Part shown: in pieces, positions 1-64,000 of the stretch | Position numbering within the stretch: the first letter of the stretch is position 1 | How the letters are laid out: each line of letters begins with the position of its first letter | DNA from: Pseudomonadota bacterium | GTDB lineage: Bacteria > Pseudomonadota > Alphaproteobacteria > UBA2136 > UBA6156 | NCBI GenBank assembly: GCA_016125035.1 | Contig: WGMN01000009.1 | Span: 1 to 64,000 of the forward strand | Length of the DNA: 64,000 nucleotides | Direction: 5' to 3' | Translations under genes and position numbers: made by a program | Notes under the pieces: model-generated | The model's database searches: none | What the model was told of the DNA's origin: nothing | Seen by the model: the letters and a program-made list of their open reading frames with translations, nothing else

Positions 1-202
1 GAACACCGTTCCCCCCTGGAGAAGGCAAGCAACCGCGCCTTCCCGGAGAGGGGGTCCAGGGGGAGAACCAGAGGTTCGCCCCCTGGTCGCTGGGCCGGGA
101 TGATTTTTGATTTTCTCCGCAGGCCGAGCACCGCAGCGTACACTTGTACGTGAGGAGCGCAGGACAAGAAAAACGCAAAAAGCACCCGGATCCAGTAGAA
201 TC
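1..202. other. Intergenic, no gene seen
   Basis: No convincing coding sequence. The first 90 bases are G/C-rich with runs of C and G that could pair (ccccctgg near 18 and 82 against ccaggggg near 56). This resembles the other G/C-rich gene-free blocks at 52.6-52.9 and 59.1-59.3 kb. It lies downstream of the ion channel gene. Confidence 0.4.
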
Positions 203-703
203 CTACCGCCTCTTCCCCCACAACCGCTGCATCAACACAAAGGTGAAACTGGTACTCCACCCGATCAATATCAACCCCAGCAACGCCTCACTTCCCGACA
301 CCACCCTCAACGACCGGCTCGGCACCAAATCGCCAAACCCCAACGTGGTGTAAACGGTGCTGGAGTAATACACCAAATCCAGCACCCCATGCTCCACCTT
401 GGTGCCCATCGCGCGCACCACCGTGCCCAGCCCCATGTGTTCCATCAACCCGTAAACCCCGGCAAACAGCCAAATCTCCAGCACATGCAACGCCACCACC
501 CCCAGCATGATCAGCACCAGCCGCGGCCGCGCCCGCTTCAACCAGCGGCTCTCCAGCACACTCAACCGCTCCAGCAGATTCAACCCCTCGTAATGCACCA
601 CCACGCACAGCACCACCACCAGCATGCTGGCCAGGCTTCCCACCACAAACCCCAATACGGAAATGGAAATCCAATCCGGCGCGGCATCCAAAACATTACC
701 CAT
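203..703 (-). CDS. Two-TM ion channel family protein
   Basis: A 166-residue inner-membrane protein of the bacterial two-pore-type ion channel family. Hydrophobic segments lie near residues 13-38, 62-85 and 135-157. Between the last two is a pore-loop-like stretch ending TTLGFGDL, which matches the position of the potassium selectivity filter (TxGFGD in this family), so a K+ or other cation conductance is likely. No cytoplasmic ligand-binding domain is visible. The start overlaps the pntB stop by 8 bp, so the gene is probably translated as the last member of the transhydrogenase operon. Family assignment is firm; ion specificity is inferred from the motif. Confidence 0.75.
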   Translation of the reverse strand: MGNVLDAAPDWISISVLGFVVGSLASMLVVVLCVVVHYEGLNLLERLSVLESRWLKRARPRLVLIMLGVVALHVLEIWLFAGVYGLMEHMGLGTVVRAMGTKVEHGVLDLVYYSSTVYTTLGFGDLVPSRSLRVVSGSEALLGLILIGWSTSFTFVLMQRLWGKRR

Positions 704-2090
704 GTTTCAACCCTCCCACCAATCCTTCCACCACCGCCTTGGCATCACCCAGCACCAAAGCGCAATTTTCCATACTGAACAAAGGGTTATCTACCCCCGC
801 ATATCCCGGCCGGTGGCTGCGCTTCACCACATAAACCTGCCTGGCCTTCCACGCCTCCAGCACCGGCATGCCGTAAATCGGGCTGCCCGGAGCCGTCTGC
901 GCCGCCGGGTTCACCACGTCATTGGCCCCGATCACCAGCACCACATCGGCCTCCTTAAAGCGCGGGTTCACCTCTTCCAGCTCCTGCACCACGTCGTAGG
1001 GGATGTCCGCCTCCGCCAGCAGCACATTCATGTGCCCCGGCATGCGCCCGGCCACGGGGTGGATGGCAAACACCACCTCCACGCCCCGCCCGCTCAGCAA
1101 ATTGAACAACTCCTTCACCGCATGCTGCGCCTGCGCCACCGCCATGCCGTACCCGGGCACGATGATAACCCGCTCCGCCTCGCCCATCATAAACGCGGCA
1201 TCCTCCACCCCCGCCTGCCGCACCTCCCCTGCCCCTGTGTCCCTGTGTTCCTGTGTCCCTGCCTCCGCTCCAAACCCACCAAGGATCACCGAGATAAAAC
1301 TGCGGTGCATCGCCCTGCACATGATGTAACTCAAAATCGCCCCGCTCGCCCCCACCAACGCCCCCACAATCACCAGCAGCGGCTGCTCCAGCATAAAGCC
1401 GGTGGCGGCGGCGGCCCAGCCGGAATAACTGTTGAGCATGCTCACCACCACCGGCATGTCCGCCCCGCCAATCGGCGCCACCAGCGTATAACCCATCACC
1501 CCCGCCAACAGCACCACCAGCACAAACGGCACCCACCCCAGCGTCAGCACAAACCACACCGCGCACGCCACCAACGCCCCCACCAGACAAGCATTCAACA
1601 CATGCCTCCCCTTCCACGCCCACGGCCGCCCGCTCACAATTCCCTGCAATTTCCCGGCGGCCAGCACACTGCCCGTAAACGTCACCATCCCGATCGCCGC
1701 GCCCACCACCATCTCCACCGCCGCACGCCCATCTAAACTTCCCAGCGCATCCTCACGAAGGAACATCCCCCCCGCCACCAAAGCCGCCGCGAGCCCGATA
1801 AAACTATGGAACCCCGCCACCAGCTGCGGCAGCATCGTCAGCGGCGTGCGCAACGCCAGCGGTATCCCCACCGCCGCACCAATCGCCAGCCCCGCAACCA
1901 CCCAGCCATAAGCCACCATCTCCGGGTGCAGCAACACCACTCCCACGGCAACCGCCATCCCCACCATGGCAAAAACATTCCCGCGCCGCGCCGTGCTCGG
2001 GTGCGACAGCCCCTTCAGCCCCAGCACAAAAAGCACCGCAGCCAGCAACCCCAGCAACGCCATCACATCTGAAGAGAAAATGCCGTCCAT
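696..2090 (-). CDS. pntB: NAD(P) transhydrogenase subunit beta
   Basis: Beta subunit of the proton-translocating transhydrogenase, which makes NADPH from NADH using the proton gradient. The 464-residue protein has about eight to nine hydrophobic helices in its N-terminal 260 residues. A cytosolic NADP-binding domain III follows, with the conserved VPGYGMAVAQAQH and DVVLVIGANDVVNPAA motifs. ATG at 2090 is chosen over upstream GTG codons because GGGAG lies 7 nt before it; it overlaps the Nudix stop as TGATG. The linker between membrane and NADP domains (about residues 275-290) is encoded by tandem octamers CCTGTGTC at 1226-1265, an in-frame microrepeat in a normally variable region. Confidence 0.95.
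   Translation of the reverse strand: MDGIFSSDVMALLGLLAAVLFVLGLKGLSHPSTARRGNVFAMVGMAVAVGVVLLHPEMVAYGWVVAGLAIGAAVGIPLALRTPLTMLPQLVAGFHSFIGLAAALVAGGMFLREDALGSLDGRAAVEMVVGAAIGMVTFTGSVLAAGKLQGIVSGRPWAWKGRHVLNACLVGALVACAVWFVLTLGWVPFVLVVLLAGVMGYTLVAPIGGADMPVVVSMLNSYSGWAAAATGFMLEQPLLVIVGALVGASGAILSYIMCRAMHRSFISVILGGFGAEAGTQEHRDTGAGEVRQAGVEDAAFMMGEAERVIIVPGYGMAVAQAQHAVKELFNLLSGRGVEVVFAIHPVAGRMPGHMNVLLAEADIPYDVVQELEEVNPRFKEADVVLVIGANDVVNPAAQTAPGSPIYGMPVLEAWKARQVYVVKRSHRPGYAGVDNPLFSMENCALVLGDAKAVVEGLVGGLKHG
1226..1265. repeat. Octamer array inside pntB
   Basis: About five degenerate 8-bp units (CCTGTGTC, CCTGTGTT, CCTGTGTC and edge variants) in frame within the pntB linker. Because 8 is not a multiple of 3, each unit is read in a different frame, so the protein does not look repetitive (TQEHRDTGAGE). 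Confidence 0.7.
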
Positions 2091-2629
2091 CACCACACTC
2101 CCAAAATCCGTGCTGCCTGCAAAATGCCAATCACACTATGTGCGTGCACAATCTCTTTGCCGCAAGCGGCTACGGCATCTTTCAGCGGCATAATGACCCG
2201 CTCAATCGCCTCTTCGATTTCGTTGTGGAAGGCGCCTTTCCACACCGCACCATCGGCCACATAAATCTCGGCGCTGTGGCGCTCGGTGTCAGTGTGCGGC
2301 CAGCTGCGCCCCACATGGCGCCAGTTCTTGGCCTTGACGCCGGTCTCTTCCAACAATTCGCGCTGGGCCGCCAAAAGAGTGTCTTCACCGTCGTCCACCC
2401 CGCCACCCGGCAACTCCAGAGAATACGCAGGCATGGCATAGGTCAGCTTTTTAATCATCACCAGGTTCAATTTGTCATCAACTGCTGCCACCACCACACC
2501 GGGCCTGCGCTCCACCACGTGGTAAGTATGCTCTACGCCGTCCATACGGGTAAAGTTTTCACGGCTGATCTTAATCCACGGGTTGCGTAAAACCTCGTTC
2601 ACTTCATGCACATCAAACAGGGGCTTCAT
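2090..2629 (-). CDS. Nudix hydrolase, ADP-ribose pyrophosphatase-like
   Basis: A 179-residue cytosolic pyrophosphohydrolase. The complete Nudix box GxxxxxExxxxxxxREUxEExGU is present (GGVDDGEDTL ... RELLEETGV, about residues 75-98). The N-terminal beta-rich half ending in VERRPGVVVAAV resembles ADP-sugar pyrophosphatases, but the substrate cannot be fixed from the sequence. The start codon directly follows the pntAB stop (TAGATG) and GGAGAG precedes it, so it is co-translated. Location between two transhydrogenase subunits suggests a link to pyridine nucleotide turnover; that is inference from position. Confidence 0.88.
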   Translation of the reverse strand: MKPLFDVHEVNEVLRNPWIKISRENFTRMDGVEHTYHVVERRPGVVVAAVDDKLNLVMIKKLTYAMPAYSLELPGGGVDDGEDTLLAAQRELLEETGVKAKNWRHVGRSWPHTDTERHSAEIYVADGAVWKGAFHNEIEEAIERVIMPLKDAVAACGKEIVHAHSVIGILQAARILGVW

Positions 2630-2983
2630 CTACTTCTCTCCCTTGCGCTTGAACATACTCAGCATGCGCCGCGTAATCAAAAACCCGCCAAAGATGTTAA
2701 TCGCGCACAACGCCACCGCCAACGTGCCCACAATCCGCGCGCCCCACTGCATCGCCACCATGCCGTCGGGGTGCGGGCACGGCATCAGATAGCAAATACC
2801 GGGGCCGACAATATCCGGCCCCGCCACCAAAATCGCCGCCACCACCACAATGCCGCTAATCGCATTGGTCACCGCCATCAACGGCGTGTGCAACGCGGGC
2901 GTCACCCCCCACACCACAAAGTAGCCAACCAACCCCGCCAGCACAAAGATCATCAACAGAACCGTCAACACACCCACGTCCAT
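2630..2983 (-). CDS. pntAB: NAD(P) transhydrogenase subunit alpha part 2
   Basis: Small membrane subunit (117 residues) carrying the three to four helices that in E. coli form the C-terminal part of PntA. The sequence starts MDVGVLTVLL and contains the family hallmark GVTPALHTPLMAVTNAISG, followed by FGGFLITRRML near the C-terminus. With PntAA and PntB it forms the Rhodospirillum-type three-polypeptide enzyme. Start at 2983 is preferred over a longer reading because it gives the normal family N-terminus and lies 1 bp after the upstream stop. An unusual insertion, CYLMPCPHPDGMVAMQ, sits in the second half. The gene is separated from pntAA by three unrelated genes. Confidence 0.9.
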   Translation of the reverse strand: MDVGVLTVLLMIFVLAGLVGYFVVWGVTPALHTPLMAVTNAISGIVVVAAILVAGPDIVGPGICYLMPCPHPDGMVAMQWGARIVGTLAVALCAINIFGGFLITRRMLSMFKRKGEK

Positions 2984-2984
2984 C

Positions 2985-3407
2985 TCATCCTCTCCCGTTG
3001 GCCAAAAGCACCAGCGCGGCGGCGGCACACACCACCCCCGCCCAGCCGTAAAGGTTCAGCCGCTCACCCAGCACCAGCATCCCCAGCACCGCCACCACGG
3101 TCAACGAAACCAGGTTGAACACCAGGTATGAGATCCCGGCCGGCCCGCCCATCCCCAGCCCCTTAAACAGCAACGCATTGGAAAGTACAATCATCCCCGC
3201 CGCCGCCAACATCCACCCCCACGCGCGCGCGCCCTCCACCGGCCCGGCACGCAACCAGGCGGCGTAGCCCGCCAGCCCGGCCCCGGCCAGCACAAAAAAC
3301 AACGCCACGGCGTAAAGGCTGGCCGTGGCTCCACTCAACTGCTTGTATGAAAAGTTGCACAGGCCCTGAAAGAACCCACCCAACGCCACCAGCACCAACC
3401 CGCTCAT
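2985..3407 (-). CDS. EamA/DMT-type small transporter
   Basis: A 140-residue, almost wholly hydrophobic protein with four to five predicted helices, matching one half of a drug/metabolite transporter (EamA) unit. The C-terminal part has the typical LGERLNLYGWAGVVCAAAALVLL ending, in which the LGE motif precedes the last helix. Proteins of this half-size probably act as dimers. Substrate unknown. It is packed between the asparaginase (3 bp away) and pntAB (1 bp), so it belongs to the same transcription unit. Ordinary base composition. Confidence 0.7.
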   Translation of the reverse strand: MSGLVLVALGGFFQGLCNFSYKQLSGATASLYAVALFFVLAGAGLAGYAAWLRAGPVEGARAWGWMLAAAGMIVLSNALLFKGLGMGGPAGISYLVFNLVSLTVVAVLGMLVLGERLNLYGWAGVVCAAAALVLLANGRG

Positions 3408-3410
3408 CCG

Positions 3411-3935
3411 CTACTCTTCGTCATCCATTCCGGTAAAGCGCCCCTCCGAGAGGGTCTTACTCACTTCTTCCGGCTTAAACAGGCGGCCATGGATAGCCAC
3501 GTAAACACCCGGCTCCACATCCATCATGCGCCCCAACGCATACCCCAGGTTAAACTGGGCATCGCTGCCGTCAAAACCATACAAGGGCATCATCGCGCCG
3601 GTCAAAATCACCACGGCGTCCTTGCGTTGTATCTTGTGCGCCAAAAAGCGGGCGGTATCCGGCATGGTATAAGTGCCGTGGGTCAACAAAAACATTTTTT
3701 CGGTGCTGCCTTCAATCACTTCCACGCAACGGTTCAGGTCGGTTTTGGTCAACTCGCGGCTGTCTTTCATGCACACCGAGACAAAGCTCAGGTTCATGTA
3801 AGGCTTAATGCTCTTAAAAAAGTCCGGCAAACGGCTTTCCGCATAGGGTTTAATCGAGTCCACCCGCGGATCAAAGAACGAGTCTATCGTCCCGCCGGTC
3901 AAAACGATCTTAATCTTGGGCAGAGATACACTCAT
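3411..3935 (-). CDS. Asparaginase-like protein, N-terminal domain only
   Basis: 174 residues matching only the N-terminal domain of type I/II L-asparaginases. Both catalytic signatures are visible: TGGTIDS near residue 13 with the nucleophilic threonine, and LLTHGTYTMPDTA near residue 84 with the second threonine-aspartate pair; the lysine-containing VVILTGAM stretch follows. The usual C-terminal domain of about 130 residues is missing, so it is a one-domain form that may need self-assembly or may act on another amide. A strong Shine-Dalgarno AGGAGGTG precedes the ATG. No frameshift remnant of a second domain is visible downstream, where the EamA gene starts after 3 bp. Confidence 0.8.
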   Translation of the reverse strand: MSVSLPKIKIVLTGGTIDSFFDPRVDSIKPYAESRLPDFFKSIKPYMNLSFVSVCMKDSRELTKTDLNRCVEVIEGSTEKMFLLTHGTYTMPDTARFLAHKIQRKDAVVILTGAMMPLYGFDGSDAQFNLGYALGRMMDVEPGVYVAIHGRLFKPEEVSKTLSEGRFTGMDDEE

Positions 3936-3981
3936 AACTACACCTCCTGTTCATACAGAGGAAGTAGTACGACCTCCGGCG

Positions 3982-4095
3982 TTAATGTGCAAGCTGGTCG
4001 CGGTACTGCGGCGGACACTCCTTGGCCAGGCTGCCGCAGCCACTCAGCACCGTGGCCATCATCAACACCACAAACAACACCAAACCTATACGCAT
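3982..4095 (-). CDS. 37-residue lipoprotein
   Basis: A very small gene: signal peptide of about 19 residues (MRIGLVLF ... ATV) ending in the lipobox LSGC, then a mature tail of 18 residues (CGSLAKECPPQY...). AGGAG lies about 9 nt before the ATG. It sits between pntAA and the asparaginase on the same strand. The lipobox and SD make it credible despite its size. It resembles small Alphaproteobacteria entericidin-like or LPS-associated lipoproteins only in general form; function unknown. Confidence 0.65.
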   Translation of the reverse strand: MRIGLVLFVVLMMATVLSGCGSLAKECPPQYRDQLAH

Positions 4096-4155
4096 CGCCC
4101 TGCACTCCTCTTTGTGCCCAGCCTCGCCCACCCCCGGTAAAAATGCCATGCGGAA

Positions 4156-5337
4156 TCATGCGCAAACTTTCCCGCCCTTCACCACCGTCATTGCCTTCAC
4201 CAGCTCATCCTCAAGCGTCAACTTGCCGTCCTTGTCCAGCAGCACCCCCAATAGGTTCATCATGTTCTGCGCCCAAAAGCGGCTGGCATCCTGCGCAAGC
4301 TTGCCCGGCCAGTCGGTCTCGCCCACAATCGTCACGCCGTTCCTGGTCACAATGCTTTCATCCGCCACGGTCAACGGGCAGTTTCCGCCCGCCACGCCGT
4401 TGGCCTTATTAAAACCGCCGGCAGCCAGATCCACGATCACACTGCCGCGTTTCATCTCCGCCACCGCCGCCTCGCTCACCAACACCGGCGCCGCGCGACC
4501 CGGCACCTGCGCGGTGGTCACCACTCCATCCGCCGCCGCCACAAAAGGCTCCAGCAACCGCTGCAATTCCTTCATCCCCGCCTCGTCCATCGCCCCCGCA
4601 TACCCTCCTCTTCCCTGCGACCCCGCCACCCCGCTACCCTGCGACCCTTCTAATTCCACCACCTTGGCCCCCAAACTCCTAATCTGCTCCGCCACCTCGG
4701 GGCGCACATCAAAAGCCCACACCACCGCCCCCAGCCTCCTCGCGGTGGCAATGGCTTGCAACCCCGCCACCCCCACGCCCAACACCAGCACATTGGCGGG
4801 CTTGGAACTCCCCGCCGCGGTCATCAACTGCGGCATCAACCGCGGCAGATGCTGCGCCACCGCCAGCACCGCCGCATAACCACCCAAATTCGCCTGGCTG
4901 CTCAGCACATCCATCGCCTGCGCCCGGCTGGTGCGCGGCAATTTCTCCAGCGCCAACACGGTATCCGCCACCCCGGCCAGCTGCTTCCAGCTGTCTTTGC
5001 CATCGGTCAGGGTCACCAGCACACCGCCCTTGGCCAACGGCGCCGCAGCGTTTTGCCGCAAAGGGGTCACCCGCAGGCACACTTCCGCCGCATATTGCCG
5101 CTCCGCCGCAGCGTTTTGCAGCTTTTTGCCGCTTTTCGCAGCGGCTTTTCCGCCAAAAACCTCCACCAGTTCCGCCCCCGCCGCTTTGTAAACGGCATCG
5201 TCAAACCCCGCCTCCAGCCCGGCCCCCTTCTCCACCAAAACCTTGATATCCGGCCACTTTTTGGCCATCTTGGCAACCACTTCAGGCACCAGCGCCACCC
5301 GGCGCCCCTCCTTCATCACAGCCACACGCAAAACCAT
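4156..5337 (-). CDS. pntAA: NAD(P) transhydrogenase subunit alpha part 1
   Basis: NAD(H)-binding domain I of transhydrogenase, 393 residues, soluble, docking on the PntAB/PntB membrane part. Visible are the alanine dehydrogenase/PNT fold, the Rossmann motif VLVLGVGVAGLQAIATA near residue 185, FDVRPEVAEQ, the mobile-loop region TTAQVPGRAAP and IVDLAAGGFN. ATG at 5337 is chosen over TTG two codons upstream; AGGA is 7 nt before it, though TAGGAT exactly 6 nt before could equally be a leaderless promoter box. Two microrepeat arrays lie in frame: a poly-Ala/Lys stretch at residues ~60-100 (TTTTGCCGC family) replacing a normally conserved surface segment, and GSQGSGVAGSQ (CCCTGCGA octamers). Confidence 0.93.
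   Translation of the reverse strand: MVLRVAVMKEGRRVALVPEVVAKMAKKWPDIKVLVEKGAGLEAGFDDAVYKAAGAELVEVFGGKAAAKSGKKLQNAAAERQYAAEVCLRVTPLRQNAAAPLAKGGVLVTLTDGKDSWKQLAGVADTVLALEKLPRTSRAQAMDVLSSQANLGGYAAVLAVAQHLPRLMPQLMTAAGSSKPANVLVLGVGVAGLQAIATARRLGAVVWAFDVRPEVAEQIRSLGAKVVELEGSQGSGVAGSQGRGGYAGAMDEAGMKELQRLLEPFVAAADGVVTTAQVPGRAAPVLVSEAAVAEMKRGSVIVDLAAGGFNKANGVAGGNCPLTVADESIVTRNGVTIVGETDWPGKLAQDASRFWAQNMMNLLGVLLDKDGKLTLEDELVKAMTVVKGGKVCA
4611..4655. repeat. CCCTGCGA octamer array inside pntAA
   Basis: Five degenerate octamers in a row (CCCTGCGA, CCCCGCCA, CCCCGCTA, CCCTGCGA, CCCTTCTA), in frame in the variable loop before GGYAGAMDE. The same family recurs between rnhA and yqgE at 57.16-57.20 kb. Confidence 0.75.
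5041..5155. repeat. TTTTGCCGC-family array inside pntAA
   Basis: Copies of GCCGCAGCGTTTTGC and TTTTGCCGC / TTTTCGCAGC at 5041-5060 and 5086-5155, coding for Lys/Ala/Gln-rich residues. A 17-base word (CCGCAGCGTTTTGCCGC) is identical to one in the array beside the ArnT-like gene near 61.08 kb. Confidence 0.7.
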
Positions 5338-5425
5338 CGCCAAATCCTACACTTACAAGCAATCCGCACAATCCCTTTGCCCAACGCTTGCACAATCATG
5401 CGTAACGGGTTAAACCCCACCCCGG

Positions 5426-5505
<80 letters not shown>

Positions 5506-5559
5506 TTAAGATAAGCAATTGCTTCTAAGGCATTTTTAGGCCATAGCAAGCATCAATGT

Positions 5560-5637
5560 CGGGGCATAGCGCAGCCTGGTTAGCGCGCTTCGTTCGGAAC
5601 GAAGAGGTCGGAGGTTCGAATCCTCTTGCCCCGACCA
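5560..5637 (+). tRNA. tRNA-Pro (CGG)
   Basis: 78-nt cloverleaf with acceptor CGGGGCA/TGCCCCG, anticodon stem CTTCG/CGAAG with loop TTCGGAA (anticodon CGG), T-loop TTCGAAT and encoded CCA. Its last bases (CGACCA) start a direct repeat that recurs at 10012 and bounds an AT-richer gene block, so this tRNA is the likely integration target. Confidence 0.97.
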
Positions 5638-5700
5638 TAAAGTTTCCTCCCCCGCCCTTTGGCGGCCGAGAGACGGAAAAGGCGGCTGTGGCCGCCTTTT
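5632..5700 (+). repeat. Direct repeat, left copy (candidate attL)
   Basis: 69 bases running from the last six bases of tRNA-Pro(CGG) through its downstream hairpin terminator. The copy at 10012-10080 aligns without gaps and differs at six positions, four of them in the hairpin loop (tgtg versus acca). The spacing is 4,380 bp. Confidence 0.75.
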
Positions 5701-5702
5701 CT
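5681..5702 (+). terminator. Terminator of tRNA-Pro(CGG)
   Basis: Stem ggcggc/gccgcc with loop tgtg followed by TTTT. It is part of the left direct repeat; the equivalent hairpin is duplicated at 10061-10083. Confidence 0.75.
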
Positions 5703-5934
5703 GATATGCAGAGGGATTGGAGAGTGGGGTGGGGTAAACAAATGCCCCCGGTTTGGGGATGGATTCTCTTTTGTGAGGTTTGCGAACCCTCTGCCAGAGC
5801 TAGGCACTCATAATTGCGCCGTGGGCCAAATTTGGGCCATTACAAAATCTAATGGCGTATCTGTCTTCGGCGATGATGTGATGCCTACTCTTTGTAGCTT
5901 TCAAGGGATGATAAAGGCCCCCCAGGGCCTTTTT
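5701..5934. other. Island left end, no gene
   Basis: No supported coding sequence. It contains a hairpin ggcc-cccca-gggcc flanked by A and T runs at about 5916-5937 that can end transcription from the lysozyme-like gene. Confidence 0.5.
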
Positions 5935-7527
5935 CTAGACTTTGGATTTATAGCTGAGGTTATTGGTTACATCCCCATCGGGTTTGCTGCGGCTGTGGGC
6001 TTTGACTGTGATGCCGCCTCGGGAATAGCTGGCCACCTGGACCACGCCTTCGCCGTCGCGGAAGGCGAATAAGTCGGTGGGAGTACTAGTAGGCAGGCCG
6101 GTTGAGTTTGGGTTTTCATAGATAACCCCAACCTCAGGCCAGCTGACGGGGAGGGGCATACCCAATACGTCAATATGGGGTTCTTCGCCCCGAGGTTTAT
6201 CTATCGGTAGCATGTCCGGTAGTAGGATGCCTTGAGGGATCTTAAGATCACCCTGACGGATGTGTTTGAGGCCTTGGTCGGCCATGAGAACGGTAGGATC
6301 TAGGTCTGGATAGATGCCTAAAAGCCTTTGGACCTCACCGGCCATGCGCTCAAACACGTTTTGGTTGCGTGGATCATTCATGACTTGTTCCACTGACTGC
6401 TGCGGGCGTTTAAGTGGCCCTGCGATGCCCACAGGCCATCCGGCTTGCTCAACCACTTGGGCGTTCATACTGGCAAGAATGTGGCCTACTGCCAGCTGAG
6501 CTGCCTGTTTAAGCGCGGGTTTGCCCCCGTCACCTTGTGCAAGAGCCTGCCTGATGGTTTGGGTGAGAGTTTCCTTGCCGAGGCTCATGGCTGTATCAAA
6601 TGCCATGTGGCCTGCGGTGCTGATGGCACTGCCGATCTCGCTTGCAGTTTTACCGAAGTAATCGAGGACGGATGAAGTTTCACCAGCATTACTATTAGTG
6701 GATGTGGGAGCGGAGGGGGTATCAGACGGTAGCCCATGAGCCCCTTCCTCTTTTGCCTTGGCTCTGGCTTCATCTGGAGATTGGAGTTGGGGATCTTTTT
6801 TTCGCTGCTTTTCCATGCGGGTGTTTACTTCACGGATTTGTTCAGCCTCTATGCCTCCCTTCCGTTGGTAATCATCAAGCTTGCTATCTACTTGCTGTTG
6901 CTGTTCAGGTGACAGGCTTCTATAAAAGTCATCCGCCAATTTGGCGTTGCGGATATCATTACCCAACGCATCTTCACGGTTCGATCCATACGCGATCTCG
7001 TAATAGGCTTGGCCCATATCACCTTCGGCAATGGCTGTTGGCAGTTTGAAATCCGGGCTCAGTAGCTTTTTTCCTCCACGGTAACGTAGGTCGGTGAGGA
7101 CAATTTGTTGGGCTTCTGGGAGGCTATTAAAATCGACACCCTTTTGGCTCATGACCTGTGCTGCTTCTTCGCGCTTTTCGCGGATGCTAATGTCTTGAAG
7201 CCGGTCCATTTCAGTGGGAGATAGTTGGGGACCAATTCTTTCAAGTTGTTCTAACTTATCCATAATCTTAATTTGTTGCAGTGTTGCGCCCTGTAGTTCT
7301 CCAAGATTTTCTTTGGAAACATATTCTTTGCCTTGAGTGCCTTTTGCTATGTTCAGGTCAGCATTTATTTTATCTCTGTTATTAATTTGGAATCTGCCGT
7401 TTTTATCAAATTCTCCAAAGGCGTAACCGTAACCAACGGTGGGGACGCCCTTAACTCCATCCGGTTTTAAAACTTTTTCCCCACCTTCGCGGGTTTTTTG
7501 CCAATCTTTATATTCCTGCCAATTCAT
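5935..7527 (-). CDS. Lysozyme-like (GH24-type) island protein
   Basis: 530 residues. The N-terminus resembles phage-type lysozymes: REGGEKVLKPDG followed by VPTVGYGYAF, matching in spacing the catalytic Glu, Asp and Thr region (E-x8-D-x5-T) of T4-type muramidases, and later LTDLRYRGGKK, which resembles the helix after the active site. The middle is charged and Gln/Lys-rich (residues ~200-260), then Ser/Thr-rich, then a helical segment with Ala/Gly. The C-terminal 150 residues are unrecognised. No signal peptide is visible. A phage endolysin or a toxin carrying a muramidase domain would both fit. The family call rests on short motifs only. Confidence 0.5.
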   Translation of the reverse strand: MNWQEYKDWQKTREGGEKVLKPDGVKGVPTVGYGYAFGEFDKNGRFQINNRDKINADLNIAKGTQGKEYVSKENLGELQGATLQQIKIMDKLEQLERIGPQLSPTEMDRLQDISIREKREEAAQVMSQKGVDFNSLPEAQQIVLTDLRYRGGKKLLSPDFKLPTAIAEGDMGQAYYEIAYGSNREDALGNDIRNAKLADDFYRSLSPEQQQQVDSKLDDYQRKGGIEAEQIREVNTRMEKQRKKDPQLQSPDEARAKAKEEGAHGLPSDTPSAPTSTNSNAGETSSVLDYFGKTASEIGSAISTAGHMAFDTAMSLGKETLTQTIRQALAQGDGGKPALKQAAQLAVGHILASMNAQVVEQAGWPVGIAGPLKRPQQSVEQVMNDPRNQNVFERMAGEVQRLLGIYPDLDPTVLMADQGLKHIRQGDLKIPQGILLPDMLPIDKPRGEEPHIDVLGMPLPVSWPEVGVIYENPNSTGLPTSTPTDLFAFRDGEGVVQVASYSRGGITVKAHSRSKPDGDVTNNLSYKSKV

Positions 7528-7551
7528 ATTTCTCTCCCCAATTATTTAAAA

Positions 7552-7582
7552 TTAAAAAACCCCCATAAGGGGGCTCGTTTTT
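7552..7582 (-). terminator. Terminator between two island genes
   Basis: On the minus strand a CCCCC-ttat-GGGGG hairpin is followed by TTTTTTAA, ending transcription from the 306-residue gene before the lysozyme-like gene, so the two are probably separately transcribed or attenuated. Confidence 0.7.
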
Positions 7583-7596
7583 CATGTCATTAAGTT

Positions 7597-8517
7597 TTAT
7601 TTCGTTTTACTATTTTCTCCTTTCCCAAAAAATCCCGATGGGTAGATATCTTCCTTTTTTAACAGAGGATTTTTGTTGTTGAGTTTAATGGTCTTTAGGT
7701 TTCCTCCAAAGACTGCCCGCGCATCGTAGTCATAGTTTCCCGATAAGGTCAGCTCTCCATCGTCTACTGCTATATTCAGGCTATCGATGCTAAGTTCGGC
7801 CCCCTTTTCAGAGCAGGCTGCCATCGGTGTATTCTCAATAATTTCCCTCCCATTTACCGACACAGCAATTACTGGAACTTTTCCAGTCTGCCAGCATGAA
7901 TCTGATTCGTTCGGCATGTTTTCCTCATGCCAAGCCAAGCTTATTTTATTCCCCTCTATAGAGCACTCTTCTGTTGGACTTTTTAACAATTGAAGGTCAT
8001 TTCTTTTAGGGTTGAAGTGAGTCATTTGGGATGTGTGGATAAGGGTCCCGCGGTTATAACGTTCGGCATAACGAAGCTGGGAGTCTGTCATAAACTCCTT
8101 ACAATTGTAGTCGAAGGAGTCTATGGAAATACCGGCTGTTTGGCATTTGACTTGATAGGCTACGCACCCCTTTGGCTCAAGCGCAGAGCTGCTTGAAGGT
8201 TCTTTTTCCATCTGATGAATCTTTTCTATGAGTTCATAGGTTCTTTTCTCTCGCTCATTTCTGAGCCCTTCTTGTTTCACTTTTAATCTATCCATCCAGT
8301 AGTAGGTTGCTTTCTCATCATCTTCACCTAGAGATTTGGCGAAGAGCTGGCTTATGGCTTCGTGATCGCCCATGTGAGCTCTGACTGTGAGCTTTTGTTC
8401 TTCGTTTATGAGAGTCCACGTTACCATTGCTCCTAAAAGGAGAGCTCCAACTGTGATAGCCAGACAGATTCCTCGAGGGAATTTGCTGTTCTTCGCCGCT
8501 TTAACTTTTTGTTTCAT
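7597..8517 (-). CDS. Membrane-anchored unknown island protein
   Basis: 306 residues, not recognised. A basic N-terminus (KQKVKAAKNSKFPR) and one hydrophobic helix at residues ~17-38 predict a single inner-membrane anchor with the rest outside the cytoplasm. Six or more cysteines (CVAYQVKCQTAG, NCKEF, EECSIEG, DSCWQ, AACSEKG) in the C-terminal domain are consistent with periplasmic disulfides. Immediately upstream of the lysozyme-like gene and of similar AT-rich composition. A periplasmic inhibitor or immunity protein for that muramidase is a possible role inferred only from location and topology. Confidence 0.55.
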   Translation of the reverse strand: MKQKVKAAKNSKFPRGICLAITVGALLLGAMVTWTLINEEQKLTVRAHMGDHEAISQLFAKSLGEDDEKATYYWMDRLKVKQEGLRNEREKRTYELIEKIHQMEKEPSSSSALEPKGCVAYQVKCQTAGISIDSFDYNCKEFMTDSQLRYAERYNRGTLIHTSQMTHFNPKRNDLQLLKSPTEECSIEGNKISLAWHEENMPNESDSCWQTGKVPVIAVSVNGREIIENTPMAACSEKGAELSIDSLNIAVDDGELTLSGNYDYDARAVFGGNLKTIKLNNKNPLLKKEDIYPSGFFGKGENSKTK

Positions 8518-8676
8518 GTAAGCACCTTTTGAGCCATTGAAGGCCTACAGCTTACATCGGATTTGGTCGCTGTGAGGAGTACCTAACAAAAAATCGCCTA
8601 CCACTGGCGACTATGGCAATAAATACCTTAAGGTGCTGCAAATGTCAAGATATATCTAATAAGATACTGGTTTGTA
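8518..8676. other. Island intergenic region
   Basis: No gene. An AT-rich stretch with tatctaataagata and gtatcaaatgagataa repeats upstream of the membrane-anchored gene, which could hold its promoter. Confidence 0.35.
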
Positions 8677-9816
8677 TCAAATGAGATAATGCCCATACTC
8701 GGGTTTCTTGATCTCCCGAATGGATCGGGTTGTTATGGCTGTGACATCTGCACTATGTTCTTGCGCCACTTTCAAGATGCGCCGGGCTTCGTGTTCTTCG
8801 GGAAGGTCTTTGACCAGTTCTTCGACCTGATGGGTGAATGATGCAAGCCTCTTGGCGTCTTCCCAAGCTTTTTGCCATTCCATGAACTTCTTGAGCCGCA
8901 GCTCGCGTTCGCGTTCCAGTTTCTCCCGTTCTTCGCGCCGTTTCGACTCCTCAGCCCACTGGGCTTCTCGCTGCAACCTCTCTTGCCGTTTAAGCTTGGT
9001 GGCCTCCGCCATGCGGGCAAGAACCAGGATCATGTCATTAACCCGGGTTTCCATGGGCTGGGCCGGGGTTTCCTTGAGAACCCGGACGTAGCTTGAGTAG
9101 AACTCCTTGGTTTCATATATGCAGAAGTGAAGCTGGCCATTAGGCTCATCCACGAAGGCTGGAGGTCGGTCCCAGGAATACTGCGGCTTGAACACAGCCT
9201 GCTCCTCTTTACTTAGGTACCGCCGGGTACGGACCTCCTTCAGTTCAACCCGCAGGTCCTCTTTTTCATAGCAGACCCAAGTCCGCTGGTGCTCAATCCA
9301 TACCTTGAGGCCACGGGCCTTCAGAGCCTTAAGAAAAGTATCGAAAGTCCGGAGAGCCCGGTCGGCTTGGGCGGCCGATGCATGGATATCGGGACTGTGC
9401 GCTCCCGCCAGAGAGAAGATGCCGGGTTTATTTGAGTTCCGGTTGGCCACTTTAAGGGCCTGCTCTATCCATGGGTGGGGCTCGATGAGCGTGGCGGGGA
9501 CCTTAATCCTGTTGGCGGGGGCTTCTTCCCGAGCTTTGATGTCCGCCAGGCTCTGCGATTTAGGGTTTTTTATTTTGTCCTGCGGAATGATGCGGACCTC
9601 GGCTGGATAGGCACCTTGGGGTAGCTTGGGCGGAGTGGTGGCCTTACCAAGTTCAGCCCTGACCCAATGGCCCTGAGGTGGGGTTGGAATGTTCAGACGC
9701 TTGCAGATTTTCTTGAGGCCCACGTCTGAAATGCCAAAGTCCTTTGCCAGCTTAAGCATGGGCTTTTCCCACACCAGCTTGAACAGCTCTTGGCGGGTGA
9801 TAGTCCGTCCATTCAT
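8677..9816 (-). CDS. Island protein with putative HTH and coiled coil
   Basis: 379 residues. The N-terminal 70 residues (TRQELFKLVWEKPMLKLAKDF, then GISDVGLKKICKRLNIPTPPQGHW) look like a helix-turn-helix segment of a kind often seen in uncharacterised proteins of mobile elements. A Pro/Lys linker and a central alpha/beta part follow, then a long charged coiled coil (about residues 265-335, many Arg/Glu/Lys) and a C-terminal helix. Likely DNA-binding, possibly a regulator or a partner of a missing recombinase. It is the first gene from the right repeat. Function not known. Confidence 0.55.
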   Translation of the reverse strand: MNGRTITRQELFKLVWEKPMLKLAKDFGISDVGLKKICKRLNIPTPPQGHWVRAELGKATTPPKLPQGAYPAEVRIIPQDKIKNPKSQSLADIKAREEAPANRIKVPATLIEPHPWIEQALKVANRNSNKPGIFSLAGAHSPDIHASAAQADRALRTFDTFLKALKARGLKVWIEHQRTWVCYEKEDLRVELKEVRTRRYLSKEEQAVFKPQYSWDRPPAFVDEPNGQLHFCIYETKEFYSSYVRVLKETPAQPMETRVNDMILVLARMAEATKLKRQERLQREAQWAEESKRREEREKLERERELRLKKFMEWQKAWEDAKRLASFTHQVEELVKDLPEEHEARRILKVAQEHSADVTAITTRSIREIKKPEYGHYLI

Positions 9817-10218
9817 GTTGATTCTCCCCTGTTGAGGGCAATCTTAACCCAGATGCGGGTAGGGGGAATTCCCTGTTCCTCTGCCCGCCGGTATTGTTTA
9901 AGGGCCTGGTTTTGCGTATGGTTCAGGCATTAAGGAGGGGCCTGAAGGAGGCGCTAGCCTGTAATTTCCCTGTTTAACAGGGAGAGAAGGGTTCGCTTGG
10001 GACTTCAAGCACGACCATAAAATTTCCTCCCCCGCCCTTTGGCGGCCAAGAGACGGAAAAGGCGGCACCAGCCGCCTTTTTTGCCAAAGCCATCAAACAA
10101 TGCCCTGAGTGAAAACCCGCCCCACATAAGCCCCGCCTCACTTGCCCCCAACCGCAACCCCCTATTTTTTAATCATTCCGGCTTGCTAAATTTCTTTTCT
10201 TTGAATACCCCTGTCGCC
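9817..10218. other. Island right end and antiporter leader, no gene
   Basis: No supported gene in about 400 bp. Contains a hairpin TCCCTG-tttaa-CAGGGA at 9967-9983, a short ggttcg word 20 bp before the right repeat that recalls a T-loop, and the right repeat with its duplicated terminator. Confidence 0.45.
10012..10080 (+). repeat. Direct repeat, right copy (candidate attR)
   Basis: Copy of 5632-5700 (63 of 69 positions identical, no gaps), including a CGACCA start without a tRNA in front and a complete hairpin terminator (ggcggc-acca-gccgcc then T run). Confidence 0.75.
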
Positions 10219-12285
10219 ATGACAATAACCGCTCTCCTCGCCCTGTTTACCCTGTTGGCCATTGCCTGCCTCACCTATTTCGCCGCCGCCCGGTTTAAGG
10301 TCCCCTACACTGTGCTGTTGGTGGCGGTGGGGCTCTTGCTCGTGCCGGTGGCACACTTGCCGGTGTTTGCTTTCCTCAAAGATTTCCAACTCACCCCAGA
10401 ACTGCTGTTCTATCTTTTCCTTCCGGTCCTCATTTTCGAGTCCGCCTACAACATCCGCGTCCGCAGCGTACAAGAGAACATCTATTCCATCTCACTGCTG
10501 TCGGTGGTTTCTCTGCTCATCTCCACCGCTTTCGTCACATTGGGCCTGCACTTCATCTTCCAAATGCTCGGCATCGAGATCCAACCTATCGTTTTCCTGC
10601 TGTTTGGCGCTCTCATTTCCGCCACCGATCCCGTAGCGGTGCTTGCTCTGTTCAAAGAGTACGGCGCTCCCCGCCGCCTTTCGCTTATCTTTGAAGGCGA
10701 AAGTTTGTTTAATGATGGTACCGCTGTCGCCCTGTTCCTGGTGCTGCTGGAAGTCGCCTTTAACGGGTACCACGGCATCTCAACAGTTGGAGAAGGGATT
10801 TTCCTCTTCACCAGCATGGTATTGGGCGGCATCATCTTTGGCCTGCTCATGGGCGGGCTGTTTTCCAAACTGATAGAGGCCACACGCAGCAACGAGAACG
10901 TCAGTATTATCCTCATGCTGGTGTTGGCTCACCTTACCTTTATCTTGGCAGAAGTCATCTCCCACCACCTCATCCTTGGCGGCATGGAAATCAAAATCTC
11001 CGCCATCATCGCCACCACTATAGCCTCCATCGTCATGGGCAATTACGGACGTTACAAAGTGGCCCCGCATGCGCAGGAATTTGTCGATAAATTCTGGAGC
11101 CAATTTGCCTTCATGATCAATTCCCTGGTGTTCATTCTCATGGGGCTGCTCTTTTCAGAGCTCCCCATCAATATCATTGATTTCATTGCGCCAATTTCCA
11201 TAGCTATTGCAGTCGTGGCCGTCGGGCGCGCGCTGTCCATATACCCCGTCATCGGCTTTCTCAACACACTCAAGCTAGAAGAACGCATCCCCACCTCATG
11301 GCAAAACCTCCTGGCATGGGGAAGCCTGCGCGGCGCCCTTGCCATCACCATGGTCCTGCTTATCCCAGATACCTGGAGGCCTGAAGGCTGGCCCTATCCC
11401 TATGCCCCCAAGGATTTCATCATGGCACTCACAATCGGCTGCATTTACGCCACTTTGTTTATTAAGGCCGTCAGCATCGGCCCGCTGATCAAAAAAACAG
11501 GCCTCGACAGCCTTACTGACGTGGAAAAACTAGAGTACCGCGACGCCTCCGGCTACATTCACGCCCACGTCATCCAACGCCTCGATACCTTAAAGGAAAA
11601 AGGCTACGTAGACGCCGCAGGCTACGCGCACGTCTGCAAAAAGCTGGAAGATATCCGCTCTGCGGCCGAAAAACGCTTCAAAATAGCGCATAAACCAAGC
11701 CTCACCCATGCCGCCCTGCACATCCACGCCCTGGGTATCGAGCGTTATTACCTGCAAGACCTCTTCAACCACGGTGAAATCAACGACCGCATCATGCGCC
11801 GCATTCAAGGCAACATTGCCTCCCAGCTCGATAAACTGGAACACGGAGAGGTCCTGGGCTCTCACCCCGGTTCGGTAAAGGGAGACTGGTTAGACACCCT
11901 CACCGACGTTTTTCACCGGATCATTAAACGGAATAAAGAAGATTTCTTCATTGAGAAATTCCTCTACTACCGCGCCAAAGCCATCATCACCCGCAAAGTG
12001 GTAAAGGAAATGGCCCAATTCAGCGAGGAAAACGTCAAGCTTTTCACCTCCGAGGAAGTCAGCCCGGTAATCGAACGCTACCGCGCCTACAACAAAGCGG
12101 CAGAAGCCCAACTGTCCACTTTATTGGCCGAACATAAGGCAGCCCTTGAAAAAGTTAACACCTCACTGGTTGCCTTGGCTGCCGAAAAACACCAGCACCA
12201 ACTGTTGGATGACCTTTTATACCGTGAGCTCATCACCCCCAAGGTTCACATCAGTCTCCGCAACAAGCTTAAGGTGGCAGGTTAA
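10219..12285 (+). CDS. NhaP-type Na+(K+)/H+ antiporter
   Basis: 688 residues. The N-terminal 420 residues are a CPA1 cation/proton antiporter with about 12 helices. Family motifs are visible: FLPVLIFESAYNIR (helix 4), GALISATDPVAVLALFKEYGAP with the ion-binding aspartate, and FEGESLFNDGTAVALF (helix 6). The C-terminal 260 residues are cytoplasmic and helical (LTDVEKLEYRDASGY...), a long regulatory tail as in NhaP/SOS1-like exchangers. The start is set at ATG 10219, where the first helix begins (MTITALLALFTLL); the upstream extension overlaps the right repeat and is not conserved-looking. Confidence 0.9.
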   Translation: MTITALLALFTLLAIACLTYFAAARFKVPYTVLLVAVGLLLVPVAHLPVFAFLKDFQLTPELLFYLFLPVLIFESAYNIRVRSVQENIYSISLLSVVSLLISTAFVTLGLHFIFQMLGIEIQPIVFLLFGALISATDPVAVLALFKEYGAPRRLSLIFEGESLFNDGTAVALFLVLLEVAFNGYHGISTVGEGIFLFTSMVLGGIIFGLLMGGLFSKLIEATRSNENVSIILMLVLAHLTFILAEVISHHLILGGMEIKISAIIATTIASIVMGNYGRYKVAPHAQEFVDKFWSQFAFMINSLVFILMGLLFSELPINIIDFIAPISIAIAVVAVGRALSIYPVIGFLNTLKLEERIPTSWQNLLAWGSLRGALAITMVLLIPDTWRPEGWPYPYAPKDFIMALTIGCIYATLFIKAVSIGPLIKKTGLDSLTDVEKLEYRDASGYIHAHVIQRLDTLKEKGYVDAAGYAHVCKKLEDIRSAAEKRFKIAHKPSLTHAALHIHALGIERYYLQDLFNHGEINDRIMRRIQGNIASQLDKLEHGEVLGSHPGSVKGDWLDTLTDVFHRIIKRNKEDFFIEKFLYYRAKAIITRKVVKEMAQFSEENVKLFTSEEVSPVIERYRAYNKAAEAQLSTLLAEHKAALEKVNTSLVALAAEKHQHQLLDDLLYRELITPKVHISLRNKLKVAG

Positions 12286-12395
12286 CCGCCCTGCCCCACA
12301 GCACCAGCCTCTAACTGTGCTGTACCCAACACGCCAGGGCCTTCCTTTCCACCCTTCTCCCTTGACCAACCATAGGTTGTGTTTCTAATGCTGTT

Positions 12396-15300
12396 ATGGA
12401 GTTAAACTTCGCCAGCGTATTCTTTATTTTCGGCCCTCTACCGCCGTCTGCAATCCTTTATAATCATTGGCAGAACTACAACCTATGGGTTGTATCCATC
12501 TCTTATATCCTCTCCGTTCTCGGTTCATATATGGCCATAAACATCCTACGTGTAACAAATACCACTTCAGGGGTGCCCCGGCATATCGGCACCACCCTTG
12601 GCGCCGTCGTCATGGCCACCGCCATCTGGTCCATGCACTACACCGGCATGCTCTCCTACGCCATGGATATGGCTCACGGTTACCAGCCCGGCCTCACTGT
12701 CCTTTCCGGCATTTTGGCCTTCATCTTTGCGCTAGGGGCTTTCTCATTGCTTCTAAAACCCCGGCTTTCACGGCAAGACATCTTTCTCGCTGCTCCAGCC
12801 CTGGGCATCGGCGTCGCCAGCATGCACTACACCGGCATGGCCGCAATGGATATGCCCGTTCATATGGCCTTTAAGCCCGGCCTTTTTACGCTTTCGCTCG
12901 TTATTGCGGTGGCAGCCTCAGGGGCCGCGCTATGGATCATGAACCTCGTCACCCACCTGCAAAAAAGGCGGCAGCTGGCCTACTTTGTTGCCGCAGCCGT
13001 CATGGGGGTGGCGGTTTGCGGCATGCATTACACCGGCATGCTGGCCACCGTCCTTATCCCTACCGGTCAGCTCCACCACACTCCTCAGCATCCTGGCGGG
13101 TTTCCTTTTATGGCCATATGGGTCACGGCCGCCGCTTGCCTGGTTATTGGTCTGGCCTCCAGTTATCTGCTGTTAGTCCGCGATAAAGAAACCGCCCGTG
13201 AAGTAGAAGAAGAGTTCCTGCTCATGGCCAAATTCCAATACGCCAGCCTCGCACTGGTGGTGTTGGTGTTCGCCACTTTGCTGGGGCTGGCACTGTGGGT
13301 TCAACGCTCCTACAACTCCACCCTGCTGGAAGAAGCCCACGACCGTAAACTCTACAGCAAAATCCTTTATTTAGATGGCGCGCTCTCCACCGCCACATGG
13401 ATGTCGGTGGAAACCTCTCAACCGGGCTGGGAACAATCCCACCAGGCCTACACCCAAGAGCTCAATAACGTCCTGGAAGAAGTAAACACGTTGTACAAAG
13501 GCCAAGCCATTGCCGCAAACAATCTCAATCTAAGCCTGGCCAGCCTGCAAAATTCCAACTACCAAACCCAGGCCATCCGCATGGAGAAAAAGGGCGAGAA
13601 GGAAGAGGCCGAAACCTTTCTCGGCAGCCCGGAGTACATAAAAAGTAAAGCCGCCTTCCATACCTACCTTGAAAATTTCAACACTTTCGTAGATGCAAAA
13701 CTCACGCAAAAAATTGCCGATAACGAACAAAAACACCGCTTCATGTTGCTTTTGTTCTCGCCTTTTGCGGCCCTCATCATGGCTGTTGCCGCGGCAGTCA
13801 TGCAAGCCAAGCGGGTTCTCCAGCGCATCCTGCACCAACGCATGTTCGCGCAAAATATCATGGACGCCATACCCGACCCCATTTTTGTGAAAGATAAAAA
13901 CCACGTCTGGCGCGCCGGCAACAGCGCGTTCTGGAAGATGATGGGCAACCAGCCCGATGCCTTCCTCGGCAAAAATGACCACGACCTCTTCCCGCCCGAA
14001 GAAGTCGCCGTGTTCTGGGAGCACGACGACATGGTCATCACCAGCGGCAAAACCAACATCAATATCGAGAATGTCACCGACAGCAAAGGCAAGACCATCA
14101 TTGCCGAAACAACAAAATCCCACCTCTCCTTGCCCGATGGCCTGCCCGGCCTGGTGGGCATCATCCACGACATCACCGCGCTAAAAAAGGCGGAAGGAGA
14201 AGTCGCCCGCCACCGCGACCACCTGGAAGAGATGGTTAACCAGCAAACAACCGAAATCCGCCACGCCAAGGAACAGGCAGAAAACGCCAACCGCGCCAAA
14301 TCCGAGTTCCTCGCCAACATGAGCCACGAAATCCGCACACCGCTCAACAGCATCGTCGGCATGACCTCTCTCATGCTGGAAGATTCCAGCATCAATGCCG
14401 AACAACGCGAAATGATGGAAGTGCTCAGCTACTCGTCGCGCAGCCTGCTGGAAATCGTCAACGACATCCTCGATTTTTCCAAAATCGAAGCCGGCGGCTT
14501 GGTGCTGGAAGATATTCCCTTCGAGCCTCAAACCAGCATAAAGAACGTCGTCACCATGCTCATGCCGGTGGCCAGCCAAAAGGGTTTGCTCCTTTCTCTT
14601 AACAGCAGCGTCCCCTCTTCGCTGCGGGTCACGGGAGACCCCGTGCGCTTTGCCCGCATCATCACCAACCTCACCGCCAACGCGGTCAAATATACCAACC
14701 ACGGCACCGTCACCGTGCACTTCTCCGCCCGCAACGAAGACGGGCTGCAAATGCTGGAAATCAATGTGGAGGACACCGGCATCGGCATACCGCCGGAAAG
14801 CCTCGATAAAATCTTCGAAAAATTCGTCCAGGCCGATACCTCCACCACCCGCAAATACGGGGGCTCGGGCCTGGGCCTGGCCATCACCAAACGCCTTATC
14901 GATATGATGGGCGGCTCCATTTCCGTCACCAGCAAAGTCGGTCAGGGCAGCACCTTCACCGCCCTTATCCCTTACCGGGAAACAAGCCAACCCCTCACCC
15001 CCGAGCAACCAGAGCTAACCACACCGCAACCAACCACCCACACCATCCCCGCCGAAGAAGCCTCCGTCCTGGTGGCCGAGGACCACCCTCTCAACACCGC
15101 CTACATGAAGCGCTTCCTGCCTTCCTTGGGCATCACCGATTTCACCATTGTGGAAAACGGCCAACTCGCGGTCGAAGCCGCAACCCGCCGCACCTTCAAC
15201 GTCGTGCTGATGGATTGCCACATGCCGCTGATGAACGGATACGAAGCCACCCGCGCCATTCGCAAGGCAGAAGCTAAAACAGGCCACCACACCATCATCA

Positions 15301-15803
15301 TCGCCCTCACCGCCAATGCCCTGCCCGGCGAGCGCGAAAAATGCCTCACCTGCGGCATGGATTCCTACCTCACCAAACCGGTTGAAAAACTGGCTTTTAT
15401 CAAGGTGCTTTCTCAATGGATGGATTTCAGCTCCGCCCCCACCACCACCGCACCTCAAAAAATCCCGGTCCTCAACCTTTCAGCCTTCCGCACCTTCTCG
15501 GGGGGAGACAAAACCGTCGAGCGGGAGTTCGTAAGCCTCTTCATGTCCCAGGCCGAGATCAAGATGCACGAGCTTGGAGAATCCTGCATGGAAGGCCCCT
15601 GCCCTCCCTGGGTGGAAGCCGCCCATTCTCTCAAAGGCTCGGCAGCCACGGTGGGCGCCTTGCGGCTCTCCAACCTGTGCGAGCAAGCGCAACAAATGGA
15701 ACAAGCCACAGCCTCAAAACGGCAGGAAATGTTCGATAAGATCACCGCTGTCTTCGAGGCCACCCGTCTCGCCTTTGAAAAAGAAAACCTGTTGCAAAGC
15801 TAA
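12396..15803 (+). CDS. MHYT-domain hybrid histidine kinase
   Basis: 1,135 residues. Three copies of MHYTGM at residues ~80, 143 and 210 mark an MHYT membrane sensor, proposed elsewhere to bind Cu and sense O2, CO or NO. A further helix pair (~280-300 and ~448-470) frames an extracytoplasmic domain of ~150 residues. PAS follows (~490-600), then HisKA with MSHEIRTPLNS (His ~645), an HATPase with NLTANAVKY, DTGIGIPPE and GGSGLGLAI, a receiver with MDCHMPLMNGYE (Asp ~939) and an Hpt domain with AAHSLKGSA (His ~1077). It is thus a complete four-step phosphorelay in one chain. TCTAAT ends exactly 6 nt before the ATG with no SD, suggesting a leaderless transcript. Partner: the receiver 20 bp downstream. 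Confidence 0.93.
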   Translation: MELNFASVFFIFGPLPPSAILYNHWQNYNLWVVSISYILSVLGSYMAINILRVTNTTSGVPRHIGTTLGAVVMATAIWSMHYTGMLSYAMDMAHGYQPGLTVLSGILAFIFALGAFSLLLKPRLSRQDIFLAAPALGIGVASMHYTGMAAMDMPVHMAFKPGLFTLSLVIAVAASGAALWIMNLVTHLQKRRQLAYFVAAAVMGVAVCGMHYTGMLATVLIPTGQLHHTPQHPGGFPFMAIWVTAAACLVIGLASSYLLLVRDKETAREVEEEFLLMAKFQYASLALVVLVFATLLGLALWVQRSYNSTLLEEAHDRKLYSKILYLDGALSTATWMSVETSQPGWEQSHQAYTQELNNVLEEVNTLYKGQAIAANNLNLSLASLQNSNYQTQAIRMEKKGEKEEAETFLGSPEYIKSKAAFHTYLENFNTFVDAKLTQKIADNEQKHRFMLLLFSPFAALIMAVAAAVMQAKRVLQRILHQRMFAQNIMDAIPDPIFVKDKNHVWRAGNSAFWKMMGNQPDAFLGKNDHDLFPPEEVAVFWEHDDMVITSGKTNINIENVTDSKGKTIIAETTKSHLSLPDGLPGLVGIIHDITALKKAEGEVARHRDHLEEMVNQQTTEIRHAKEQAENANRAKSEFLANMSHEIRTPLNSIVGMTSLMLEDSSINAEQREMMEVLSYSSRSLLEIVNDILDFSKIEAGGLVLEDIPFEPQTSIKNVVTMLMPVASQKGLLLSLNSSVPSSLRVTGDPVRFARIITNLTANAVKYTNHGTVTVHFSARNEDGLQMLEINVEDTGIGIPPESLDKIFEKFVQADTSTTRKYGGSGLGLAITKRLIDMMGGSISVTSKVGQGSTFTALIPYRETSQPLTPEQPELTTPQPTTHTIPAEEASVLVAEDHPLNTAYMKRFLPSLGITDFTIVENGQLAVEAATRRTFNVVLMDCHMPLMNGYEATRAIRKAEAKTGHHTIIIALTANALPGEREKCLTCGMDSYLTKPVEKLAFIKVLSQWMDFSSAPTTTAPQKIPVLNLSAFRTFSGGDKTVEREFVSLFMSQAEIKMHELGESCMEGPCPPWVEAAHSLKGSAATVGALRLSNLCEQAQQMEQATASKRQEMFDKITAVFEATRLAFEKENLLQS

Positions 15804-15823
15804 ACCCAGAAAAGGCCCCTCCC

Positions 15824-16210
15824 ATGCGACTCAAAAACACCCGGAACACCATCATCATCGCCGACGATGACCTCTTCGTGCGCAAAGTCATAGGCTCCGT
15901 CCTCAGCCCCCTGGCCGATGTGGTGGAAGTGGCCGACGGCGCCGAGGTCCTCGCCACCTACAAAAAAACCATGCCGGACATCCTTTTTCTCGATATCCAC
16001 CTGCCGCACCAGTCAGGGCTCGATATCCTCGGTCATATTGTAGAGTACGACCCCGAGGCCTACATCATCATGCTCAGTGCCGACAGCAGCATGGATAACG
16101 TCACTCACGTGCAAAAATTCGGCGTCAAAGGCTTTCTCACCAAGCCCTTCCCCCGCCAACGCATCATGAAGTACCTGCAAAGCTGCCCCACCATCGTCTT
16201 CCTAGACTAA
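15824..16210 (+). CDS. Single-domain response regulator (CheY-like)
   Basis: 128 residues, receiver domain only. Acidic pair near residue 15 (IIADDDLF), phosphoacceptor Asp in ILFLDIHLPHQSGLDI (~residue 51), Ser/Thr in IIMLSADS and the Lys-Pro switch GFLTKPF. It has no output domain, so it works by protein contact or as a phosphate shuttle. It lies 20 bp after the hybrid kinase gene and is the obvious partner of its Hpt domain. Confidence 0.92.
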   Translation: MRLKNTRNTIIIADDDLFVRKVIGSVLSPLADVVEVADGAEVLATYKKTMPDILFLDIHLPHQSGLDILGHIVEYDPEAYIIMLSADSSMDNVTHVQKFGVKGFLTKPFPRQRIMKYLQSCPTIVFLD

Positions 16211-16214
16211 CCCC

Positions 16215-16559
16215 CTAGGGCTTTGCCGCACTCTTTAACTTGGTGTTGGCCGCATGGCGTTGCGTATCACGCTTGGTCTTCTTCTCAATGTTCTTCATCA
16301 GCTGTTCGGTCAAATCCACCTTCAGGGAGTTCGCCAGACACGTCAGCGTAAACAAAATATCCGCCATCTCGTCGGGGATATTCGCCACCTCGCCCTTCTT
16401 AAAGCTCTGGTCGCCGTGGGTGCGGTTCACATAGCGCGCCAATTCCCCCACCTCCTCCACCAGCTGCGCCAACTGCGAGAGCGGGGAAAAATACCCCCCC
16501 ATCCCCTTGATCCACACATCCACATCGGCCTGATACTGCCGCAGGCTATAGTCGCTCAT
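16215..16559 (-). CDS. MazG-like nucleotide pyrophosphohydrolase
   Basis: 114 residues of the all-alpha NTP pyrophosphatase (MazG-like) family, probably hydrolysing a non-canonical or excess NTP to the monophosphate. The Mg-binding pattern is visible as LVEEVGELARYV (EExxE-type) and, after the loop, PDEMADILFTLTCLANSL (ExxD). The C-terminus is basic (KKTKRDTQRH). It overlaps the uracil-DNA glycosylase start by 4 bp (ATGA), forming a two-gene unit for nucleotide hygiene and uracil repair. Confidence 0.85.
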   Translation of the reverse strand: MSDYSLRQYQADVDVWIKGMGGYFSPLSQLAQLVEEVGELARYVNRTHGDQSFKKGEVANIPDEMADILFTLTCLANSLKVDLTEQLMKNIEKKTKRDTQRHAANTKLKSAAKP

Positions 16560-17167
16560 TGCACCATCTCCTCTTCCATGACTCCCAACTCAACGGCCTT
16601 CTTCTTCAACATCTTCAAATCCTCCCAGGCGTCGGTCTTGGCCGGCGGGTTGCGCAGCAGGTACGCGGGGTGGAAGGTCGCCATCATCGCTACTGGCTCC
16701 GCCAAACCCGGCACCTCAAAGCCCATCCAACGCTTCCTGTATTTGCCGATGCCATCCGTCGTCTGCAAAACACTCTTCACCGCCGTCCCTCCCACCAGCA
16801 CGATGATCTTCGGCTTCACCAGTGCAATATGCCGCAGCAAAAACGGCCGGCAACTCAAGGTCTCGGCAGGGGTGGGAGTGCGGTTATCCGGCGGCCGCCA
16901 AAAAATGGTGTTGGTGATGTAAACGCTCTTCCTGTCCAGCCCAATCGCCAGCAGCATCTTGTCCAGCAATTGCCCGCTGCGGCCCACAAACGGCTTGCCC
17001 TGGCGGTCTTCCTCGGCACCCGGCGCCTCACCTATCAGCATGATCTCCGCCGCCGGGTTGCCATCGCTAAACACCGTGCGCTGCGCACCTTCCCGCAACG
17101 CACAGCCGTGGAAGCCTTCCACCGCCGCGCGCAATTCTTCCAAAGTCCCCACTTGCCCCAGGTCCAT
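16556..17167 (-). CDS. Uracil-DNA glycosylase, family 4-like
   Basis: 203 residues. Family 4 motifs: [23 protein letters not shown] near residue 46 (motif A), [18 protein letters not shown], and TFHPAYLLR (motif B) near residue 170. It excises uracil from DNA after cytosine deamination or dUTP incorporation. The family 4 iron-sulfur cysteines appear incomplete: one Cys in HGCAL and one in LSCRPFL are visible instead of four, so the cluster may be absent. TAGGCT stands 6 nt before the ATG with no SD, again suggesting a leaderless start. Confidence 0.87.
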
Positions 17168-17228
17168 GGGTCAAGCCTAGCAAAACCCCAACGCTTTTAA
17201 AAGCCTAACGCCCAACCTTAAGGCTGCG

Positions 17229-17645
17229 TCAAACCAACTCCGTCTCTACGCCGCCCCCCTCGCTCAACGCCCGGCTCACCGGGCACTTGTCGGCAATCTC
17301 TACCAACCGTGCGCGCTGCGCCTCATCCAACGCGCCCTCCACCTTCAACGCACGGTGGAAGATGTCCCGCTTCTCCCCCTCTGCGCCGCGCCGATGCGTC
17401 ACCGTCACCGCCAGCTTGCCCACCGCCCACCCTTTTTGCCTAACATACATCCGCAACGTCATAGTGGTGCAGGCCCCCAACGCACTCATCAGCATTTCCA
17501 TGGGTGTCGCCCCGGTATCCTTGCCACCCAAAGCCTCAGGCTCATCCGCCTTTAATTTATGCTGCCCGCCCACACTTATCTCCTGCGCCCAACCCGCCGC
17601 AGCATCCTCTTCCCAAACCGAAACTTCACGATAATGCACCGCCAT
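17229..17645 (-). CDS. OsmC family protein
   Basis: 138 residues of the OsmC/Ohr fold, a cytosolic family of thiol peroxidases. The conserved first cysteine lies in MLMSALGACTTMTLRMYV and the second in IADKCPVSRALS, the arrangement expected for OsmC/YhfA-type organic hydroperoxide reduction. ATG at 17645 is chosen over one 45 nt upstream because AGAGGG lies 7 nt before it and the protein then starts at the usual place (MAVHYREV). No regulator is adjacent; tRNA-Phe follows upstream. Confidence 0.85.
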   Translation of the reverse strand: MAVHYREVSVWEEDAAAGWAQEISVGGQHKLKADEPEALGGKDTGATPMEMLMSALGACTTMTLRMYVRQKGWAVGKLAVTVTHRRGAEGEKRDIFHRALKVEGALDEAQRARLVEIADKCPVSRALSEGGGVETELV

Positions 17646-17697
17646 GGCCAAACCCTCTTTGTTCTCTTCGTTGGTGAAAAATCCTAGCATGGAAGAA

Positions 17698-17773
17698 TGG
17701 TGGTCAGGGTCAGAATCGAACTGACGACACAGGGATTTTCAATCCCTTGCTCTACCGACTGAGCTACCTGACC
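17698..17773 (-). tRNA. tRNA-Phe (GAA)
   Basis: 76-nt cloverleaf on the minus strand: acceptor GGTCAGG/CCTGACC, anticodon stem AGGGA/TCCCT with loop TTGAAAA (anticodon GAA), T-arm GTCAG/CTGAC with TTCGATT and encoded CCA. Confidence 0.97.
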
Positions 17774-17992
17774 ACATAAGCAGGCGGGCGCACCTTAACA
17801 AAGCGGGCGCATTTCGCAACTTATTTATCAGCCCAAGGCGCCAATTCGGCCTTTCTGCGCCCTTTCCGCGCCCGATCCAAGCCTCGCGAGCCGCTTTTTC
17901 TTCTCCCAAAAGCGTTTTTGCCGCTTGACTCCCTCCCCCACCAGGTTCATAAAGGCGCATACTTCAATGTTATCGAAATAAGGAAACAAGCC

Positions 17993-18502
17993 ATGACTCT
18001 CTCCATGTACCAGGCATCCGTCCCCATGTTCCTGCGCCAACTGGCCAGCCTGTCCGAGGTCCTCAAAAAAGGCGAATCCCACGCCCAAACCAAGGGTTTT
18101 GATCCCCTCAACCTCACCTCCGCCCGCCTGGCGCCGGATATGTTCCCCCTCACCCGCCAGGTGCAAATCGCCACCGATAGCATCAAGGGCTGCGCCGCAC
18201 GGCTCGCGGGGGTAGATGTCCCCAGCTTCCCGGATACCGAAACCACTTTCCCGGAGCTCCAGGAGCGCATCGCCAAAACGGTGGCTTTCCTCAATTCGGT
18301 GCAAGAATCCAAGCTTGAAGGCAGCGAATCCCGCACCATCAACCTTAAGCTTGGCCCCACGGTAGAGCTCACCTTCACCGGGCGCGATTACCTCTTCAAC
18401 TTCGCCATCCCCAACGCCTTTTTCCACATCACCACGGCCTACGATATCCTGCGCCATAACGGGGTGGAGATCGGCAAGCGCGATTTTTTAGGTAATTTTT
18501 AA
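17993..18502 (+). CDS. DUF1993 family protein
   Basis: 169 residues of the DUF1993 family, small helical proteins related to DinB-like four-helix folds; biochemical role unknown. Typical features: [20 protein letters not shown] at the N-terminus, [17 protein letters not shown] in helix 2, and a C-terminal [29 protein letters not shown], the strongest family signature. AAGGAA precedes ATG 17993, which excludes the longer reading. Standalone gene between tRNA-Phe and the ABC exporter. Confidence 0.82.
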
Positions 18503-18539
18503 CCTAGCAAAAGCCAAAACCTGCCTTATGATGCGCTCC

Positions 18540-19472
18540 ATGCCGTCCATCGTCACCGTCTCCAACCTCACCAAAACCTACAAGGGCGGTTTTCAGGCAC
18601 TCAAAACCATCAACCTGGAGATCCGGGAGGGCGAGATCTTCGCCCTCCTCGGCCCCAACGGCGCAGGCAAAACCACGCTCATCAACATCATCTGCGGCAT
18701 CGTCAACCCCACGTCCGGCACCATCACCGCGGCGGGGCACGATATCATCAAAAACTACCGCGCCGCGCGCAAGCTCATCGGCCTGGTGCCTCAGGAACTC
18801 ACCACCGAAGCGTTTGAAACGGTCTTCAACACCGTCAGCTTCAGCCGCGGCCTCTTCGGCCTCTCCCCTAACCCGGCCTATATCGAGAAGATCCTCAAAG
18901 CCCTCTCGCTCTGGGAGAAGAAGGATAACAAGATCATGACGCTCTCCGGCGGCATGAAGCGCCGCGTGCTCATCGCCAAAGCCCTGTCGCACGAACCGCG
19001 CATCTTGTTTTTGGACGAACCCACCGCCGGCGTGGATGTGGAACTCCGCCGTGATATGTGGAAAGTGGTGCGCAAACTGCGCGAATCCGGCGTCACCATC
19101 ATCCTCACCACCCACTATATCGAGGAAGCTCAGGAGATGGCCGATAGGGTCGGCGTCATCCGCAAAGGCGAGATCATTCTGGTGGAAGACAAAACCGCGC
19201 TGATGGAAAAACTCGGCAACAAGCAGCTCACCCTGCACCTGGCCAAAAAGCTCGCCAAAGTCCCGGCCAAACTCTCTTCCTACAACCTCACGCTGGCCAA
19301 GTCGGGCAAGGATCTCACCTATACCTACGGCGCCCACACCCAGCATGAGAGCATCTCCAAACTGCTGGCGGCGCTTACCAAGGAGGGCATCACGGTGGAT
19401 GACCTCACCACCAAGCAAAGCTCGCTGGAAGAAATTTTCGTCAGCCTGGTCCATCAGGGAGAAGCCGCATGA
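18540..19472 (+). CDS. ABC transporter ATP-binding protein
   Basis: 310 residues. Nucleotide-binding subunit of an ABC-2 exporter: Walker [11 protein letters not shown]-loop VPQE, signature LSGGMKRR, Walker [11 protein letters not shown] and switch His in [10 protein letters not shown]-terminal ~80-residue extension follows, as in YadG/multidrug or polysaccharide exporters. Start at 18540 is preferred over in-frame ATGs at 18528/18531 because TATGAT ends 7 nt before it and there is no SD, consistent with a leaderless mRNA whose -10 box would include the upstream ATGs. The stop overlaps the permease start (ATGA). Confidence 0.9.
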
Positions 19473-20236
19473 GGTTCAACGTCCACGCCGTCCACGCCAT
19501 CTATATGTATGAGATGCACCGCACCTGGCGCACCATCATGCAAAGCGTCATCTCGCCGGTGCTATCCACCTCTTTGTATTTCATCGTCTTTGGCGCCGCC
19601 ATCGGCTCGCACATGAACTCTATTGGCGGTGTGCCTTACGGCGCCTTCATCGTGCCCGGCCTCATCATGCTGTCCCTGCTCACGCAAAGCATTTCCAACG
19701 CCTCATTCGGCATCTATTTCCCCCGCTTCGTCGGCACCATTTACGAGCTCATGTCCGCCCCCGTGTCGTATGTGGAGATCGTCATCGGCTACGTCGGCGC
19801 CGCCGCCAGCAAGTCCCTCATCTTGGGTGCGCTCATCCTCGCCACCGCAAGCCTGTTCGTGCCCTTGCACATCGCCCACCCGTTCATGGTGCTGCTGTTC
19901 CTGGTGCTCACCTCGGTCACCTTCAGCCTGTTCGGCTTCATCATCGGCATCTGGGCAGATGGGTTCGAAAAGCTGCAACTCATCCCGCTGCTCGTCATCA
20001 CCCCGCTTACCTTCTTAGGGGGCAGCTTCTACTCCATCTCCATGCTGCCGCCGTTCTGGCAAAAGGTCACACTGTTCAATCCCGTCGTCTACCTCGTCAG
20101 CGGCTTCCGCTGGAGCTTTTACGATATCGCCGACATCCACATCGGCATCAGCCTGGGGGCAACCTTCGCCTTCCTCCTCGCTTGCATGCTGGTGGTGCGC
20201 TGGATCTTCCTCACCGGCTACCGGCTGAAGAACTAA
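19469..20236 (+). CDS. ABC-2 type transporter permease
   Basis: 255 residues with six predicted helices. Membrane subunit partner of the preceding ATPase (4-bp overlap). ABC-2 hallmarks: an N-terminal amphipathic stretch ([13 protein letters not shown]), [18 protein letters not shown] and the C-terminal signature [21 protein letters not shown]. One half-transporter pair, so it acts as a dimer. Related to YadH-like exporters; the substrate is not evident from the sequence. Confidence 0.9.
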
Positions 20237-20249
20237 ACGGAAAAAGCAA

Positions 20250-20275
20250 AAAAGGCCCTGCGGGCCTTTTTCTTT
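20250..20275 (+). terminator. Terminator after ABC exporter
   Basis: aaaaaggccc-tgc-gggccttttt, symmetrical, with T runs on both strands. It can serve the ABC operon and the convergent 108-residue gene. Confidence 0.85.
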
Positions 20276-20277
20276 AG

Positions 20278-20604
20278 CTAACAACGGCCATGCTTGGCAT
20301 GTCCCGGCGGGCACCAGCGGCGCGCCTCGCGGTGGTCAGCATGTGCCCAGTAAGGCGGGTGCCGCTCATCGTAAACCACGTATTCACGCTCACGTGGTTC
20401 ATAGTAATAACGGTTGTAGGCAACAACCCGCGGGTCGCGCCACCAGCTGTCACCATCATCCAGCGTCAGCAACTGGCCGTCGGGCAGGCGCACGCGCACC
20501 GCCTCCAGAGAGAGTGAGGCAGCATGGGCCACCGGCAACAGCGCCACCGCCATCGCCACGCCCGCCAAGGCGGTATAGGCTAGAGAAGAGCAATTCATCA
20601 ACAT
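20278..20604 (-). CDS. Secreted 108-residue protein
   Basis: Not recognised. A signal peptide (residues ~1-28, cleavage after VAHAA) is followed by a small mature domain rich in Tyr, Arg, Asp and His (VVAYNRYYYEPREREYVVYDERHPPYW), ending in a Cys/His-rich tail (WCPPGHAKHGRC). AAGGAG lies 6-7 nt before the ATG. Periplasmic or surface location is likely; the mature domain loosely recalls small Alphaproteobacteria envelope proteins with YxRYY motifs. No function assigned. Confidence 0.65.
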   Translation of the reverse strand: MLMNCSSLAYTALAGVAMAVALLPVAHAASLSLEAVRVRLPDGQLLTLDDGDSWWRDPRVVAYNRYYYEPREREYVVYDERHPPYWAHADHREARRWCPPGHAKHGRC

Positions 20605-20728
20605 AACTCCTTCTTGGTTTCAGCACGGCAAGGCCATGCACGCCTTTAAATATGCCGGGCCGGATATATAAAAACGATAAGGAACCTCTTATTCCTCTTT
20701 CCCGGCAAGGCTGGCGTAATGCGCAAAA

Positions 20729-20754
20729 ACGGGGCCTCATGGCCCCGTTCGCAT
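20729..20754 (-). terminator. Terminator of glycine-zipper lipoprotein
   Basis: Hairpin aacggggcc-tcat-ggccccgtt followed on the minus strand by a T-rich tract (GTTTTTGCG), 12-17 bp after the stop at 20766. Confidence 0.8.
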
Positions 20755-20765
20755 AACAACAGCAC

Positions 20766-21074
20766 TTAGTAGCTGCTGCTGTGGGTCTCATCCATGTGCT
20801 CGCCCACGGCAAAGCCGCTGGCAATCCCCGCCAGCAAGCCCACACCTGCCCCCACAATGGCGCCTGTCCACGGGTTGCTGCTCAGCAAGGCGGCTACGCC
20901 CACACCCAAACCGGCACCAAAACCAGTGCCCACCACGGCCCCACCGGCAGTGGTTCCAAGGGTGTTTGTGGTGGTGTCCTGCAGGCTGTTATGCATGGTA
21001 GAGCAGCCGGTCATCGCCAACGCGCCACCGCACAAGGCGGCGGTCATCAATGTCTTCTTCACTGAAGTCGTCAT
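20766..21074 (-). CDS. Glycine-zipper outer membrane lipoprotein
   Basis: 102 residues. Signal peptide with lipobox MTGC (lipidated Cys at ~24), then a glycine-zipper region (residues ~40-90) of GxxxG repeats such as GGAVVGTGFGAGLGVGVAALL and GAIVGAGVGLLAGIASGF, which pack as a membrane-inserting helical hairpin. It resembles the Pal/RcsF-neighbour or SlyB/YMGG-type glycine zipper lipoproteins of the envelope. The C-terminus is acidic/Ser-rich. It is a stand-alone gene with its own terminator; general role in envelope stability inferred from the family. Confidence 0.75.
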   Translation of the reverse strand: MTTSVKKTLMTAALCGGALAMTGCSTMHNSLQDTTTNTLGTTAGGAVVGTGFGAGLGVGVAALLSSNPWTGAIVGAGVGLLAGIASGFAVGEHMDETHSSSY

Positions 21075-21180
21075 CGTCTTTCTCCCTCTTGGTTGAGTTT
21101 CACAAACCTTACCGGCGCCAGCATAAAAATGTCGTACAACTTAGCCCCCCAGATGAAAAACCGCCGCAAAAACACGGTGT

Positions 21181-22719
21181 TCAATCCACCGCCGGCACCG
21201 CATGCCCTTTAGCCGCCTTGGCCGGGGCCTTCAGCAAAAACACCAGCGGCATCAACACCACCGTCATCAGCATCATCAACTTAAAATCGTCCAGATAAGC
21301 CACCATCTGCGCCTGCGCCGTCACCATCCCGTTCAACGCCGCCAGCCCCTGTGGCGTGGCCAGGTCCAAGCCCTTCGCCATCGCCAATTGGGGGTTGTAG
21401 GGGGTCAGCCGCGCAGCCAGCTGGGCATGCACAATCTGCGTGTTCTGCGCCAGCAACGTCGCCACAACCGAAACCCCCACGCTGCTGCCCAAATTGCGCA
21501 CCAGGTTATAAAGCCCGGTGCCGTCTGTGCGCATTTTCTGCGGCAAGGTGCCAAAGGCCATCACACTCAACGAGCCGAAAATAAACCCCAACCCCAGCCC
21601 CTGCACCACCCCGCTGGTAATAAACGGTGCCACTCCCATCTGCGGCGAAAAGCCGGTCATCTGCCACAGAGAAAAAACGGTCAGCCCCAACCCGGTAAAA
21701 ATCAACGCGCGCCCGTCCACGCGCCCGCCCAGGCGCCCCAGCACCAGCATGGCGGCCATGGTGCCCATGCCGCGCGGCGCCAGCACCATGCCGGTGGTCA
21801 TAATCGGGTAGCCGTACAAGGTTTGCATCATCGGCGGCAACAGGGCCATGGTGGCCAGCAAGATCACCCCCACACCAAAAATCAGCACCATCCCCACGGC
21901 AAAGTTGCGGTCGGCAAACAAGTGCGGCCGGATGAACGGCTCCCGCGTGGTAAAGCTGTGCACCACAAACATATAAGCTGCCACCGCCGCCAACGCCGCC
22001 TCCACCATAATCTCGGGCGAGGCAAACCAGTCCAGGTTCTCCCCCCGGTCCAGCATCAGCTGAAAAGCCCCCACCGCCACCGCAAACAAACCAAAGCCGA
22101 ACAAATCAAACTTGCGCCGCCGCACCTCGGTCTCGGGCAGAAACAACAGCATGCCGGCAAAGGCCAGCAACCCCACCGGCAGGTTAATGTAAAACACCCA
22201 GCGCCAGCTCATGCTGTCTGTCAACCAGCCGCCCAGCGTCGGGCCGATGATCGGCGCCACCATAATCCCCGCCCCCCAAATCGCCATCGCCTGGCCGTGT
22301 TTCTCGCGCGGGTTGATGTCCAGCAGCACCGACTGCGAAAGCGGCACCAGCGCTGCGCCAAACACTCCCTGCAAGGTGCGGAAGATCACCATCTCATCCA
22401 GCGAAATGGCAGTCCCGCATAGCATCGATGCCACCACAAACCCACCCACCGCAATCAAAAACAAACGCTTGCGCCCCAACCTGTCGGCCAGCCAACCGGT
22501 CACCGGGGTCATAATCGCGGCGGCAATAATGTACGAGGTCAGCACCCAGGTAATAGTATCGGTGGCCGCGCCCAAGCTGCTCTGCATGTTGGGCAACGCC
22601 ACGTTGGCAATGGTGGTGTCCAGCGCCTGCATGGCGGTGGCCAGCATCACGGCTACGGTCACCAACGCCTTGTTGGCAACCGGCGTATGGCCGCCTACGG
22701 CCGCGGCGGCGCTGGCCAT
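21181..22719 (-). CDS. emrB: DHA2 family MFS multidrug efflux permease
   Basis: 512 residues, 14 predicted helices. EmrB/QacA-type drug:H+ antiporter. Visible motifs: motif D1/family start TAMQALDTTIANVALPNMQ, motif A GWLADRLGRKRLFL, and motif C-like GAGIMVAPIIGPTLGGWL. It works with EmrA and an outer membrane factor to move toxic hydrophobic compounds across both membranes. The start lies 25 bp inside the emrA end, so translation is coupled. The nearby outer membrane factor at 24.4-25.8 kb could serve this pump and MacAB. Confidence 0.92.
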   Translation of the reverse strand: MASAAAAVGGHTPVANKALVTVAVMLATAMQALDTTIANVALPNMQSSLGAATDTITWVLTSYIIAAAIMTPVTGWLADRLGRKRLFLIAVGGFVVASMLCGTAISLDEMVIFRTLQGVFGAALVPLSQSVLLDINPREKHGQAMAIWGAGIMVAPIIGPTLGGWLTDSMSWRWVFYINLPVGLLAFAGMLLFLPETEVRRRKFDLFGFGLFAVAVGAFQLMLDRGENLDWFASPEIMVEAALAAVAAYMFVVHSFTTREPFIRPHLFADRNFAVGMVLIFGVGVILLATMALLPPMMQTLYGYPIMTTGMVLAPRGMGTMAAMLVLGRLGGRVDGRALIFTGLGLTVFSLWQMTGFSPQMGVAPFITSGVVQGLGLGFIFGSLSVMAFGTLPQKMRTDGTGLYNLVRNLGSSVGVSVVATLLAQNTQIVHAQLAARLTPYNPQLAMAKGLDLATPQGLAALNGMVTAQAQMVAYLDDFKLMMLMTVVLMPLVFLLKAPAKAAKGHAVPAVD

Positions 22720-23831
22720 GTGGCAGATACCGTTTCAGCAGGCGCCGCCACCACATCCTGGTGCGGCGCATGGTGCAGGTAGCGGTAAAGGCGCCGGTGC
22801 CCGGTGTCCACTTCCGCCACCACACTCAAACCGCTTTGCAGCCGCACTCCGGCGGGCAACTGCGTCAGGCGCAACCGCACCGGCACGCGCTGCACCACCT
22901 TCACCCAGTTGCCGGTGGCGTTCTGCGCCGGCAGCAGAGAGAACTGCGCCCCCGTCCCCGCGCCCAAGCTCTCCACCACCGCGCCCAAGGTCACGCCCGG
23001 GTAGGCATCCACGCTCACCGTGGCGGGCTGGCCCACGCGCATGTAGGTCAGCTGCGTTTCCTTAAAATTGGCTTCCACCCAGGTGCGGCCACTCTTCACC
23101 AGGCTCATCACCGCACTGCCCGGCTGCAAATATTGCCCCACCTGCAACTTGCCCGTCTGCGCGATCATCCCGTCGGCCGGCGCCACCACCGTGGTGTGCG
23201 AAAGGTCCACCTGCGCCTGCCCCAGCCGCGCCTCGGCCGCCTGCACCAACGCATGGTTCCCGGTCTCAATATCGGGGTTGCCCTGCAACGCCGCCAATGC
23301 CTTGGCCGCCGCACTCTGCGCCGAGGCCAACTTGTCGCGCGCCGCCTTCAACTGGTAGGTGGCGGCATCCACCTGCGCCTGGCTGGCCGCGCCACTTGGG
23401 CGCAAGGCCTCCAGCCGCTGCGCGGTGGCCTGCTGCAACGCCAAATTGGCCTTGGCCTCGCCAATATCCGCCTCCGATTGCCGGTAATCGCCCTTCAACT
23501 GCTCCACCTGCGCCGTGGCATTCACCACGGCAGCCTTGGCGTTCTGCAACGCCAGCTCATAAGGCACCGGGTCGAAAGTGAACAAAACCTGGCCTGTTTG
23601 CACTGGCTGGTTTTCGGTCACGTTCACCGCAGTAATGCGCCCAGAGATATCCGAACTCACCATAATCATATCCTGCTGCACATAGGCATCGTCAGTGCTC
23701 TCAAAACGCCCCTCGTAAAGCCAGAAGAACACCCCCACCAACACCACCAGCGTGGGCACGCCCCACATCAGCAGGCGGCGGCGCTGCTGCTGTTCCGGCG
23801 TCGGCTGGGCAGGGGCGGCAGGCGGGTTCAT
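22695..23831 (-). CDS. emrA: EmrA-type membrane fusion protein
   Basis: 378 residues. HlyD/EmrA periplasmic adaptor: a short cytoplasmic Pro/Gln-rich start, one helix (MWGVPTLVVLVGVFFWLY), a lipoyl half-motif (ISGRITAVNVTENQPVQTGQ), a coiled-coil hairpin of ~110 residues, the second lipoyl half (VVAPADGMIAQTGKLQVGQYL) and a beta-barrel domain. It links EmrB with an outer membrane channel. The start overlaps the marR stop by 4 bp. The C-terminal ~45 residues include His-rich YRYLHHAPHQ, an ordinary variable tail. Confidence 0.9.
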   Translation of the reverse strand: MNPPAAPAQPTPEQQQRRRLLMWGVPTLVVLVGVFFWLYEGRFESTDDAYVQQDMIMVSSDISGRITAVNVTENQPVQTGQVLFTFDPVPYELALQNAKAAVVNATAQVEQLKGDYRQSEADIGEAKANLALQQATAQRLEALRPSGAASQAQVDAATYQLKAARDKLASAQSAAAKALAALQGNPDIETGNHALVQAAEARLGQAQVDLSHTTVVAPADGMIAQTGKLQVGQYLQPGSAVMSLVKSGRTWVEANFKETQLTYMRVGQPATVSVDAYPGVTLGAVVESLGAGTGAQFSLLPAQNATGNWVKVVQRVPVRLRLTQLPAGVRLQSGLSVVAEVDTGHRRLYRYLHHAPHQDVVAAPAETVSATWPAPPRP

Positions 23832-24292
23832 GCGCGCACTCCATTTTCCATGGCCGAGTTCACACTCATGCCGCTCAAGTTCTCATTCATCCCCAGCAAT
23901 GCCTCGCGCAGTTGCCTTTGCATGCTGGCGGGTATACCCCGCAAAGCTTCGGCCAGAACCTTCTGCCCCAGCGCGCGCAACTTTAACAGCACCGGCCGCG
24001 CCTTCGCCGTCAAATACACACAACGCACACGCTTGTCGGCCTTGTCTGCCCGGCGCAACACCCAGCCACCCTTCTCCATACGCTCCAAAAGGCGCGTTAA
24101 GGTAATCGGCTCAATTTCCAGCTTGTCTGCCAGGGCCGCCTGGTGCATCCCCTCCTGGCGCGAGATATGCGCCAGCACCTGCCATTGCGAGCGGGTCAAA
24201 CCCAGGTCGCGCACTCTGCTGTCAAAGCGGCGCCGCAACAGGCGCGCGGTATCGCACAGCAAAAATCCCAAGTTGTCATAACCATCACTCAT
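23828..24292 (-). CDS. MarR family transcriptional regulator
   Basis: 154 residues. Winged helix dimer repressor: LTRSQWQVLAHISRQEGMHQAALADKLEIEPITLTRLLERMEKGGWVLR is the recognition-helix region with the wing R-x-D-KADKRVR following. First gene of the emrAB operon, so it probably represses its own operon and is released by drugs. An 18-bp perfect palindrome lies 9 bp upstream of the start codon and is the evident operator. Confidence 0.92.
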   Translation of the reverse strand: MSDGYDNLGFLLCDTARLLRRRFDSRVRDLGLTRSQWQVLAHISRQEGMHQAALADKLEIEPITLTRLLERMEKGGWVLRRADKADKRVRCVYLTAKARPVLLKLRALGQKVLAEALRGIPASMQRQLREALLGMNENLSGMSVNSAMENGVRA

Positions 24293-24300
24293 GCTTTAAA

Positions 24301-24318
24301 TCATAAGCTAGCTTATGA
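24301..24318. promoter_or_regulatory. Palindromic operator of the marR-emrAB operon
   Basis: TCATAAGCTAGCTTATGA reads the same on both strands over 18 bp and starts 9 bp upstream of the marR start codon. Size and position match MarR-family operators; it would overlap the promoter or initiation region of the operon. Confidence 0.8.
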
Positions 24319-24443
24319 GTTTTAAAAGCCCCTTCCACAAATAAATTCCCCACCGTGTCCTCGCCGCACCCAGGCCAACAAGCCCTGCGATAGGCTAAAA
24401 AGAGCCCTTGCATCCTTTAAATAATACCTTATTTTTTAAACTC

Positions 24444-25784
24444 TTACCCCTCTCCTCCCAACGCACGGATCAAATTCACCGTCGCGGTCAAATAATCCTG
24501 CCGTGTCTGCGCCAGCGCACTCACACTGCTCAGCAACGTCCGCTGCGCATCTAATAGCTCCAGCATGCTGATCACTCCGTTATCAAAGCGCAGCTGCGCC
24601 AGCTTGGCGGTGGTGCGCGCACTCTCGGCGGCCACCTGCTGCTGTTCAAGCTGGCCGCGCAGGCTGTTTACATTGGCCAGCGCATCTTCCACTTCGCGCA
24701 GGGCATTCAGCACCGTGGCACGGTAAGTCGCCACCAGCTCAGCCTCACGCTCCTGGCTCAAGGTCACGCCCGCCCACAAGCTTCCGCCGTGGAAAATAGG
24801 CGCCAGCAAACTCGCGCCAATGCTGGCCTCCGGCGCCGTCGGGTCAATCGCCAACGCCCCGCTCAAACTCAAGCTCAGTTGGGGGAACAACGCCGCCCGC
24901 GCCACGCCGATATTCGCATTGGCCGCGCGCAGGCTGGCTTCCGCCGCCCTTATGTCGGGCCGCCGCATCACCACCTCCGCCGGGCCATTCAACGGTATCT
25001 CCGGCACTGTCAAACTCACCAACGTGCCAGAGGGCGCGCTAAACATGCTGGCGCTCTGCCCCAACAACACCGCCAGGGCGTTCTCCGCCAGTTGCGCCTG
25101 TGCGCCTTGGGCCAGCTTGGCGGCACGCAAACTGGCCACCTGGTTCTGCTGCTGGCTCAACTCCACGTCCGAGAGCACCCCCGCCTGCCGCCGCACCTCC
25201 GTCAAACGCAAAATATCCTCGGCAAACGCCAAACTCTGCGAGGTCAACTGCATGCGCTCACGCGCCCCAATCACCGCAAACCAGCCGCTGGCCACATCTC
25301 CTTGCACCGCCAGCCGGGTGGCCTGGCCGGCAAATTGCGTGCCCTGCAGGCTCGCCACCGCCGCCTGCCGTGCCGCACGGTTGCCACCAAACAGGTCCAC
25401 CTCGTAGCTCAAGGTTGCCCCGGCGTTGGTGTTAAAGGTGGTGTCGGTGGCACCGTCGTCAAAGCGCTTGCTGGTGCCAAGGCTGGCATCCACCTTGGGC
25501 AACAGCGCCGCCCCGGCTTGGGTCAGCGCCGCCCGCGCCTGGCGCACCCGCGCCTGGGCGGCCTCAATGTCCGTGTTAGCCGCAGCCGCCTGCTCCTCCA
25601 GGTGGTTTAAATCAGCATTGCCATACCCTTGCCACCACGCAGCGGGGATGGTCGCGGAAACCACCCCCTGCCCACCAGCATCTTTCCACCCCTGCGCCGT
25701 CGGCACTTCGGGCGTGCGCAACGGCGGCACCAACGTGCAGGCACTCACTGTCAGTGCCGCCAACAAAATCAGAATGCGTGCCAT
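24444..25784 (-). CDS. RND/MacAB outer membrane efflux lipoprotein
   Basis: 446 residues of the TolC/NodT outer membrane factor family. Signal peptide with lipobox (VSAC, start MARILILLAALTVSAC), two repeated beta-barrel/helix halves, and typical segments PAAWWQGYGNADLN, SYEVDLFGGNRAAR and RRPDIRAAEASLRAANANIGVARAALFPQLSL. It forms the trimeric exit duct. ATG at 25784 is chosen because AGGAGAG precedes it and it gives a lipoprotein signal; a much longer upstream reading overlaps macB and is not real. It is the third gene of macA-macB-OMF. Confidence 0.9.
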   Translation of the reverse strand: MARILILLAALTVSACTLVPPLRTPEVPTAQGWKDAGGQGVVSATIPAAWWQGYGNADLNHLEEQAAAANTDIEAAQARVRQARAALTQAGAALLPKVDASLGTSKRFDDGATDTTFNTNAGATLSYEVDLFGGNRAARQAAVASLQGTQFAGQATRLAVQGDVASGWFAVIGARERMQLTSQSLAFAEDILRLTEVRRQAGVLSDVELSQQQNQVASLRAAKLAQGAQAQLAENALAVLLGQSASMFSAPSGTLVSLTVPEIPLNGPAEVVMRRPDIRAAEASLRAANANIGVARAALFPQLSLSLSGALAIDPTAPEASIGASLLAPIFHGGSLWAGVTLSQEREAELVATYRATVLNALREVEDALANVNSLRGQLEQQQVAAESARTTAKLAQLRFDNGVISMLELLDAQRTLLSSVSALAQTRQDYLTATVNLIRALGGEG

Positions 25785-25795
25785 CTGCTCTCTCC

Positions 25796-27748
25796 TTATT
25801 CGCTCGCCAACGCCACCACCGGGCTCAACTGCGCGGCCTGACGCGCCGGCAGGTAACCAAACACCAGCCCTGTCGCCACCGCACACCCAAACGCCAGCAC
25901 CACCGGCGGCAGCGTAAACACAATCGCCACGCCAAACAACTTCAACGCCAGGCCGGTGGCCACACCCAGCACCACACCCATCACCCCGCCCAGGGTGCAC
26001 ACCACCGCAGCCTCGGTAATGAACTGCAGCAGAATATCAAACGTGCGCGCACCAGTGGCCATGCGCACACCAATCTCGCGCGTGCGCTCGGTCACGTTCA
26101 CCAGCATAATGTTCATCACCCCAATCCCTCCTACCAGCAGCGAAATCGCCGCCACCGTGCCCAACAACATGGTCAAGGTGTTCTGCATGGCGGTGGCGGT
26201 CTGCAAAATGCTTGCCATGCTGCGCACGCTAAAATCCTCCTGCCGGTGGCGCGCCTTCAGCAAATCCTCAATCGCCGCCTGCGTGTCGTCAATCTTGGAA
26301 ATATCTGTCACATAGGCAGTAATGGCATTCACGTAATTGCCGCCAAACAACCGCACCTGCCCGGTGGAAAGGGGGATGAGCACCACATCATCCTGGTCCT
26401 GCCCGCCAAAGCCCGCGCCCTTCTCGGCCATCACCCCAATCACCTGGAACGGCACATTGCCCACCTGGATATACTGCCCCACCGGCTCCACACCGTAGGG
26501 GAACAAAATCCCCGCCACGGTCTTGCCGATCACCGCCACCGGGGCATAACCCGCCACATCGCGGTCGGTAAAAAAGCTGCCTTCGGCCACCGCCCAGTTG
26601 CGCGCCATGGTAAAGCCCGGGCCGGTGCCGGTTACGGTGGACTGGTAATCCGTGTTGCCGTAGCGCAGCGTAAAGCGCCCGCTGCGCTCTCCTTCCGCCA
26701 CACTAATGTTATCCAGCCCTTCCACCGCGCGCGCATCCGCCTGGGTCAGGGTGATGATATCCCCGCTGCCGCGTATCCCCGGCGCGCCCGGCCGCACAGA
26801 AAGCAAATTGGTGCCCACGGCGCTGATCTGGTCCAGCACGTTCTGCTTGCTGCCATTACCCACCGCCAGCATCGTCACCACCGAGGCCACACCGATCACA
26901 ATCCCCAAAAGCGTCAACGAAGTGCGGAAGATATTCACCTTAAGCGCACGCATCGCCATCTTTGCCGCTTCGCCAAAACCCGGCAGAGCCATGCCTTCCT
27001 CCTCACGCGGGTGGGCCTGCACAGGCTTGGCCGCACGGCCCTTGCTGGTCACCTCGTCACTCACAATCCTGCCGTCAGATATCCGCACCAGCCGGTGCGC
27101 ATGCGCCGCCACCTGGGCATCGTGGGTAATAAGGATAATCGTGCGCCCCTCGCCATGCAGATCACCCAGCAGCTTCATCACTTCTTCGCCGCTTTTGCTG
27201 TCCAGCGCGCCGGTGGGCTCGTCTGCCAATATCACCGGCGGGTCGTTCATCAGCGCGCGCGCCACCGCCACCCGCTGCTGCTGCCCGCCAGAGAGCTGGT
27301 TCGGCCGGTGCCCTTCCCGCCCCTTCAATCCCAGCTTGCCCAAAAGCTCCACCGCCCTCGCCATCCGCCGCGCGCGCGGCTTGCCGGCATAAATAGCCGG
27401 TATTTCCACATTTTCCTCGGCGGTGGCGGTGGCCATCAGGTTGTAGCGCTGGAAGATGAAGCCGAAGGTCTCGCGCCGCAGCCGTGCCAGCTCGTCGGCA
27501 TCCTTGCCCTTCACATTTTCGCCGTTCACCCAGTAATCACCGCTGCTCGGCCAGTCCAGGCAACCCAATATGTTCATCAAGGTAGATTTCCCCGAGCCCG
27601 ACTGCCCCATCACCGCCACAAACTCACCGGGATAAATCTCCAGGCCCACCTCGTTCAGCGCGCGGATGGTCTGCTCGCCGCTCTGGTAGCTGCGCACCAC
27701 CTTTTCCAGCCGCAGCAACGGCCGCCCTTTGGCTGCCGCCGGGGTCAT
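25796..27748 (-). CDS. macB: MacB-type ABC transporter (ATPase-permease fusion)
   Basis: 650 residues. The N-terminal nucleotide-binding domain has Walker A MGQSGSGKST, signature LSGGQQQRVAVAR, Walker B PPVILADEPTGALD and the H-loop ITHD. After a basic linker come one helix, a large periplasmic MacB-PCD domain (~residues 290-510) and three C-terminal FtsX-like helices (GTVAAISLLVGGIGVMNIMLVNVTERTREIG). It powers periplasmic export of macrolides, lipopeptides or toxins through MacA and an outer membrane duct. It overlaps macA by 4 bp. Confidence 0.93.
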   Translation of the reverse strand: MTPAAAKGRPLLRLEKVVRSYQSGEQTIRALNEVGLEIYPGEFVAVMGQSGSGKSTLMNILGCLDWPSSGDYWVNGENVKGKDADELARLRRETFGFIFQRYNLMATATAEENVEIPAIYAGKPRARRMARAVELLGKLGLKGREGHRPNQLSGGQQQRVAVARALMNDPPVILADEPTGALDSKSGEEVMKLLGDLHGEGRTIILITHDAQVAAHAHRLVRISDGRIVSDEVTSKGRAAKPVQAHPREEEGMALPGFGEAAKMAMRALKVNIFRTSLTLLGIVIGVASVVTMLAVGNGSKQNVLDQISAVGTNLLSVRPGAPGIRGSGDIITLTQADARAVEGLDNISVAEGERSGRFTLRYGNTDYQSTVTGTGPGFTMARNWAVAEGSFFTDRDVAGYAPVAVIGKTVAGILFPYGVEPVGQYIQVGNVPFQVIGVMAEKGAGFGGQDQDDVVLIPLSTGQVRLFGGNYVNAITAYVTDISKIDDTQAAIEDLLKARHRQEDFSVRSMASILQTATAMQNTLTMLLGTVAAISLLVGGIGVMNIMLVNVTERTREIGVRMATGARTFDILLQFITEAAVVCTLGGVMGVVLGVATGLALKLFGVAIVFTLPPVVLAFGCAVATGLVFGYLPARQAAQLSPVVALASE

Positions 27749-28887
27749 AGCCTGGGCCCGCCCATGCGGCCTCCGCCGCCACGGCCGCCCCCGCTGCCCT
27801 GCCCGGCGGGCACCGGGCCGGTCAACACCACTTCGCCTTCGGCCAGGCCGCTCTTCACCTCGGCGTCGGTGCGGCTGATAAGCCCAATGCGCACGGTACG
27901 CGTCTCCACTTTGTTACCGGCCTTCACCCGCACCAGGTAGGCGGCGCCCTCGGCATTGTCCTGCGCGCTCATGTGCCGCCCCAGCGCACTGGCGGGTATG
28001 CTCAGCACATTCTCCGCCTTGCCCAGCTCAAAAAACACCTGCGCGGTCATGCCGGTCATCAGCTCGCCGTCGCTGTTGTCGGCATCTGTCAGCACGTTAT
28101 AAAGCACCACGTTGCCGGTGGTGGAATCCGGCGCCGGCTGCACCTGCCACACCTTGCCGTCACGGCGCTTATCGCTGCCCAGCGTGGTAAAGGTGGCCTT
28201 CATGCCTGTATGGATGCGCGTAATATCCGCCTCCGCCACCTGCGCGCGCACGGTCATGGTTTTCAAATCCGCCACTTGCACAATGGTCGGCGCCTGCTGC
28301 GAGGCATTCACCGTCTGCCCCTCGCGGGTGGTCTGGGTGGTCACGGTGCCTGAAATCGGCGCGTAGATCTTAGTGTAGCCCAAATTGGCCAGATCCCCGT
28401 CCAGGGTGTACTTCTGCTCTTCAATCTGCGCCTGCAACGCCTTCCAGGCGGAAAGGGTGGTGTCAAAATCCTGCTTGCTCACCGCCCCGGCGGCAAACAG
28501 CGTGGTGTTGCGGGCATGATTTTGCTGCGCCAGCGCCTCCTGGGCCTGCAGGGTCTTCAGCCGCGCACGGTCCACATCCACCCTGCTCTGGTACACGGTG
28601 GGGTCAATCTCGGCCAGCAGCTCGCCCTTCTCCACCTTGTCACCCACATCCACGTAAAGCTTCTTCAGCTGGCCGGAAACCTGGGTCCCCACATCCACAT
28701 ATTCCTTGGGCTCCAACGTGCCCTGGGCGGTCACGGTCTCTTCCACCGTGGCACGGGTCACCACTGCGGTGGCGGGGGCATCCGCGGCCTTGTCACTGGG
28801 CCACAGCCACCACGCCAGCGCGGCCAGCGCCACCACAAGCACAGCCCACAGCCACTTCGGCAGCAATTTCATGCGTCGGGCCAACAT
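27745..28887 (-). CDS. macA: MacA-type membrane fusion protein
   Basis: 380 residues. One N-terminal helix (LWAVLVVALAALAWWLW), lipoyl domain (GTQVSGQLKKLYVDVGDKVEKG), alpha-hairpin (~residues 95-165), second lipoyl half (IYAPISGTVTTQTTREGQTVN), beta-barrel and membrane-proximal domains. The C-terminus is an unusual Gly/Arg stretch (GSGGGRGGGGRMGG). Start at 28887 is picked because AAAGG lies 7 nt before that ATG; upstream GTG and ATG codons have no workable SD. First gene of the export operon with macB and the outer membrane factor. Confidence 0.9.
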   Translation of the reverse strand: MLARRMKLLPKWLWAVLVVALAALAWWLWPSDKAADAPATAVVTRATVEETVTAQGTLEPKEYVDVGTQVSGQLKKLYVDVGDKVEKGELLAEIDPTVYQSRVDVDRARLKTLQAQEALAQQNHARNTTLFAAGAVSKQDFDTTLSAWKALQAQIEEQKYTLDGDLANLGYTKIYAPISGTVTTQTTREGQTVNASQQAPTIVQVADLKTMTVRAQVAEADITRIHTGMKATFTTLGSDKRRDGKVWQVQPAPDSTTGNVVLYNVLTDADNSDGELMTGMTAQVFFELGKAENVLSIPASALGRHMSAQDNAEGAAYLVRVKAGNKVETRTVRIGLISRTDAEVKSGLAEGEVVLTGPVPAGQGSGGGRGGGGRMGGPRL

Positions 28888-29049
28888 TCCCATACCTTTA
28901 AGGATAATCACCCTTTAACCAACCGGCGAGCCATATAGCCCAAATCTCAACCACTAAACCGTCACCCCCATAAGTTTACTGAAAGGTACAGCATACCTCC
29001 CCCACCCCCAAAACCGGCCAAACATGCCCAAACCGCCAGGCCCCAGGCC

Positions 29050-29085
29050 AAAAGATCCTCTCACCGGGAAGAGCAAGAGGATCCC
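29050..29085 (-). terminator. Terminator of tRNA-Pro(TGG)
   Basis: Minus-strand hairpin GATCCTCT with a 14-nt loop and AGAGGATC, then TTTTGG, about 37 bp after the tRNA 3' end. Confidence 0.7.
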
Positions 29086-29119
29086 CCTCCTCCCGCTAAA
29101 CACCCCATTTCAATAAAGC

Positions 29120-29196
29120 TGGTCGGGGCGAAAGGATTCGAACCTTCGACTTTCTGCTCCCAAAGCAGACGCGCTACCAGGCTGCGCTACGCCCCG
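29120..29196 (-). tRNA. tRNA-Pro (TGG)
   Basis: 77-nt cloverleaf on the minus strand: acceptor CGGGGCG/CGCCCCG, anticodon stem TCTGC/GCAGA with loop TTTGGGA (anticodon TGG), T-arm GAAGG/CCTTT with TTCGAAT, encoded CCA. Third proline isoacceptor in this window. Confidence 0.97.
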
Positions 29197-29240
29197 AACC
29201 GCGCCCTTTTAACGCGTCAAAGCCTCGTTTGTCCAGCAAC

Positions 29241-31994
29241 TTACTGGCCAAAGCCAAAGGCTTTGAGCACATCCTTGGGCTTCACCTTGCCCTTCGAGTT
29301 GCTCGAAGTATCCGAGACCGCCTCGCTGCCGCTGGTGGCTTTGTTGCCGCCCACCAGGCCGTTAATCAGGCCGCCCACACCTTCTCCAGAAAGGCCTTTG
29401 CCGGTCAACACATCGCCCACTGCGGCCCCAATGCCCTTGCTGGCATCCTTGCCCACACCCAGCAGCCCTTGCACACCTTCACTCGCCAGGCGGCTGGTCA
29501 ACCGCTGCAAGTAGGCCGGGTCGGCGCCAATGCTCGGCCCACCCAACGGCCCTTTAACCACCACCGGCACACTCAGATCGGTGCCCACGGTCACGGTGGG
29601 GGTAAGGGTGTAATCAATCACCCAGTTGCCGATATCAATCGTGCCAGTCCCTTTCAGCTTCATCTGCCCACCGCCGGTGGAAAGATCAAACGCCTCGGTG
29701 GTGGCCACCCCCTGTTTAATAGAGTAACGGGCCTCCAGCTTGTCCACGCTGCCGCTGCCATTGCTCGCCACCGCGGCCTGGCCTTTCAGCAGGTTCTGGA
29801 TGTTCCCCAGGTTACCCAGCAAATTGCCATAAGGCAGGCGCCCTTTGTCGCTGGTAATTTCCAGGCTGCCGCCCAGGTTCTTCGCCAGCGCGCGGGTGCT
29901 GCCGCCCACGCTGTTAAGCATGGTCTTGGCTTGCAGTTGCAGGCTCACGCCTTTGCTCTTCAGGCTCGGCACCAGCTCTTCCAGCTGCACGTCATTGCCT
30001 TGCAAGGTCAACATCAACTTGGGCGTTCCGGCATGCTCAAGGGTGGCGTTGGCGGTCAACGCACCATCTCCGGGCAGGCCCACTTTCATGTCTTTAATAT
30101 CCAGCTGGCTGGGCGTGTTTTGCACATGCAACGCCACATTCTGCGCGGGGAAGCTCTCACAGCTGATACCGCTCACCGCCACCGTCACATCACCGGCGTA
30201 ATCACCCAGCATCGCCAGGTTAATCGGCGCATCGCTCCACGGCGTGTCGGCACTGCCCGGCGCGCTGCTCGCCGCACTCACCGGCGGGGTGGCGTCGGCG
30301 GGCGCGGCGGCCTTGCAATAGCCCAGCGCATCGCCGTTCAAACGCGTCACGGTAATGCCTCCGTCAATGTTGGTGGGCTTGCCCGGCGTCACCGCCAGTT
30401 TGCCGCTGGCCTGCACAATCTGCGGCAGGTCCACCACCAAGTCACTCAAGGTCAACGTGCCCTGCCCGGCAACCTTGGCAGAAACCTTAAACGGGCTCGC
30501 CGGCACGGCGGCGGCGTCCACGCCAAAAGCCTTGGCGGCGGCCTTCACGTCCGCGCCTGTCACGGTCAGCGCCCCGTCCACCTTCAGCTTGTCGCCGGGC
30601 GTTATGTCCAAATTACCGCTGGCCTTGGCCAGGTCTCCCAACTGGGCCTCCAGGCTCGGCACACTATAAGCGCCGCCACTGCCCTTCACGGTCACGCGCG
30701 CGCTCAAGGCCTCATCCGGCAAGGTCGCCGCCAGCTGCATCGCCTGTCCCAAGTGCTTCACGCTGGCTACTTTAAGTCCCAGCTGCGCATCCACGTCCGG
30801 CTGGCCTCCGGTGGCCGCGGGCGGCACCACACGCACATCACCCGCCACGGTGGCCAGGCTGCTCAGGCTAAAGTTCATGTTCTGCAACACAATCGCATCT
30901 TTGCCAGAGAGGTTGGTGGCCAGCTCAAACGGCAACGCCGGCAAATTCGGCTGCGCCTGGCCGCTACCCAGCTCGGCCAGCGCGCGCAGGTTGGCACCGC
31001 TCACCTTCACCTGGCCGTCCGCGCTGGGCTTGTCGCCAAGCGCCACGTTCACCTTGCCGGTGGCATTCAGCAAGCTGCCCACGGTGGTGTTGAAGTTACG
31101 CAGCACCACACGCTCGGCACCTATGGTCATGTCGCCCACCAGCTTAAAGGCTTCGGCGGGGGTTTGCGGCGGGGCCTTGCCCAGCAGGCCTTCCACCGTG
31201 CCCTTCAGGTTGTCGGTCTGCGCACTCACCAGGCCGGCAAATTCTTTCTGCTCCACCACCCGGCCGTCCACTGCCACATGCAACCCCGCCGCATCCAATT
31301 TGGCATTCACCGGAATATTCTGCAGGTCGTGCACATCCACTTTCATAGTGCCGTTTATCGCCTGGCCGTTCACCGTGCCTTGCAAGGTGGTCTGTGCCAC
31401 CGTGCCGCTGGTGTTGGCGGTCAGGTCCATGTTTTTCACACCGGCATGCTGGCCGCTCACCGCATCGTCATAGGTCAGGTTCAGGTTGCCCACGGCCAGG
31501 CGGGTGGCCACCAGCATCGGCAACTCCCGGCATTCCTCGCCAATGCGGCACCCTCCCACTTCGGCCACCGGCGCGCTCTTATCCTCGGCTTTGGCGGGCT
31601 CACCCGGCAGGCTCCAGTTGGCCACACCGTTCTTGTCCTTGCGCAGGGTCACGGTGGGGTTTTTGGCTTCCACCGCAATCACGCGCATGTTCTTCCAGGG
31701 CGCCAGGCCACTGCCCCAGCCCATCTGCAACGCCGCAGCATCCACCGCAAACAAGGTGCCTTCACCTTGCAAGGCGCCCACCTTCACATCCTGCACCTTC
31801 ACCGTCAGCGTCGGCCACAATTGCACACGCACCGGCCCGCCCAACTCCAGGGGCACGCCTTCTTTCTTCGCCGCCCAGGCCACCAGGCCGCGCAAATCAT
31901 TATGCTGCACATAAAAGGCGCCTGTCGCCGCAGCCACCACGGCAATCACCAGCAATGCCAGCACACCCACCACAAACCACTTGATAACCTTCAT
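29241..31994 (-). CDS. AsmA family inner membrane protein
   Basis: 917 residues. One N-terminal signal-anchor helix (VVGVLALLVIAVVAAATGAF) followed by a very long periplasmic beta-rich repeat domain, as in AsmA/YicH/TamB-type bridge proteins that help lipid or outer-membrane protein transport to the outer membrane. Conserved AsmA segments: GGPVRVQLWPTLTVKVQDVKVG near the start, and VDLPQIVQASGKL and LKGTGTIDIGNWVIDYTLTP towards the end. A low-complexity Ser/Gly/Lys tail closes the protein. Family sure; cargo unknown. Confidence 0.87.
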   Translation of the reverse strand: MKVIKWFVVGVLALLVIAVVAAATGAFYVQHNDLRGLVAWAAKKEGVPLELGGPVRVQLWPTLTVKVQDVKVGALQGEGTLFAVDAAALQMGWGSGLAPWKNMRVIAVEAKNPTVTLRKDKNGVANWSLPGEPAKAEDKSAPVAEVGGCRIGEECRELPMLVATRLAVGNLNLTYDDAVSGQHAGVKNMDLTANTSGTVAQTTLQGTVNGQAINGTMKVDVHDLQNIPVNAKLDAAGLHVAVDGRVVEQKEFAGLVSAQTDNLKGTVEGLLGKAPPQTPAEAFKLVGDMTIGAERVVLRNFNTTVGSLLNATGKVNVALGDKPSADGQVKVSGANLRALAELGSGQAQPNLPALPFELATNLSGKDAIVLQNMNFSLSSLATVAGDVRVVPPAATGGQPDVDAQLGLKVASVKHLGQAMQLAATLPDEALSARVTVKGSGGAYSVPSLEAQLGDLAKASGNLDITPGDKLKVDGALTVTGADVKAAAKAFGVDAAAVPASPFKVSAKVAGQGTLTLSDLVVDLPQIVQASGKLAVTPGKPTNIDGGITVTRLNGDALGYCKAAAPADATPPVSAASSAPGSADTPWSDAPINLAMLGDYAGDVTVAVSGISCESFPAQNVALHVQNTPSQLDIKDMKVGLPGDGALTANATLEHAGTPKLMLTLQGNDVQLEELVPSLKSKGVSLQLQAKTMLNSVGGSTRALAKNLGGSLEITSDKGRLPYGNLLGNLGNIQNLLKGQAAVASNGSGSVDKLEARYSIKQGVATTEAFDLSTGGGQMKLKGTGTIDIGNWVIDYTLTPTVTVGTDLSVPVVVKGPLGGPSIGADPAYLQRLTSRLASEGVQGLLGVGKDASKGIGAAVGDVLTGKGLSGEGVGGLINGLVGGNKATSGSEAVSDTSSNSKGKVKPKDVLKAFGFGQ

Positions 31995-32010
31995 AGAAAT
32001 CCCCGTCTTT

Positions 32011-32985
32011 TTACATTGCGCCTATGGTGTCACGCAGCCCCTTGTCGGTCAAGGCGGCCAGGTGCGGCGGCAGCTTGGCCTCCAGGCGCACAATTTCGCC
32101 ACTTTGCGGGTGGCGCAGCACCAATTTCCAGGCATGCAGATAAAGCGGGATTGCCCCCTTGGCGTGCAACTTGCGCCCCGCCGCCTGCGCCACGTCAAAG
32201 GCGTACTTGTCGTCACCCACAATCGGCCAACCGGCGTCGGCAAAGTGCACGCGCAACTGGTTCATCCGCCCGGTGTGGGGGGTGCAGGCCAGCAGGTGTA
32301 ATCCTTCGCCCACTTCGGCCAACAGCTCCCAACTGGTGTGGGCCTTGTCGCCGTCTGCGGCAATTCTGGCAAACGCTCCGGCTTTCTTGATCGGCCTTCT
32401 TATCTCGCCCTTACCGCCGGGCAGTTTTCCCGCCACCAGCGCCATGTAAATCTTCTCCACTTCGCGCCCGGCAAACTGCTCACCCAGCGCCGCCGCGGTG
32501 CTGCGGTTCTTGGCGCACACAATCAGGCCGGTGGTTTCGCGGTCCAGCCGGTGCACCAGCTTGGGCGCCTTGTCCTCGCCATACATGGCGGCCAAGATCC
32601 GGTCCAGGCTGCGCACCTGCCCGCCACCAGCCTGGGCGGGCAAACCGGCGGGCTTGTTCAGCACCAGCAACCACTTGTCTTCAAACACCGTGGCTTCCTC
32701 CACCATGCGTACGTCGCGCTCACTGGCCTGGAAGGCCCCCTTCCCCGCCACCGCACCAACCTTGGCCACATCGGGGGGGAAGCTCACCACATCACCCGCC
32801 GCCAGCCGCGCATCGCCTTTGCACTTCACGCCGTTAACGCGCACGCGCCCCTGGCGGATCAGCTTTTGCAACCCCACATAGGGCACCTCGGCAAACACAC
32901 GCTTCAGCCAACGGTCCACGCGCTGCCCGGCATCTTCTTCGCCCACCACTTTGCGGGCGGGCTCACGCACTTTTTTCTCAACCAT
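32011..32985 (-). CDS. RluC/RluD-type pseudouridine synthase
   Basis: 324 residues. An N-terminal S4 RNA-binding domain (DAGQRVDRWLKRVF ... LQKLIRQGRVRVNG) and a catalytic RluA-family domain with the active Asp in LVHRLDRETTGLIVCAKN, followed by HTGRMNQLRVHFADAGWPIVGDDKYA. It modifies uridines in 23S rRNA; RluC is the best guess, though target sites cannot be read from the motifs. ATG 32985 overlaps the upstream hydrolase stop by 8 bp; a longer reading has no homology-like content. Confidence 0.9.
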   Translation of the reverse strand: MVEKKVREPARKVVGEEDAGQRVDRWLKRVFAEVPYVGLQKLIRQGRVRVNGVKCKGDARLAAGDVVSFPPDVAKVGAVAGKGAFQASERDVRMVEEATVFEDKWLLVLNKPAGLPAQAGGGQVRSLDRILAAMYGEDKAPKLVHRLDRETTGLIVCAKNRSTAAALGEQFAGREVEKIYMALVAGKLPGGKGEIRRPIKKAGAFARIAADGDKAHTSWELLAEVGEGLHLLACTPHTGRMNQLRVHFADAGWPIVGDDKYAFDVAQAAGRKLHAKGAIPLYLHAWKLVLRHPQSGEIVRLEAKLPPHLAALTDKGLRDTIGAM

Positions 32986-33844
32986 GGCCGAACAGAAAAT
33001 CCTTAAACCTGCGCAACCACGCACTCTCCGGTTTTTCCAACTGCATGCCCATCGGCACGCCCGAGATAAACTCTCCCACCCGCTGCCAGAACTGCTCATT
33101 CTCCAGCAGCGGAAAATGCCCCACACCGTAAAGCTCAAGCCAGCGGCCGTTAGGCAAATTCTGCGCCAGCTTGCGGCCACTCTGCGCGCGCACCAACACG
33201 TCGTCGGTGCCATGAATAACCAACGCCGGGTTCTCAATCTTGCGCACCCACCCGGCGCTTGAAAAACTCCCTCCGGCGGAAAGATGCGCCAGCCGCGCCG
33301 TGGCACTGGGCAAGTGGCTCTCGCGCTCTTTAATAAAGGCACGGTAGGCGTCTGGCCGCGTGCGCACAAAATGCTTGCCGAACAACATCTTCATCGCGTT
33401 CTCGGCATTCATTTCCCAATCCTGCGCCAACTGCCAGAAGGTCTTGCCGATCACCGTCTGCATCGCGGTCAGATCGGCGGTCATGTCCGGCTGGCCGCGG
33501 CTGGTGGAAACCAAAACCAAACGCTTCACCCGCTCGGGCTGCATGCGCACCATTTCCTGCACCGCAAAGCCGCCCATGCTGTGCCCCAGCAGCATCACCG
33601 GCTCCTTCACCCCCAGCTGGTCCAGCACATGCCACACGTGGCGCGCGTAGCTCTTGGCGCTGAACGGCAGCTCCAGCGCCACACCATCCACACCGGGCAC
33701 GTTAATGCGGATGATCCGCCACGCCTTGCCAAGCTGCGCCACCGCATCCTTAAAAATATAGGCACCGGAATTCACCCCCGGCAAACACACCAGCGTGCCC
33801 ACGCTCTCCTTGGGCTGGTGGTCAATGTAAGCGGGGTTGGGCAT
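32978..33844 (-). CDS. Alpha/beta hydrolase
   Basis: 288 residues. Serine hydrolase with nucleophile elbow GHSMGGFAV (Ser ~112), acidic residue in VIHGTDDVLV and catalytic His in GVGHFPLLEN; the oxyanion strand is LVCLPGVNSGAYIF. Substrate unknown. Start at 33844 (MPNPAY) is chosen because TATACT ends exactly 6 nt before it, a leaderless promoter arrangement seen repeatedly in this window. Longer readings would be encoded by the heptamer repeat array at 33858-33890. It precedes the pseudouridine synthase. Confidence 0.85.
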   Translation of the reverse strand: MPNPAYIDHQPKESVGTLVCLPGVNSGAYIFKDAVAQLGKAWRIIRINVPGVDGVALELPFSAKSYARHVWHVLDQLGVKEPVMLLGHSMGGFAVQEMVRMQPERVKRLVLVSTSRGQPDMTADLTAMQTVIGKTFWQLAQDWEMNAENAMKMLFGKHFVRTRPDAYRAFIKERESHLPSATARLAHLSAGGSFSSAGWVRKIENPALVIHGTDDVLVRAQSGRKLAQNLPNGRWLELYGVGHFPLLENEQFWQRVGEFISGVPMGMQLEKPESAWLRRFKDFLFGHG

Positions 33845-33857
33845 GGGGAGAGTATAA

Positions 33858-33960
33858 CCGGTAATCGGGTGATCGGTCATCGGTAATCGGACGGCTTCGC
33901 CGTTGATTTCCCAATGGAGGAAGCCACCGACCACCGACCACCGATTACCGATTACCGATC
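33858..33960. repeat. Inverted pair of CCGATTA heptamer arrays
   Basis: 33858-33890 holds degenerate TAATCGG-type heptamers; 33924-33960 holds CCGACCA, CCGACCA, CCGATTA, CCGATTA, CCGATCT on the same strand. The two arrays are reverse complements and could form a long imperfect hairpin around a 33-bp spacer. The second array encodes the last residues and the stop codon of rarA (KIGNR then stop); the first lies in the promoter region of the hydrolase. Confidence 0.75.
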
Positions 33961-35258
33961 TTCCTCCTCAACCCCTCAAAATAAGCAATCCGCTTGCCCA
34001 TCTCGCGCTCGTAGCCGCGCTCCACCGGGCGGTAAAACACCTCGCCCTCCACGCCGTTCGGCCAATAATCCTGGCCAGAGAACCCATGCTCGGTATCAGG
34101 GTCATAGGCATAGCCCTCGCCATGGCCCAATTCCGCCATCATCTTGGTCGGCGCGTTCACAATGTGCTTGGGCGGCGCCACGTCGTTGGTCTCCTTGGCT
34201 TTGCGCTTGGCCGCGCCGTAGGCCACATAAAGGCGGTTGCTCTTGGGCGCCAACGCCAGGTAGACACACGCCTCCGCCAACGCCAGATCCCCCTCAGGAG
34301 AACCCATCGTATGGTAAGCCTGCTGCGCCGCAATCGCCAGCGGCAACGCCTGCGGGTCGGCCAGGCCAATGTCTTCCACCGCCATGCGTATCAAGCGCCG
34401 CGCGATGTACATCCCGTCCTCACCACCCTCCAGCATCCGCGCCATATAGTACATCGCCGCATCCGGGTCGCTGCCCCTCACGGTCTTGTGCAGGGCCGAG
34501 ATCAGATCATAGTGCCAATCGCCATCGCGGTCATAAAGCGCGGCGCGCGCGGGTATCACTTCCAGCAACCGCGCTTCGCCCAACACCTCACCTTTTCTCG
34601 CACTGGCCAGAACCAACTCCACCATGTTCAACAAAGCCCGCGCATCACCATGCGCCAAGTCCAGCAACCTCCCGCGCGCCCCCTCTTCCAGCGGCAAAGG
34701 CCCCACCTCTTTTTCCGCCTGCGCCACGATCCTGGCCAAATCGTCCTTACCCAACCCCTCCACCACCAACACCGTGCAACGGGAGAGCAACGCGTTGTTC
34801 AACGCAAAACTGGGGTTCTCGGTGGTGGCACCCACCAGCACCAGCAACCCGCTCTCCACATGCGGCAACAGGCTGTCCTGCTGCGCCTTGTTAAAGCGGT
34901 GGATCTCATCCACAAACACCACCACTCTTTTCCCCGCGGCCCTTAATCCCTCAGCCTCCGCCACAATCTCGCGTATATCCCCCACCCCCGCCAACACGGC
35001 GGAAAGCTGCACAAACTCCGCCCCAAAAGCCTGCGCGTACAAACGCGCCAGGGTGGTCTTGCCGCACCCCGGCGGCCCCCAAAAGATCACACTCTGCGGC
35101 ACCCCCGCCGCAATCAACCGCGTCAGCAGCCCGTCCTCACCCACCAATTTCTCCTGCCCCACCACCTCGCCTAACGTCTTCGGCCGCAACCGCGCCGCCA
35201 GCGGCTCCGGCCCACCTGCCCCCTCAAACAGTCCCCCTGCCTTACGCCGCTTCCCCAT
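33945..35258 (-). CDS. rarA: Replication-associated recombination protein A
   Basis: 437 residues. AAA+ ATPase of the RarA/MgsA/WRNIP1 family acting at stalled replication forks: Walker A FWGPPGCGKTT, Walker B VVVFVDEIHRFNKAQQD, sensor 1 LVGATTENPSFALN, sensor 2 GDARALLNMVE and the C-terminal tetramerisation domain with SDP-type HKTVRGSDPDAAMYYMARML and YKYAHD-like PNGVEGEVFYRP. No Shine-Dalgarno is visible: the 28 bp before the ATG are tandem AAATCAG/AAAACAG heptamers. The last residues come from a second heptamer array. Confidence 0.93.
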   Translation of the reverse strand: MGKRRKAGGLFEGAGGPEPLAARLRPKTLGEVVGQEKLVGEDGLLTRLIAAGVPQSVIFWGPPGCGKTTLARLYAQAFGAEFVQLSAVLAGVGDIREIVAEAEGLRAAGKRVVVFVDEIHRFNKAQQDSLLPHVESGLLVLVGATTENPSFALNNALLSRCTVLVVEGLGKDDLARIVAQAEKEVGPLPLEEGARGRLLDLAHGDARALLNMVELVLASARKGEVLGEARLLEVIPARAALYDRDGDWHYDLISALHKTVRGSDPDAAMYYMARMLEGGEDGMYIARRLIRMAVEDIGLADPQALPLAIAAQQAYHTMGSPEGDLALAEACVYLALAPKSNRLYVAYGAAKRKAKETNDVAPPKHIVNAPTKMMAELGHGEGYAYDPDTEHGFSGQDYWPNGVEGEVFYRPVERGYEREMGKRIAYFEGLRRKIGNR

Positions 35259-35290
35259 CTGATTTCTGTTTTCTGTTTTCTGATTTCTAC
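35258..35290. repeat. CTGATTT/CTGTTTT heptamers between rarA and degP
   Basis: Four heptamers (CTGATTT, CTGTTTT, CTGTTTT, CTGATTT) fill the whole spacer between the degP-like stop codon and the rarA start codon, contributing the stop and replacing any Shine-Dalgarno sequence. Confidence 0.75.
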
Positions 35291-36660
35291 CTCACCACCA
35301 CACTCACCACCTTGCCGTCACGCTGGTAACGTATCTCCCACTTGCGACGGTCACTGTCCAACGCGCCCTGCAAATCGCGCGGGGTTTTAATGCCCTGCCC
35401 ATTCACACTCAAGATCAAGTCTCCCGGCCGCACCGGCACGTTAAAGGCGGCCAGCGGCGCCTTGTCGGGCACGCTCACCACCGCCACACCTTGCGTGCTC
35501 AACGCCAGGCCCAGGTCCACGTTCAACGCCGGGCCCAACGGCTCCACCGTCACCCCGGTCAGCGGGTTGTAGCCGCGCACCAGCAGGCGGTGCTCCACAT
35601 CCCTGGGCGGCAAGGCCGTCAGCTGGATGACCACCTCCTTCATCCGCCCCTCACGCCACACCACCAAACTGGTCGGCTTATCCAGCAAATTGGGCGTGGC
35701 CAAAATCCGGTCGTTCAACCGCGCGGGGTCGCTCACTTCTTGCCCGGCCAGGCGCAAGATCACATCCCCCTTGCGCAACCCGGCCTTGTCGGCGGGGCTG
35801 CCTTCCACCACATCGGTCAGCAGCACACCCCGCGCCTGGCCCAGGCCCAGCTCGGCGGCCACACTGTCGCTCATCGCCTGGCCTTCGGCCCCCAGCCACG
35901 GGCGCACCACATAGCCGGTGCGGGCAATATCTGCCACCACGGTTTTGGCCAACGCGGCGGGTATGGCAAAGCCAATGCCCTGGCTGCCGCCGCTGCGCGT
36001 AAAAATCGCCGTGGTCACCCCCACCACCGCACCGGTGGAATCAATCAACGCCCCCCCGCTGTCACCGGGGTTGATGGAAGCATCGGTCTGAATAAACTGG
36101 CCGTAAGGGCTCAGCGCCGCATTGCTCCGCGCCACCGCGCTCACCACCCCCATGCTCACACTCTGGCCGATGCCGAACGGGTTCCCCAGTGCCAGCACCA
36201 CATCACCCACTTCCAGGCTGTCGCTGTCCCCCCAGCGCGCCACCGGCAGGTGGGCGCCGCGCGGCACATCCAGCTTCAGCACCGCCAGGTCCAGCTTCTC
36301 GTCGGTGCCCAGCAACCGCGCGCCATAATCCTCGCCGTTGCCCAGCACCACCTTCACACTGTCCGCCCCGGCAATCACATGCAGATTGGTCACCACAATC
36401 CCGCCTTCACCCACAATCACGCCGCTGCCCAGGCTTTTTTCCACCCGCTCCTTCACGCTGCCCACCATCATCTGGTTCAGCACCGGGTCAATCTTGGCGG
36501 CACCTGGGGCATTCAACACCTTGGTGCTGTAAATGTTCACCACACTCGGCGCGGTGGCCTTCACCGCGCTGGCAAAACTTACCCGCACGTCACCCTTGCC
36601 GGCGGCAAAACCGCTGCCCGCCACCACCAGCAAAGCCAAAAGCAAACCCCAAAGCCGCAT
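35287..36660 (-). CDS. DegP/DegQ-type periplasmic serine protease
   Basis: 457 residues. Signal peptide (MRLWGLLLALLVVAGSGFAAG), trypsin-like domain with catalytic His in NLHVIAGAD, Asp in KLDLAVLKL and Ser in NPGDSGGAL, then two PDZ domains (~residues 265-350 and 370-455). It degrades or refolds damaged envelope proteins. Start at 36660 gives the signal peptide; a longer reading does not. The regulatory loop between His and Asp is short. Transcribed divergently from the OPRT-like gene across 146 bp that must hold both promoters. Confidence 0.92.
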   Translation of the reverse strand: MRLWGLLLALLVVAGSGFAAGKGDVRVSFASAVKATAPSVVNIYSTKVLNAPGAAKIDPVLNQMMVGSVKERVEKSLGSGVIVGEGGIVVTNLHVIAGADSVKVVLGNGEDYGARLLGTDEKLDLAVLKLDVPRGAHLPVARWGDSDSLEVGDVVLALGNPFGIGQSVSMGVVSAVARSNAALSPYGQFIQTDASINPGDSGGALIDSTGAVVGVTTAIFTRSGGSQGIGFAIPAALAKTVVADIARTGYVVRPWLGAEGQAMSDSVAAELGLGQARGVLLTDVVEGSPADKAGLRKGDVILRLAGQEVSDPARLNDRILATPNLLDKPTSLVVWREGRMKEVVIQLTALPPRDVEHRLLVRGYNPLTGVTVEPLGPALNVDLGLALSTQGVAVVSVPDKAPLAAFNVPVRPGDLILSVNGQGIKTPRDLQGALDSDRRKWEIRYQRDGKVVSVVVR

Positions 36661-36806
36661 CGTCCCCAAACCCCTTTTTTTATTCGGCCCCACTCTGCCA
36701 CAGCCCAAAGCCCGCGTCACGCCTTGCCAAGCCACCCCCAATACCTTACAACCACAACCAAGACCGCTGCACTCTCCCGTCCTCTTGCCAGAAAAGGAAC
36801 CGCGCC

Positions 36807-37385
36807 ATGCACCCGCACGTGCGCCAAACTGCCCTCACCGGCATCCTCAACGCCACGGGCAAACCCGGGCATCCCTTCGCTTCACTGGCCGAACTGGCGG
36901 CAGCCTTCCAGGATACCAACCTGACCCACGAAGCCCGCACCGCCATCGGCCTGTGCCTGCAAAGCCTGATGGACAGCTGTTACCCGCCTTCGCAGGCCTT
37001 GCCGCAGGTCGATTACCTCGTCGGCATCGGCGGCCCAGGAAAGTTCATCCTCACTTCAGCCCTCAGTGGCCGGAAAAACCCGGAAGCCAAAAATCTCAAG
37101 GCTTTCAGCACCTATTCCGAGGAAGATTTCCCCACAATCTTCCAACACGTAACCGCCGGGAACACGCAGGACCGCATCATTCTCGCGCTGGAAACTTTCA
37201 CCACCAGTGCGCATACGCTGCTTTCCATCGCCGATCATGTGCGCGCCCAAGGCTGCCTGCTTCCCTGCGCCATCACCATCGCGGTGGCATCGGTGGAGAT
37301 CTCCAGTAAGCTCAAAGAGAACAACATCACGCTGCTGCCGCTTTTCACTCCCGACGAGCTCCTGCCGCAAAAAGCCGCGGCCTAG
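36807..37385 (+). CDS. Orotate phosphoribosyltransferase-like pseudoenzyme
   Basis: 192 residues. The order of segments follows a type I phosphoribosyltransferase: LVGIGGPGKFILTSALS (like the IxGxxxxGxxLA loop), RIILALETFTTSAHTLLSIADHVRAQGC (like the PRPP motif VVVEDVxTTGGSxxEA), and KLKENNITLLPLFTPDELL, close to the typical orotate PRTase ending. The PRPP motif has lost its acidic pair (now LE) and the TTGGS core (now TTSAH), so catalysis is doubtful. AAAAGGAA precedes the ATG. The relationship is my reading of short motifs and needs a profile search. Confidence 0.5.
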   Translation: MHPHVRQTALTGILNATGKPGHPFASLAELAAAFQDTNLTHEARTAIGLCLQSLMDSCYPPSQALPQVDYLVGIGGPGKFILTSALSGRKNPEAKNLKAFSTYSEEDFPTIFQHVTAGNTQDRIILALETFTTSAHTLLSIADHVRAQGCLLPCAITIAVASVEISSKLKENNITLLPLFTPDELLPQKAAA

Positions 37386-37406
37386 CCGCCCCCGAAACAA
37401 GACCAG

Positions 37407-37431
37407 AGCGCGCCCGCACCGGGCGCGTTTT
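37407..37431 (+). terminator. Terminator after OPRT-like gene
   Basis: Hairpin gcgcgcccg-cacc-gggcgcgt followed by TTTG, between the convergent OPRT-like and hdaA genes. Confidence 0.7.
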
Positions 37432-37434
37432 GCG

Positions 37435-38016
37435 TTACCGCCGCTCCAGCACTTTCTTCGCCAACGGCACCGTCACCGCGCGCTTTTCTTCCAAACTCAA
37501 CGCATCCAGCTTCGCCACCAAGGCCAGCAACCGCTTGGGGTTCCTGTCGGCCCGCACCATCAGATAATCCACCACCGCACCTGGCAACACCAGCTGCCGC
37601 GCATGCGCCCAACGCGCCAGCAGTTCGCGCAACTCATCGTCTTCGGGCAGGCGCATTTCCACCTGCACACCGGTCAGCAGGCGGCTCTTCAAATCCGGCA
37701 GCAAGGCCATCTGCGCCACCGGCACGCGGCTGGCCACCACCATGCCGCCCCCCTTGCGCGCGTTAAATTCATGGAACAACAACTCCTGCGCCGCCGGCTC
37801 CAAAGTCTCCAGCTCATCCACCACCAGCAGGCTGGCATCCCGCATCGCCGCCATCACCAGCAAATGGGTCTTGCCGCAGCCTTCAGGGCCATACAACGCC
37901 ACGCACCCTTGCGCACGGGCCAGCGCCTCTTCGGCATCCTTCACTCCTTTGGTGCTCAACCAGGCTTCGGCGCCGTAGTCGGCGCCGCGCGGCAGATCCA
38001 AAAGCAGTTGGCGCAT
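37435..38016 (-). CDS. hdaA: DnaA regulatory inactivator HdaA
   Basis: 193 residues of the Hda family, a DnaA-like AAA+ protein that, with the sliding clamp, stimulates DnaA-ATP hydrolysis and so limits re-initiation. The N-terminus MRQLLLDLP holds the clamp-binding QLxLxL motif; Walker A is GPEGCGKTHLL and Walker B LLVVDELETL; sensor 2 region RADRNPKRLLALVAKLD. No DNA-binding domain IV, as expected for Hda. Start at 38016 makes the clamp motif N-terminal. It lies 10 bp after the DUF2066 gene, the usual alphaproteobacterial pairing. Confidence 0.87.
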   Translation of the reverse strand: MRQLLLDLPRGADYGAEAWLSTKGVKDAEEALARAQGCVALYGPEGCGKTHLLVMAAMRDASLLVVDELETLEPAAQELLFHEFNARKGGGMVVASRVPVAQMALLPDLKSRLLTGVQVEMRLPEDDELRELLARWAHARQLVLPGAVVDYLMVRADRNPKRLLALVAKLDALSLEEKRAVTVPLAKKVLERR

Positions 38017-38026
38017 CTGCGCGGCC

Positions 38027-38926
38027 CTACCGGGCGGGGGCCCACGGCGTGGTGGTGGCACCTGCCCCATCGGGGCTACCGGTGGCGGTGGCATACGGCC
38101 ACATCATCTCGCCCACGCTGGGGTCGCCGTAGCCACTGGGGGCGGGCAACGCCGGCGGCGGCGCGGCCGGCTCTGCCTTCGGCTGGGCCAGCGCGGGCAC
38201 TACCACCGCACCTGTGCCTTCCACCGCCGCATCAACCCCCGCCTCATCCTGCGGCGCCATCACTTCCAAATCGGCACCCTGGCTGGCCATCACCAGGTAG
38301 CGCACCTTGGCGCCGCGCAAAGCACTCAGTTTACGGAAAACACTATCCTGCACCACCGGGTCACTGTTCGCCACCCGCACCACATAGCGCCGCAGCGGGG
38401 GCGGCGGCACCACCATGCTCGCCGACACCTCACTGCCCGAAACCACCTCACTGCCCGAGGTCACCCCCACCACGCCCCCAAAGTTGGCACGCAGCATTTT
38501 GGCGTCAAAGGTCAAATCGGTGGTCAGGCTGTAGGTGGGTATCAACGCTTCCTTCACAATCGCGTAACTGGCCACAAATTGCAGCGGATTGCCCACGCTT
38601 GCCGCCGCTTTTGCCGCTTTGTCGGCAGGTATTTCAAGCTCTTGCAACACCTGCGGCAGCGCCTGGCGGGCGGCCTGGTCCAGCGCGGCGTCACGGGCAA
38701 ACCCGGTGGTCTGCGAAAGGGTCACCACCACCCCCTTCACCACAAACGGGTTGGCGGCCACACTCGCGGGCGCGCTGGCACTCACTTCGGTGGCGCCCAC
38801 CGGCACCGGCGCCACGTCCTCGGCCTGCACATTGTCGGTAAAGGGCTGCTGCACGGGGCCAAGCCACTGGGCCCAGGCACTCCCGGTCAGGCCGCAACAT
38901 AGCGCAAAAACATAAAGCCCCCGCAT
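38027..38926 (-). CDS. DUF2066-type periplasmic protein
   Basis: 299 residues. Signal peptide (MRGLYVFALCCGLTGSAWAQ), then a domain with GFARDAALDQAARQALPQVLQEL, characteristic of DUF2066 proteins found beside hda in Proteobacteria, and RRYVVRVANSDPVVQDSVFRKLSALRGAKVRYLVMAS. The C-terminal ~60 residues are Pro/Ala/Gly-rich. Start could be 38938 or 38926; the latter gives the cleaner signal peptide and has CATGAT 7 nt before it. Function unknown; co-transcribed with hdaA. Confidence 0.7.
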   Translation of the reverse strand: MRGLYVFALCCGLTGSAWAQWLGPVQQPFTDNVQAEDVAPVPVGATEVSASAPASVAANPFVVKGVVVTLSQTTGFARDAALDQAARQALPQVLQELEIPADKAAKAAASVGNPLQFVASYAIVKEALIPTYSLTTDLTFDAKMLRANFGGVVGVTSGSEVVSGSEVSASMVVPPPPLRRYVVRVANSDPVVQDSVFRKLSALRGAKVRYLVMASQGADLEVMAPQDEAGVDAAVEGTGAVVVPALAQPKAEPAAPPPALPAPSGYGDPSVGEMMWPYATATGSPDGAGATTTPWAPAR

Positions 38927-38963
38927 AGGGGGCATCATGCCGTATTCTTGGTAACTTTCAAGC

Positions 38964-39392
38964 CTAAAGCAGTTCTTCCCCAGCAAAGAAGAAGCCAATC
39001 TCCCGCGCAGCCGAAGCCGGCGAGTCGCTGCCGTGCACCGCATTGGCAGAAAGGTCGGCGCAAGGCATGGCAAAATCGCAGCGGATGGTGCCGGCCTCGG
39101 CCTTGTTGGGGTTGGTGGCGCCCATCAGTTCGCGGTTCTTCAAAATGGCGTTCTCACCTTCCAGCACCAGCGGGTAGCAGGCACCGCTGGTCATAAAGCC
39201 CACCAGCTCGCCAAAAAACGGGCGCTCTTTATGCTCGGCATAAAATTCACCGGCCACCTCTTTGGTAAGATGAACTTTTTTGATCGCAACAACGCGCAAG
39301 CCGGCCTGCTCAAAACGGCTGATGATCTGCCCGGCAACGTTCTTCTTCACTGCATCGGGCTTAATAATGCTAAGGGTGCGTTCAACCGCCAT
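38964..39392 (-). CDS. ndk: Nucleoside diphosphate kinase
   Basis: 142 residues. Transfers the gamma phosphate from ATP to NDPs through a phospho-histidine; the active-site signature NAVHGSDS is intact near residue 115, and [14 protein letters not shown] and GPxN-type [12 protein letters not shown] are present. AAGGA lies 8-9 nt before ATG 39392, ruling out an ATG three codons upstream. Full length for the family. Confidence 0.97.
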
Positions 39393-39478
39393 GAGGTCCA
39401 TCCTTCTGTTGGAATAACTGGCCGCTTATCCCTGAAAGGCCCTCGTTTGTCAACTCTCACCGCGCATCGCGCGCTGGG

Positions 39479-39919
39479 TTACTTCATCGGCAGGTAGGCG
39501 TAGTTGTAGCTGCCCCAGGGCCAGGTGGCCTCGCTTTCGCGCCAGCCCTGGCTGTGCAATTCGTCCATGGTGTCGGTGCCGTAACCCAGCACCACACCGT
39601 CTTTGCCCAGCACCACCGGCGTAAACAACGCCTGGCTGGCCATAAAGGGGCACGGCGGCAACCCGGTTATATAAAACGCCACCGTCAAATCCGCGGCCTG
39701 CGGGTGGGCCAAAGTGGCGTAACGCACCGGGTGCCGCAGGTCCTTAATATCACTTATGTGGGTCACGCCGGGTTGCAGCTGGCCCAACGCCTTTTGGTTG
39801 GCCATCGCTTGCTGCACGCTGTCAAAGGGGCACAATTTGGCGGTATCCACCGGCTTGGGCTCGCTGCTGCCACACCCGGCCAGGGCCAGCACCAACGCCA
39901 GGGGCAAAAGCGCGCGCAT
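39479..39919 (-). CDS. Lipoprotein, unknown
   Basis: 146 residues. Lipobox LAGC after MRALLPLALVLA; mature part with LCPFDSVQQAMANQKALGQLQPGVTHISDI and a GKDGVVLGYGTDTMDEL segment. It reads like a BamE/SmpA-type 'start-point then comparison' domain seen in small outer membrane lipoproteins, but no firm family. Start at ATG 39919 has GGGGA 7 nt upstream; the preceding lipoprotein gene ends 3 bp away. Tandem with that gene, and both share the short envelope lipoprotein layout. Confidence 0.65.
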   Translation of the reverse strand: MRALLPLALVLALAGCGSSEPKPVDTAKLCPFDSVQQAMANQKALGQLQPGVTHISDIKDLRHPVRYATLAHPQAADLTVAFYITGLPPCPFMASQALFTPVVLGKDGVVLGYGTDTMDELHSQGWRESEATWPWGSYNYAYLPMK

Positions 39920-39921
39920 CG

Positions 39922-40353
39922 TCAATTCCCCAGCGCCTGGGTGTCCAGCGGCACGCCCTCCAACCGCACGGCGGTGGCGCGCTGCAGGCGTGTAAAAAAG
40001 TTGCGGCCGCTGCCCAGCATGCCGCCATGCTCATCAAACACGATCTCCAGCTTTTTGGGCGCATTCAACACCATGCGCGCGCACGGCGTGCCGCCCACGT
40101 CATATTCAATCACATCATACTTGGTGCCAAAGGGTGCGATCACCCGGTAGGTGCGCGCAGGCTCGCCCAACACTTCCACCACACGGGGCAAGGGCTCGCC
40201 CTTGCGCAAGGTCTTCAGGCTGTCGGCAATGCTCATGCACTGGCCGTCGCTCAAGGTCATGCGTGGGTCCACCTCGGGGCTGCCACCGCAGGCCGCCAAC
40301 AGCAACGCCACCCCCATCAGGGGCGCACCATGCAAAAACCAAGCGGTCTTCAT
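39922..40353 (-). CDS. Lipoprotein, unknown
   Basis: 143 residues. Signal peptide with lipobox LAAC (MGVALLLAACGGS), then DGQCMSIADSLKTLRKGEPLPRVVEVLGEPARTYRVIAPFGTKYDVIEYDV, a pattern (KGxxxxxVxxxLGxPxxxxxxxxGxxxxxxEY) recalling the SmpA/OmlA fold of BamE-like lipoproteins, and FDEHGGMLGSG typical of its beta-turn. Probably outer membrane, periplasm-facing. First of two lipoprotein genes. Confidence 0.65.
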   Translation of the reverse strand: MKTAWFLHGAPLMGVALLLAACGGSPEVDPRMTLSDGQCMSIADSLKTLRKGEPLPRVVEVLGEPARTYRVIAPFGTKYDVIEYDVGGTPCARMVLNAPKKLEIVFDEHGGMLGSGRNFFTRLQRATAVRLEGVPLDTQALGN

Positions 40354-40425
40354 GGCACCAGTGTAGCCAAGCCTGCCCTCAAGGCCAGCAACGGCAACAA
40401 ATCTCCCTCGGGGGGTGTGGCGGCG

Positions 40426-41079
40426 CTACCCCTCGCGGCGCGCGCGCTCTGCGGCCACAATCCGCGCCAACTCGGCCACGGTATGGTCCAGCACGTCATT
40501 AATCAGCACCACGTCATAATCCTTATAGCTGCTGCCACGCCCATCCGCGCTGCTGCACATGTCCGGGTTCTGGAACACCCAATTCGGGTCATGCAAATGG
40601 TCAAGGTCGGCCTCCGCCGCGGCCAGACGCTTACCGCCTTCCTCGGCCAACTCGGGGTTGCGCTGGGTCAGCCGCTGCACCAGACGCTCGCGGCTGGGCG
40701 GCAATATCAAAATCTTGAACAACCGCTCCGGCAAAGTCTTCTCAAATGCCCGCACCCCATCAATATTAATGTCCGAGATCACATCCTGCCCCTCGGCAAA
40801 ATGCGCATCCACCACACTCTTCAACGTGCCGTAGTAGTTGGTGTGATAACCCGGGTTGTGCTCGTAAAAACCGCCCTCCGCCAACCGCTTTTCAAACTCC
40901 TTGTGGGTCAAAAAGTAGTAGTGCACGCCGTCCATCTCACCCGGCCTGGGCGTGCGGGTGGTGGCGGTCACAAAACGTGTCACCTGCGGGTCCTGCTCCA
41001 CCAGCGCATTAATCACAGCATCCTTGCCGGTGCCGCTGGGCCCGGTCACCGTCATCAGCATCGGGCAGATCTTCTTCAT
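40426..41079 (-). CDS. gmk: Guanylate kinase
   Basis: 217 residues. Phosphorylates GMP to GDP. P-loop VTGPSGTGKDA, GMP-binding TTRTPRPGEMDGVHYYF and the lid/loop YEHNPGYHTNYYGT are intact. The usual P-loop Lys-Ser/Thr is Lys-Asp (GKD), a small change in the position after the catalytic lysine. It carries a family-typical length and overlaps the mltG stop by 4 bp, as in other Alphaproteobacteria. Confidence 0.95.
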   Translation of the reverse strand: MKKICPMLMTVTGPSGTGKDAVINALVEQDPQVTRFVTATTRTPRPGEMDGVHYYFLTHKEFEKRLAEGGFYEHNPGYHTNYYGTLKSVVDAHFAEGQDVISDINIDGVRAFEKTLPERLFKILILPPSRERLVQRLTQRNPELAEEGGKRLAAAEADLDHLHDPNWVFQNPDMCSSADGRGSSYKDYDVVLINDVLDHTVAELARIVAAERARREG

Positions 41080-42086
41080 TTCCCCTTACTCTCCTTTTTT
41101 GCCGCACGTTTGGCATCGCGCTCGGCCTTTTCCACCGCACTCCAGTAGGTCTTCACGTTCTTTTCATGCTCGCCGTAGGTGCGGCTAAAGCTGTGGCCGC
41201 TCCTGTCCGGCAGGGCCACAAAAAACAACGCATCACTCACCGCCGGGTGTGCCGCCGCCTGCAACGCCGCCAACCCCGGGTTGGCAATCGGCGTGGGCGG
41301 CAAACCCGCGTACTGGTAGGTGTTGAAGGGGTTGGCGTCCTGCAAATCCTTGCGTTTAATGTCGCCATCAAACGCGGCGGCACCATAAATCACCGTGGGG
41401 TCGCTCTGCAAGCGCATATGCTGGTTCAGCCTGTTCACAAACACCGCGGCGATCTGCGGCATCTCGCCGTCATTGGCGGCTTCTTTCTGCACAATGCTGG
41501 CCATCGTCAGCAAATCCTGCTCGGTGTTGTAGGGCAGCGTGGTGTCGCGGCCCAGCCAGGCGGCGTCCAGTTCCTTTTGCATGCGCGCCCCCATGGCATC
41601 CAGCACGCTCTGACGCGTGGCGCCGTAGCTAAAGGTGTACGTGTCGGGGAACAACATCCCCTCCTCCGGGCGCTTCACCCCGCCCACCAACGCATCGCTG
41701 GCCTGCAAACGCGCCAAAGCCTCCTTCACCGTCCACCCTTCGGGGATAGTCACCGTGCGGTTGGCGGTGTCGCCAATCGCCAGCTTGTTCACCGCGGTGC
41801 GCAAGCTCACCCCCGGCCCAAACACATACTCTCCGGCCTTCAGCGTGTTGGCCAGGCCCATCACCCGCACCGCTACCTTAAACAGGCGCGCATCACCAAT
41901 CACCCCGGCCTTTTCCAGCTGCGCGGCAATGGTGGCCGAGCCACTGCCCGGCGCCACCACCACCCGCGCCTCGGCCACCAACGGGCCGGGCTGGGCAATG
42001 TAGCTGCCCCACCACGCGGTGCCGGCCACCACTGCGGCCATCAAACCTATCGCAAGTACCAGCAGGGTTCCCGTCGTCCAACGCAT
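41076..42086 (-). CDS. mltG: Endolytic murein transglycosylase MltG
   Basis: 336 residues. One N-terminal helix (LLVLAIGLMAAVVAGTAWW), a LysM-like segment, then the YceG/MltG catalytic domain with TMASIVQKEAAND, VFVNRLNQHMRLQSDPTVIYG and TYQYAGLPPTPIANPG. It cuts nascent peptidoglycan strands in the periplasm. ATG 42086 is preferred over GTG 15 nt upstream because GAGGG is 6 nt before it. It follows fabF in the usual order, though separated by a 190-bp repeat block. Confidence 0.93.
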   Translation of the reverse strand: MRWTTGTLLVLAIGLMAAVVAGTAWWGSYIAQPGPLVAEARVVVAPGSGSATIAAQLEKAGVIGDARLFKVAVRVMGLANTLKAGEYVFGPGVSLRTAVNKLAIGDTANRTVTIPEGWTVKEALARLQASDALVGGVKRPEEGMLFPDTYTFSYGATRQSVLDAMGARMQKELDAAWLGRDTTLPYNTEQDLLTMASIVQKEAANDGEMPQIAAVFVNRLNQHMRLQSDPTVIYGAAAFDGDIKRKDLQDANPFNTYQYAGLPPTPIANPGLAALQAAAHPAVSDALFFVALPDRSGHSFSRTYGEHEKNVKTYWSAVEKAERDAKRAAKKESKGK

Positions 42087-42127
42087 GGCGCACCCTCGCA
42101 CGGAGGGCCCGGCCGAATCAAGCGCAC

Positions 42128-42291
42128 TGCCCGTACCGTAACCCGTAATCCGTGGCCCGTGGCCCGCAGGCGGCCGTGGGTGGGCCGGGAACGAATTATT
42201 CTCTAAACTTGCGAAGACTCACTACGGGTTACGGGCCACGGGTTACGGGCCACGGGCCACGGGCCACGGATTACGGATTACGAGTTACGAA
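42128..42291. repeat. Inverted pair of CCGTGGC/CGGGCCA heptamer arrays
   Basis: 42128-42170: CCGTAAC, CCGTAAT, CCGTGGC, CCGTGGC, CCGCAGG. 42223-42291: CGGGTTA, CGGGCCA, CGGGTTA, CGGGCCA (three times), CGGATTA (twice), CGAGTTA. The two are reverse complements around a ~52-bp spacer, and the second supplies the last residues (RNS) and stop codon of fabF. Confidence 0.78.
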
Positions 42292-43519
42292 AAATCAAAC
42301 TCGCATTGGTCCCGCCAAACCCAAAGCTGTTCGAGAGCACCGCCCGCAGCCCCTCCACCTTGCGCGCCCCTTCGGGGATAACATCCAGCGCCACATCCTT
42401 GGCTTCCACATTCAAGGTCGGCGGCAGCAACTGGTCGCGCAGCGCCATAATGCTCACCACCGCCTCCAGCGCGCCGGCGGCGCCCAGCAGGTGGCCGGTG
42501 GCGCCTTTGGTGGAACTCACCGGCACGCCCACGCCAAACAAACCTTCAATCGCTGCCGCTTCCATCTCATCACCCGCAGGCGTGCTGGTGGCGTGGGCGT
42601 TAATGTAGCCAATGTCGTTCACGCCCAGCCCGGCCTCTTCCAGCGCCAGGCGCATCGCCCGCGCACTGCCTTTGCCGTCTGCCAAGGTCATGTGCCCGGC
42701 ATCTGCGGTCTGGCCAAAGCCTGCCACCACCGCCAACGCGCGCGCGCCCCGCGCCGCCGCCACTTCGGCGGCCTCCAGCACCAGCACGGCAGCGCCCTCG
42801 CCCATCACAAAACCGTCGCGCGCGGCGTCAAACGGGCGACTGGCTTTTTCCGGCACATCGTTAAAGCCGGTGCTCAGCGCACGCATCGCCGCAAAGCCGC
42901 CCACGCTGGTTGGGGTCACCGCCGCCTCGGCGCCGCCCACAATCACCATGTCGCACTCGCCCCATTCAATCAGGCGCTTGCCCCAGCCAATGGCATGCGC
43001 ACTGGTGGCGCAGGCGGAAACCGGGCACACATTCGGCCCCTTAAAGCCGTAAAGGATGCTCACCTGCCCGGCCAGCATGTTGGGCAGCATGGCGGGGATG
43101 AAAAACGGCGAGAGCCGCTTGGGCCCCTTCTCGCGGATAACCGCATCCGCCTCCTCAATCGCCGGCAACCCGCCAATGCCGGTGCCGATGATCACTCCGG
43201 CACGCTCTTTCAAGTCCTCGGGCAATTCCTTGCCCAGCAACCCGGCCTGGGCCAGGGCTTCCCGCGTGGCGGCCAACCCCAGCTGAATAAACCTGTCGCA
43301 GCGCTTCAAATCCTTCTCGGCCAAACCGGTGCTGACGGGGTCAAAACCCTTCACCTCGCCCGCCACCTGGCAGGCGTAGGCACCGGCGTCAAAATGGCTG
43401 ATGCGGCCAATACCGCTCTTTCCCGCCACCAAGCCCTGCCACACACTGTTGGCATCATTCCCCACACCGCACAGGGCCCCCAGCCCCGTCACCACCACCT
43501 GTCGCTTGGCCTCCGCCAT
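42278..43519 (-). CDS. fabF: 3-oxoacyl-ACP synthase II
   Basis: 413 residues. Condensing enzyme of fatty-acid elongation: active Cys in VSACATSAHAIGWG, the two histidines in NAHATSTPAGDE and SSTKGATGHLLGAAG, and the C-terminal NSFGFGGTNASL. ATG 43519 preferred over TTG two codons earlier. It follows acpP by 12 bp. The last three residues and the stop come from a heptamer repeat array. Confidence 0.96.
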   Translation of the reverse strand: MAEAKRQVVVTGLGALCGVGNDANSVWQGLVAGKSGIGRISHFDAGAYACQVAGEVKGFDPVSTGLAEKDLKRCDRFIQLGLAATREALAQAGLLGKELPEDLKERAGVIIGTGIGGLPAIEEADAVIREKGPKRLSPFFIPAMLPNMLAGQVSILYGFKGPNVCPVSACATSAHAIGWGKRLIEWGECDMVIVGGAEAAVTPTSVGGFAAMRALSTGFNDVPEKASRPFDAARDGFVMGEGAAVLVLEAAEVAAARGARALAVVAGFGQTADAGHMTLADGKGSARAMRLALEEAGLGVNDIGYINAHATSTPAGDEMEAAAIEGLFGVGVPVSSTKGATGHLLGAAGALEAVVSIMALRDQLLPPTLNVEAKDVALDVIPEGARKVEGLRAVLSNSFGFGGTNASLIFRNS

Positions 43520-43531
43520 GCTCAAAGGCCG

Positions 43532-43768
43532 CTACTGAGCGGCCTGCTCCACGTAATCAATCGCCGCCTTCACGGTGGTGATCTTCTCCGCCGCGGCATC
43601 CGGGATCTCAATCCCAAACTCATCTTCCAGCGCCATCACCAGCTGCACGGTGTCCAGGCTGTCGGCGCCCAGGTCGTCCACAAAACTCGCGCTATCAACC
43701 ACCTTGGCGGCATCCACGCCCAGGTTTTCGGCCACCAGTTGCTTCACTCGGCTCGCCACATCGCTCAT
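43532..43768 (-). CDS. acpP: Acyl carrier protein
   Basis: 78 residues. Phosphopantetheine attachment Ser in [15 protein letters not shown], followed by [24 protein letters not shown] lies 9-10 nt before ATG 43768, so an ATG three codons earlier, only 1 nt after the SD, is not the start. Central carrier for the surrounding fab genes. Confidence 0.97.
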
Positions 43769-43828
43769 CGTCGTCATTCTCCTTCATAAATAAGTTGGCC
43801 ATGGTTAGCGCAAACCCGGCCTTTAGGC

Positions 43829-44052
43829 AAGACAGAGCTGATAGCTTGCAGAGCTGGTAGCCGGTAGGGAGGGGCACAGCGGCAAATCAAAGCTCAGGTC
43901 CCCGGGCGGTGGCGGGGTGGAAAAATGTTCTTCACATTTTTCCGGGCCCCCGCCCCGATCCGGGGCCGCCCTCCGCCCCCTCCACCTCAAAGATTCCGGC
44001 GCAAAGCGCCGTCCCTAACAGCTCTATCAGCTCTGCAAGCTAAAAGCTCTTT
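43829..44052. repeat. Inverted CAGCTCTGCAAGCTA arrays around a hairpin
   Basis: 43829-43866 and 44014-44052 carry reverse-complementary short tandem words (CAGCTCTGCAAGCTAT / CAGCTCTG units of 8-9 bp). Between them a perfect 10-bp hairpin GGAAAAATGT-tcttc-ACATTTTTCC (43919-43943) is nested in a GGCGGGG/CCCCGCC stem (43911-43954). The second array supplies the last residues (SLQS) and stop codon of the dienelactone hydrolase gene. The rest of 43769-44026 has no gene. Confidence 0.7.
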
Positions 44053-44716
44053 CAAACATCTCCAACGTCCTCTCCCGCGCCAAGCGGGCAGCCTCCGGCT
44101 CATAGGTCTTGCCGTCATCGCGGTTAAAGCCGTGGTCGGCGTCGTAGGCAAACACCGGGCACCCCGGGTCATACTGGCTAAAGGCGGCAATGGTCTTCTC
44201 CAGCGGAATATACCTGTCCAGCCGGGCCAGATGCACCATGCGCGGGCACTCTGGCTGGCCCCAGGCCACAATCTCCCACAGCCAGCCACCGTAGTAGCAA
44301 CTTGCGGCCACAATGTCTTTAATGTTCGCCGCCGCCAGATAGCTGCAACTGCCGCCCCAGCAATAGCCAACCACTGCGGTCTTCAGGCCTTCCGCCCGCG
44401 CCCAGTCCACACACAACCGCACGGTCTCAATAATCTGCTCCTTGCTGGTCAACCCAATCAACCGCCGCCCCTCATCCAAGCCATCCTTGTCCTGGCCAAG
44501 CACGGTGCCGCCGGCCTTGCCCAGCGCCCAGCTGAACAAATGCGGCGCCACCGCCACATAGCCTTGCCCGGCATAGTCCGCACATACGCTTTTAATGTGC
44601 GGGGTCACGCCAAAGGCCTCATGCAACACCACCACGCAGCCGCGCGCCTTGCCCTTGGGTTTTTCCACAAAAGCGCCAACCTCATGGCCGTCCACGGCCT
44701 GCAAAACCAAATCCAT
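44027..44716 (-). CDS. Dienelactone hydrolase family protein
   Basis: 229 residues. Alpha/beta hydrolase with the DLH triad: nucleophile Cys in VVGYCWGGSCSYL, Asp in the ARLDRYIP region and His in YDADHGFNRDD. Probable carboxymethylenebutenolidase or broad carboxylesterase. ATG 44716 gives the normal start (MDLVLQAVDGHEVGAF). Upstream, TTGTCA and TTAGGT are spaced by 17 bp just before the ATG, a good promoter with almost no leader. Not part of the fab pathway despite its position. Confidence 0.88.
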   Translation of the reverse strand: MDLVLQAVDGHEVGAFVEKPKGKARGCVVVLHEAFGVTPHIKSVCADYAGQGYVAVAPHLFSWALGKAGGTVLGQDKDGLDEGRRLIGLTSKEQIIETVRLCVDWARAEGLKTAVVGYCWGGSCSYLAAANIKDIVAASCYYGGWLWEIVAWGQPECPRMVHLARLDRYIPLEKTIAAFSQYDPGCPVFAYDADHGFNRDDGKTYEPEAARLARERTLEMFERAFSLQS

Positions 44717-44833
44717 GGCGGCAAACCTAAGCCCCCCCCTGGGGGTTTGACAACCCCTCCCCCACCCGCTAAACCACCTCCACGCAACACTTGCTCCCAT
44801 CCGTTCCCCGCCATTGGCAAAGGTTAACAGCCC

Positions 44834-45130
44834 ATGACCGACAAAATCACCCAACTGCTTCTCAACGCCCTGACTGAACTCACTGGCACCAGCGCCAGTA
44901 AATTCGATGAGCAGCCGATGCTCGCCAACGTTGAAGAGTTCGACACCATCATCCTCGCCGAATTACCGATGACTCTCGACGACGCCCTGGCGGAAAAAGA
45001 GGCTGTTCCCACCAACTGGATCGGCCTGCCGCCCAATCTCTTCCAAGGCTGCGACAAACTCACCGACCTCGCCGCCAGGCTGCGCGCGGAACTGGCCCAA
45101 TTCCCGGAAGCCCAGCCTCTGTTCAACTAA
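44834..45130 (+). CDS. Serine-less acyl-carrier-like protein 1
   Basis: 98 residues. Size, acidity and helix pattern follow acyl carrier proteins (ITQLLLNALTELTG ... FDTIILAELPMTLDDALAEK ... CDKLTDLAARLRAEL). Aligned to the AcpP of this window, the DSLDT attachment segment reads EEFDT, so the phosphopantetheine serine is a glutamate. A ~12-residue insertion (VPTNWIGLPPNL) follows. AAAGG lies 10 nt upstream of the ATG. It sits inside the fab cluster on the opposite strand with a second ACP-like gene downstream. Similarity is by eye. Confidence 0.5.
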   Translation: MTDKITQLLLNALTELTGTSASKFDEQPMLANVEEFDTIILAELPMTLDDALAEKEAVPTNWIGLPPNLFQGCDKLTDLAARLRAELAQFPEAQPLFN

Positions 45131-45155
45131 AGCGCCGCCCCGCGCCAAAAACCGA

Positions 45156-45186
45156 GAAAGCCCGGCCACGCGCCGGGCTTTTCCTT
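45156..45186 (+). terminator. Terminator, first copy
   Basis: aaagcccggc-cacgc-gccgggctttt. The same 26 bases recur after the second ACP-like gene at 45546-45571. Confidence 0.85.
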
Positions 45187-45250
45187 TTGACCTCCCCCCT
45201 CTCTTACAGCTAAATACACCCACGTAAACCCTCCAGAGCAGGAACACCCC

Positions 45251-45520
45251 ATGGCTGACCGCGCAAAATTGCTTTTCATCGCCCGCATGGCCATCATCGG
45301 CATCCGCGATATCGAACCGGAAACCCTCGCGGAAGACGCCCGCCTGGTCGAAGACCTCGGCATGACAGGCGAAACCTACTATGAAATGACCGAAGACCTC
45401 ACCGACCTCCTTGCGGAAGAAGGCCTCGGCCATGATATCCGGCCCGACACGTCCGCCTGCGCCACTGTCGGCGACGTCGTCAATGCTATCCAAATGGCCC
45501 TCCCGGCCTCCGTGGCCTAA
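45251..45520 (+). CDS. Serine-less acyl-carrier-like protein 2
   Basis: 89 residues. LVEDLGMTGETYYEMTEDLTDLLAEEGL aligns well with Acp[26 protein letters not shown], and TVGDVVNAIQMAL with [12 protein letters not shown], so an ACP fold is likely. The attachment serine is replaced (GMTGETYY; Gly at the Ser position), so it cannot carry phosphopantetheine in the standard way. AGAGCAGGAA precedes the ATG. It may be a non-carrying partner or regulator of lipid enzymes, which is inference only. Confidence 0.6.
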   Translation: MADRAKLLFIARMAIIGIRDIEPETLAEDARLVEDLGMTGETYYEMTEDLTDLLAEEGLGHDIRPDTSACATVGDVVNAIQMALPASVA

Positions 45521-45544
45521 AAGCCCATCCCCCGCCAAAATCGA

Positions 45545-45573
45545 GAAAGCCCGGCCACGCGCCGGGCTTTTCA
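45545..45573 (+). terminator. Terminator, second copy
   Basis: Same aaagcccggc-cacgc-gccgggctttt hairpin as at 45156, between the convergent ACP-like 2 and four-helix-bundle genes. The identical terminators imply a duplicated gene-plus-terminator unit. Confidence 0.85.
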
Positions 45574-46005
45574 CTTTTGCGTTTTCATCACCTGCAACAT
45601 GCGGGCCACCTCGGCATAGGCCAAGCGCCAGGCTTCCCATTCTTTTTTGGAAATCAACTTCATATCCAGACAGTACCGCAACCACACGCGCATTTCCTCA
45701 GCGGAACCCAACGCCATGCCGATAAACCGCTTAAACTCAGCGCGTGAAGCCTTTTTGCCGAAACCCTCGGCGATGTTGGCGCAAATCCCGCGGCAAGCCT
45801 TGCGCATCTGTTCTCCCAACCCACCCGGCCAAAGCTCATGCCGAGGGAAACCCTCGGTAACCTTCAATATCTCCAGCGAAACCCGATAAGCCTTTCTAAA
45901 AACCACCAAATCCTCAAAATTCCGCGCATAAGGCAACCTAACCTTCCCCGCCGCCTCCCTTTCTGCGTCTCTGCGCGTCTGCCTGTCTGCGATCTGTTCA
46001 GACAT
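45571..46005 (-). CDS. Four-helix bundle (S23-type) protein
   Basis: 144 residues. NFEDLVVFRKAYRVSLEILKVTEGFP, LGEQMRKACRGICANIAEGFGK and EFKRFIGMALGSAEEMRVWLRYC are the signature helices of the four-helix bundle/'23S rRNA intervening sequence' protein family, of unknown role and often mobile. The first ~20 residues, before the domain, are encoded by tandem TCTGCG octamers (45961-46000) and look like an acquired N-terminal extension. The start overlaps the fabG stop by 8 bp, so it has joined the fab operon. Confidence 0.8.
   Translation of the reverse strand: MSEQIADRQTRRDAEREAAGKVRLPYARNFEDLVVFRKAYRVSLEILKVTEGFPRHELWPGGLGEQMRKACRGICANIAEGFGKKASRAEFKRFIGMALGSAEEMRVWLRYCLDMKLISKKEWEAWRLAYAEVARMLQVMKTQK
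45961..46000. repeat. TCTGCG octamer array at gene start
   Basis: Tandem octamers TCTGCGTC, TCTGCGCG, TCTGCCTG, TCTGCGAT, encoding the N-terminal extension of the four-helix bundle protein just after its start codon. Confidence 0.7.
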
Positions 46006-46738
46006 ACATCCCCCCATTCACATGCAAAGTGCTGCCGGTAATATACCCCGCCTCCCTGCTGGCCAGAAAAGCCACCGCCGCCGCAATCTCCTTGGCCTCG
46101 CCAAACCGCTGCGCGGGGATCTGCTTCACAAAACCCTCCTTCACCCCATCCGGCAGCGGCGCGGTCATGTCGGTGTTGATGAACCCCGGCGCCACCGCAT
46201 TCACCGTCACGCCCTTCCTCGCCACTTCCTTGGCCAAACTCTTGGTGAAGCCGGTCAACGCCGCCTTGGTGGTCACGTAGTTGGTCTGCCCCACATTGCC
46301 CATGTGCGCCACAATGCTGGTCATGTTCACAATCCGCCCATGGCCCTTTTTCAGCATGGCGGGCAGCAACGCGCGGGTCAGCTGCACCACCCGCTTGATG
46401 TTCACAATCCCCACCTCATCCCACTGCTGCTGGCTCTGGCGCACAAACAACGCATCCCGCGTAATCCCCGCATTGTTGACCAGAATATCCACGCCCCCCG
46501 GCGCCTCGGCCTCCACAAAGGCCAGAATCTTCTCCATGCAGTCGTCCTTCAGCAAATCCGCCGCCACGCCTTTGCACCCCATCTCCCCACAAGCCTTCGC
46601 CACACTCTCGGCACTACTCCCATGAATCATCACCGTCGCCCCATGGTCGCGCAACATCTCGGCGGTGGCGCGCCCAATCCCCCGGCTCCCCCCGGTCACC
46701 AAAGCCACCATCCCCGTCAAATCGCCAAACTGCGCCAT
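45998..46738 (-). CDS. fabG: 3-oxoacyl-ACP reductase
   Basis: 246 residues. SDR enzyme: NADPH-binding TGGSRGIGRATA, NNAG motif LVNNAGITRDALF, catalytic Ser in NMTSIVAHMGNVGQ and the YxxxK pair in NYVTTKAALTGF, then PGFINTDMT. Reduces 3-ketoacyl-ACP in fatty-acid elongation. It lies between fabD and acpP, as usual in the order, but separated from both by inserted genes. Confidence 0.95.
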   Translation of the reverse strand: MAQFGDLTGMVALVTGGSRGIGRATAEMLRDHGATVMIHGSSAESVAKACGEMGCKGVAADLLKDDCMEKILAFVEAEAPGGVDILVNNAGITRDALFVRQSQQQWDEVGIVNIKRVVQLTRALLPAMLKKGHGRIVNMTSIVAHMGNVGQTNYVTTKAALTGFTKSLAKEVARKGVTVNAVAPGFINTDMTAPLPDGVKEGFVKQIPAQRFGEAKEIAAAVAFLASREAGYITGSTLHVNGGMYV

Positions 46739-46912
46739 TGCCTGTTCTTCCTTTATGTCCCCACCCTCATAGCCTCAACCCCCCACCACAAGCAACCCCC
46801 CTGCCCACTTCGCCGCCCACAAATCCTTTGAAAGTCGCGCCCACCTATGGCATACGCAATTTAAGCTTAGTGCCATCCGTGTTTTCTGCACCCTTGCCAA
46901 AGGATGAATCCT

Positions 46913-47611
46913 ATGACCGACACCCATACCGCGCCGCCACGGCGCATGCTGCCGCTTGTCGACCTCACGCAACCTTCCTTTGCCCGCGCCAAAAACCGGC
47001 ATTGGCTCACACCAGCCGAGCTGGCCACACTGTCACCGGACAGCGCTGTTGGCGTGGCTCCAGGGGCTCCCTCCCCCCTACACTTCCGCTCACTGCTGCT
47101 GGGCAGTATTCTCGCTCTCAACGCAGTCCATGTGGAAACTTTGCTGGCTCACCCTCTGGCCACACCGGAAATGCTGAATAAAACTGACCCCACCGGCGGT
47201 TTTGACGAAAACGGACTGCGCAAAGCTACCTTCCTCGGCTGTGCTGCCACCGTGGATGTCAAAAACAACCCGGAAAATCTGGTGTTCAAGCTCGGCGTCA
47301 TCAACATGCTGATCCGCGCCGGGGCCACCAACGTCAACGGCTGCTTTTACTATGTTGGGGAGAGTGGGCTTTCCGCTTTCTCAGCCATATGCAACGGCTA
47401 CTTAATGGAGGGCATCCCCGAAGACCTTCATAAAAAGCTGGTGCAGCACTTCCTCTCGCTCGGCGGCGACCCGTTCTTGCGCACTCACCCGATCGCCACC
47501 ACCGCCTACGAGATTGCGTCAGAAACCTGCCCTTATCTGCTGGAGGTGCTACCACCCCTGCCGCGTGACCTCTTCGGCAAACCCACCGACCCCTTCAGCA
47601 AAATCAACTGA
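46913..47611 (+). CDS. Unknown protein in the fab cluster
   Basis: 232 residues, not recognised. No signal peptide or membrane helix is obvious apart from a weak hydrophobic stretch (FRSLLLGSILALNAVHVETLL). The middle has GFDENGLRKATFLGCAATVDVKNNPENLVFKLGVINMLIRAGATNVNGCFYY, and the overall layout of short helices and turns with repeated A/G/L helices loosely recalls ankyrin-like repeats, but no repeat consensus fits. AAAGGA precedes ATG 46913; an earlier ATG overlaps the SD. Transcribed against fabD and fabG, ended by a strong terminator. Confidence 0.55.
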   Translation: MTDTHTAPPRRMLPLVDLTQPSFARAKNRHWLTPAELATLSPDSAVGVAPGAPSPLHFRSLLLGSILALNAVHVETLLAHPLATPEMLNKTDPTGGFDENGLRKATFLGCAATVDVKNNPENLVFKLGVINMLIRAGATNVNGCFYYVGESGLSAFSAICNGYLMEGIPEDLHKKLVQHFLSLGGDPFLRTHPIATTAYEIASETCPYLLEVLPPLPRDLFGKPTDPFSKIN

Positions 47612-47627
47612 AGCGATCCCCACGGAA

Positions 47628-47657
47628 ACAAAACGGCGCCTTCGGGCGCCGTTTTTT
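47628..47657 (+). terminator. UUCG-loop terminator
   Basis: aaaacggcgcc-ttcg-ggcgccgttttt: perfect stem with UUCG tetraloop and T run, between the convergent unknown gene and fabD. Confidence 0.9.
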
Positions 47658-48615
47658 AATACCCCACCTGCCTCAACCACTCCTCCACCTCCCCCGGCGC
47701 CTCCAAACTCACCCCCACCAACCGCCCATCACACCGCCCCGCCAACCCGGCCAGCACCTTCCCCACCCCCAGCTCCACCACCTCCACCTTCCCCTCGCTA
47801 CCTCGTTCCTCGTTCCTCGTTCCTTCTTCCGCCACCAGCATCATCCCCTCTCTCCAACGCACGCGAGAACTCACCTGCGCCACCAGCCCCGCCCGCACCT
47901 TTTCGGCCTCACGCTCGGCCACCGCCGTGGCATTCATCACGCAAGGAACAACAAGCTCCTTCAAACCCTTAAAACCTAAATATTCACCCACTTTCTCACC
48001 CGCAGGCCGCATCCCCGCGGTGTGGAAAGCCCCACTCACATTCAGCCGCAAAACACGCTTGGCCCCGGCGTCCTTCGCCGCCGCCTCAAACGCCACAAAC
48101 CCCTCCTCCGGGCCAGAAAAAACCACCTGCCCCGGGCAATTGTCATTGGCTAAAACCCACCCCCCCGCCTGAGACCCTGAGACCCTGAGATCCTGAGATC
48201 CTAACCCCAGTACCGCCGCCATCGCCCCGCCCCTCACCGCCGCCATCTCCTGCCCGCGCAGCCGCACACAGCCCAGCGCGGTGGCAAAATCCATGCCCCC
48301 CGCCGCGCACACGGCGGTGTACTCACCCAGGCTGTGCCCGGCCACGTAGCCAGCAACCTCACTCAACGGCTTATTCACGCACTTTATCAAATGGTTAAAC
48401 GCCAGCATCCCGGCCACCAGCAACGCCGGCTGGGCGTTCTGGGTCAGCGTCAGCTCCTCCAGCGGCCCCTCGGCCATCAGGCGGGAAAGCCCAAACCCCA
48501 AAACATCATCCGCCTCTTCCAAAAGCTCCCGCCCCCCCTGCGTGGCGGCAAAGGCCCCGCCCATGCCCACCACCTGGCTGCCCTGTCCGGGGAACACAAA
48601 AACCCTGTTTTTCAC
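47656..48615 (-). CDS. fabD: Malonyl-CoA:ACP transacylase
   Basis: 319 residues. Loads malonyl onto ACP. FVFPGQGSQ start, nucleophile GHSLGEY, catalytic His in NVSGAFHTAGM, NDNCPGQVVFSG. A GTG at 48615 with AAGGG 8 nt upstream is chosen; no good ATG start exists in this position. Two in-frame microrepeat insertions are visible: SQDLRVSGSQ in the loop before ANDNCPGQ (CCTGAGA octamers, 48167-48206), and EEGTRNEERGSEGK before VVELGVGKVL (CTCGTTC element, 47792-47830). Both fall where homologues have short variable loops. Confidence 0.94.
   Translation of the reverse strand: MKNRVFVFPGQGSQVVGMGGAFAATQGGRELLEEADDVLGFGLSRLMAEGPLEELTLTQNAQPALLVAGMLAFNHLIKCVNKPLSEVAGYVAGHSLGEYTAVCAAGGMDFATALGCVRLRGQEMAAVRGGAMAAVLGLGSQDLRVSGSQAGGWVLANDNCPGQVVFSGPEEGFVAFEAAAKDAGAKRVLRLNVSGAFHTAGMRPAGEKVGEYLGFKGLKELVVPCVMNATAVAEREAEKVRAGLVAQVSSRVRWREGMMLVAEEGTRNEERGSEGKVEVVELGVGKVLAGLAGRCDGRLVGVSLEAPGEVEEWLRQVGY
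47792..47830. repeat. CTCGTTC element inside fabD
   Basis: TACCTCGTTCCTCGTTCCTC units ending in TTCCTTCTTCC. The same sequence occurs inside rlmE (56281-56320) and across its stop codon (55974-56014). On the minus strand it encodes TRNEERGSE here and [11 protein letters not shown] in RlmE. Confidence 0.85.
48167..48206. repeat. CCTGAGA octamer array inside fabD
   Basis: Five octamers (GCCTGAGA, CCCTGAGA, CCCTGAGA, TCCTGAGA, TCCTAACC) in frame in a variable loop of FabD (SQDLRVSGSQ). Confidence 0.8.
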
Positions 48616-48738
48616 ACCAAAATCCCTTGCACATCCCCCCTTAATATGCAAGAGAGACGCCACAACCTTGCTCATCCCCCGTGGATGGGCGCCCGGGCAC
48701 CCACCAGGGGCCCTTAACCAAAAGGAGAGAACAGGCAA

Positions 48739-49107
48739 ATGGCCTTCTACGAACTCACCACCATCATCCGGCCGGATGTGCCCACCACCACGGTGGACGC
48801 GGTCGCCGACAAAGTCGCCGACATCGTCAAAAAGCACAAAGGCAAGGTCATCAAGGCCGAGCAATGGGGCCTGCGCACGCTGGCTTACCCCATCAAAAAG
48901 CACAAAAAGGGCTACTACACCATGGCCGGCATCTCGCTCACCGGCGCGGCCGCCCTGCAAGACCTGGAATACCAGCTCAAACTGTCCGACGAGGTCATCC
49001 GCTTCCTCACCGTCAAGGTGGAAGAGGTCAGCAAGGAACCCTCCGCCATGCTCAAAGCCAAGAACCGCATGGGCGAAGGCGAAATGTCCGACGGTCTTTC
49101 CGCGTAA
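48739..49107 (+). CDS. rpsF: Ribosomal protein bS6
   Basis: 122 residues, normal length. MAFYELTTIIRPDV start and AEQWGLRTLAYPIKKHKKGYY are typical of bS6, which binds 16S rRNA with bS18. AAGGAGA precedes the ATG. First gene of rpsF-rpsR-rplI, divergent from fabD across ~120 bp. Confidence 0.97.
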   Translation: MAFYELTTIIRPDVPTTTVDAVADKVADIVKKHKGKVIKAEQWGLRTLAYPIKKHKKGYYTMAGISLTGAAALQDLEYQLKLSDEVIRFLTVKVEEVSKEPSAMLKAKNRMGEGEMSDGLSA

Positions 49108-49137
49108 TTCCAGCACATAAATTAAGGATCACACATC

Positions 49138-49644
49138 ATGGCTATGGAACCTCTTCCTCCCCGCAAACCGGCTGGCAAGTTCAGCGGCAAGGGCAAAGGC
49201 GGCAAAAAAGGCGCGCCGCGCAAATCGCGTGAAGACGGCCCCTCCGGCCCGTTCCGCGGCAACAGCAAGTACACGCCCAAGCTGCTCGGCAAGGCCTACT
49301 TCCAGCGCCGCCGCGGCTGCCCGTTCTCCGGCCCCAAGGCGCCCAAGATCGACTATAAAGACGTGCGCATGCTCGGCAAATACCTGTCCGACTACGGCAA
49401 GATCCTGCCGCGCCACATCACCGGTGTCTGCGCTGCCAAGCAACGCGAACTGGTGCAGGCCATCAAGCGCGCGCGCATGCTGGCGCTGATGCCCTTCACC
49501 ATCCGCTCAGACGCCGAACGGCCCGAGCGTCCCGGCCGTCCCCCGCGCGGTGACCGCCCGGACTTCCGCCCGGACCGCGCCGAACGCGCCCCGCGTGAAG
49601 AGCGCGCCCCGCGCGAGCCGCGCCCGGCCCCGGCCGCCGAGTAA
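49138..49644 (+). CDS. rpsR: Ribosomal protein bS18 with long extensions
   Basis: 168 residues, twice the usual ~80. The core ([12 protein letters not shown] ... [50 protein letters not shown]) is complete with its Cys pair near the N-terminal arm. A ~50-residue Lys/Gly/Pro N-terminal extension and a ~45-residue Arg/Pro/Glu-rich C-terminal tail ([28 protein letters not shown]) are added. Both are low complexity and probably disordered, RNA-contacting. Between rpsF and rplI as usual. Confidence 0.94.
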
Positions 49645-49671
49645 CGCGAACTTAAAGGAAAGCATCAAGCA

Positions 49672-50133
49672 ATGCCACACACTCAAGTCATCCTCACCGA
49701 GGGCCAGCAAGGCGTCGGCAAGCTGGGCGAAGTGGTCCGCGTCAAGTCGGGCTACGCACGCAACTACCTGCTGCCGCGCGGCAAGGCGCTGGTGGCCACC
49801 AAGGCCAACCTGGAAAAGTTCGAGGCCCAAAAGGCCGAGTTCGAGGCCACTCAGTCCAAGGCCAAGGCCGAGGCTGAAAAGCTCGCCGCCAAGCACAAAG
49901 AGTTCAAGCTGGAGCTCACCCGCAACGCGTCCGAGACCGGCCAACTCTACGGCAGCATCAAGGCCAAGGATCTGGCGGTGGATATCTCCGCCGCAGGCCT
50001 GCAGGTGGCAGCCTCGCAGGTGATCATCGGCGAAGCCATCAAGGTCGTCGGCGAGCACACCGTGCGTGTCGCCCTGCACCCGGAGGTCATCATCACCGTC
50101 CCGGTCACCGTCAGCCGCCAGTCGCTCGCCTAA
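49672..50133 (+). CDS. rplI: Ribosomal protein bL9
   Basis: 153 residues. N-terminal domain with VILTEGQQGVGKLGEVVRVKSGYARNYLLPRGKAL, the bL9 signature, a long connecting helix (EKFEAQKAEFEATQSKAKAEAEKLAAKHKEF) and the C-terminal domain. Last gene of the ribosomal operon, followed by a terminator. Confidence 0.97.
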   Translation: MPHTQVILTEGQQGVGKLGEVVRVKSGYARNYLLPRGKALVATKANLEKFEAQKAEFEATQSKAKAEAEKLAAKHKEFKLELTRNASETGQLYGSIKAKDLAVDISAAGLQVAASQVIIGEAIKVVGEHTVRVALHPEVIITVPVTVSRQSLA

Positions 50134-50148
50134 GCGCCTGTCGCACCA

Positions 50149-50180
50149 GCAAAAACCCGCCCTTCCCGGCGGGTTTTTGC
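50149..50180 (+). terminator. Terminator of rpsF-rpsR-rplI
   Basis: gcaaaaacccgcc-cttcc-ggcgggtttttgc, long stem with A/T flanks, 15 bp after the rplI stop. Confidence 0.9.
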
Positions 50181-50281
50181 TTGCCACCCGCCCGCCAGCC
50201 GGCGTATGGCTGTTTTTGCAAGGTTCGTCCTGCCCAATCTGTACGAACCTTTATTTCCAAGCACCCTAGGGAGAATCGCCA

Positions 50282-50554
50282 ATGGCTCATGCCATCGCCG
50301 AATTGCCGTCGCGTAACATCGCTGCCGCCGCCCCGATCCCCGCCGCCGAGAAGAAAGCCGACAACTCCCGCCTGCAGAGCCACCTCGCCGAGTTGGAGAA
50401 AAAGCACAAGGACCTCGAAGAAGACATCAAGTACGCGCGCAGCCTCCGCAGCGCCGATCACGATCTTCACATCGTCGAACTCAAGCGCAAGAAGCTCGCC
50501 ATCAAGGACAAGATGGAGCGCCTGCGCCGCAATCATCCGCAGCACGTGCATTAG
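50282..50554 (+). CDS. YdcH family (DUF465) protein
   Basis: 90 residues. The C-terminal half LQSHLAELEKKHKDLEEDIKYAR ... DHDLHIVELKRKKLAIKDKMERLRR is the YdcH/DUF465 coiled-coil signature, a small cytosolic family of unknown role. The N-terminal 30 residues are Ala/Pro-rich. GGGAGA precedes the ATG. Own terminator follows. Confidence 0.85.
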   Translation: MAHAIAELPSRNIAAAAPIPAAEKKADNSRLQSHLAELEKKHKDLEEDIKYARSLRSADHDLHIVELKRKKLAIKDKMERLRRNHPQHVH

Positions 50555-50599
50555 CGCGAAATATCGATTTCCCAATAACCATTCCATTCAAGGGAGGAA

Positions 50600-50625
50600 G
50601 GCCGCGCACCGCGCGGCTTTTCCGT
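50600..50625 (+). terminator. Terminator of ydcH-like gene
   Basis: ggccgcgc-acc-gcgcggcttttccgtttt hairpin with T run, ~45 bp after the stop. Confidence 0.85.
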
Positions 50626-50691
50626 TTTCTGTGGATATTTCCGTGGATAACCCCCGGATATCTTCCCCTCGCATTCCCTCTCCTCCCACCC

Positions 50692-50697
50692 TATACT
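50692..50697 (+). promoter_or_regulatory. TATACT box 6 nt before dnaB
   Basis: A TATAAT-like box ends exactly 6 nt before the dnaB ATG and no Shine-Dalgarno is visible, suggesting leaderless transcription. No clear TTGACA is seen upstream. Confidence 0.6.
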
Positions 50698-50703
50698 TCC
50701 CCC

Positions 50704-52188
50704 ATGGCCCAACTCGTCGCCCTCAACACGCAGTCCGCGCAATCCAACACCGCACTCACCGTGCAGGCGCCGCACTCCGTGGCGGCCGAGCAAGCGCTCC
50801 TCGGCCTGCTCATGGTCAACAACCGCCAGCTCGATGACCTCCAGGGCTCGCTCCTCGCCGAGCACTTCTACGTGCCGCTGCACGCCGCCATCTTCGAGGC
50901 GATAGAAAAGCTCATCAATTCGCGCGGGCGCGAGGCCAACCCCATCACCCTGCGCGAGGCCCTGCGCGGCACCCCGTATGATGACGAGCAAACCCTGCTC
51001 TCCCACCTCACCCAGATGTTCGAGAACGCCGGGCTTGGCCAGGATGTGAAATCACTCGCCGAGGTCATCCACACCACCTACCTGCAACGCCAGCTGATGG
51101 GCCTGGGCGATAGCCTGCGCCAACAAGCCACCACCGCCCACCGGCACGAAGAGGCACACCAGGTGCTGGAAGTGATCAGCGGCGAACTGTTTCGTCTGGC
51201 AGAAACCGGTCGCGGCTCCACCACCGTGCGCGGCCTGCGCGATCCCCTCATCGAGGTCATCACCCGCGCGGAAGAAGCCCGCAAGCAAGGCTCGGGCGTC
51301 ACCGGCGTCTCCACCGGCTTCATCGATATCGACAACCTCTTGGGTGGCCTCCACAAGTCCGACCTCGTCATCCTCGCCGCCCGCCCCTCCATGGGCAAAA
51401 CCTCGCTGGCGGTCAACTTCGCGCAAAACGCCGCCACGCGCATGCTCACCGGCGGCGCCAACGGCGCGGCGGTGGGGCTGTTCTCCATGGAAATGTCGGC
51501 CGACCAACTCGCCGCGCGCATGCTCGCCTCGGCCGCCGGCATCTCCTCGCACCAGCTCACCAACGGCCACCTGTCGGATGCCGACTTCCGCCGCCTGTCG
51601 GAAGCCGCCGGCCAACTGGCCGAGCTGCCCTTGTACATCGACGACACCCCCCAACTCACCGTCAACGCCATGCGCGCCCGCGCCCGGCGGATGAAGCGCC
51701 AGTACGGCATCGGCCTCCTGGTGGTCGACTACCTGCAACTCATGCAAGGCTCCCGCGCCGGCAATGACTCCAACCGCGTGCAAGAGATCTCCGAGATCTC
51801 GCAAGGCCTCAAAACCATCGCGCGCGAGCTCAACATCCCGGTCATCGCGCTCTCGCAACTCTCCCGCGCGGTGGAATCGCGCGACAACAAACGCCCGCAA
51901 CTCTCCGACTTGCGCGAGTCCGGAAGCATCGAGCAGGACGCCGACCTGGTGATGTTCATCTACCGCGAGGAGTACTACCTCTCCCGCCAACTCGGCGCCG
52001 ACGACTCCATGGACGAAAAAACCATGAAGATGAAAGAGAAGCTGGAACAGGTGCGCGGCAAAACCGAGCTCCTCATCTCCAAAAACCGCAAAGGCCCCAC
52101 AGGCACGGTCACCCTGCTCTTCCACCCTGAAACCACCACCTTCCACAACTATGCAGGCCACGTCGCCTCCTACGGGCCAGAGAACTAA
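50704..52188 (+). CDS. dnaB: Replicative DNA helicase
   Basis: 494 residues. N-terminal helicase domain (QAPHSVAAEQALLGLLM), linker, then RecA-like domain with Walker A LAARPSMGKTSLAVNFA, FSMEMSADQLAARMLA, Walker B LLVVDYLQLMQG, ALSQLSRAVESRDNKRPQLSDLRESGSIEQDADLVMFIYREEYY. Unwinds DNA at the replication fork as a hexamer. No intein. Probably leaderless (TATACT 6 nt upstream). Confidence 0.97.
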   Translation: MAQLVALNTQSAQSNTALTVQAPHSVAAEQALLGLLMVNNRQLDDLQGSLLAEHFYVPLHAAIFEAIEKLINSRGREANPITLREALRGTPYDDEQTLLSHLTQMFENAGLGQDVKSLAEVIHTTYLQRQLMGLGDSLRQQATTAHRHEEAHQVLEVISGELFRLAETGRGSTTVRGLRDPLIEVITRAEEARKQGSGVTGVSTGFIDIDNLLGGLHKSDLVILAARPSMGKTSLAVNFAQNAATRMLTGGANGAAVGLFSMEMSADQLAARMLASAAGISSHQLTNGHLSDADFRRLSEAAGQLAELPLYIDDTPQLTVNAMRARARRMKRQYGIGLLVVDYLQLMQGSRAGNDSNRVQEISEISQGLKTIARELNIPVIALSQLSRAVESRDNKRPQLSDLRESGSIEQDADLVMFIYREEYYLSRQLGADDSMDEKTMKMKEKLEQVRGKTELLISKNRKGPTGTVTLLFHPETTTFHNYAGHVASYGPEN

Positions 52189-52194
52189 CCGAGC

Positions 52195-52494
52195 ATGCGG
52201 AAAATCCGCCCCGCAGTGTACATGGAGGCCAACCGCCCGCACGGCACCGTCTATACCGGCACCACCGGCAACCTCCCCCGCCGCCACCAGCAACATAGCA
52301 GCGGCACCGGCAGTACGTTCACCCGCCAATACAACGTGAAGATGCTGGTGTGGTACGAGCTTCACCCGACGATGGAATCCGCGATTTTGCGCGAAGGCGC
52401 GCTCAAAAACCTCCCCCGCGCCCGCAAAATCCGCCTCATTCAGGCCATGAACCCCACCTGGCAAAATCTGGAATCCCACTTGCAGGATTTCTAA
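52195..52494 (+). CDS. GIY-YIG nuclease family protein
   Basis: 99 residues of the small UPF0213/YhbQ-like GIY-YIG family. First motif in RPAVYMEANRPHGTVYTG (VY and YTG replace GIY/YIG), conserved Arg in NLPRRHQQH, then STFTRQYNVKMLVWYE and the catalytic Glu in AILREGALKNLPRARKIRLI, ending MNPTWQNL. Single-domain members are probably structure-specific nucleases or housekeeping proteins of unknown target. It starts 6 bp after dnaB and is likely co-transcribed. Confidence 0.85.
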   Translation: MRKIRPAVYMEANRPHGTVYTGTTGNLPRRHQQHSSGTGSTFTRQYNVKMLVWYELHPTMESAILREGALKNLPRARKIRLIQAMNPTWQNLESHLQDF

Positions 52495-52993
52495 AACCAA
52501 AGCCCCATACTTCGGCAAGCCAAGACACCCACCATTGCCAAGGGCAGGGAAACAAAACTTCGTGAACTCACGGTAAGCAACTTCAGCAGCACGGCCTCAC
52601 TTTTGGCAATCCACATTCCGGGAAATCAATCTCACCAACCCGCAAACCACCGGGGGGGTGCAGGGGGTCGTAGACCCCCTGAGGCCGCAGGCCGTCATTC
52701 CACCCCCCATGCTCCGGCACGTGGACCCGCACAAACCTCGCCATGGGGGGTAGGAATCCATGGGGGGTTGCAACAACCGTGGGGCCGCACCGCTGTCTGT
52801 TTGGCCGCCGGTAGAGCACCGGCCTCACCCCCAAGCCCAAGGCTTGCTGCGCTTGCGCTCGCGGCGCCCGCGCCAGCGCGGCAGGGGGCCGCCGCCCCCT
52901 GCACCCCCCTCCTATAGCAGCGGGGTGCGAACCCCCCTGCACCCCCCGCCGCACTCCGTTCATTCTTCCGTGAAGCCGTGCTATAACCCCCGC
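52495..52993. other. Gene-free G/C-rich block
   Basis: About 500 bp without a supported gene. 52.65-52.95 kb has repeated runs of C and G with self-complementary pieces (ggggtgcaggggg, ccccctgcaccccc) and the word ggtagagcaccggcctcac, similar to catagcaccggcctag at 59.15 kb. A reading frame on the minus strand here is the shadow of these runs. Confidence 0.5.
52982..52987 (+). promoter_or_regulatory. TATAAC box 6 nt before dut
   Basis: TATAAC ends exactly 6 nt before the dut start codon; no Shine-Dalgarno. Same layout as dnaB and rnhA. Confidence 0.6.
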
Positions 52994-53422
52994 ATGAAAA
53001 TCCAACGCCTCACCCCCGCCGTCGCCCTCCCCGCCTACGCCAAACCCGGCGATGCCGCGCTCGACCTCCAGGCCGCCATCCCCTCCCCCATCACCCTCGC
53101 CCCGCATGAGATGCAGCACATCCCGTCCGGCCTGGCGTTCGAGTTTCCCGCCGGCCACTTCGGCCTGATGGTCCCGCGCTCCTCCATGGCCGCGCGCGGC
53201 CTGGCGCTCTCCAACGGCGCGGCCTTCATCGATACCGGCTACCGCGGCGAGATCGGCATGCGCATCCGCAACATCAGCAACACGCCGCAAACCATCCAAC
53301 CGCTGGAACGCCTGTGCCAGGTCGCCATCGTCCCCTTCACCGCCGTCCCCATCGAGGAAGCCGAATCGCTGGAAGCCACCGCCCGCGGCACCACAGGCTT
53401 CGGCAGCTCCGGCACCCATTAA
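52994..53422 (+). CDS. dut: dUTP diphosphatase
   Basis: 142 residues. Trimeric dUTPase that makes dUMP and keeps uracil out of DNA. All five motifs are visible: GDAALDL, PRSSMAARGL, IDTGYRGEIGMRI, ERLCQVAIVP and RGTTGFGSSG. A TATAAC box 6 nt before ATG 52994 and no SD argue for a leaderless start here and against a longer reading. Confidence 0.95.
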   Translation: MKIQRLTPAVALPAYAKPGDAALDLQAAIPSPITLAPHEMQHIPSGLAFEFPAGHFGLMVPRSSMAARGLALSNGAAFIDTGYRGEIGMRIRNISNTPQTIQPLERLCQVAIVPFTAVPIEEAESLEATARGTTGFGSSGTH

Positions 53423-53423
53423 A

Positions 53424-53463
53424 AAACCACAGGGCCGGTGCATGTCTCCATGCACCGGCCCTG
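53424..53463 (-). terminator. Terminator of guaA
   Basis: A 15-bp perfect stem (CAGGGCCGGTGCATG with loop tctc on the plus strand) followed on the minus strand by TTTTTTAA, just after the guaA stop at 53480. Confidence 0.9.
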
Positions 53464-53479
53464 CGCCTTATTCGTGTCG

Positions 53480-55039
53480 TCATTCCCACTCGGTGGTGCC
53501 GGGGGGCTTGCCGATGTAATCGTACCCGCCGCGGACGAAGCGCTGGCCACCCGGGCCAACCACGTCCATGCAGATACGCTTCACCACGTCTTTCAAAAAG
53601 CCTTTCGGCCAGTTGTCAAAAGGCTCAACGCTCATGAAGTCGTCGGTCTGCACCGCCCGCAACATAAAGCCCCAGCCTTCCACGCGGTTGTCGCCCATCT
53701 TGCCCACCGCCATGACGGGCAGAAAGACGGCAAACGCCTGCGCGATCTGCTCGTAAAGCCCCGGCACCGCCTCGATCGCCTTCAGGTAGATCTCATCGGC
53801 GTCGGCGAGCATCTGCACCTGCCAGCGTTGCACCGCACCCGGCACCCGGATGCCCAGCCCCGGGCCGGGGAACGGATGCCGCCGGACAAACCAGTCCGGC
53901 AACCCCAGCTCCCGCCCCAGCGCGCGCACCTGGTCTTTAAACAGGTGGCGCAACGGTTCAACCAACGGCATGCGCATCCACGGCGGCAAGCCACCCACAT
54001 TGTGGTGGCTCTTAATCACCTTGCTCGGCCCGCCAAAGAAGGAGGTCGACTCGATGACATCAGGGTAAATCGTCCCCTGGCCGAGGTACTGGAGGTCACC
54101 GTGCTTCTTGGCTTCCGCCTCGAACATCTCGATGAACGCCGCGCCGATGATCCTGCGCTTCTTCTCCGGGTCGGCGATGCCGGCGATGCGGTCGAGGAAC
54201 AAGTCCCCCGCCCGCACCACATGCAGCGGCATGTTGAAGTGGCGGGTAAAAATGTCCGCCACCATGTCGCTTTCGCCTTTGCGCATCATGCCGTGGTCCA
54301 CATGCACGCACACCACGCGGTCCGGGCCGATGGCACGCTTGAGCACCCCGGCCAAAACCGCCGAATCCACGCCGCCAGAGCCGGCGCACAGCACACGGCC
54401 GGTGTCACCCACCGTCCGCTGGACCATTGCCACCGCCTCGTCGAGAAGACTCGCCTGCGTCAGGTCGGGTTCGCACCCGGCCAGGTCGAACAAGAAGGTG
54501 CGGATCAAGCCCGCGCCGTCTTTGGTGTGCGTCATCTCGGGGTGGAACTGTACCCCCAGGAACTTGCGCTTGTCGTCGTAGATCATCGCATACAGGCAGT
54601 TGGAGGTGGAGCTGATAAGGGCAAAGCCCGGCGGCAACGCACTCACGTGGTCGCCGTGGCTCATCCACACCTCCGGTCGCCCCATCATCGGCGCATAGTG
54701 GTCCAGCTTGGCCGCACCATACTCGCCGCGCCCGGCCCCACTCGCCACTTCACCACCCAGTTGGGCGGCCATGGTCTGCTGGCCGTAGCAGATGCCCAGC
54801 ATCGGCACGCCCATCTCGTACATGAACATCGGCAGCTGGGGCGAGTTCTGCTCCAATACCGAGGCCGGCCCGCCGGAGAGGATGATCGCCCGCGGGTTGA
54901 AAGCCCGCACACGCTCCTCGGTGAGCTTGTCGAAGGCCATCACCTCGCTGAAAACCCCCGCCTCGCGCACGCGACGGGCAATTAGTTGCACGCTCTGGCC
55001 GCCAAAGTCGACGACCAGCACTTTATTTAAGGTTGTCAC
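53480..55039 (-). CDS. guaA: GMP synthase (glutamine-hydrolysing)
   Basis: 519 residues. Class I glutamine amidotransferase domain: VLVVDFGGQSVQLIARRVREAGVFSE, catalytic Cys in LGICYGQQTMA, His/Glu in GVQFHPEMTHT; PP-loop SGGVDSAVLAGVL near residue 220; dimerisation domain at the C-terminus ending PPGTTEWE. GTG at 55039 is chosen (GGAG 6 nt upstream; gives MTTLNKVLVVDFG); ATG 12 nt earlier has no SD. The usual DFGSQ is DFGGQ. Confidence 0.95.
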   Translation of the reverse strand: MTTLNKVLVVDFGGQSVQLIARRVREAGVFSEVMAFDKLTEERVRAFNPRAIILSGGPASVLEQNSPQLPMFMYEMGVPMLGICYGQQTMAAQLGGEVASGAGRGEYGAAKLDHYAPMMGRPEVWMSHGDHVSALPPGFALISSTSNCLYAMIYDDKRKFLGVQFHPEMTHTKDGAGLIRTFLFDLAGCEPDLTQASLLDEAVAMVQRTVGDTGRVLCAGSGGVDSAVLAGVLKRAIGPDRVVCVHVDHGMMRKGESDMVADIFTRHFNMPLHVVRAGDLFLDRIAGIADPEKKRRIIGAAFIEMFEAEAKKHGDLQYLGQGTIYPDVIESTSFFGGPSKVIKSHHNVGGLPPWMRMPLVEPLRHLFKDQVRALGRELGLPDWFVRRHPFPGPGLGIRVPGAVQRWQVQMLADADEIYLKAIEAVPGLYEQIAQAFAVFLPVMAVGKMGDNRVEGWGFMLRAVQTDDFMSVEPFDNWPKGFLKDVVKRICMDVVGPGGQRFVRGGYDYIGKPPGTTEWE

Positions 55040-55146
55040 AGCGCACTCCATCTGCTGAGAGGGGGGGAGAATCGTCGGCAAAACAATGTGGTATCGCGTA
55101 TTCCCAGCTCTTATCGCACATTTCGTATGCAATTGACAAGCCGCCA

Positions 55147-55174
55147 TAAAAACGGGGGCCCTAGGCCCCCGTTT
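55147..55174 (-). terminator. Terminator of beta-barrel gene
   Basis: aaacgggggcc-cta-ggcccccgttt; on the minus strand followed by TTTTTATGG, ~20 bp after the stop at 55193. Confidence 0.85.
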
Positions 55175-55192
55175 CTCGTCGCCAAGTTCGGC

Positions 55193-55843
55193 CTAGAACT
55201 TATAGGTCAACCCCAGCAACACATTGTTGCTGTCGTAAGCCACCTTGCTGGTGGTGCCGCTGGCACTGGTCAGCTCGGCATCGTTGGTGCCCACGTAGCG
55301 GTATTCCGCGTTGATCGCCCAGCACGGGTTCAGCTGGTAGCTCACACCCGCCATGCCCTGGTAGGCCAGCACAGTGTCGCTGTCATCCATCAGCGTGGCG
55401 CCGCCGCCGGTGTAGTTGTCCAGCTTCACGTCGGCCATACCCACACCGCCACCCACATAAGGCTTCAGCCGCCCGTTGCCGATGTCGTAGTACACGTTAC
55501 CCATCGCGGCGGTCATCTTGCTGGTGCCTCCGCTGCCGGGCAAGCCGCTGTTGGTCTTCACGTCCGCTTCCTGGTGGATACCTTCCACTTCATAGCGCCA
55601 TGCTCCGCTCTTGGTCCCAACCGCGGCCCCTACGTTGTAGCCTTCCTTGTACTTGGTGTTCACCTGGCCGCCTGTGGTGTTGAAGTGGTTGTCATCCAGG
55701 TTGGTCCAGCCACCTTCACCGCGCACATAAATGCCGTCGTTGGCCCATTCGGCGCCGCCCCACTGGTCGGCGTGCGCCGCCAGCGGCATGGCCGCCACCA
55801 TCGCCGCGCCAGCCGCGGCCACTGTCAAAAACTGCTTGGTCAT
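55193..55843 (-). CDS. Outer membrane beta-barrel protein
   Basis: 216 residues. Signal peptide (MTKQFLTVAAAGAAMVAAMPLAAHA), then ~8 amphipathic strands with alternating aromatic residues (GIYVRGEGGWTNLD, NVGAAVGTKSGAWRYEVEGIHQE, LKPYVGGGVGMADVKLDNY, AINAEYRYVG), ending in YKF, the C-terminal phenylalanine used for barrel assembly. OmpW/Omp25/OmpA-like eight-stranded barrel of Alphaproteobacteria. AAGGGAAA before ATG. Single gene with its own terminator. Confidence 0.87.
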   Translation of the reverse strand: MTKQFLTVAAAGAAMVAAMPLAAHADQWGGAEWANDGIYVRGEGGWTNLDDNHFNTTGGQVNTKYKEGYNVGAAVGTKSGAWRYEVEGIHQEADVKTNSGLPGSGGTSKMTAAMGNVYYDIGNGRLKPYVGGGVGMADVKLDNYTGGGATLMDDSDTVLAYQGMAGVSYQLNPCWAINAEYRYVGTNDAELTSASGTTSKVAYDSNNVLLGLTYKF

Positions 55844-55973
55844 CTGTTTTCCCTTTCGGTTGATCCAAATCGCACGGCATACCTCACCATACGCTGGCCC
55901 AACCTACCCACCCCGCGCACAAAACGCTGTACGGAACACCCCCCGAAAGTATCAAAATCCCCTTACACCCCCT

Positions 55974-56014
55974 CCCTCGTTCCTCTCTACCTCGTTCCTC
56001 GTTCCTTTCTCCCC
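55974..56014. repeat. CTCGTTC element at the rlmE 3' end
   Basis: CTCGTTCCTCTCTACCTCGT then TCCTCGTTCC; it crosses the rlmE stop codon and supplies its last residues (KERGTR). Third copy of the element in fabD and rlmE. Confidence 0.85.
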
Positions 56015-56682
56015 ACCGCCACAATAAATATCTCCCTGCTCTCGCTCCTGCTGCTGGGCGGCTTGAACAACTGCACCCGCGCAAACAGCGGGCTCAGCTG
56101 TTTTTTCACGTCTGCTTCGTAGCCGTTCATAAACAGCTTGCTCACAAAGTGGCCGCCCGGCGCCAAAAAGCGCAACATAAAGTCCACTGCCAACTCGCTC
56201 AACGCCTGGGTCCTTATGCCGTCGGTCTCCTTGTGCCCCACGGTGTTGGCGGCCATGTCGCACAGCACCAAATCCACTCTTCCTCGTTCCTCGCTACCTC
56301 GTTCCTCGTTCCCTCCTTCCAGCGCCGCCAGCACTTTTTCCAACCCTTCCTCGCTCTCAAAATCGGCCTGGATAAATTCCACCCCCGCCAGCGGGTCACA
56401 TTCCAGCAGGTCAATGCCCACCACTTTGGCGGCGCCGCGCCTGGCAGCGATCTGGCACCAGCTGCCCGGCGCGCAGCCCAAATCCGCCACCACCTTGCGC
56501 CCGTCCAGAACGTGGAATTTCTCGTCGATCTCCAACAGCTTATAAGCCGCGCGCGCCCTGTAGCCTTCGGCCTGCGCTTTTTGCACATAGGGGTCGGCCA
56601 GCTGGCGGCGCACCCACGCCTGGCTGCTCTTGCTCAGCGTTTTCTTCCTAATTTTCAGGCTCACGGGCTTTTTGGCGGGCAT
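55987..56682 (-). CDS. rlmE: 23S rRNA 2'-O-methyltransferase RlmE
   Basis: 231 residues. RrmJ/FtsJ SAM methyltransferase modifying U2552: SAM motif [17 protein letters not shown], catalytic Lys-Asp-Lys-Glu set from the [17 protein letters not shown] region, [12 protein letters not shown], and [12 protein letters not shown] 56682 (MPAKKP) is chosen because TATAGC ends exactly 6 nt before it; a longer reading has no SD. An in-frame insertion [12 protein letters not shown] separates strands 3 and 4 and is the same microrepeat as in FabD; a second copy forms the C-terminus. Confidence 0.93.
56281..56320. repeat. CTCGTTC element inside rlmE
   Basis: TCCTCGTTCCTCGCTACCTC then GTTCCTCGTTCC and CTCCTTCC; in frame, encodes [11 protein letters not shown]. 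Nearly identical to the fabD copy at 47792-47830. Confidence 0.88.
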
Positions 56683-56688
56683 ACCCAT

Positions 56689-56696
56689 GCTATAAC
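56689..56696. promoter_or_regulatory. Shared bidirectional -10 box, rlmE and rnhA
   Basis: GCTATAAC reads TATAAC on the plus strand, 6 nt before the rnhA ATG, and TATAGC on the minus strand, 6 nt before the rlmE ATG. The two genes thus appear to share one box with leaderless starts 20 bp apart. Confidence 0.6.
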
Positions 56697-56702
56697 GCGC
56701 AA

Positions 56703-57146
56703 ATGCAAACAAAGCCAGCCTTCCACCTGTTCACCGACGGCGCCTGCTCGGGCAACCCGGGCCCGGGCGGCTGGGGGGTGCTCATCCGCGATGCCTCGGG
56801 CCATGAGCGCGAGCTCTCCGGCGGCGCACCCTCCACCACCAACAACCGCATGGAGCTCCAGGCCGCCATCTCCGGGCTCAACGCACTGCCCGGCCCAAGC
56901 CAGGTCACCGTGCATGCCGACAGCCAATACGTGGTCAAAGGCATCACCGAATGGATCCACGGCTGGCTGCGGCGCGGCTGGCGCAACAGCCAGGGAGAGC
57001 GCGTGCTCAACCAGGATCTCTGGGAGCAACTCTACGCCGCCACCCGGCCGCACAGCATCAAGTGGCAATGGGTGCGCGGCCACGCCGGCCACGCCGAGAA
57101 CGAGCGCGCCGACGCCCTCGCCGTCGCCGCCATCCCCCGCCGCTAG
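56703..57146 (+). CDS. rnhA: Ribonuclease HI
   Basis: 147 residues. Degrades RNA in RNA-DNA hybrids. The four acidic residues are visible: Asp in [11 protein letters not shown], Glu in [10 protein letters not shown], Asp in [12 protein letters not shown] and Asp in ENERADALA; the basic protrusion is [13 protein letters not shown] and the catalytic His loop [10 protein letters not shown]. Divergent from rlmE with a shared -10 box; leaderless start likely. Confidence 0.96.
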
Positions 57147-57157
57147 CCCCCAGCCCC

Positions 57158-57200
57158 TCCCCCGCAACCCCGCGACCCTGCGACCCCGCTACCTTCCTTC
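57158..57200. repeat. CCCTGCGA octamer array after rnhA
   Basis: CCCCGCAA, CCCCGCGA, CCCTGCGA, CCCCGCTA, CCTTCCTT: same family as the in-frame array in pntAA, here between rnhA and yqgE. Confidence 0.75.
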
Positions 57201-57231
57201 TTGACATTTAACCGCCAAACCCCGCAGGCTG
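57201..57231 (+). promoter_or_regulatory. Candidate promoter of yqgE
   Basis: TTGACA at 57201-57206, an 18-bp spacer and CAGGCT 7 nt before the ATG: a good -35 with a poor -10 and almost no leader. Confidence 0.45.
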
Positions 57232-57237
57232 AACCCA

Positions 57238-57813
57238 ATGGCGCAACCGATCATCACCAATCTCAAAAACCACCTGCTGGTGGCCACGCATGAGCTCAAC
57301 GGCGGCTTTTTTGAAAGGGCGGTCATCTACATCGCCAACCAGAGCGAAGAAGACGGCGCCATGGGCTTCATCGTCAACCAGCCGATGAAGAAGGTCCTGT
57401 TCGCCGACATCGTCCGCTCCATGGGCATTGAAGAGATCCTCGCCGCCTCGCGCAACCCCATCGTCTACCGCGGCGGCCCGGTGGAAAACACCCGCGGCTT
57501 CGTCCTCCACAGCCCTGAATATCACCTGCAAAGCACCATCGATCTCTCCCCCTCCATCGCCCTCTCCGCCCAGGCGGATATTGTTACCGACATCGCCCGC
57601 GGCCACGGCCCGCGCAGCCTCAACTTCTGCCTCGGTTACGCCGGCTGGAGCCCCGGCCAGCTGGAAGACGAACTCCACTCCAACGCCTGGCTGGTCGTCC
57701 CCGCCGACCCCGAGCTGCTCTTCAACACCCCGCCCGACAAGCGCTACCAGGAAGCCACCCGCAAACTGGGGCTGGATGCGCTGAATTTTAGTGATGAGGT
57801 TGGGGTGGCTTAG
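57238..57813 (+). CDS. YqgE/AlgH family protein
   Basis: 191 residues (DUF179). LKNHLLVATHELNGGFFERAVIYIANQSEEDGAMGFIVNQPM is the family signature, then GGPVENTRGFVLHSPEYHL and LGYAGWSPGQLEDELHSNAWLVV. Cytosolic family of unknown molecular role, linked elsewhere to transcription of alginate genes. The stop overlaps the convergent zinc-ribbon gene by 4 bp. Confidence 0.92.
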   Translation: MAQPIITNLKNHLLVATHELNGGFFERAVIYIANQSEEDGAMGFIVNQPMKKVLFADIVRSMGIEEILAASRNPIVYRGGPVENTRGFVLHSPEYHLQSTIDLSPSIALSAQADIVTDIARGHGPRSLNFCLGYAGWSPGQLEDELHSNAWLVVPADPELLFNTPPDKRYQEATRKLGLDALNFSDEVGVA

Positions 57814-58979
57814 GGCTGCTTATTATACTTAGCTATCCGCTCTTTTTTCTCTTTTTCCGCAATAATTGGCTCCGCCTGCTGGGTGTGAATAATTTCATGA
57901 AATTCGCGATGCAAATTCTCCCCCACAACTAATAGTTCCTTTAAAAAATCTTCTACATCTTGCTTATTTTCAGTGACGAACTGACCAATTTTAACTGCAT
58001 TATCACCTGTTTTTTCCACATATTTTTTATCTATATGCCCCGCACAATGTTCGTGAATATGTCTACGTTGAAAGAGTTTATTTAAAAATTCTAATTTACC
58101 TTCTATGCCTTTAGATAAATTAATGTCGTAAATTTCGGAAAACAGTTGAATGGTTTCTTCTATATCGTGAAATTTCATTTTAACAAACCTCTTACGCTTA
58201 GGGTGAGTAAAATTCACCCGGGAAGCTAATTGGTTTCTATATGCATTAACAAATCCATCAAATGATGAAACCGCATCTTTTAAAACTTCAGTCGGAGAAG
58301 AACCAGCTTCTAATTTCTTCCCTAATTTTTCTAAATCGCTTTTAAATACGCCCAAGTCATTCCTTGTCCCACAGCTAGAACAATACCCATTTTTACCAAG
58401 AATATCGTCACGATTTCCACACTCACAGCAGCAATATTGCGATTGCTGCGATTGCTGCGTGTAAAATAAATTGGGAGTTCGGGAACTGTTAATCTCATCT
58501 GTTACTTTATCCAGCGAAATTTCGTACTCTCCATCTGGACCTTCTTGAAGTTTCGCAATGTGCTCACAGCATGCTTTTATGTAATCAAGCTGAGCCTCAC
58601 TCATGAATTCAAGTGATTTCCCAGAGTATCCACAATATGGACAAACCATTGGCCAGGGGGTAGTAGCGCTCGTCGAGCGCCAATATCCATCACATTTTGG
58701 ACATTGATGCCCGAAAAAACTTTCTCTATCGCAACCTATAAAAATTAAACGGCTATTTCTAGTAGGACGCTTCGGAAGCGGGACCCCCATACCACCCATA
58801 GGACAAATTTCTTGAGGGACTCCCTCAGCGGAGGCATAAATGGCATAAACAGAAAACGGCGTAGGGGCGCTGTGTTTTACGCCATACTGAATTCCACGAC
58901 GTCCATCATCAAAAGTGGCTATATTAACCGTAAGGGTACAACCACTGTGGGGGATTTCTTGAAATTCTGTTCTATTCAT
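57810..58979 (-). CDS. AT-rich zinc-ribbon protein of unknown function
   Basis: 389 residues, not recognised. Two zinc-ribbon-like pairs: CPKCDGYW ... CPYCGYSG (residues ~94-118) and CCCECGNRDD ... YCSSCGTRN (~182-206), separated by a helical part. A helical C-terminal ~170 residues follows (FHDIEETIQLFSEIYDINLSKG..., KLFQRRHIHEHCAGHID). Much richer in A+T than both neighbours, with an AT-rich TATAAA/TATACA promoter and SD AAGGGA. This looks like horizontally acquired cargo. Confidence 0.6.
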   Translation of the reverse strand: MNRTEFQEIPHSGCTLTVNIATFDDGRRGIQYGVKHSAPTPFSVYAIYASAEGVPQEICPMGGMGVPLPKRPTRNSRLIFIGCDRESFFGHQCPKCDGYWRSTSATTPWPMVCPYCGYSGKSLEFMSEAQLDYIKACCEHIAKLQEGPDGEYEISLDKVTDEINSSRTPNLFYTQQSQQSQYCCCECGNRDDILGKNGYCSSCGTRNDLGVFKSDLEKLGKKLEAGSSPTEVLKDAVSSFDGFVNAYRNQLASRVNFTHPKRKRFVKMKFHDIEETIQLFSEIYDINLSKGIEGKLEFLNKLFQRRHIHEHCAGHIDKKYVEKTGDNAVKIGQFVTENKQDVEDFLKELLVVGENLHREFHEIIHTQQAEPIIAEKEKKERIAKYNKQP

Positions 58980-59294
58980 GAATTGTCCCTTCCCTATGTA
59001 TATTTATAACCTAATTCCATGCCCGCGGCAGGCGTAAAACACGCGTGCCGTAGGCTAGCCTAGTGTTTTCCCAACCCTAGGCGGGAGCCAGGGAGGGGGT
59101 TCGGGGGAACCGCAGGTGCCCCCGCCCTTCCATGTGTGGCCTCCGGCCATAGCACCGGCCTAGCCGTTTTGCCGCCTTCGTCTGGCAAAACGTCTGGCCT
59201 CGCATGCGGCCTGCCGCTCCGCGCCGACGGCCTCGTGGGGGCAAGCCCCCAATCCCCCCTCTGATGCCGGGGGCTACCGCCCCCCGCCCCCCAC
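58980..59294. other. Gene-free G/C-rich block
   Basis: No gene seen. 59.08-59.29 kb has runs of C and G with inverted pieces (gggggcaagccccc, gccgggggctaccgccccccgcc) and a gcaccggcct word shared with the 52.8 kb block. The left end holds the promoter of the zinc-ribbon gene. Confidence 0.45.
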
Positions 59295-60053
59295 TCACTC
59301 CGTAGCGCGGCCTGTGGTTCCGCTTCGGTACATCGTCCACACCAACACCCCAGCCAGCAGCAGCATCGTCACCGCCGAGGATGCTCCCCTCCCCAGCGCC
59401 AGCCCGCCCACGTCGTGCCCCTTGGTCAAAAAGTCCCCAAACGTCGCCCCGAATGGCCGGGTGAACACAAACGCGATCCAAAACAGCGCCACCTCGTTCA
59501 CCTTCGTCGCATAATGCAGCGCCGCCACCACGGCAATGATCCCCGCCGTCACTAGCGCGCCCTGCACAAAGCTCAACCCCGCGTTATCCACCAGAAAATC
59601 CCCGAACGCCGTCCCCAAACTGTTCGAGAACAGCACCGCCACCCAAAACAGCACCTCCACCCGCGGCTTGGTCAGCGGGTGCACCCGCAGGCTGCGCTCC
59701 CGCGCGTACCAAACCGCCAGCGTCGCCGCCAGTCCCGCCAGCAGCAGCGCGCTGCCCCGCACATAGCCCAGCCCCAATGAGCGGTCCATATAGTCCGAGA
59801 TCTCCGTCCCCACCGTGGTCGTCGCCACAATCGCCAGCCAAAACAGCGGCAGGTGCAGCTTGCGGCTGCCCACCTGCGCCGCCAGCACCACCACCAGGGC
59901 CGCGGCGGTGATCCCCAGCCCGGCGTAATACCCCAGCTTCAAGGTCATCGAGATAAAATCCCCCGCGGTCTCGCCCAGCGTCGTCGCCAAAACCTTCAAC
60001 ACCCAAAACGCCAGCGTCACCTGCGCCACCTTGTTCACCATCTCACGCCCCAT
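59295..60053 (-). CDS. COG4705-type membrane protein
   Basis: 252 residues, about eight helices arranged as four internal repeats, each with a G-x-x-x(G/S)D motif: TTLGETAGDFIS, TTVGTEISDYMD, NSLGTAFGDFLV, RPFGATFGDFLT. This fourfold motif identifies the uncharacterised membrane-anchored family COG4705; the acidic residues may bind a metal or ion. AAGGAG 8 nt before ATG. Single gene after a G/C-rich block. Confidence 0.8.
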   Translation of the reverse strand: MGREMVNKVAQVTLAFWVLKVLATTLGETAGDFISMTLKLGYYAGLGITAAALVVVLAAQVGSRKLHLPLFWLAIVATTTVGTEISDYMDRSLGLGYVRGSALLLAGLAATLAVWYARERSLRVHPLTKPRVEVLFWVAVLFSNSLGTAFGDFLVDNAGLSFVQGALVTAGIIAVVAALHYATKVNEVALFWIAFVFTRPFGATFGDFLTKGHDVGGLALGRGASSAVTMLLLAGVLVWTMYRSGTTGRATE

Positions 60054-60131
60054 CGCCTGCTCCTTCTTAAAAATGGAATTAACCTCACCAACCTACACCC
60101 CCCTCCCCCGCAACAAAACCCCAAAAGCAAA

Positions 60132-60156
60132 AGCACGCGCCGGTTGGGCGCGTGCT
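60132..60156 (-). terminator. Terminator of the 50-residue gene
   Basis: agcacgcgcc-ggttg-ggcgcgtgct, followed on the minus strand by TTTTGCTTTTGG. Confidence 0.8.
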
Positions 60157-60170
60157 CTCTTCTCGTTGTG

Positions 60171-60323
60171 TCAGGGTTCCAGCTCGTGGTCCTGTTCATG
60201 CTCGCGAACGCGTTCCCGAAGCCGCTCCAACTCTTCATCAGCCGGGGGCTTCGTCGCACGCTCACCCCGCCATTCCCGAAGACGTTTCGAGAAACTGCGG
60301 CACCGTCCGTCAGGCGCAGTCAT
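60171..60323 (-). CDS. 50-residue Arg/Glu-rich protein
   Basis: Starts 3 bp after the upstream stop (ATG at 60323) and ends just before a terminator. MTAPDGRCRSFSKRLREWRG then a charged helix (EELERLRERVREHEQDHEL). Position, overlap-like spacing and terminator support a real small gene co-transcribed with the unknown gene upstream. No function assigned. Confidence 0.5.
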   Translation of the reverse strand: MTAPDGRCRSFSKRLREWRGERATKPPADEELERLRERVREHEQDHELEP

Positions 60324-60326
60324 GGG

Positions 60327-60845
60327 CTACTTCACCCGGCGCGGACGAACCTTGTCCCACACCGCCTTGGCCTGGGCGTGGTTCACCCACGCCCCGCGGC
60401 GGTTCATCACGTCCAGCTGGCGCGTGTCCGGCATTGCAAACGCCATGCCGTCCAGGTCGCACATCACGGCGTAGTAGGGGCCGTATTCGCCGCCGTGGCT
60501 CTTCCCCACGTCCTTAAGCAGCGGCAGCTCCAGCCACTGGTTAACTTCCTCAAACGCCTGGTTCGCGCCGCCGCCGTAGCCGGCACCGGCAAAGTTCCAG
60601 TAGCCCAGGGGCGTCCAGAAGCCATTCGGCACGCCGCCGACCATCTCCAGAATCGCACCGCGCATATCCGGCAACGCGCCGTAAGCGGGGTTCACGTCCT
60701 GGTTGATGCGGCTCTCCAGGTGGCCGCCGCGGTTGTAGGTCTCGATGACCAACAACCCCACCGCTTGCAGCCGCTGGTAGTAGTCAGCCAGCCGCTCGGC
60801 GTCGTAAGCACTCACGTCAACACGCTCGATCTCCATCGTCGTCAT
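60327..60845 (-). CDS. Unknown conserved-looking protein
   Basis: 172 residues, not recognised. Segments: VDVSAYDAERLADYYQRL, VIETYNRGGHLESRIN, LEMVGGVPNGFWTPLGYWNFAGAGYGGGANQAFEEV and MCDLDGMAFAMPDTRQLDVMNRRGAWVNH. No signal peptide, helices or known motif; cytosolic. ATG 60845 is chosen for its GAGGGA 9 nt upstream. The codon use matches the chromosome. Co-transcribed with the 50-residue gene. Confidence 0.5.
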   Translation of the reverse strand: MTTMEIERVDVSAYDAERLADYYQRLQAVGLLVIETYNRGGHLESRINQDVNPAYGALPDMRGAILEMVGGVPNGFWTPLGYWNFAGAGYGGGANQAFEEVNQWLELPLLKDVGKSHGGEYGPYYAVMCDLDGMAFAMPDTRQLDVMNRRGAWVNHAQAKAVWDKVRPRRVK

Positions 60846-60983
60846 CGTCGTCAGTCCCTCAAATGGCCCCCCGGAATGGGAGGCACGGATAAACCGAAAG
60901 CAGGAATTAAAATCCAACCCACCATATAAGTCCCCACCTACCCAACTTCAACCCACCCGGATGTCTAAACCGTCCCCGGCCCC

Positions 60984-61098
60984 TCGCCGCAGCCGATCGC
61001 AGCCTTTCGCCGCGTTTTGCCGCTAGGCGGCAGCGTTTCGCCGCCTCTGCCCCGCGCTTTTGCCGCCTTCGGCAGCGTTCCGCAGCGTTTTGCCGCCC
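60984..61098. repeat. TTTTGCCGC-family array beside the ArnT-like gene
   Basis: Repeated CGCAGC, CCGCAGCGTTTTGCCGC, TTTTGCCGC and inverted GGCGGCAGCG words ending at the ArnT-like stop codon. Shares a 17-base word with the array in pntAA. Confidence 0.7.
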
Positions 61099-62654
61099 TA
61101 GCGCGCGCCCCAGCACACCCAGGTGTTCAACCGCCGCACCACCGTCTTCTCCTGCTCCACCGCCAGCTTGTGCCACGGCGCGCAATGCTCAAACAACTCA
61201 TTCACACCATCAGGTAAGCTGCTGTTTTCATTAACATAAACCACCAGCCTCCGCTCCAGGTTCGGCCACGCCCACAGGTCGTATTCGTTCATCCGCCGCC
61301 CCTCCGCGTTCAGGTAAATCACCTCCCTGCCCCCCCCGGTGTGGAAGGCCACCTGCGCCGCGGTCTGGTACCGCGTACTCAGGATGATCGGATTATCCAA
61401 ACTATTCAACAACGTACCCAGCAACATCCCCATGTCCTGCCAACCCCGCAGATCCTTGGTCGGGTCGTTCTTCATCTTCAGGTGTATCCCCACCTCCCGC
61501 ACCAGCCGGGTGTCATATAACCCTATACTCAACAAGGCGTTAACCACCAAACACCCGGCCGCCACCCACACCAGCCAACGGCCCTTTTGCTGCACCAGCC
61601 ACACCGCCACCAGCACCAGCCCCGGTATCATCCCCAGCAGCGGCCAGTTCCCTTCCACCTTGCTGCTCAACGAAAGGGCTGAAAAACCAACAAAAATAGG
61701 CACCGTCATCACCGTCAAATAGCGCTCAAAAACACTCCTCTTGCCCCACCAACCCATGCCCCACCCCCACGCCGCCAGCAACCCGGCAAACACCAGCGGC
61801 TGCAAAAGCCCAGCCTGGCTGCCCCAAAACTCCACCAAACTCTCAAGTCTTCCAAAGTGTTCCTCCTCTTCCGCCGCGGTGGCCTGCCACACCACGTGGG
61901 CCAATCCCACCCCGTCATGCTGCATGTTCCAGATCAACACCGGAAGCTGAAAAACCAACGCAATCAAACCACTTACCCAAATCTGCGGGCGCAGCAGCCA
62001 GCGCGGCCGCTCCAGCAGCAAAAAAACTCCCAGCAGCGGAAAAAAGAACGCCGCCGAATACTTCCCCAACCCCGAAAAACCAATGAGAATTCCAACGCTT
62101 ACCCACCTTCCCCAGCACAATCCGCGCGGCTCATCGCCCAGTCCTTTGGCCACCGTCCACAACGCCGCCATCCACAGCGGCAACATCACCGCGTCCGGGC
62201 TCATAATCAGGCCCCCGGCCGCCACCAGCGGCACCGTGGTCAACAGCCCAAAGGCCCACCACCCTGCCGCACGTTTTTGTGCAGCAGGCGCGGCCTCCCG
62301 GGCCAGCAAATACCCCAAATAAGCCACCGCCAGCTGCGCCAAAAGCGCAAACGCCTTCACACCTATCAAACTCTTGCCGATCACCGCCGTGCTCACCCCC
62401 ATCAGCCAGGTGGTCAGGGGTGGCTTGGTCAGGTAGCTCCAGTCCAGGTGGCTCAACCAATGCCAGTATTGGGCCTCATCCGGCCCCAGGCCGTAGGGCG
62501 TCCACCAGCGCAAATAAGCCAGACGCAACACCAGCAGCAGCAGGCTCGCTCCCGCCAGCACCACCCCATCAAAACGCTCCGGCCAGAAAGGCCCTTGCTG
62601 CGCCATCGCGCCGGTCTTGTTTTTGGTTGCCGGCTTACGTGTCTGTGTCATCAT
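61098..62654 (-). CDS. ArnT/PMT-type glycosyltransferase
   Basis: 518 residues with ~12 helices. GT83/39-like transferase using polyprenyl-phosphate sugars: a catalytic first loop with LRWWTPYGLGPDEAQYWHWLSHLDWSYLTKPPLTTWLMG (DE and SYLTKPP motifs), GLIMSPDAVMLPLWM and FGRLESLVEFWGSQ. Closest in form to ArnT-like proteins that modify lipid A or other glycolipids. The start region overlaps the divergent PAP2 start by 2 bp (ATGs at 62663, 62654, 62651; a start at 62606 is possible). The stop lies in a microrepeat array. Confidence 0.85.
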   Translation of the reverse strand: MMTQTRKPATKNKTGAMAQQGPFWPERFDGVVLAGASLLLLVLRLAYLRWWTPYGLGPDEAQYWHWLSHLDWSYLTKPPLTTWLMGVSTAVIGKSLIGVKAFALLAQLAVAYLGYLLAREAAPAAQKRAAGWWAFGLLTTVPLVAAGGLIMSPDAVMLPLWMAALWTVAKGLGDEPRGLCWGRWVSVGILIGFSGLGKYSAAFFFPLLGVFLLLERPRWLLRPQIWVSGLIALVFQLPVLIWNMQHDGVGLAHVVWQATAAEEEEHFGRLESLVEFWGSQAGLLQPLVFAGLLAAWGWGMGWWGKRSVFERYLTVMTVPIFVGFSALSLSSKVEGNWPLLGMIPGLVLVAVWLVQQKGRWLVWVAAGCLVVNALLSIGLYDTRLVREVGIHLKMKNDPTKDLRGWQDMGMLLGTLLNSLDNPIILSTRYQTAAQVAFHTGGGREVIYLNAEGRRMNEYDLWAWPNLERRLVVYVNENSSLPDGVNELFEHCAPWHKLAVEQEKTVVRRLNTWVCWGAR

Positions 62655-63654
62655 GGCCGCCATGGTGAAGCCACGCCCCCGCGCCGTCAATCGTCCCGCC
62701 GCCCTGCACGGCACAACATTGCTTGTTGAACAAGCCCTTATCTGGCTGCCGCTGGGCCTTCTCGCCCTTATCATCTACCTCTCGGGGCTGGATACCACCC
62801 TCGCCCACACCTTTTATGCGCCAGAGAGCACCTGGGCCTGGGCCCTGCGCCAATCCGGCGCCTGGCCGGTGGGGCTGCTGGCGGCACTGGCGCTGGGCGC
62901 GCTGTTCATCCCCCGGCTGTGGAGCCAATACCCCCTCGTCTACCAAACCTGCGCGGTGCTGGTGCTCACCGCGGTGCTCGGCGCCGGCCTGCTCAACCAG
63001 GTGATCATCCAAGACCTCGCCGACCGCCCGCGCCCGCGCGAAACCGTGCTGATCGACCCCAACCACACCCCTCCGGCCGAGTTCTCCGGCAACTCCATGC
63101 CCAGCGGCCACGCCGGCATGGGCTACGTGCTGGCCGCCCCGTTCTTCGTGCTGCGCCGTAAAAAACGCGCCTATGCCGCCGCCGCACTGGGCGTGGGCCT
63201 CACCGCGGGCACCGTTTTGGGCCTCTCGCGCATGGTGCTGGGCGCGCACTTTGCGTCCGATGTCATCATCGCCGCCGCGGTGGTGCTCTCCACCGCCAGC
63301 CTGACGGCCTGGGGCCTGCGCCGCTGGCCGCGCCTGCCGCGCCGCTACCTCGCCGCCGCCATGGCGCTGGCGCTGGTGGTGGTGGTGCTGGCCAACCACT
63401 TCACCGTCACGCTTACCCGCCAATTTCCTCAGCCTTTCCGCCATGTAGACCTCCCCTGCGCGGTCAACGCGGTCTACAGCGCCGGCGTCACGGTCCCCAC
63501 GCTAGAGGTCACGGTCCAGGGCTACGGCGCCCCCATCAGCCAGCTGCGGCTGAACGAAACCAACGGTATCGTCAGCATTTACCGCCGTTCCGGCCTGTAT
63601 CATGGGCTCACTTGCTCGGCCCGGCTCAACTTGCCGGTGGGCCCGTACGAATAG
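62653..63654 (+). CDS. PAP2 family phosphatase
   Basis: 333 residues, six helices. Type 2 phosphatidic acid phosphatase signatures: KxxxxxxRP-like DLADRPRPRE, PSGH in NSMPSGHAGMGYV and SRxxxxxHxxxD in LSRMVLGAHFASDV. Lipid phosphate phosphatase, perhaps undecaprenyl-diphosphate or lipid A 1-phosphate. Divergent from, and overlapping at the start with, an ArnT-like transferase, which together suggest lipid A or polyprenyl-lipid remodelling. Confidence 0.87.
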   Translation: MAAMVKPRPRAVNRPAALHGTTLLVEQALIWLPLGLLALIIYLSGLDTTLAHTFYAPESTWAWALRQSGAWPVGLLAALALGALFIPRLWSQYPLVYQTCAVLVLTAVLGAGLLNQVIIQDLADRPRPRETVLIDPNHTPPAEFSGNSMPSGHAGMGYVLAAPFFVLRRKKRAYAAAALGVGLTAGTVLGLSRMVLGAHFASDVIIAAAVVLSTASLTAWGLRRWPRLPRRYLAAAMALALVVVVLANHFTVTLTRQFPQPFRHVDLPCAVNAVYSAGVTVPTLEVTVQGYGAPISQLRLNETNGIVSIYRRSGLYHGLTCSARLNLPVGPYE

Positions 63655-63665
63655 CCACAAATTCC

Positions 63666-63694
63666 CTTGACACAAACCCCCAAAACCCGCTAAA
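63666..63694 (+). promoter_or_regulatory. Candidate promoter of rpmB
   Basis: TTGACA, 17 bp, CTAAAC; then a ~30-nt leader with AAAGGA 7-8 nt before the rpmB ATG. A conventional promoter with SD, unlike the leaderless genes. Confidence 0.5.
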
Positions 63695-63723
63695 CGCCCC
63701 CTGATTAACAAAGGATTCAGGCC

Positions 63724-64000
63724 ATGGCCCGCGTATGTGAACTAACCGGCAGCAAAACCCAGGTGGGGATGAACGTTTCCCACTCCAACCGCCACACCAA
63801 GCGTACCTTCAAGCCCAACCTGCAATCCAAAACCTACCGCAGCGAAATTCTCGGCCGCACCGTCAGCCTCACGCTGGCCACCCGCGCCATCCGCACAATC
63901 GATAAATACAACGGCCTCGACGGCTTCATGACCCACGTCAAAAACAAGCAGGTGCGCGAGAAGTTCAGCACCGCCGCCGCCCGCGTGCGCAAGGCCATCC
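63724..64000 (+). CDS. rpmB: Ribosomal protein bL28 (cut by window end)
   Basis: The first 92 residues are present: MARVCELTGSKTQVGMNVSHSNRHTKRTFKPNLQ matches bL28, followed by TVSLTLATRAIRTIDKYNGLD. AAAGGA before the ATG. The end of the gene lies beyond the window. Confidence 0.95.
   Translation, partial: MARVCELTGSKTQVGMNVSHSNRHTKRTFKPNLQSKTYRSEILGRTVSLTLATRAIRTIDKYNGLDGFMTHVKNKQVREKFSTAAARVRKAI

Follow-up and report, generated by a model that had tools for sequence, protein, structure and literature searches.

Does a fatty-acid synthesis (fab) cluster harbor, on the strand opposite to its own genes, acyl carrier proteins (ACPs) that lack the serine to which phosphopantetheine is attached? 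This question is raised by two small open reading frames (ORFs) in a 64,000-nucleotide stretch of an alphaproteobacterial contig, here called the window. The fab cluster of the window lies on the minus strand and consists of fabD (47656 to 48630, start picked by eye), fabG (45998 to 46738), a gene encoding a four-helix-bundle protein (45571 to 46017; 23S rRNA IVP/TIGR02436), a dienelactone-hydrolase-like gene (DLH; about 44027 to 44716), acpP (43532 to 43777), and fabF (42278 to 43525), followed by mltG and gmk; in short, the gene order at the locus is rpsF/fabD-fabG-acpP-fabF-mltG-gmk, a synteny that points to an alphaproteobacterium. AcpP is canonical, with a DSLDT motif and matches in Pfam and NCBIfam, fabF was identified by sequence and synteny, and fabG and DLH have orthologues in relatives. 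The DLH start was also picked by eye, the open ORF beginning at 44854. Located in the gap between DLH and the four-helix-bundle gene, on the plus strand and hence opposite to fabF, acpP, fabG, and fabD, are P1 (44834 to 45130), an acidic protein of 98 amino acids (aa), and its tandem partner P2 (45251 to 45520), an ACP-like protein of 89 aa with a pI of 4.07, the motif DLGMTGETYYEM, and a glycine at the position of the phosphopantetheine serine. P1 and DLH are divergent and about 117 bp apart.

Two neighbors of this pair were recorded in their own right. The four-helix-bundle gene (23S rRNA IVP/bAvd-like) sits directly downstream of fabG, and its stop codon falls at the border of the P2 terminator; no such gene was found between fabG and DLH in the related genomes G001, G004, G007, and G009. 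A third opposite-strand ORFan, of 235 aa (46904 to 47611, plus strand), lies between fabG and fabD; it matched no Pfam or PHROG family and NCBIfam only below threshold.

Both P1 and P2 are intact ORFs, in tandem on the plus strand. Their codon usage, with log-odds per codon of 0.273 and 0.236, respectively, is typical of the genome and best in their own frame out of six (for comparison, acpP reached 0.523 and the four-helix-bundle gene 0.195). Each is followed by a terminator-like hairpin on the plus strand (45154 to 45183 for P1 and 45543 to 45572 for P2), the latter also lying where the convergent four-helix-bundle gene ends. The two hairpins are identical over 30 nt, and a search for their 25-nt core that tolerated as many as 3 mismatches found it only twice in the whole 1.45 Mb genome. 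According to the first-pass annotation, the ORFs are in tandem, have identical terminators, and run against the fab genes; the coordinates, the strands, and the 30-nt identity bear this out. Since these identical terminators follow dissimilar coding sequences and are found nowhere else in the genome, they suggest local copying or recombination. They also prompted the idea that P1 and P2 arose by tandem duplication, but the two proteins have no detectable similarity (score of 26, p = 0.54), and it is thus equally likely that the terminator was copied alone. An Rfam search at the P1/P2 locus gave no match.

P2 matched NCBIfam ACP models with E values of 9.3e-4 (residues 11 to 84) and 3.3e-3 (residues 20 to 84), below every curated ACP cutoff (19.3 bits versus a cutoff of 65 in NCBIfam), and matched no Pfam family even at an E value of 10. 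When scored with an HMM built from twelve normal ACPs found in the order (the AcpPs and the second ACP of genome G003), P2 ranked second, after AcpP, among the 221 window ORFs of 70 to 250 aa, with 6.2 bits versus 1.7 for the next ORF, and shuffled P2 attained its score in only 0.35% of the trials (p = 0.0035). The top four matches of a PDB sequence search were all ACPs (E values of 0.04 to 0.4). A single-sequence AlphaFold model of P2 had four helices at low confidence (pLDDT of 64), and its first eight Foldseek matches were all ACPs, but with E values of about 1 to 2 and TM scores of about 0.3, too weak to establish the fold.

The alignment of P2 to ACPs reads DLG-M-T-G-E-T, in which T-G-E stands for D-S-L, with glycine at the place of the serine, and helix II is devoid of any serine. 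Identity to AcpP is about 20%, and P2 retains DLG, the acidic nature of helix II, the TVGDVV motif of helix IV, and an overall charge of -12.4 versus -11.5 for AcpP. It lacks the counterparts of two acidic residues used in docking, D35 and D38 (E. coli ACP numbering). Because the attachment serine is a glycine, P2 would not be phosphopantetheinylatable at the usual site. Judged by its sequence, P2 does belong to the ACP superfamily, if remotely, and stands outside the carrier family sensu stricto, being under all ACP cutoffs and without the serine.

P1 behaved differently. It is equally acidic (pI of 4.07) and has a helix-I-like start followed by EEFDTIILAEL, but it matched no Pfam or NCBIfam family at an E value of 10 and gave no PDB sequence match. 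In shuffle tests, its scores against the ACP HMM and AcpP were not exceptional (p = 0.084 and 0.18, respectively), its hhalign P value was 0.21, and its rank of 5 by the ACP HMM among the window ORFs was at noise level. Its single-sequence model had a pLDDT of 57, and a single ACP, at rank 40, was found among the 50 Foldseek matches listed. Nor was P1 significantly similar to ACP, to P2, or to a 158-aa protein of genome G004 described below. The first-pass annotation had taken both proteins for serine-less ACPs, with the DSL serine replaced by glutamate in P1 and by glycine in P2. For P2, this agrees with the NCBIfam matches, the rank of second among 221, the shuffles, the PDB search, and serine-less relatives in three other genomes; for P1, the alignment to ACP is at chance level, and the exchange of serine for glutamate is thus unsupported. 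We therefore regard P1 as a co-oriented partner of P2 whose putative homology to ACP is not demonstrable.

When 18 whole genomes of the order were searched with a profile, exactly four serine-less proteins were recovered, P2 and three others, all of which are encoded in fab clusters. Genome G009, of the same family as the window genome G000, has a 101-aa ORF (L030:4095-4400, minus strand) between fabG and DLH, opposite to their strand, with glycine in place of the serine and an NCBIfam ACP match at an E value of 2.4e-6. At the same place and strand, G004, from another genus of this family, encodes an 85-aa protein (L040:7793-8050, minus strand; E value of 7.2e-5) in which the serine is an aspartate. 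In G014, from another family, an 84-aa ORF (L027:6512-6766, minus strand; E value of 8.8e-16) is divergent to fabD and opposite to the fab strand, and has a glutamate at this position. The residues at the D-S-L position are C-G-N, D-D-V, and D-E-I, respectively. G004 harbors in addition a 158-aa ORF (L040:7123-7599, minus strand) located 3' of the 85-aa ORF, with a long insert and an ACP-like C-terminal half; this half matched the AcpM model weakly (E value of 0.0081), reached a z score of 5.6 to AcpP, and has an asparagine at the serine position. The second ACP of G003 was also checked; its DSLDT motif is normal.

A clear Shine-Dalgarno sequence precedes the ACP-like ORFs of G004, G009, and G014, and codon bias supports them well in G014, weakly in G004 and G009, and not at all for the 158-aa ORF of G004. 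The G009 protein is grouped with P2 at 95/84 support, with a pairwise z score of 5.9, and the two are thus probably orthologues; long branches leave the proteins of G004 and G014 without a firm position in the tree. Orthologues with a normal DSL serine, a prospect raised by the first-pass annotation, did not occur: the detectable orthologue, in G009, has a glycine, and the other two relatives have an aspartate and a glutamate. One may speculate that the acid which, in G004 and G014, takes the place of the serine beside a retained aspartate might mimic the phosphopantetheine phosphate by its charge.

The set is extremely divergent, its invariant columns being limited to DLG and one threonine. 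Moreover, the gene is missing at the locus in G001, a congener of the window genome, and in G007, a congener of G009, where fabG and DLH are adjacent, indicating that it is accessory and fast-evolving. At the level of sequence, these data show that one bacterial order keeps serine-less ACP-like genes in its fab clusters, on the opposite strand, and that this set is patchily distributed and fast-evolving. G001 has an unrelated, weakly ankyrin-like opposite-strand ORF between DLH and acpP (L026:6336-6719). In G005, of the same family (two contigs, 92% complete), searches for AcpP, PP-binding, and FabD gave no match, and the sole FabF-like gene was 41% identical; the fab cluster of this genome either falls in an assembly gap or has been lost.

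In a search across 385 genomes of the class, about 150 of the best matches were listed. Of the leading matches read, 30 given as loci and a close pair in G124, all but P2 had a normal DSL motif, and every one outside the order had DSL; weaker serine-less proteins, below the listed matches, may exist elsewhere. Besides chance matches, no close homologue of P1 or P2 was found in the genome, viral, and phage collections by tblastn or pattern search; L003, L004, L023, L024, and L025 were rejected as such chance matches, against larger ORFs or in unrelated proteins. Defence and phage families gave no match for P1 or P2, and titles and abstracts in the literature offered nothing on point about serine-less ACP paralogues.

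What might such a protein do? Many enzymes read the docking surface of ACP, which is a hub protein. The roles offered by the first-pass annotation for serine-less ACP-like proteins, as decoys, regulators, or scaffold subunits of lipid enzymes, are conjectural. We tentatively favor P2 being a non-carrier paralogue of the fatty-acid ACP, which most likely mimics ACP and modulates the enzymes of fatty-acid synthesis. Without the carrier serine, P2 would carry no acyl chain but retains an ACP-like acidic surface, and is best explained as a docking mimic or an adaptor; at most, its action would resemble that of an ACP docking surface. It may act stoichiometrically by occupying ACP-docking surfaces, those of AcpS, FabD/FabG/FabF, or acyltransferases, whereby the flux of fatty acids would be tuned or a complex assembled. 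Because P2-type genes adjoin fab genes, the Fab enzymes are the likeliest partners. The relatedness of P2 to ACP, the serine-less relatives in fab clusters, the Shine-Dalgarno sequences, and the AcpP-like acidity are in favor of a mimic, whereas the patchy presence, the extreme divergence, the lost docking acids, and the weak codon bias in G004 and G009 are against it. A bolder reading, which we consider rather improbable, is that fatty-acid synthesis here has a regulatory module of its own, made up of two lineage-specific non-carrier ACP mimics encoded within the fab operon but against its direction; their serine would have been exchanged for Gly, Asp, Glu, or Asn so that they dock on Fab enzymes without ever carrying a chain. 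Natural ACPs that lack the serine and are retained in fab clusters would serve as non-reactive mimics of ACP, already at hand for testing directly whether docking alone, without acyl transfer, regulates fatty-acid synthesis.

The main simple rival sees P2 and its relatives as acpP duplicates that are decaying or neutral and on course to be lost, their small size and position off the operon strand making them tolerable. Their patchy presence, their very high divergence, the loss of the catalytic serine, and the absence from a congener would all fit, but the ORFs of all four genomes, which span three genera of one family and a second family, are intact and have a start codon and a ribosome-binding site, DLG, the helix pattern, and the acidity are retained, and the genes in the window have their own terminators, so that we judge decay unlikely. 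Even less can be said for a chance resemblance of an orphan acidic helical ORF to ACP. The pLDDT of 64 and Foldseek E value of about 1 for P2 would allow it; however, relatives without the serine, encoded in fab clusters and in two cases at the same fabG-DLH position, match ACPs independently, and P2 is second of 221 ORFs with ACPs as its top PDB matches, making this very unlikely.

ACP folds also serve as protein partners or subunits of other complexes, and P2 could be an adaptor or partner subunit of a complex unrelated to fatty-acid synthesis that lies in the fab cluster only as a result of local duplication. This would account for the pairing with a second acidic protein in both the window genome and G004, but the location in fab clusters persists in all four genomes, and we find such a role somewhat unlikely. 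The proposal made at the outset, that P1 and P2 are both serine-less ACPs forming a pair, overlaps the other explanations, and the likelihoods given here do not sum to one. The similar layout in G004, where an ACP-like ORF is followed by the 158-aa ORF with its ACP-resembling C-terminal half, and the helix-I-like start and EEFDTIILAEL of P1 speak for a pair; since the similarity of P1 to ACP, P2, and the 158-aa protein is not significant, it is possible but doubtful.

Compared with known families, the phage-encoded ACP-like proteins (phrog_5934 and others) resemble the G014 protein (E value of 7.1e-8) and, weakly, the serine-less protein of G004; they differ from this locus in that P1 and P2 had no match there and tblastn found no phage relatives. 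DUF1493 (PF07377), a family of small ACP-like proteins seen in other Pseudomonadota, shares with P2 the pattern DLG-x-x-G-(D/E) and, in several members, a glycine at the serine position (DLGVDGDDA in L148), but has a longer C-terminal part. Against a profile made from ten DUF1493 matches, P2 outscored its shuffles (p = 0.002), though it did no better there than with the ACP profile. Membership of P2 in DUF1493 was rejected, there being no match at an E value of 10 (the Pfam gathering score is 21 bits) and no DUF1493 match in the window genome. From AcpP (PF00550; NCBIfam PRK00982/TIGR00517 and PRK05350), P2 differs in its glycine at the attachment serine, its sub-cutoff scores, its opposite strand, and its identity of about 20%; it shares with AcpP the length, the acidity, the DLG before helix II, the TVGDVV of helix IV, and the genomic neighborhood.
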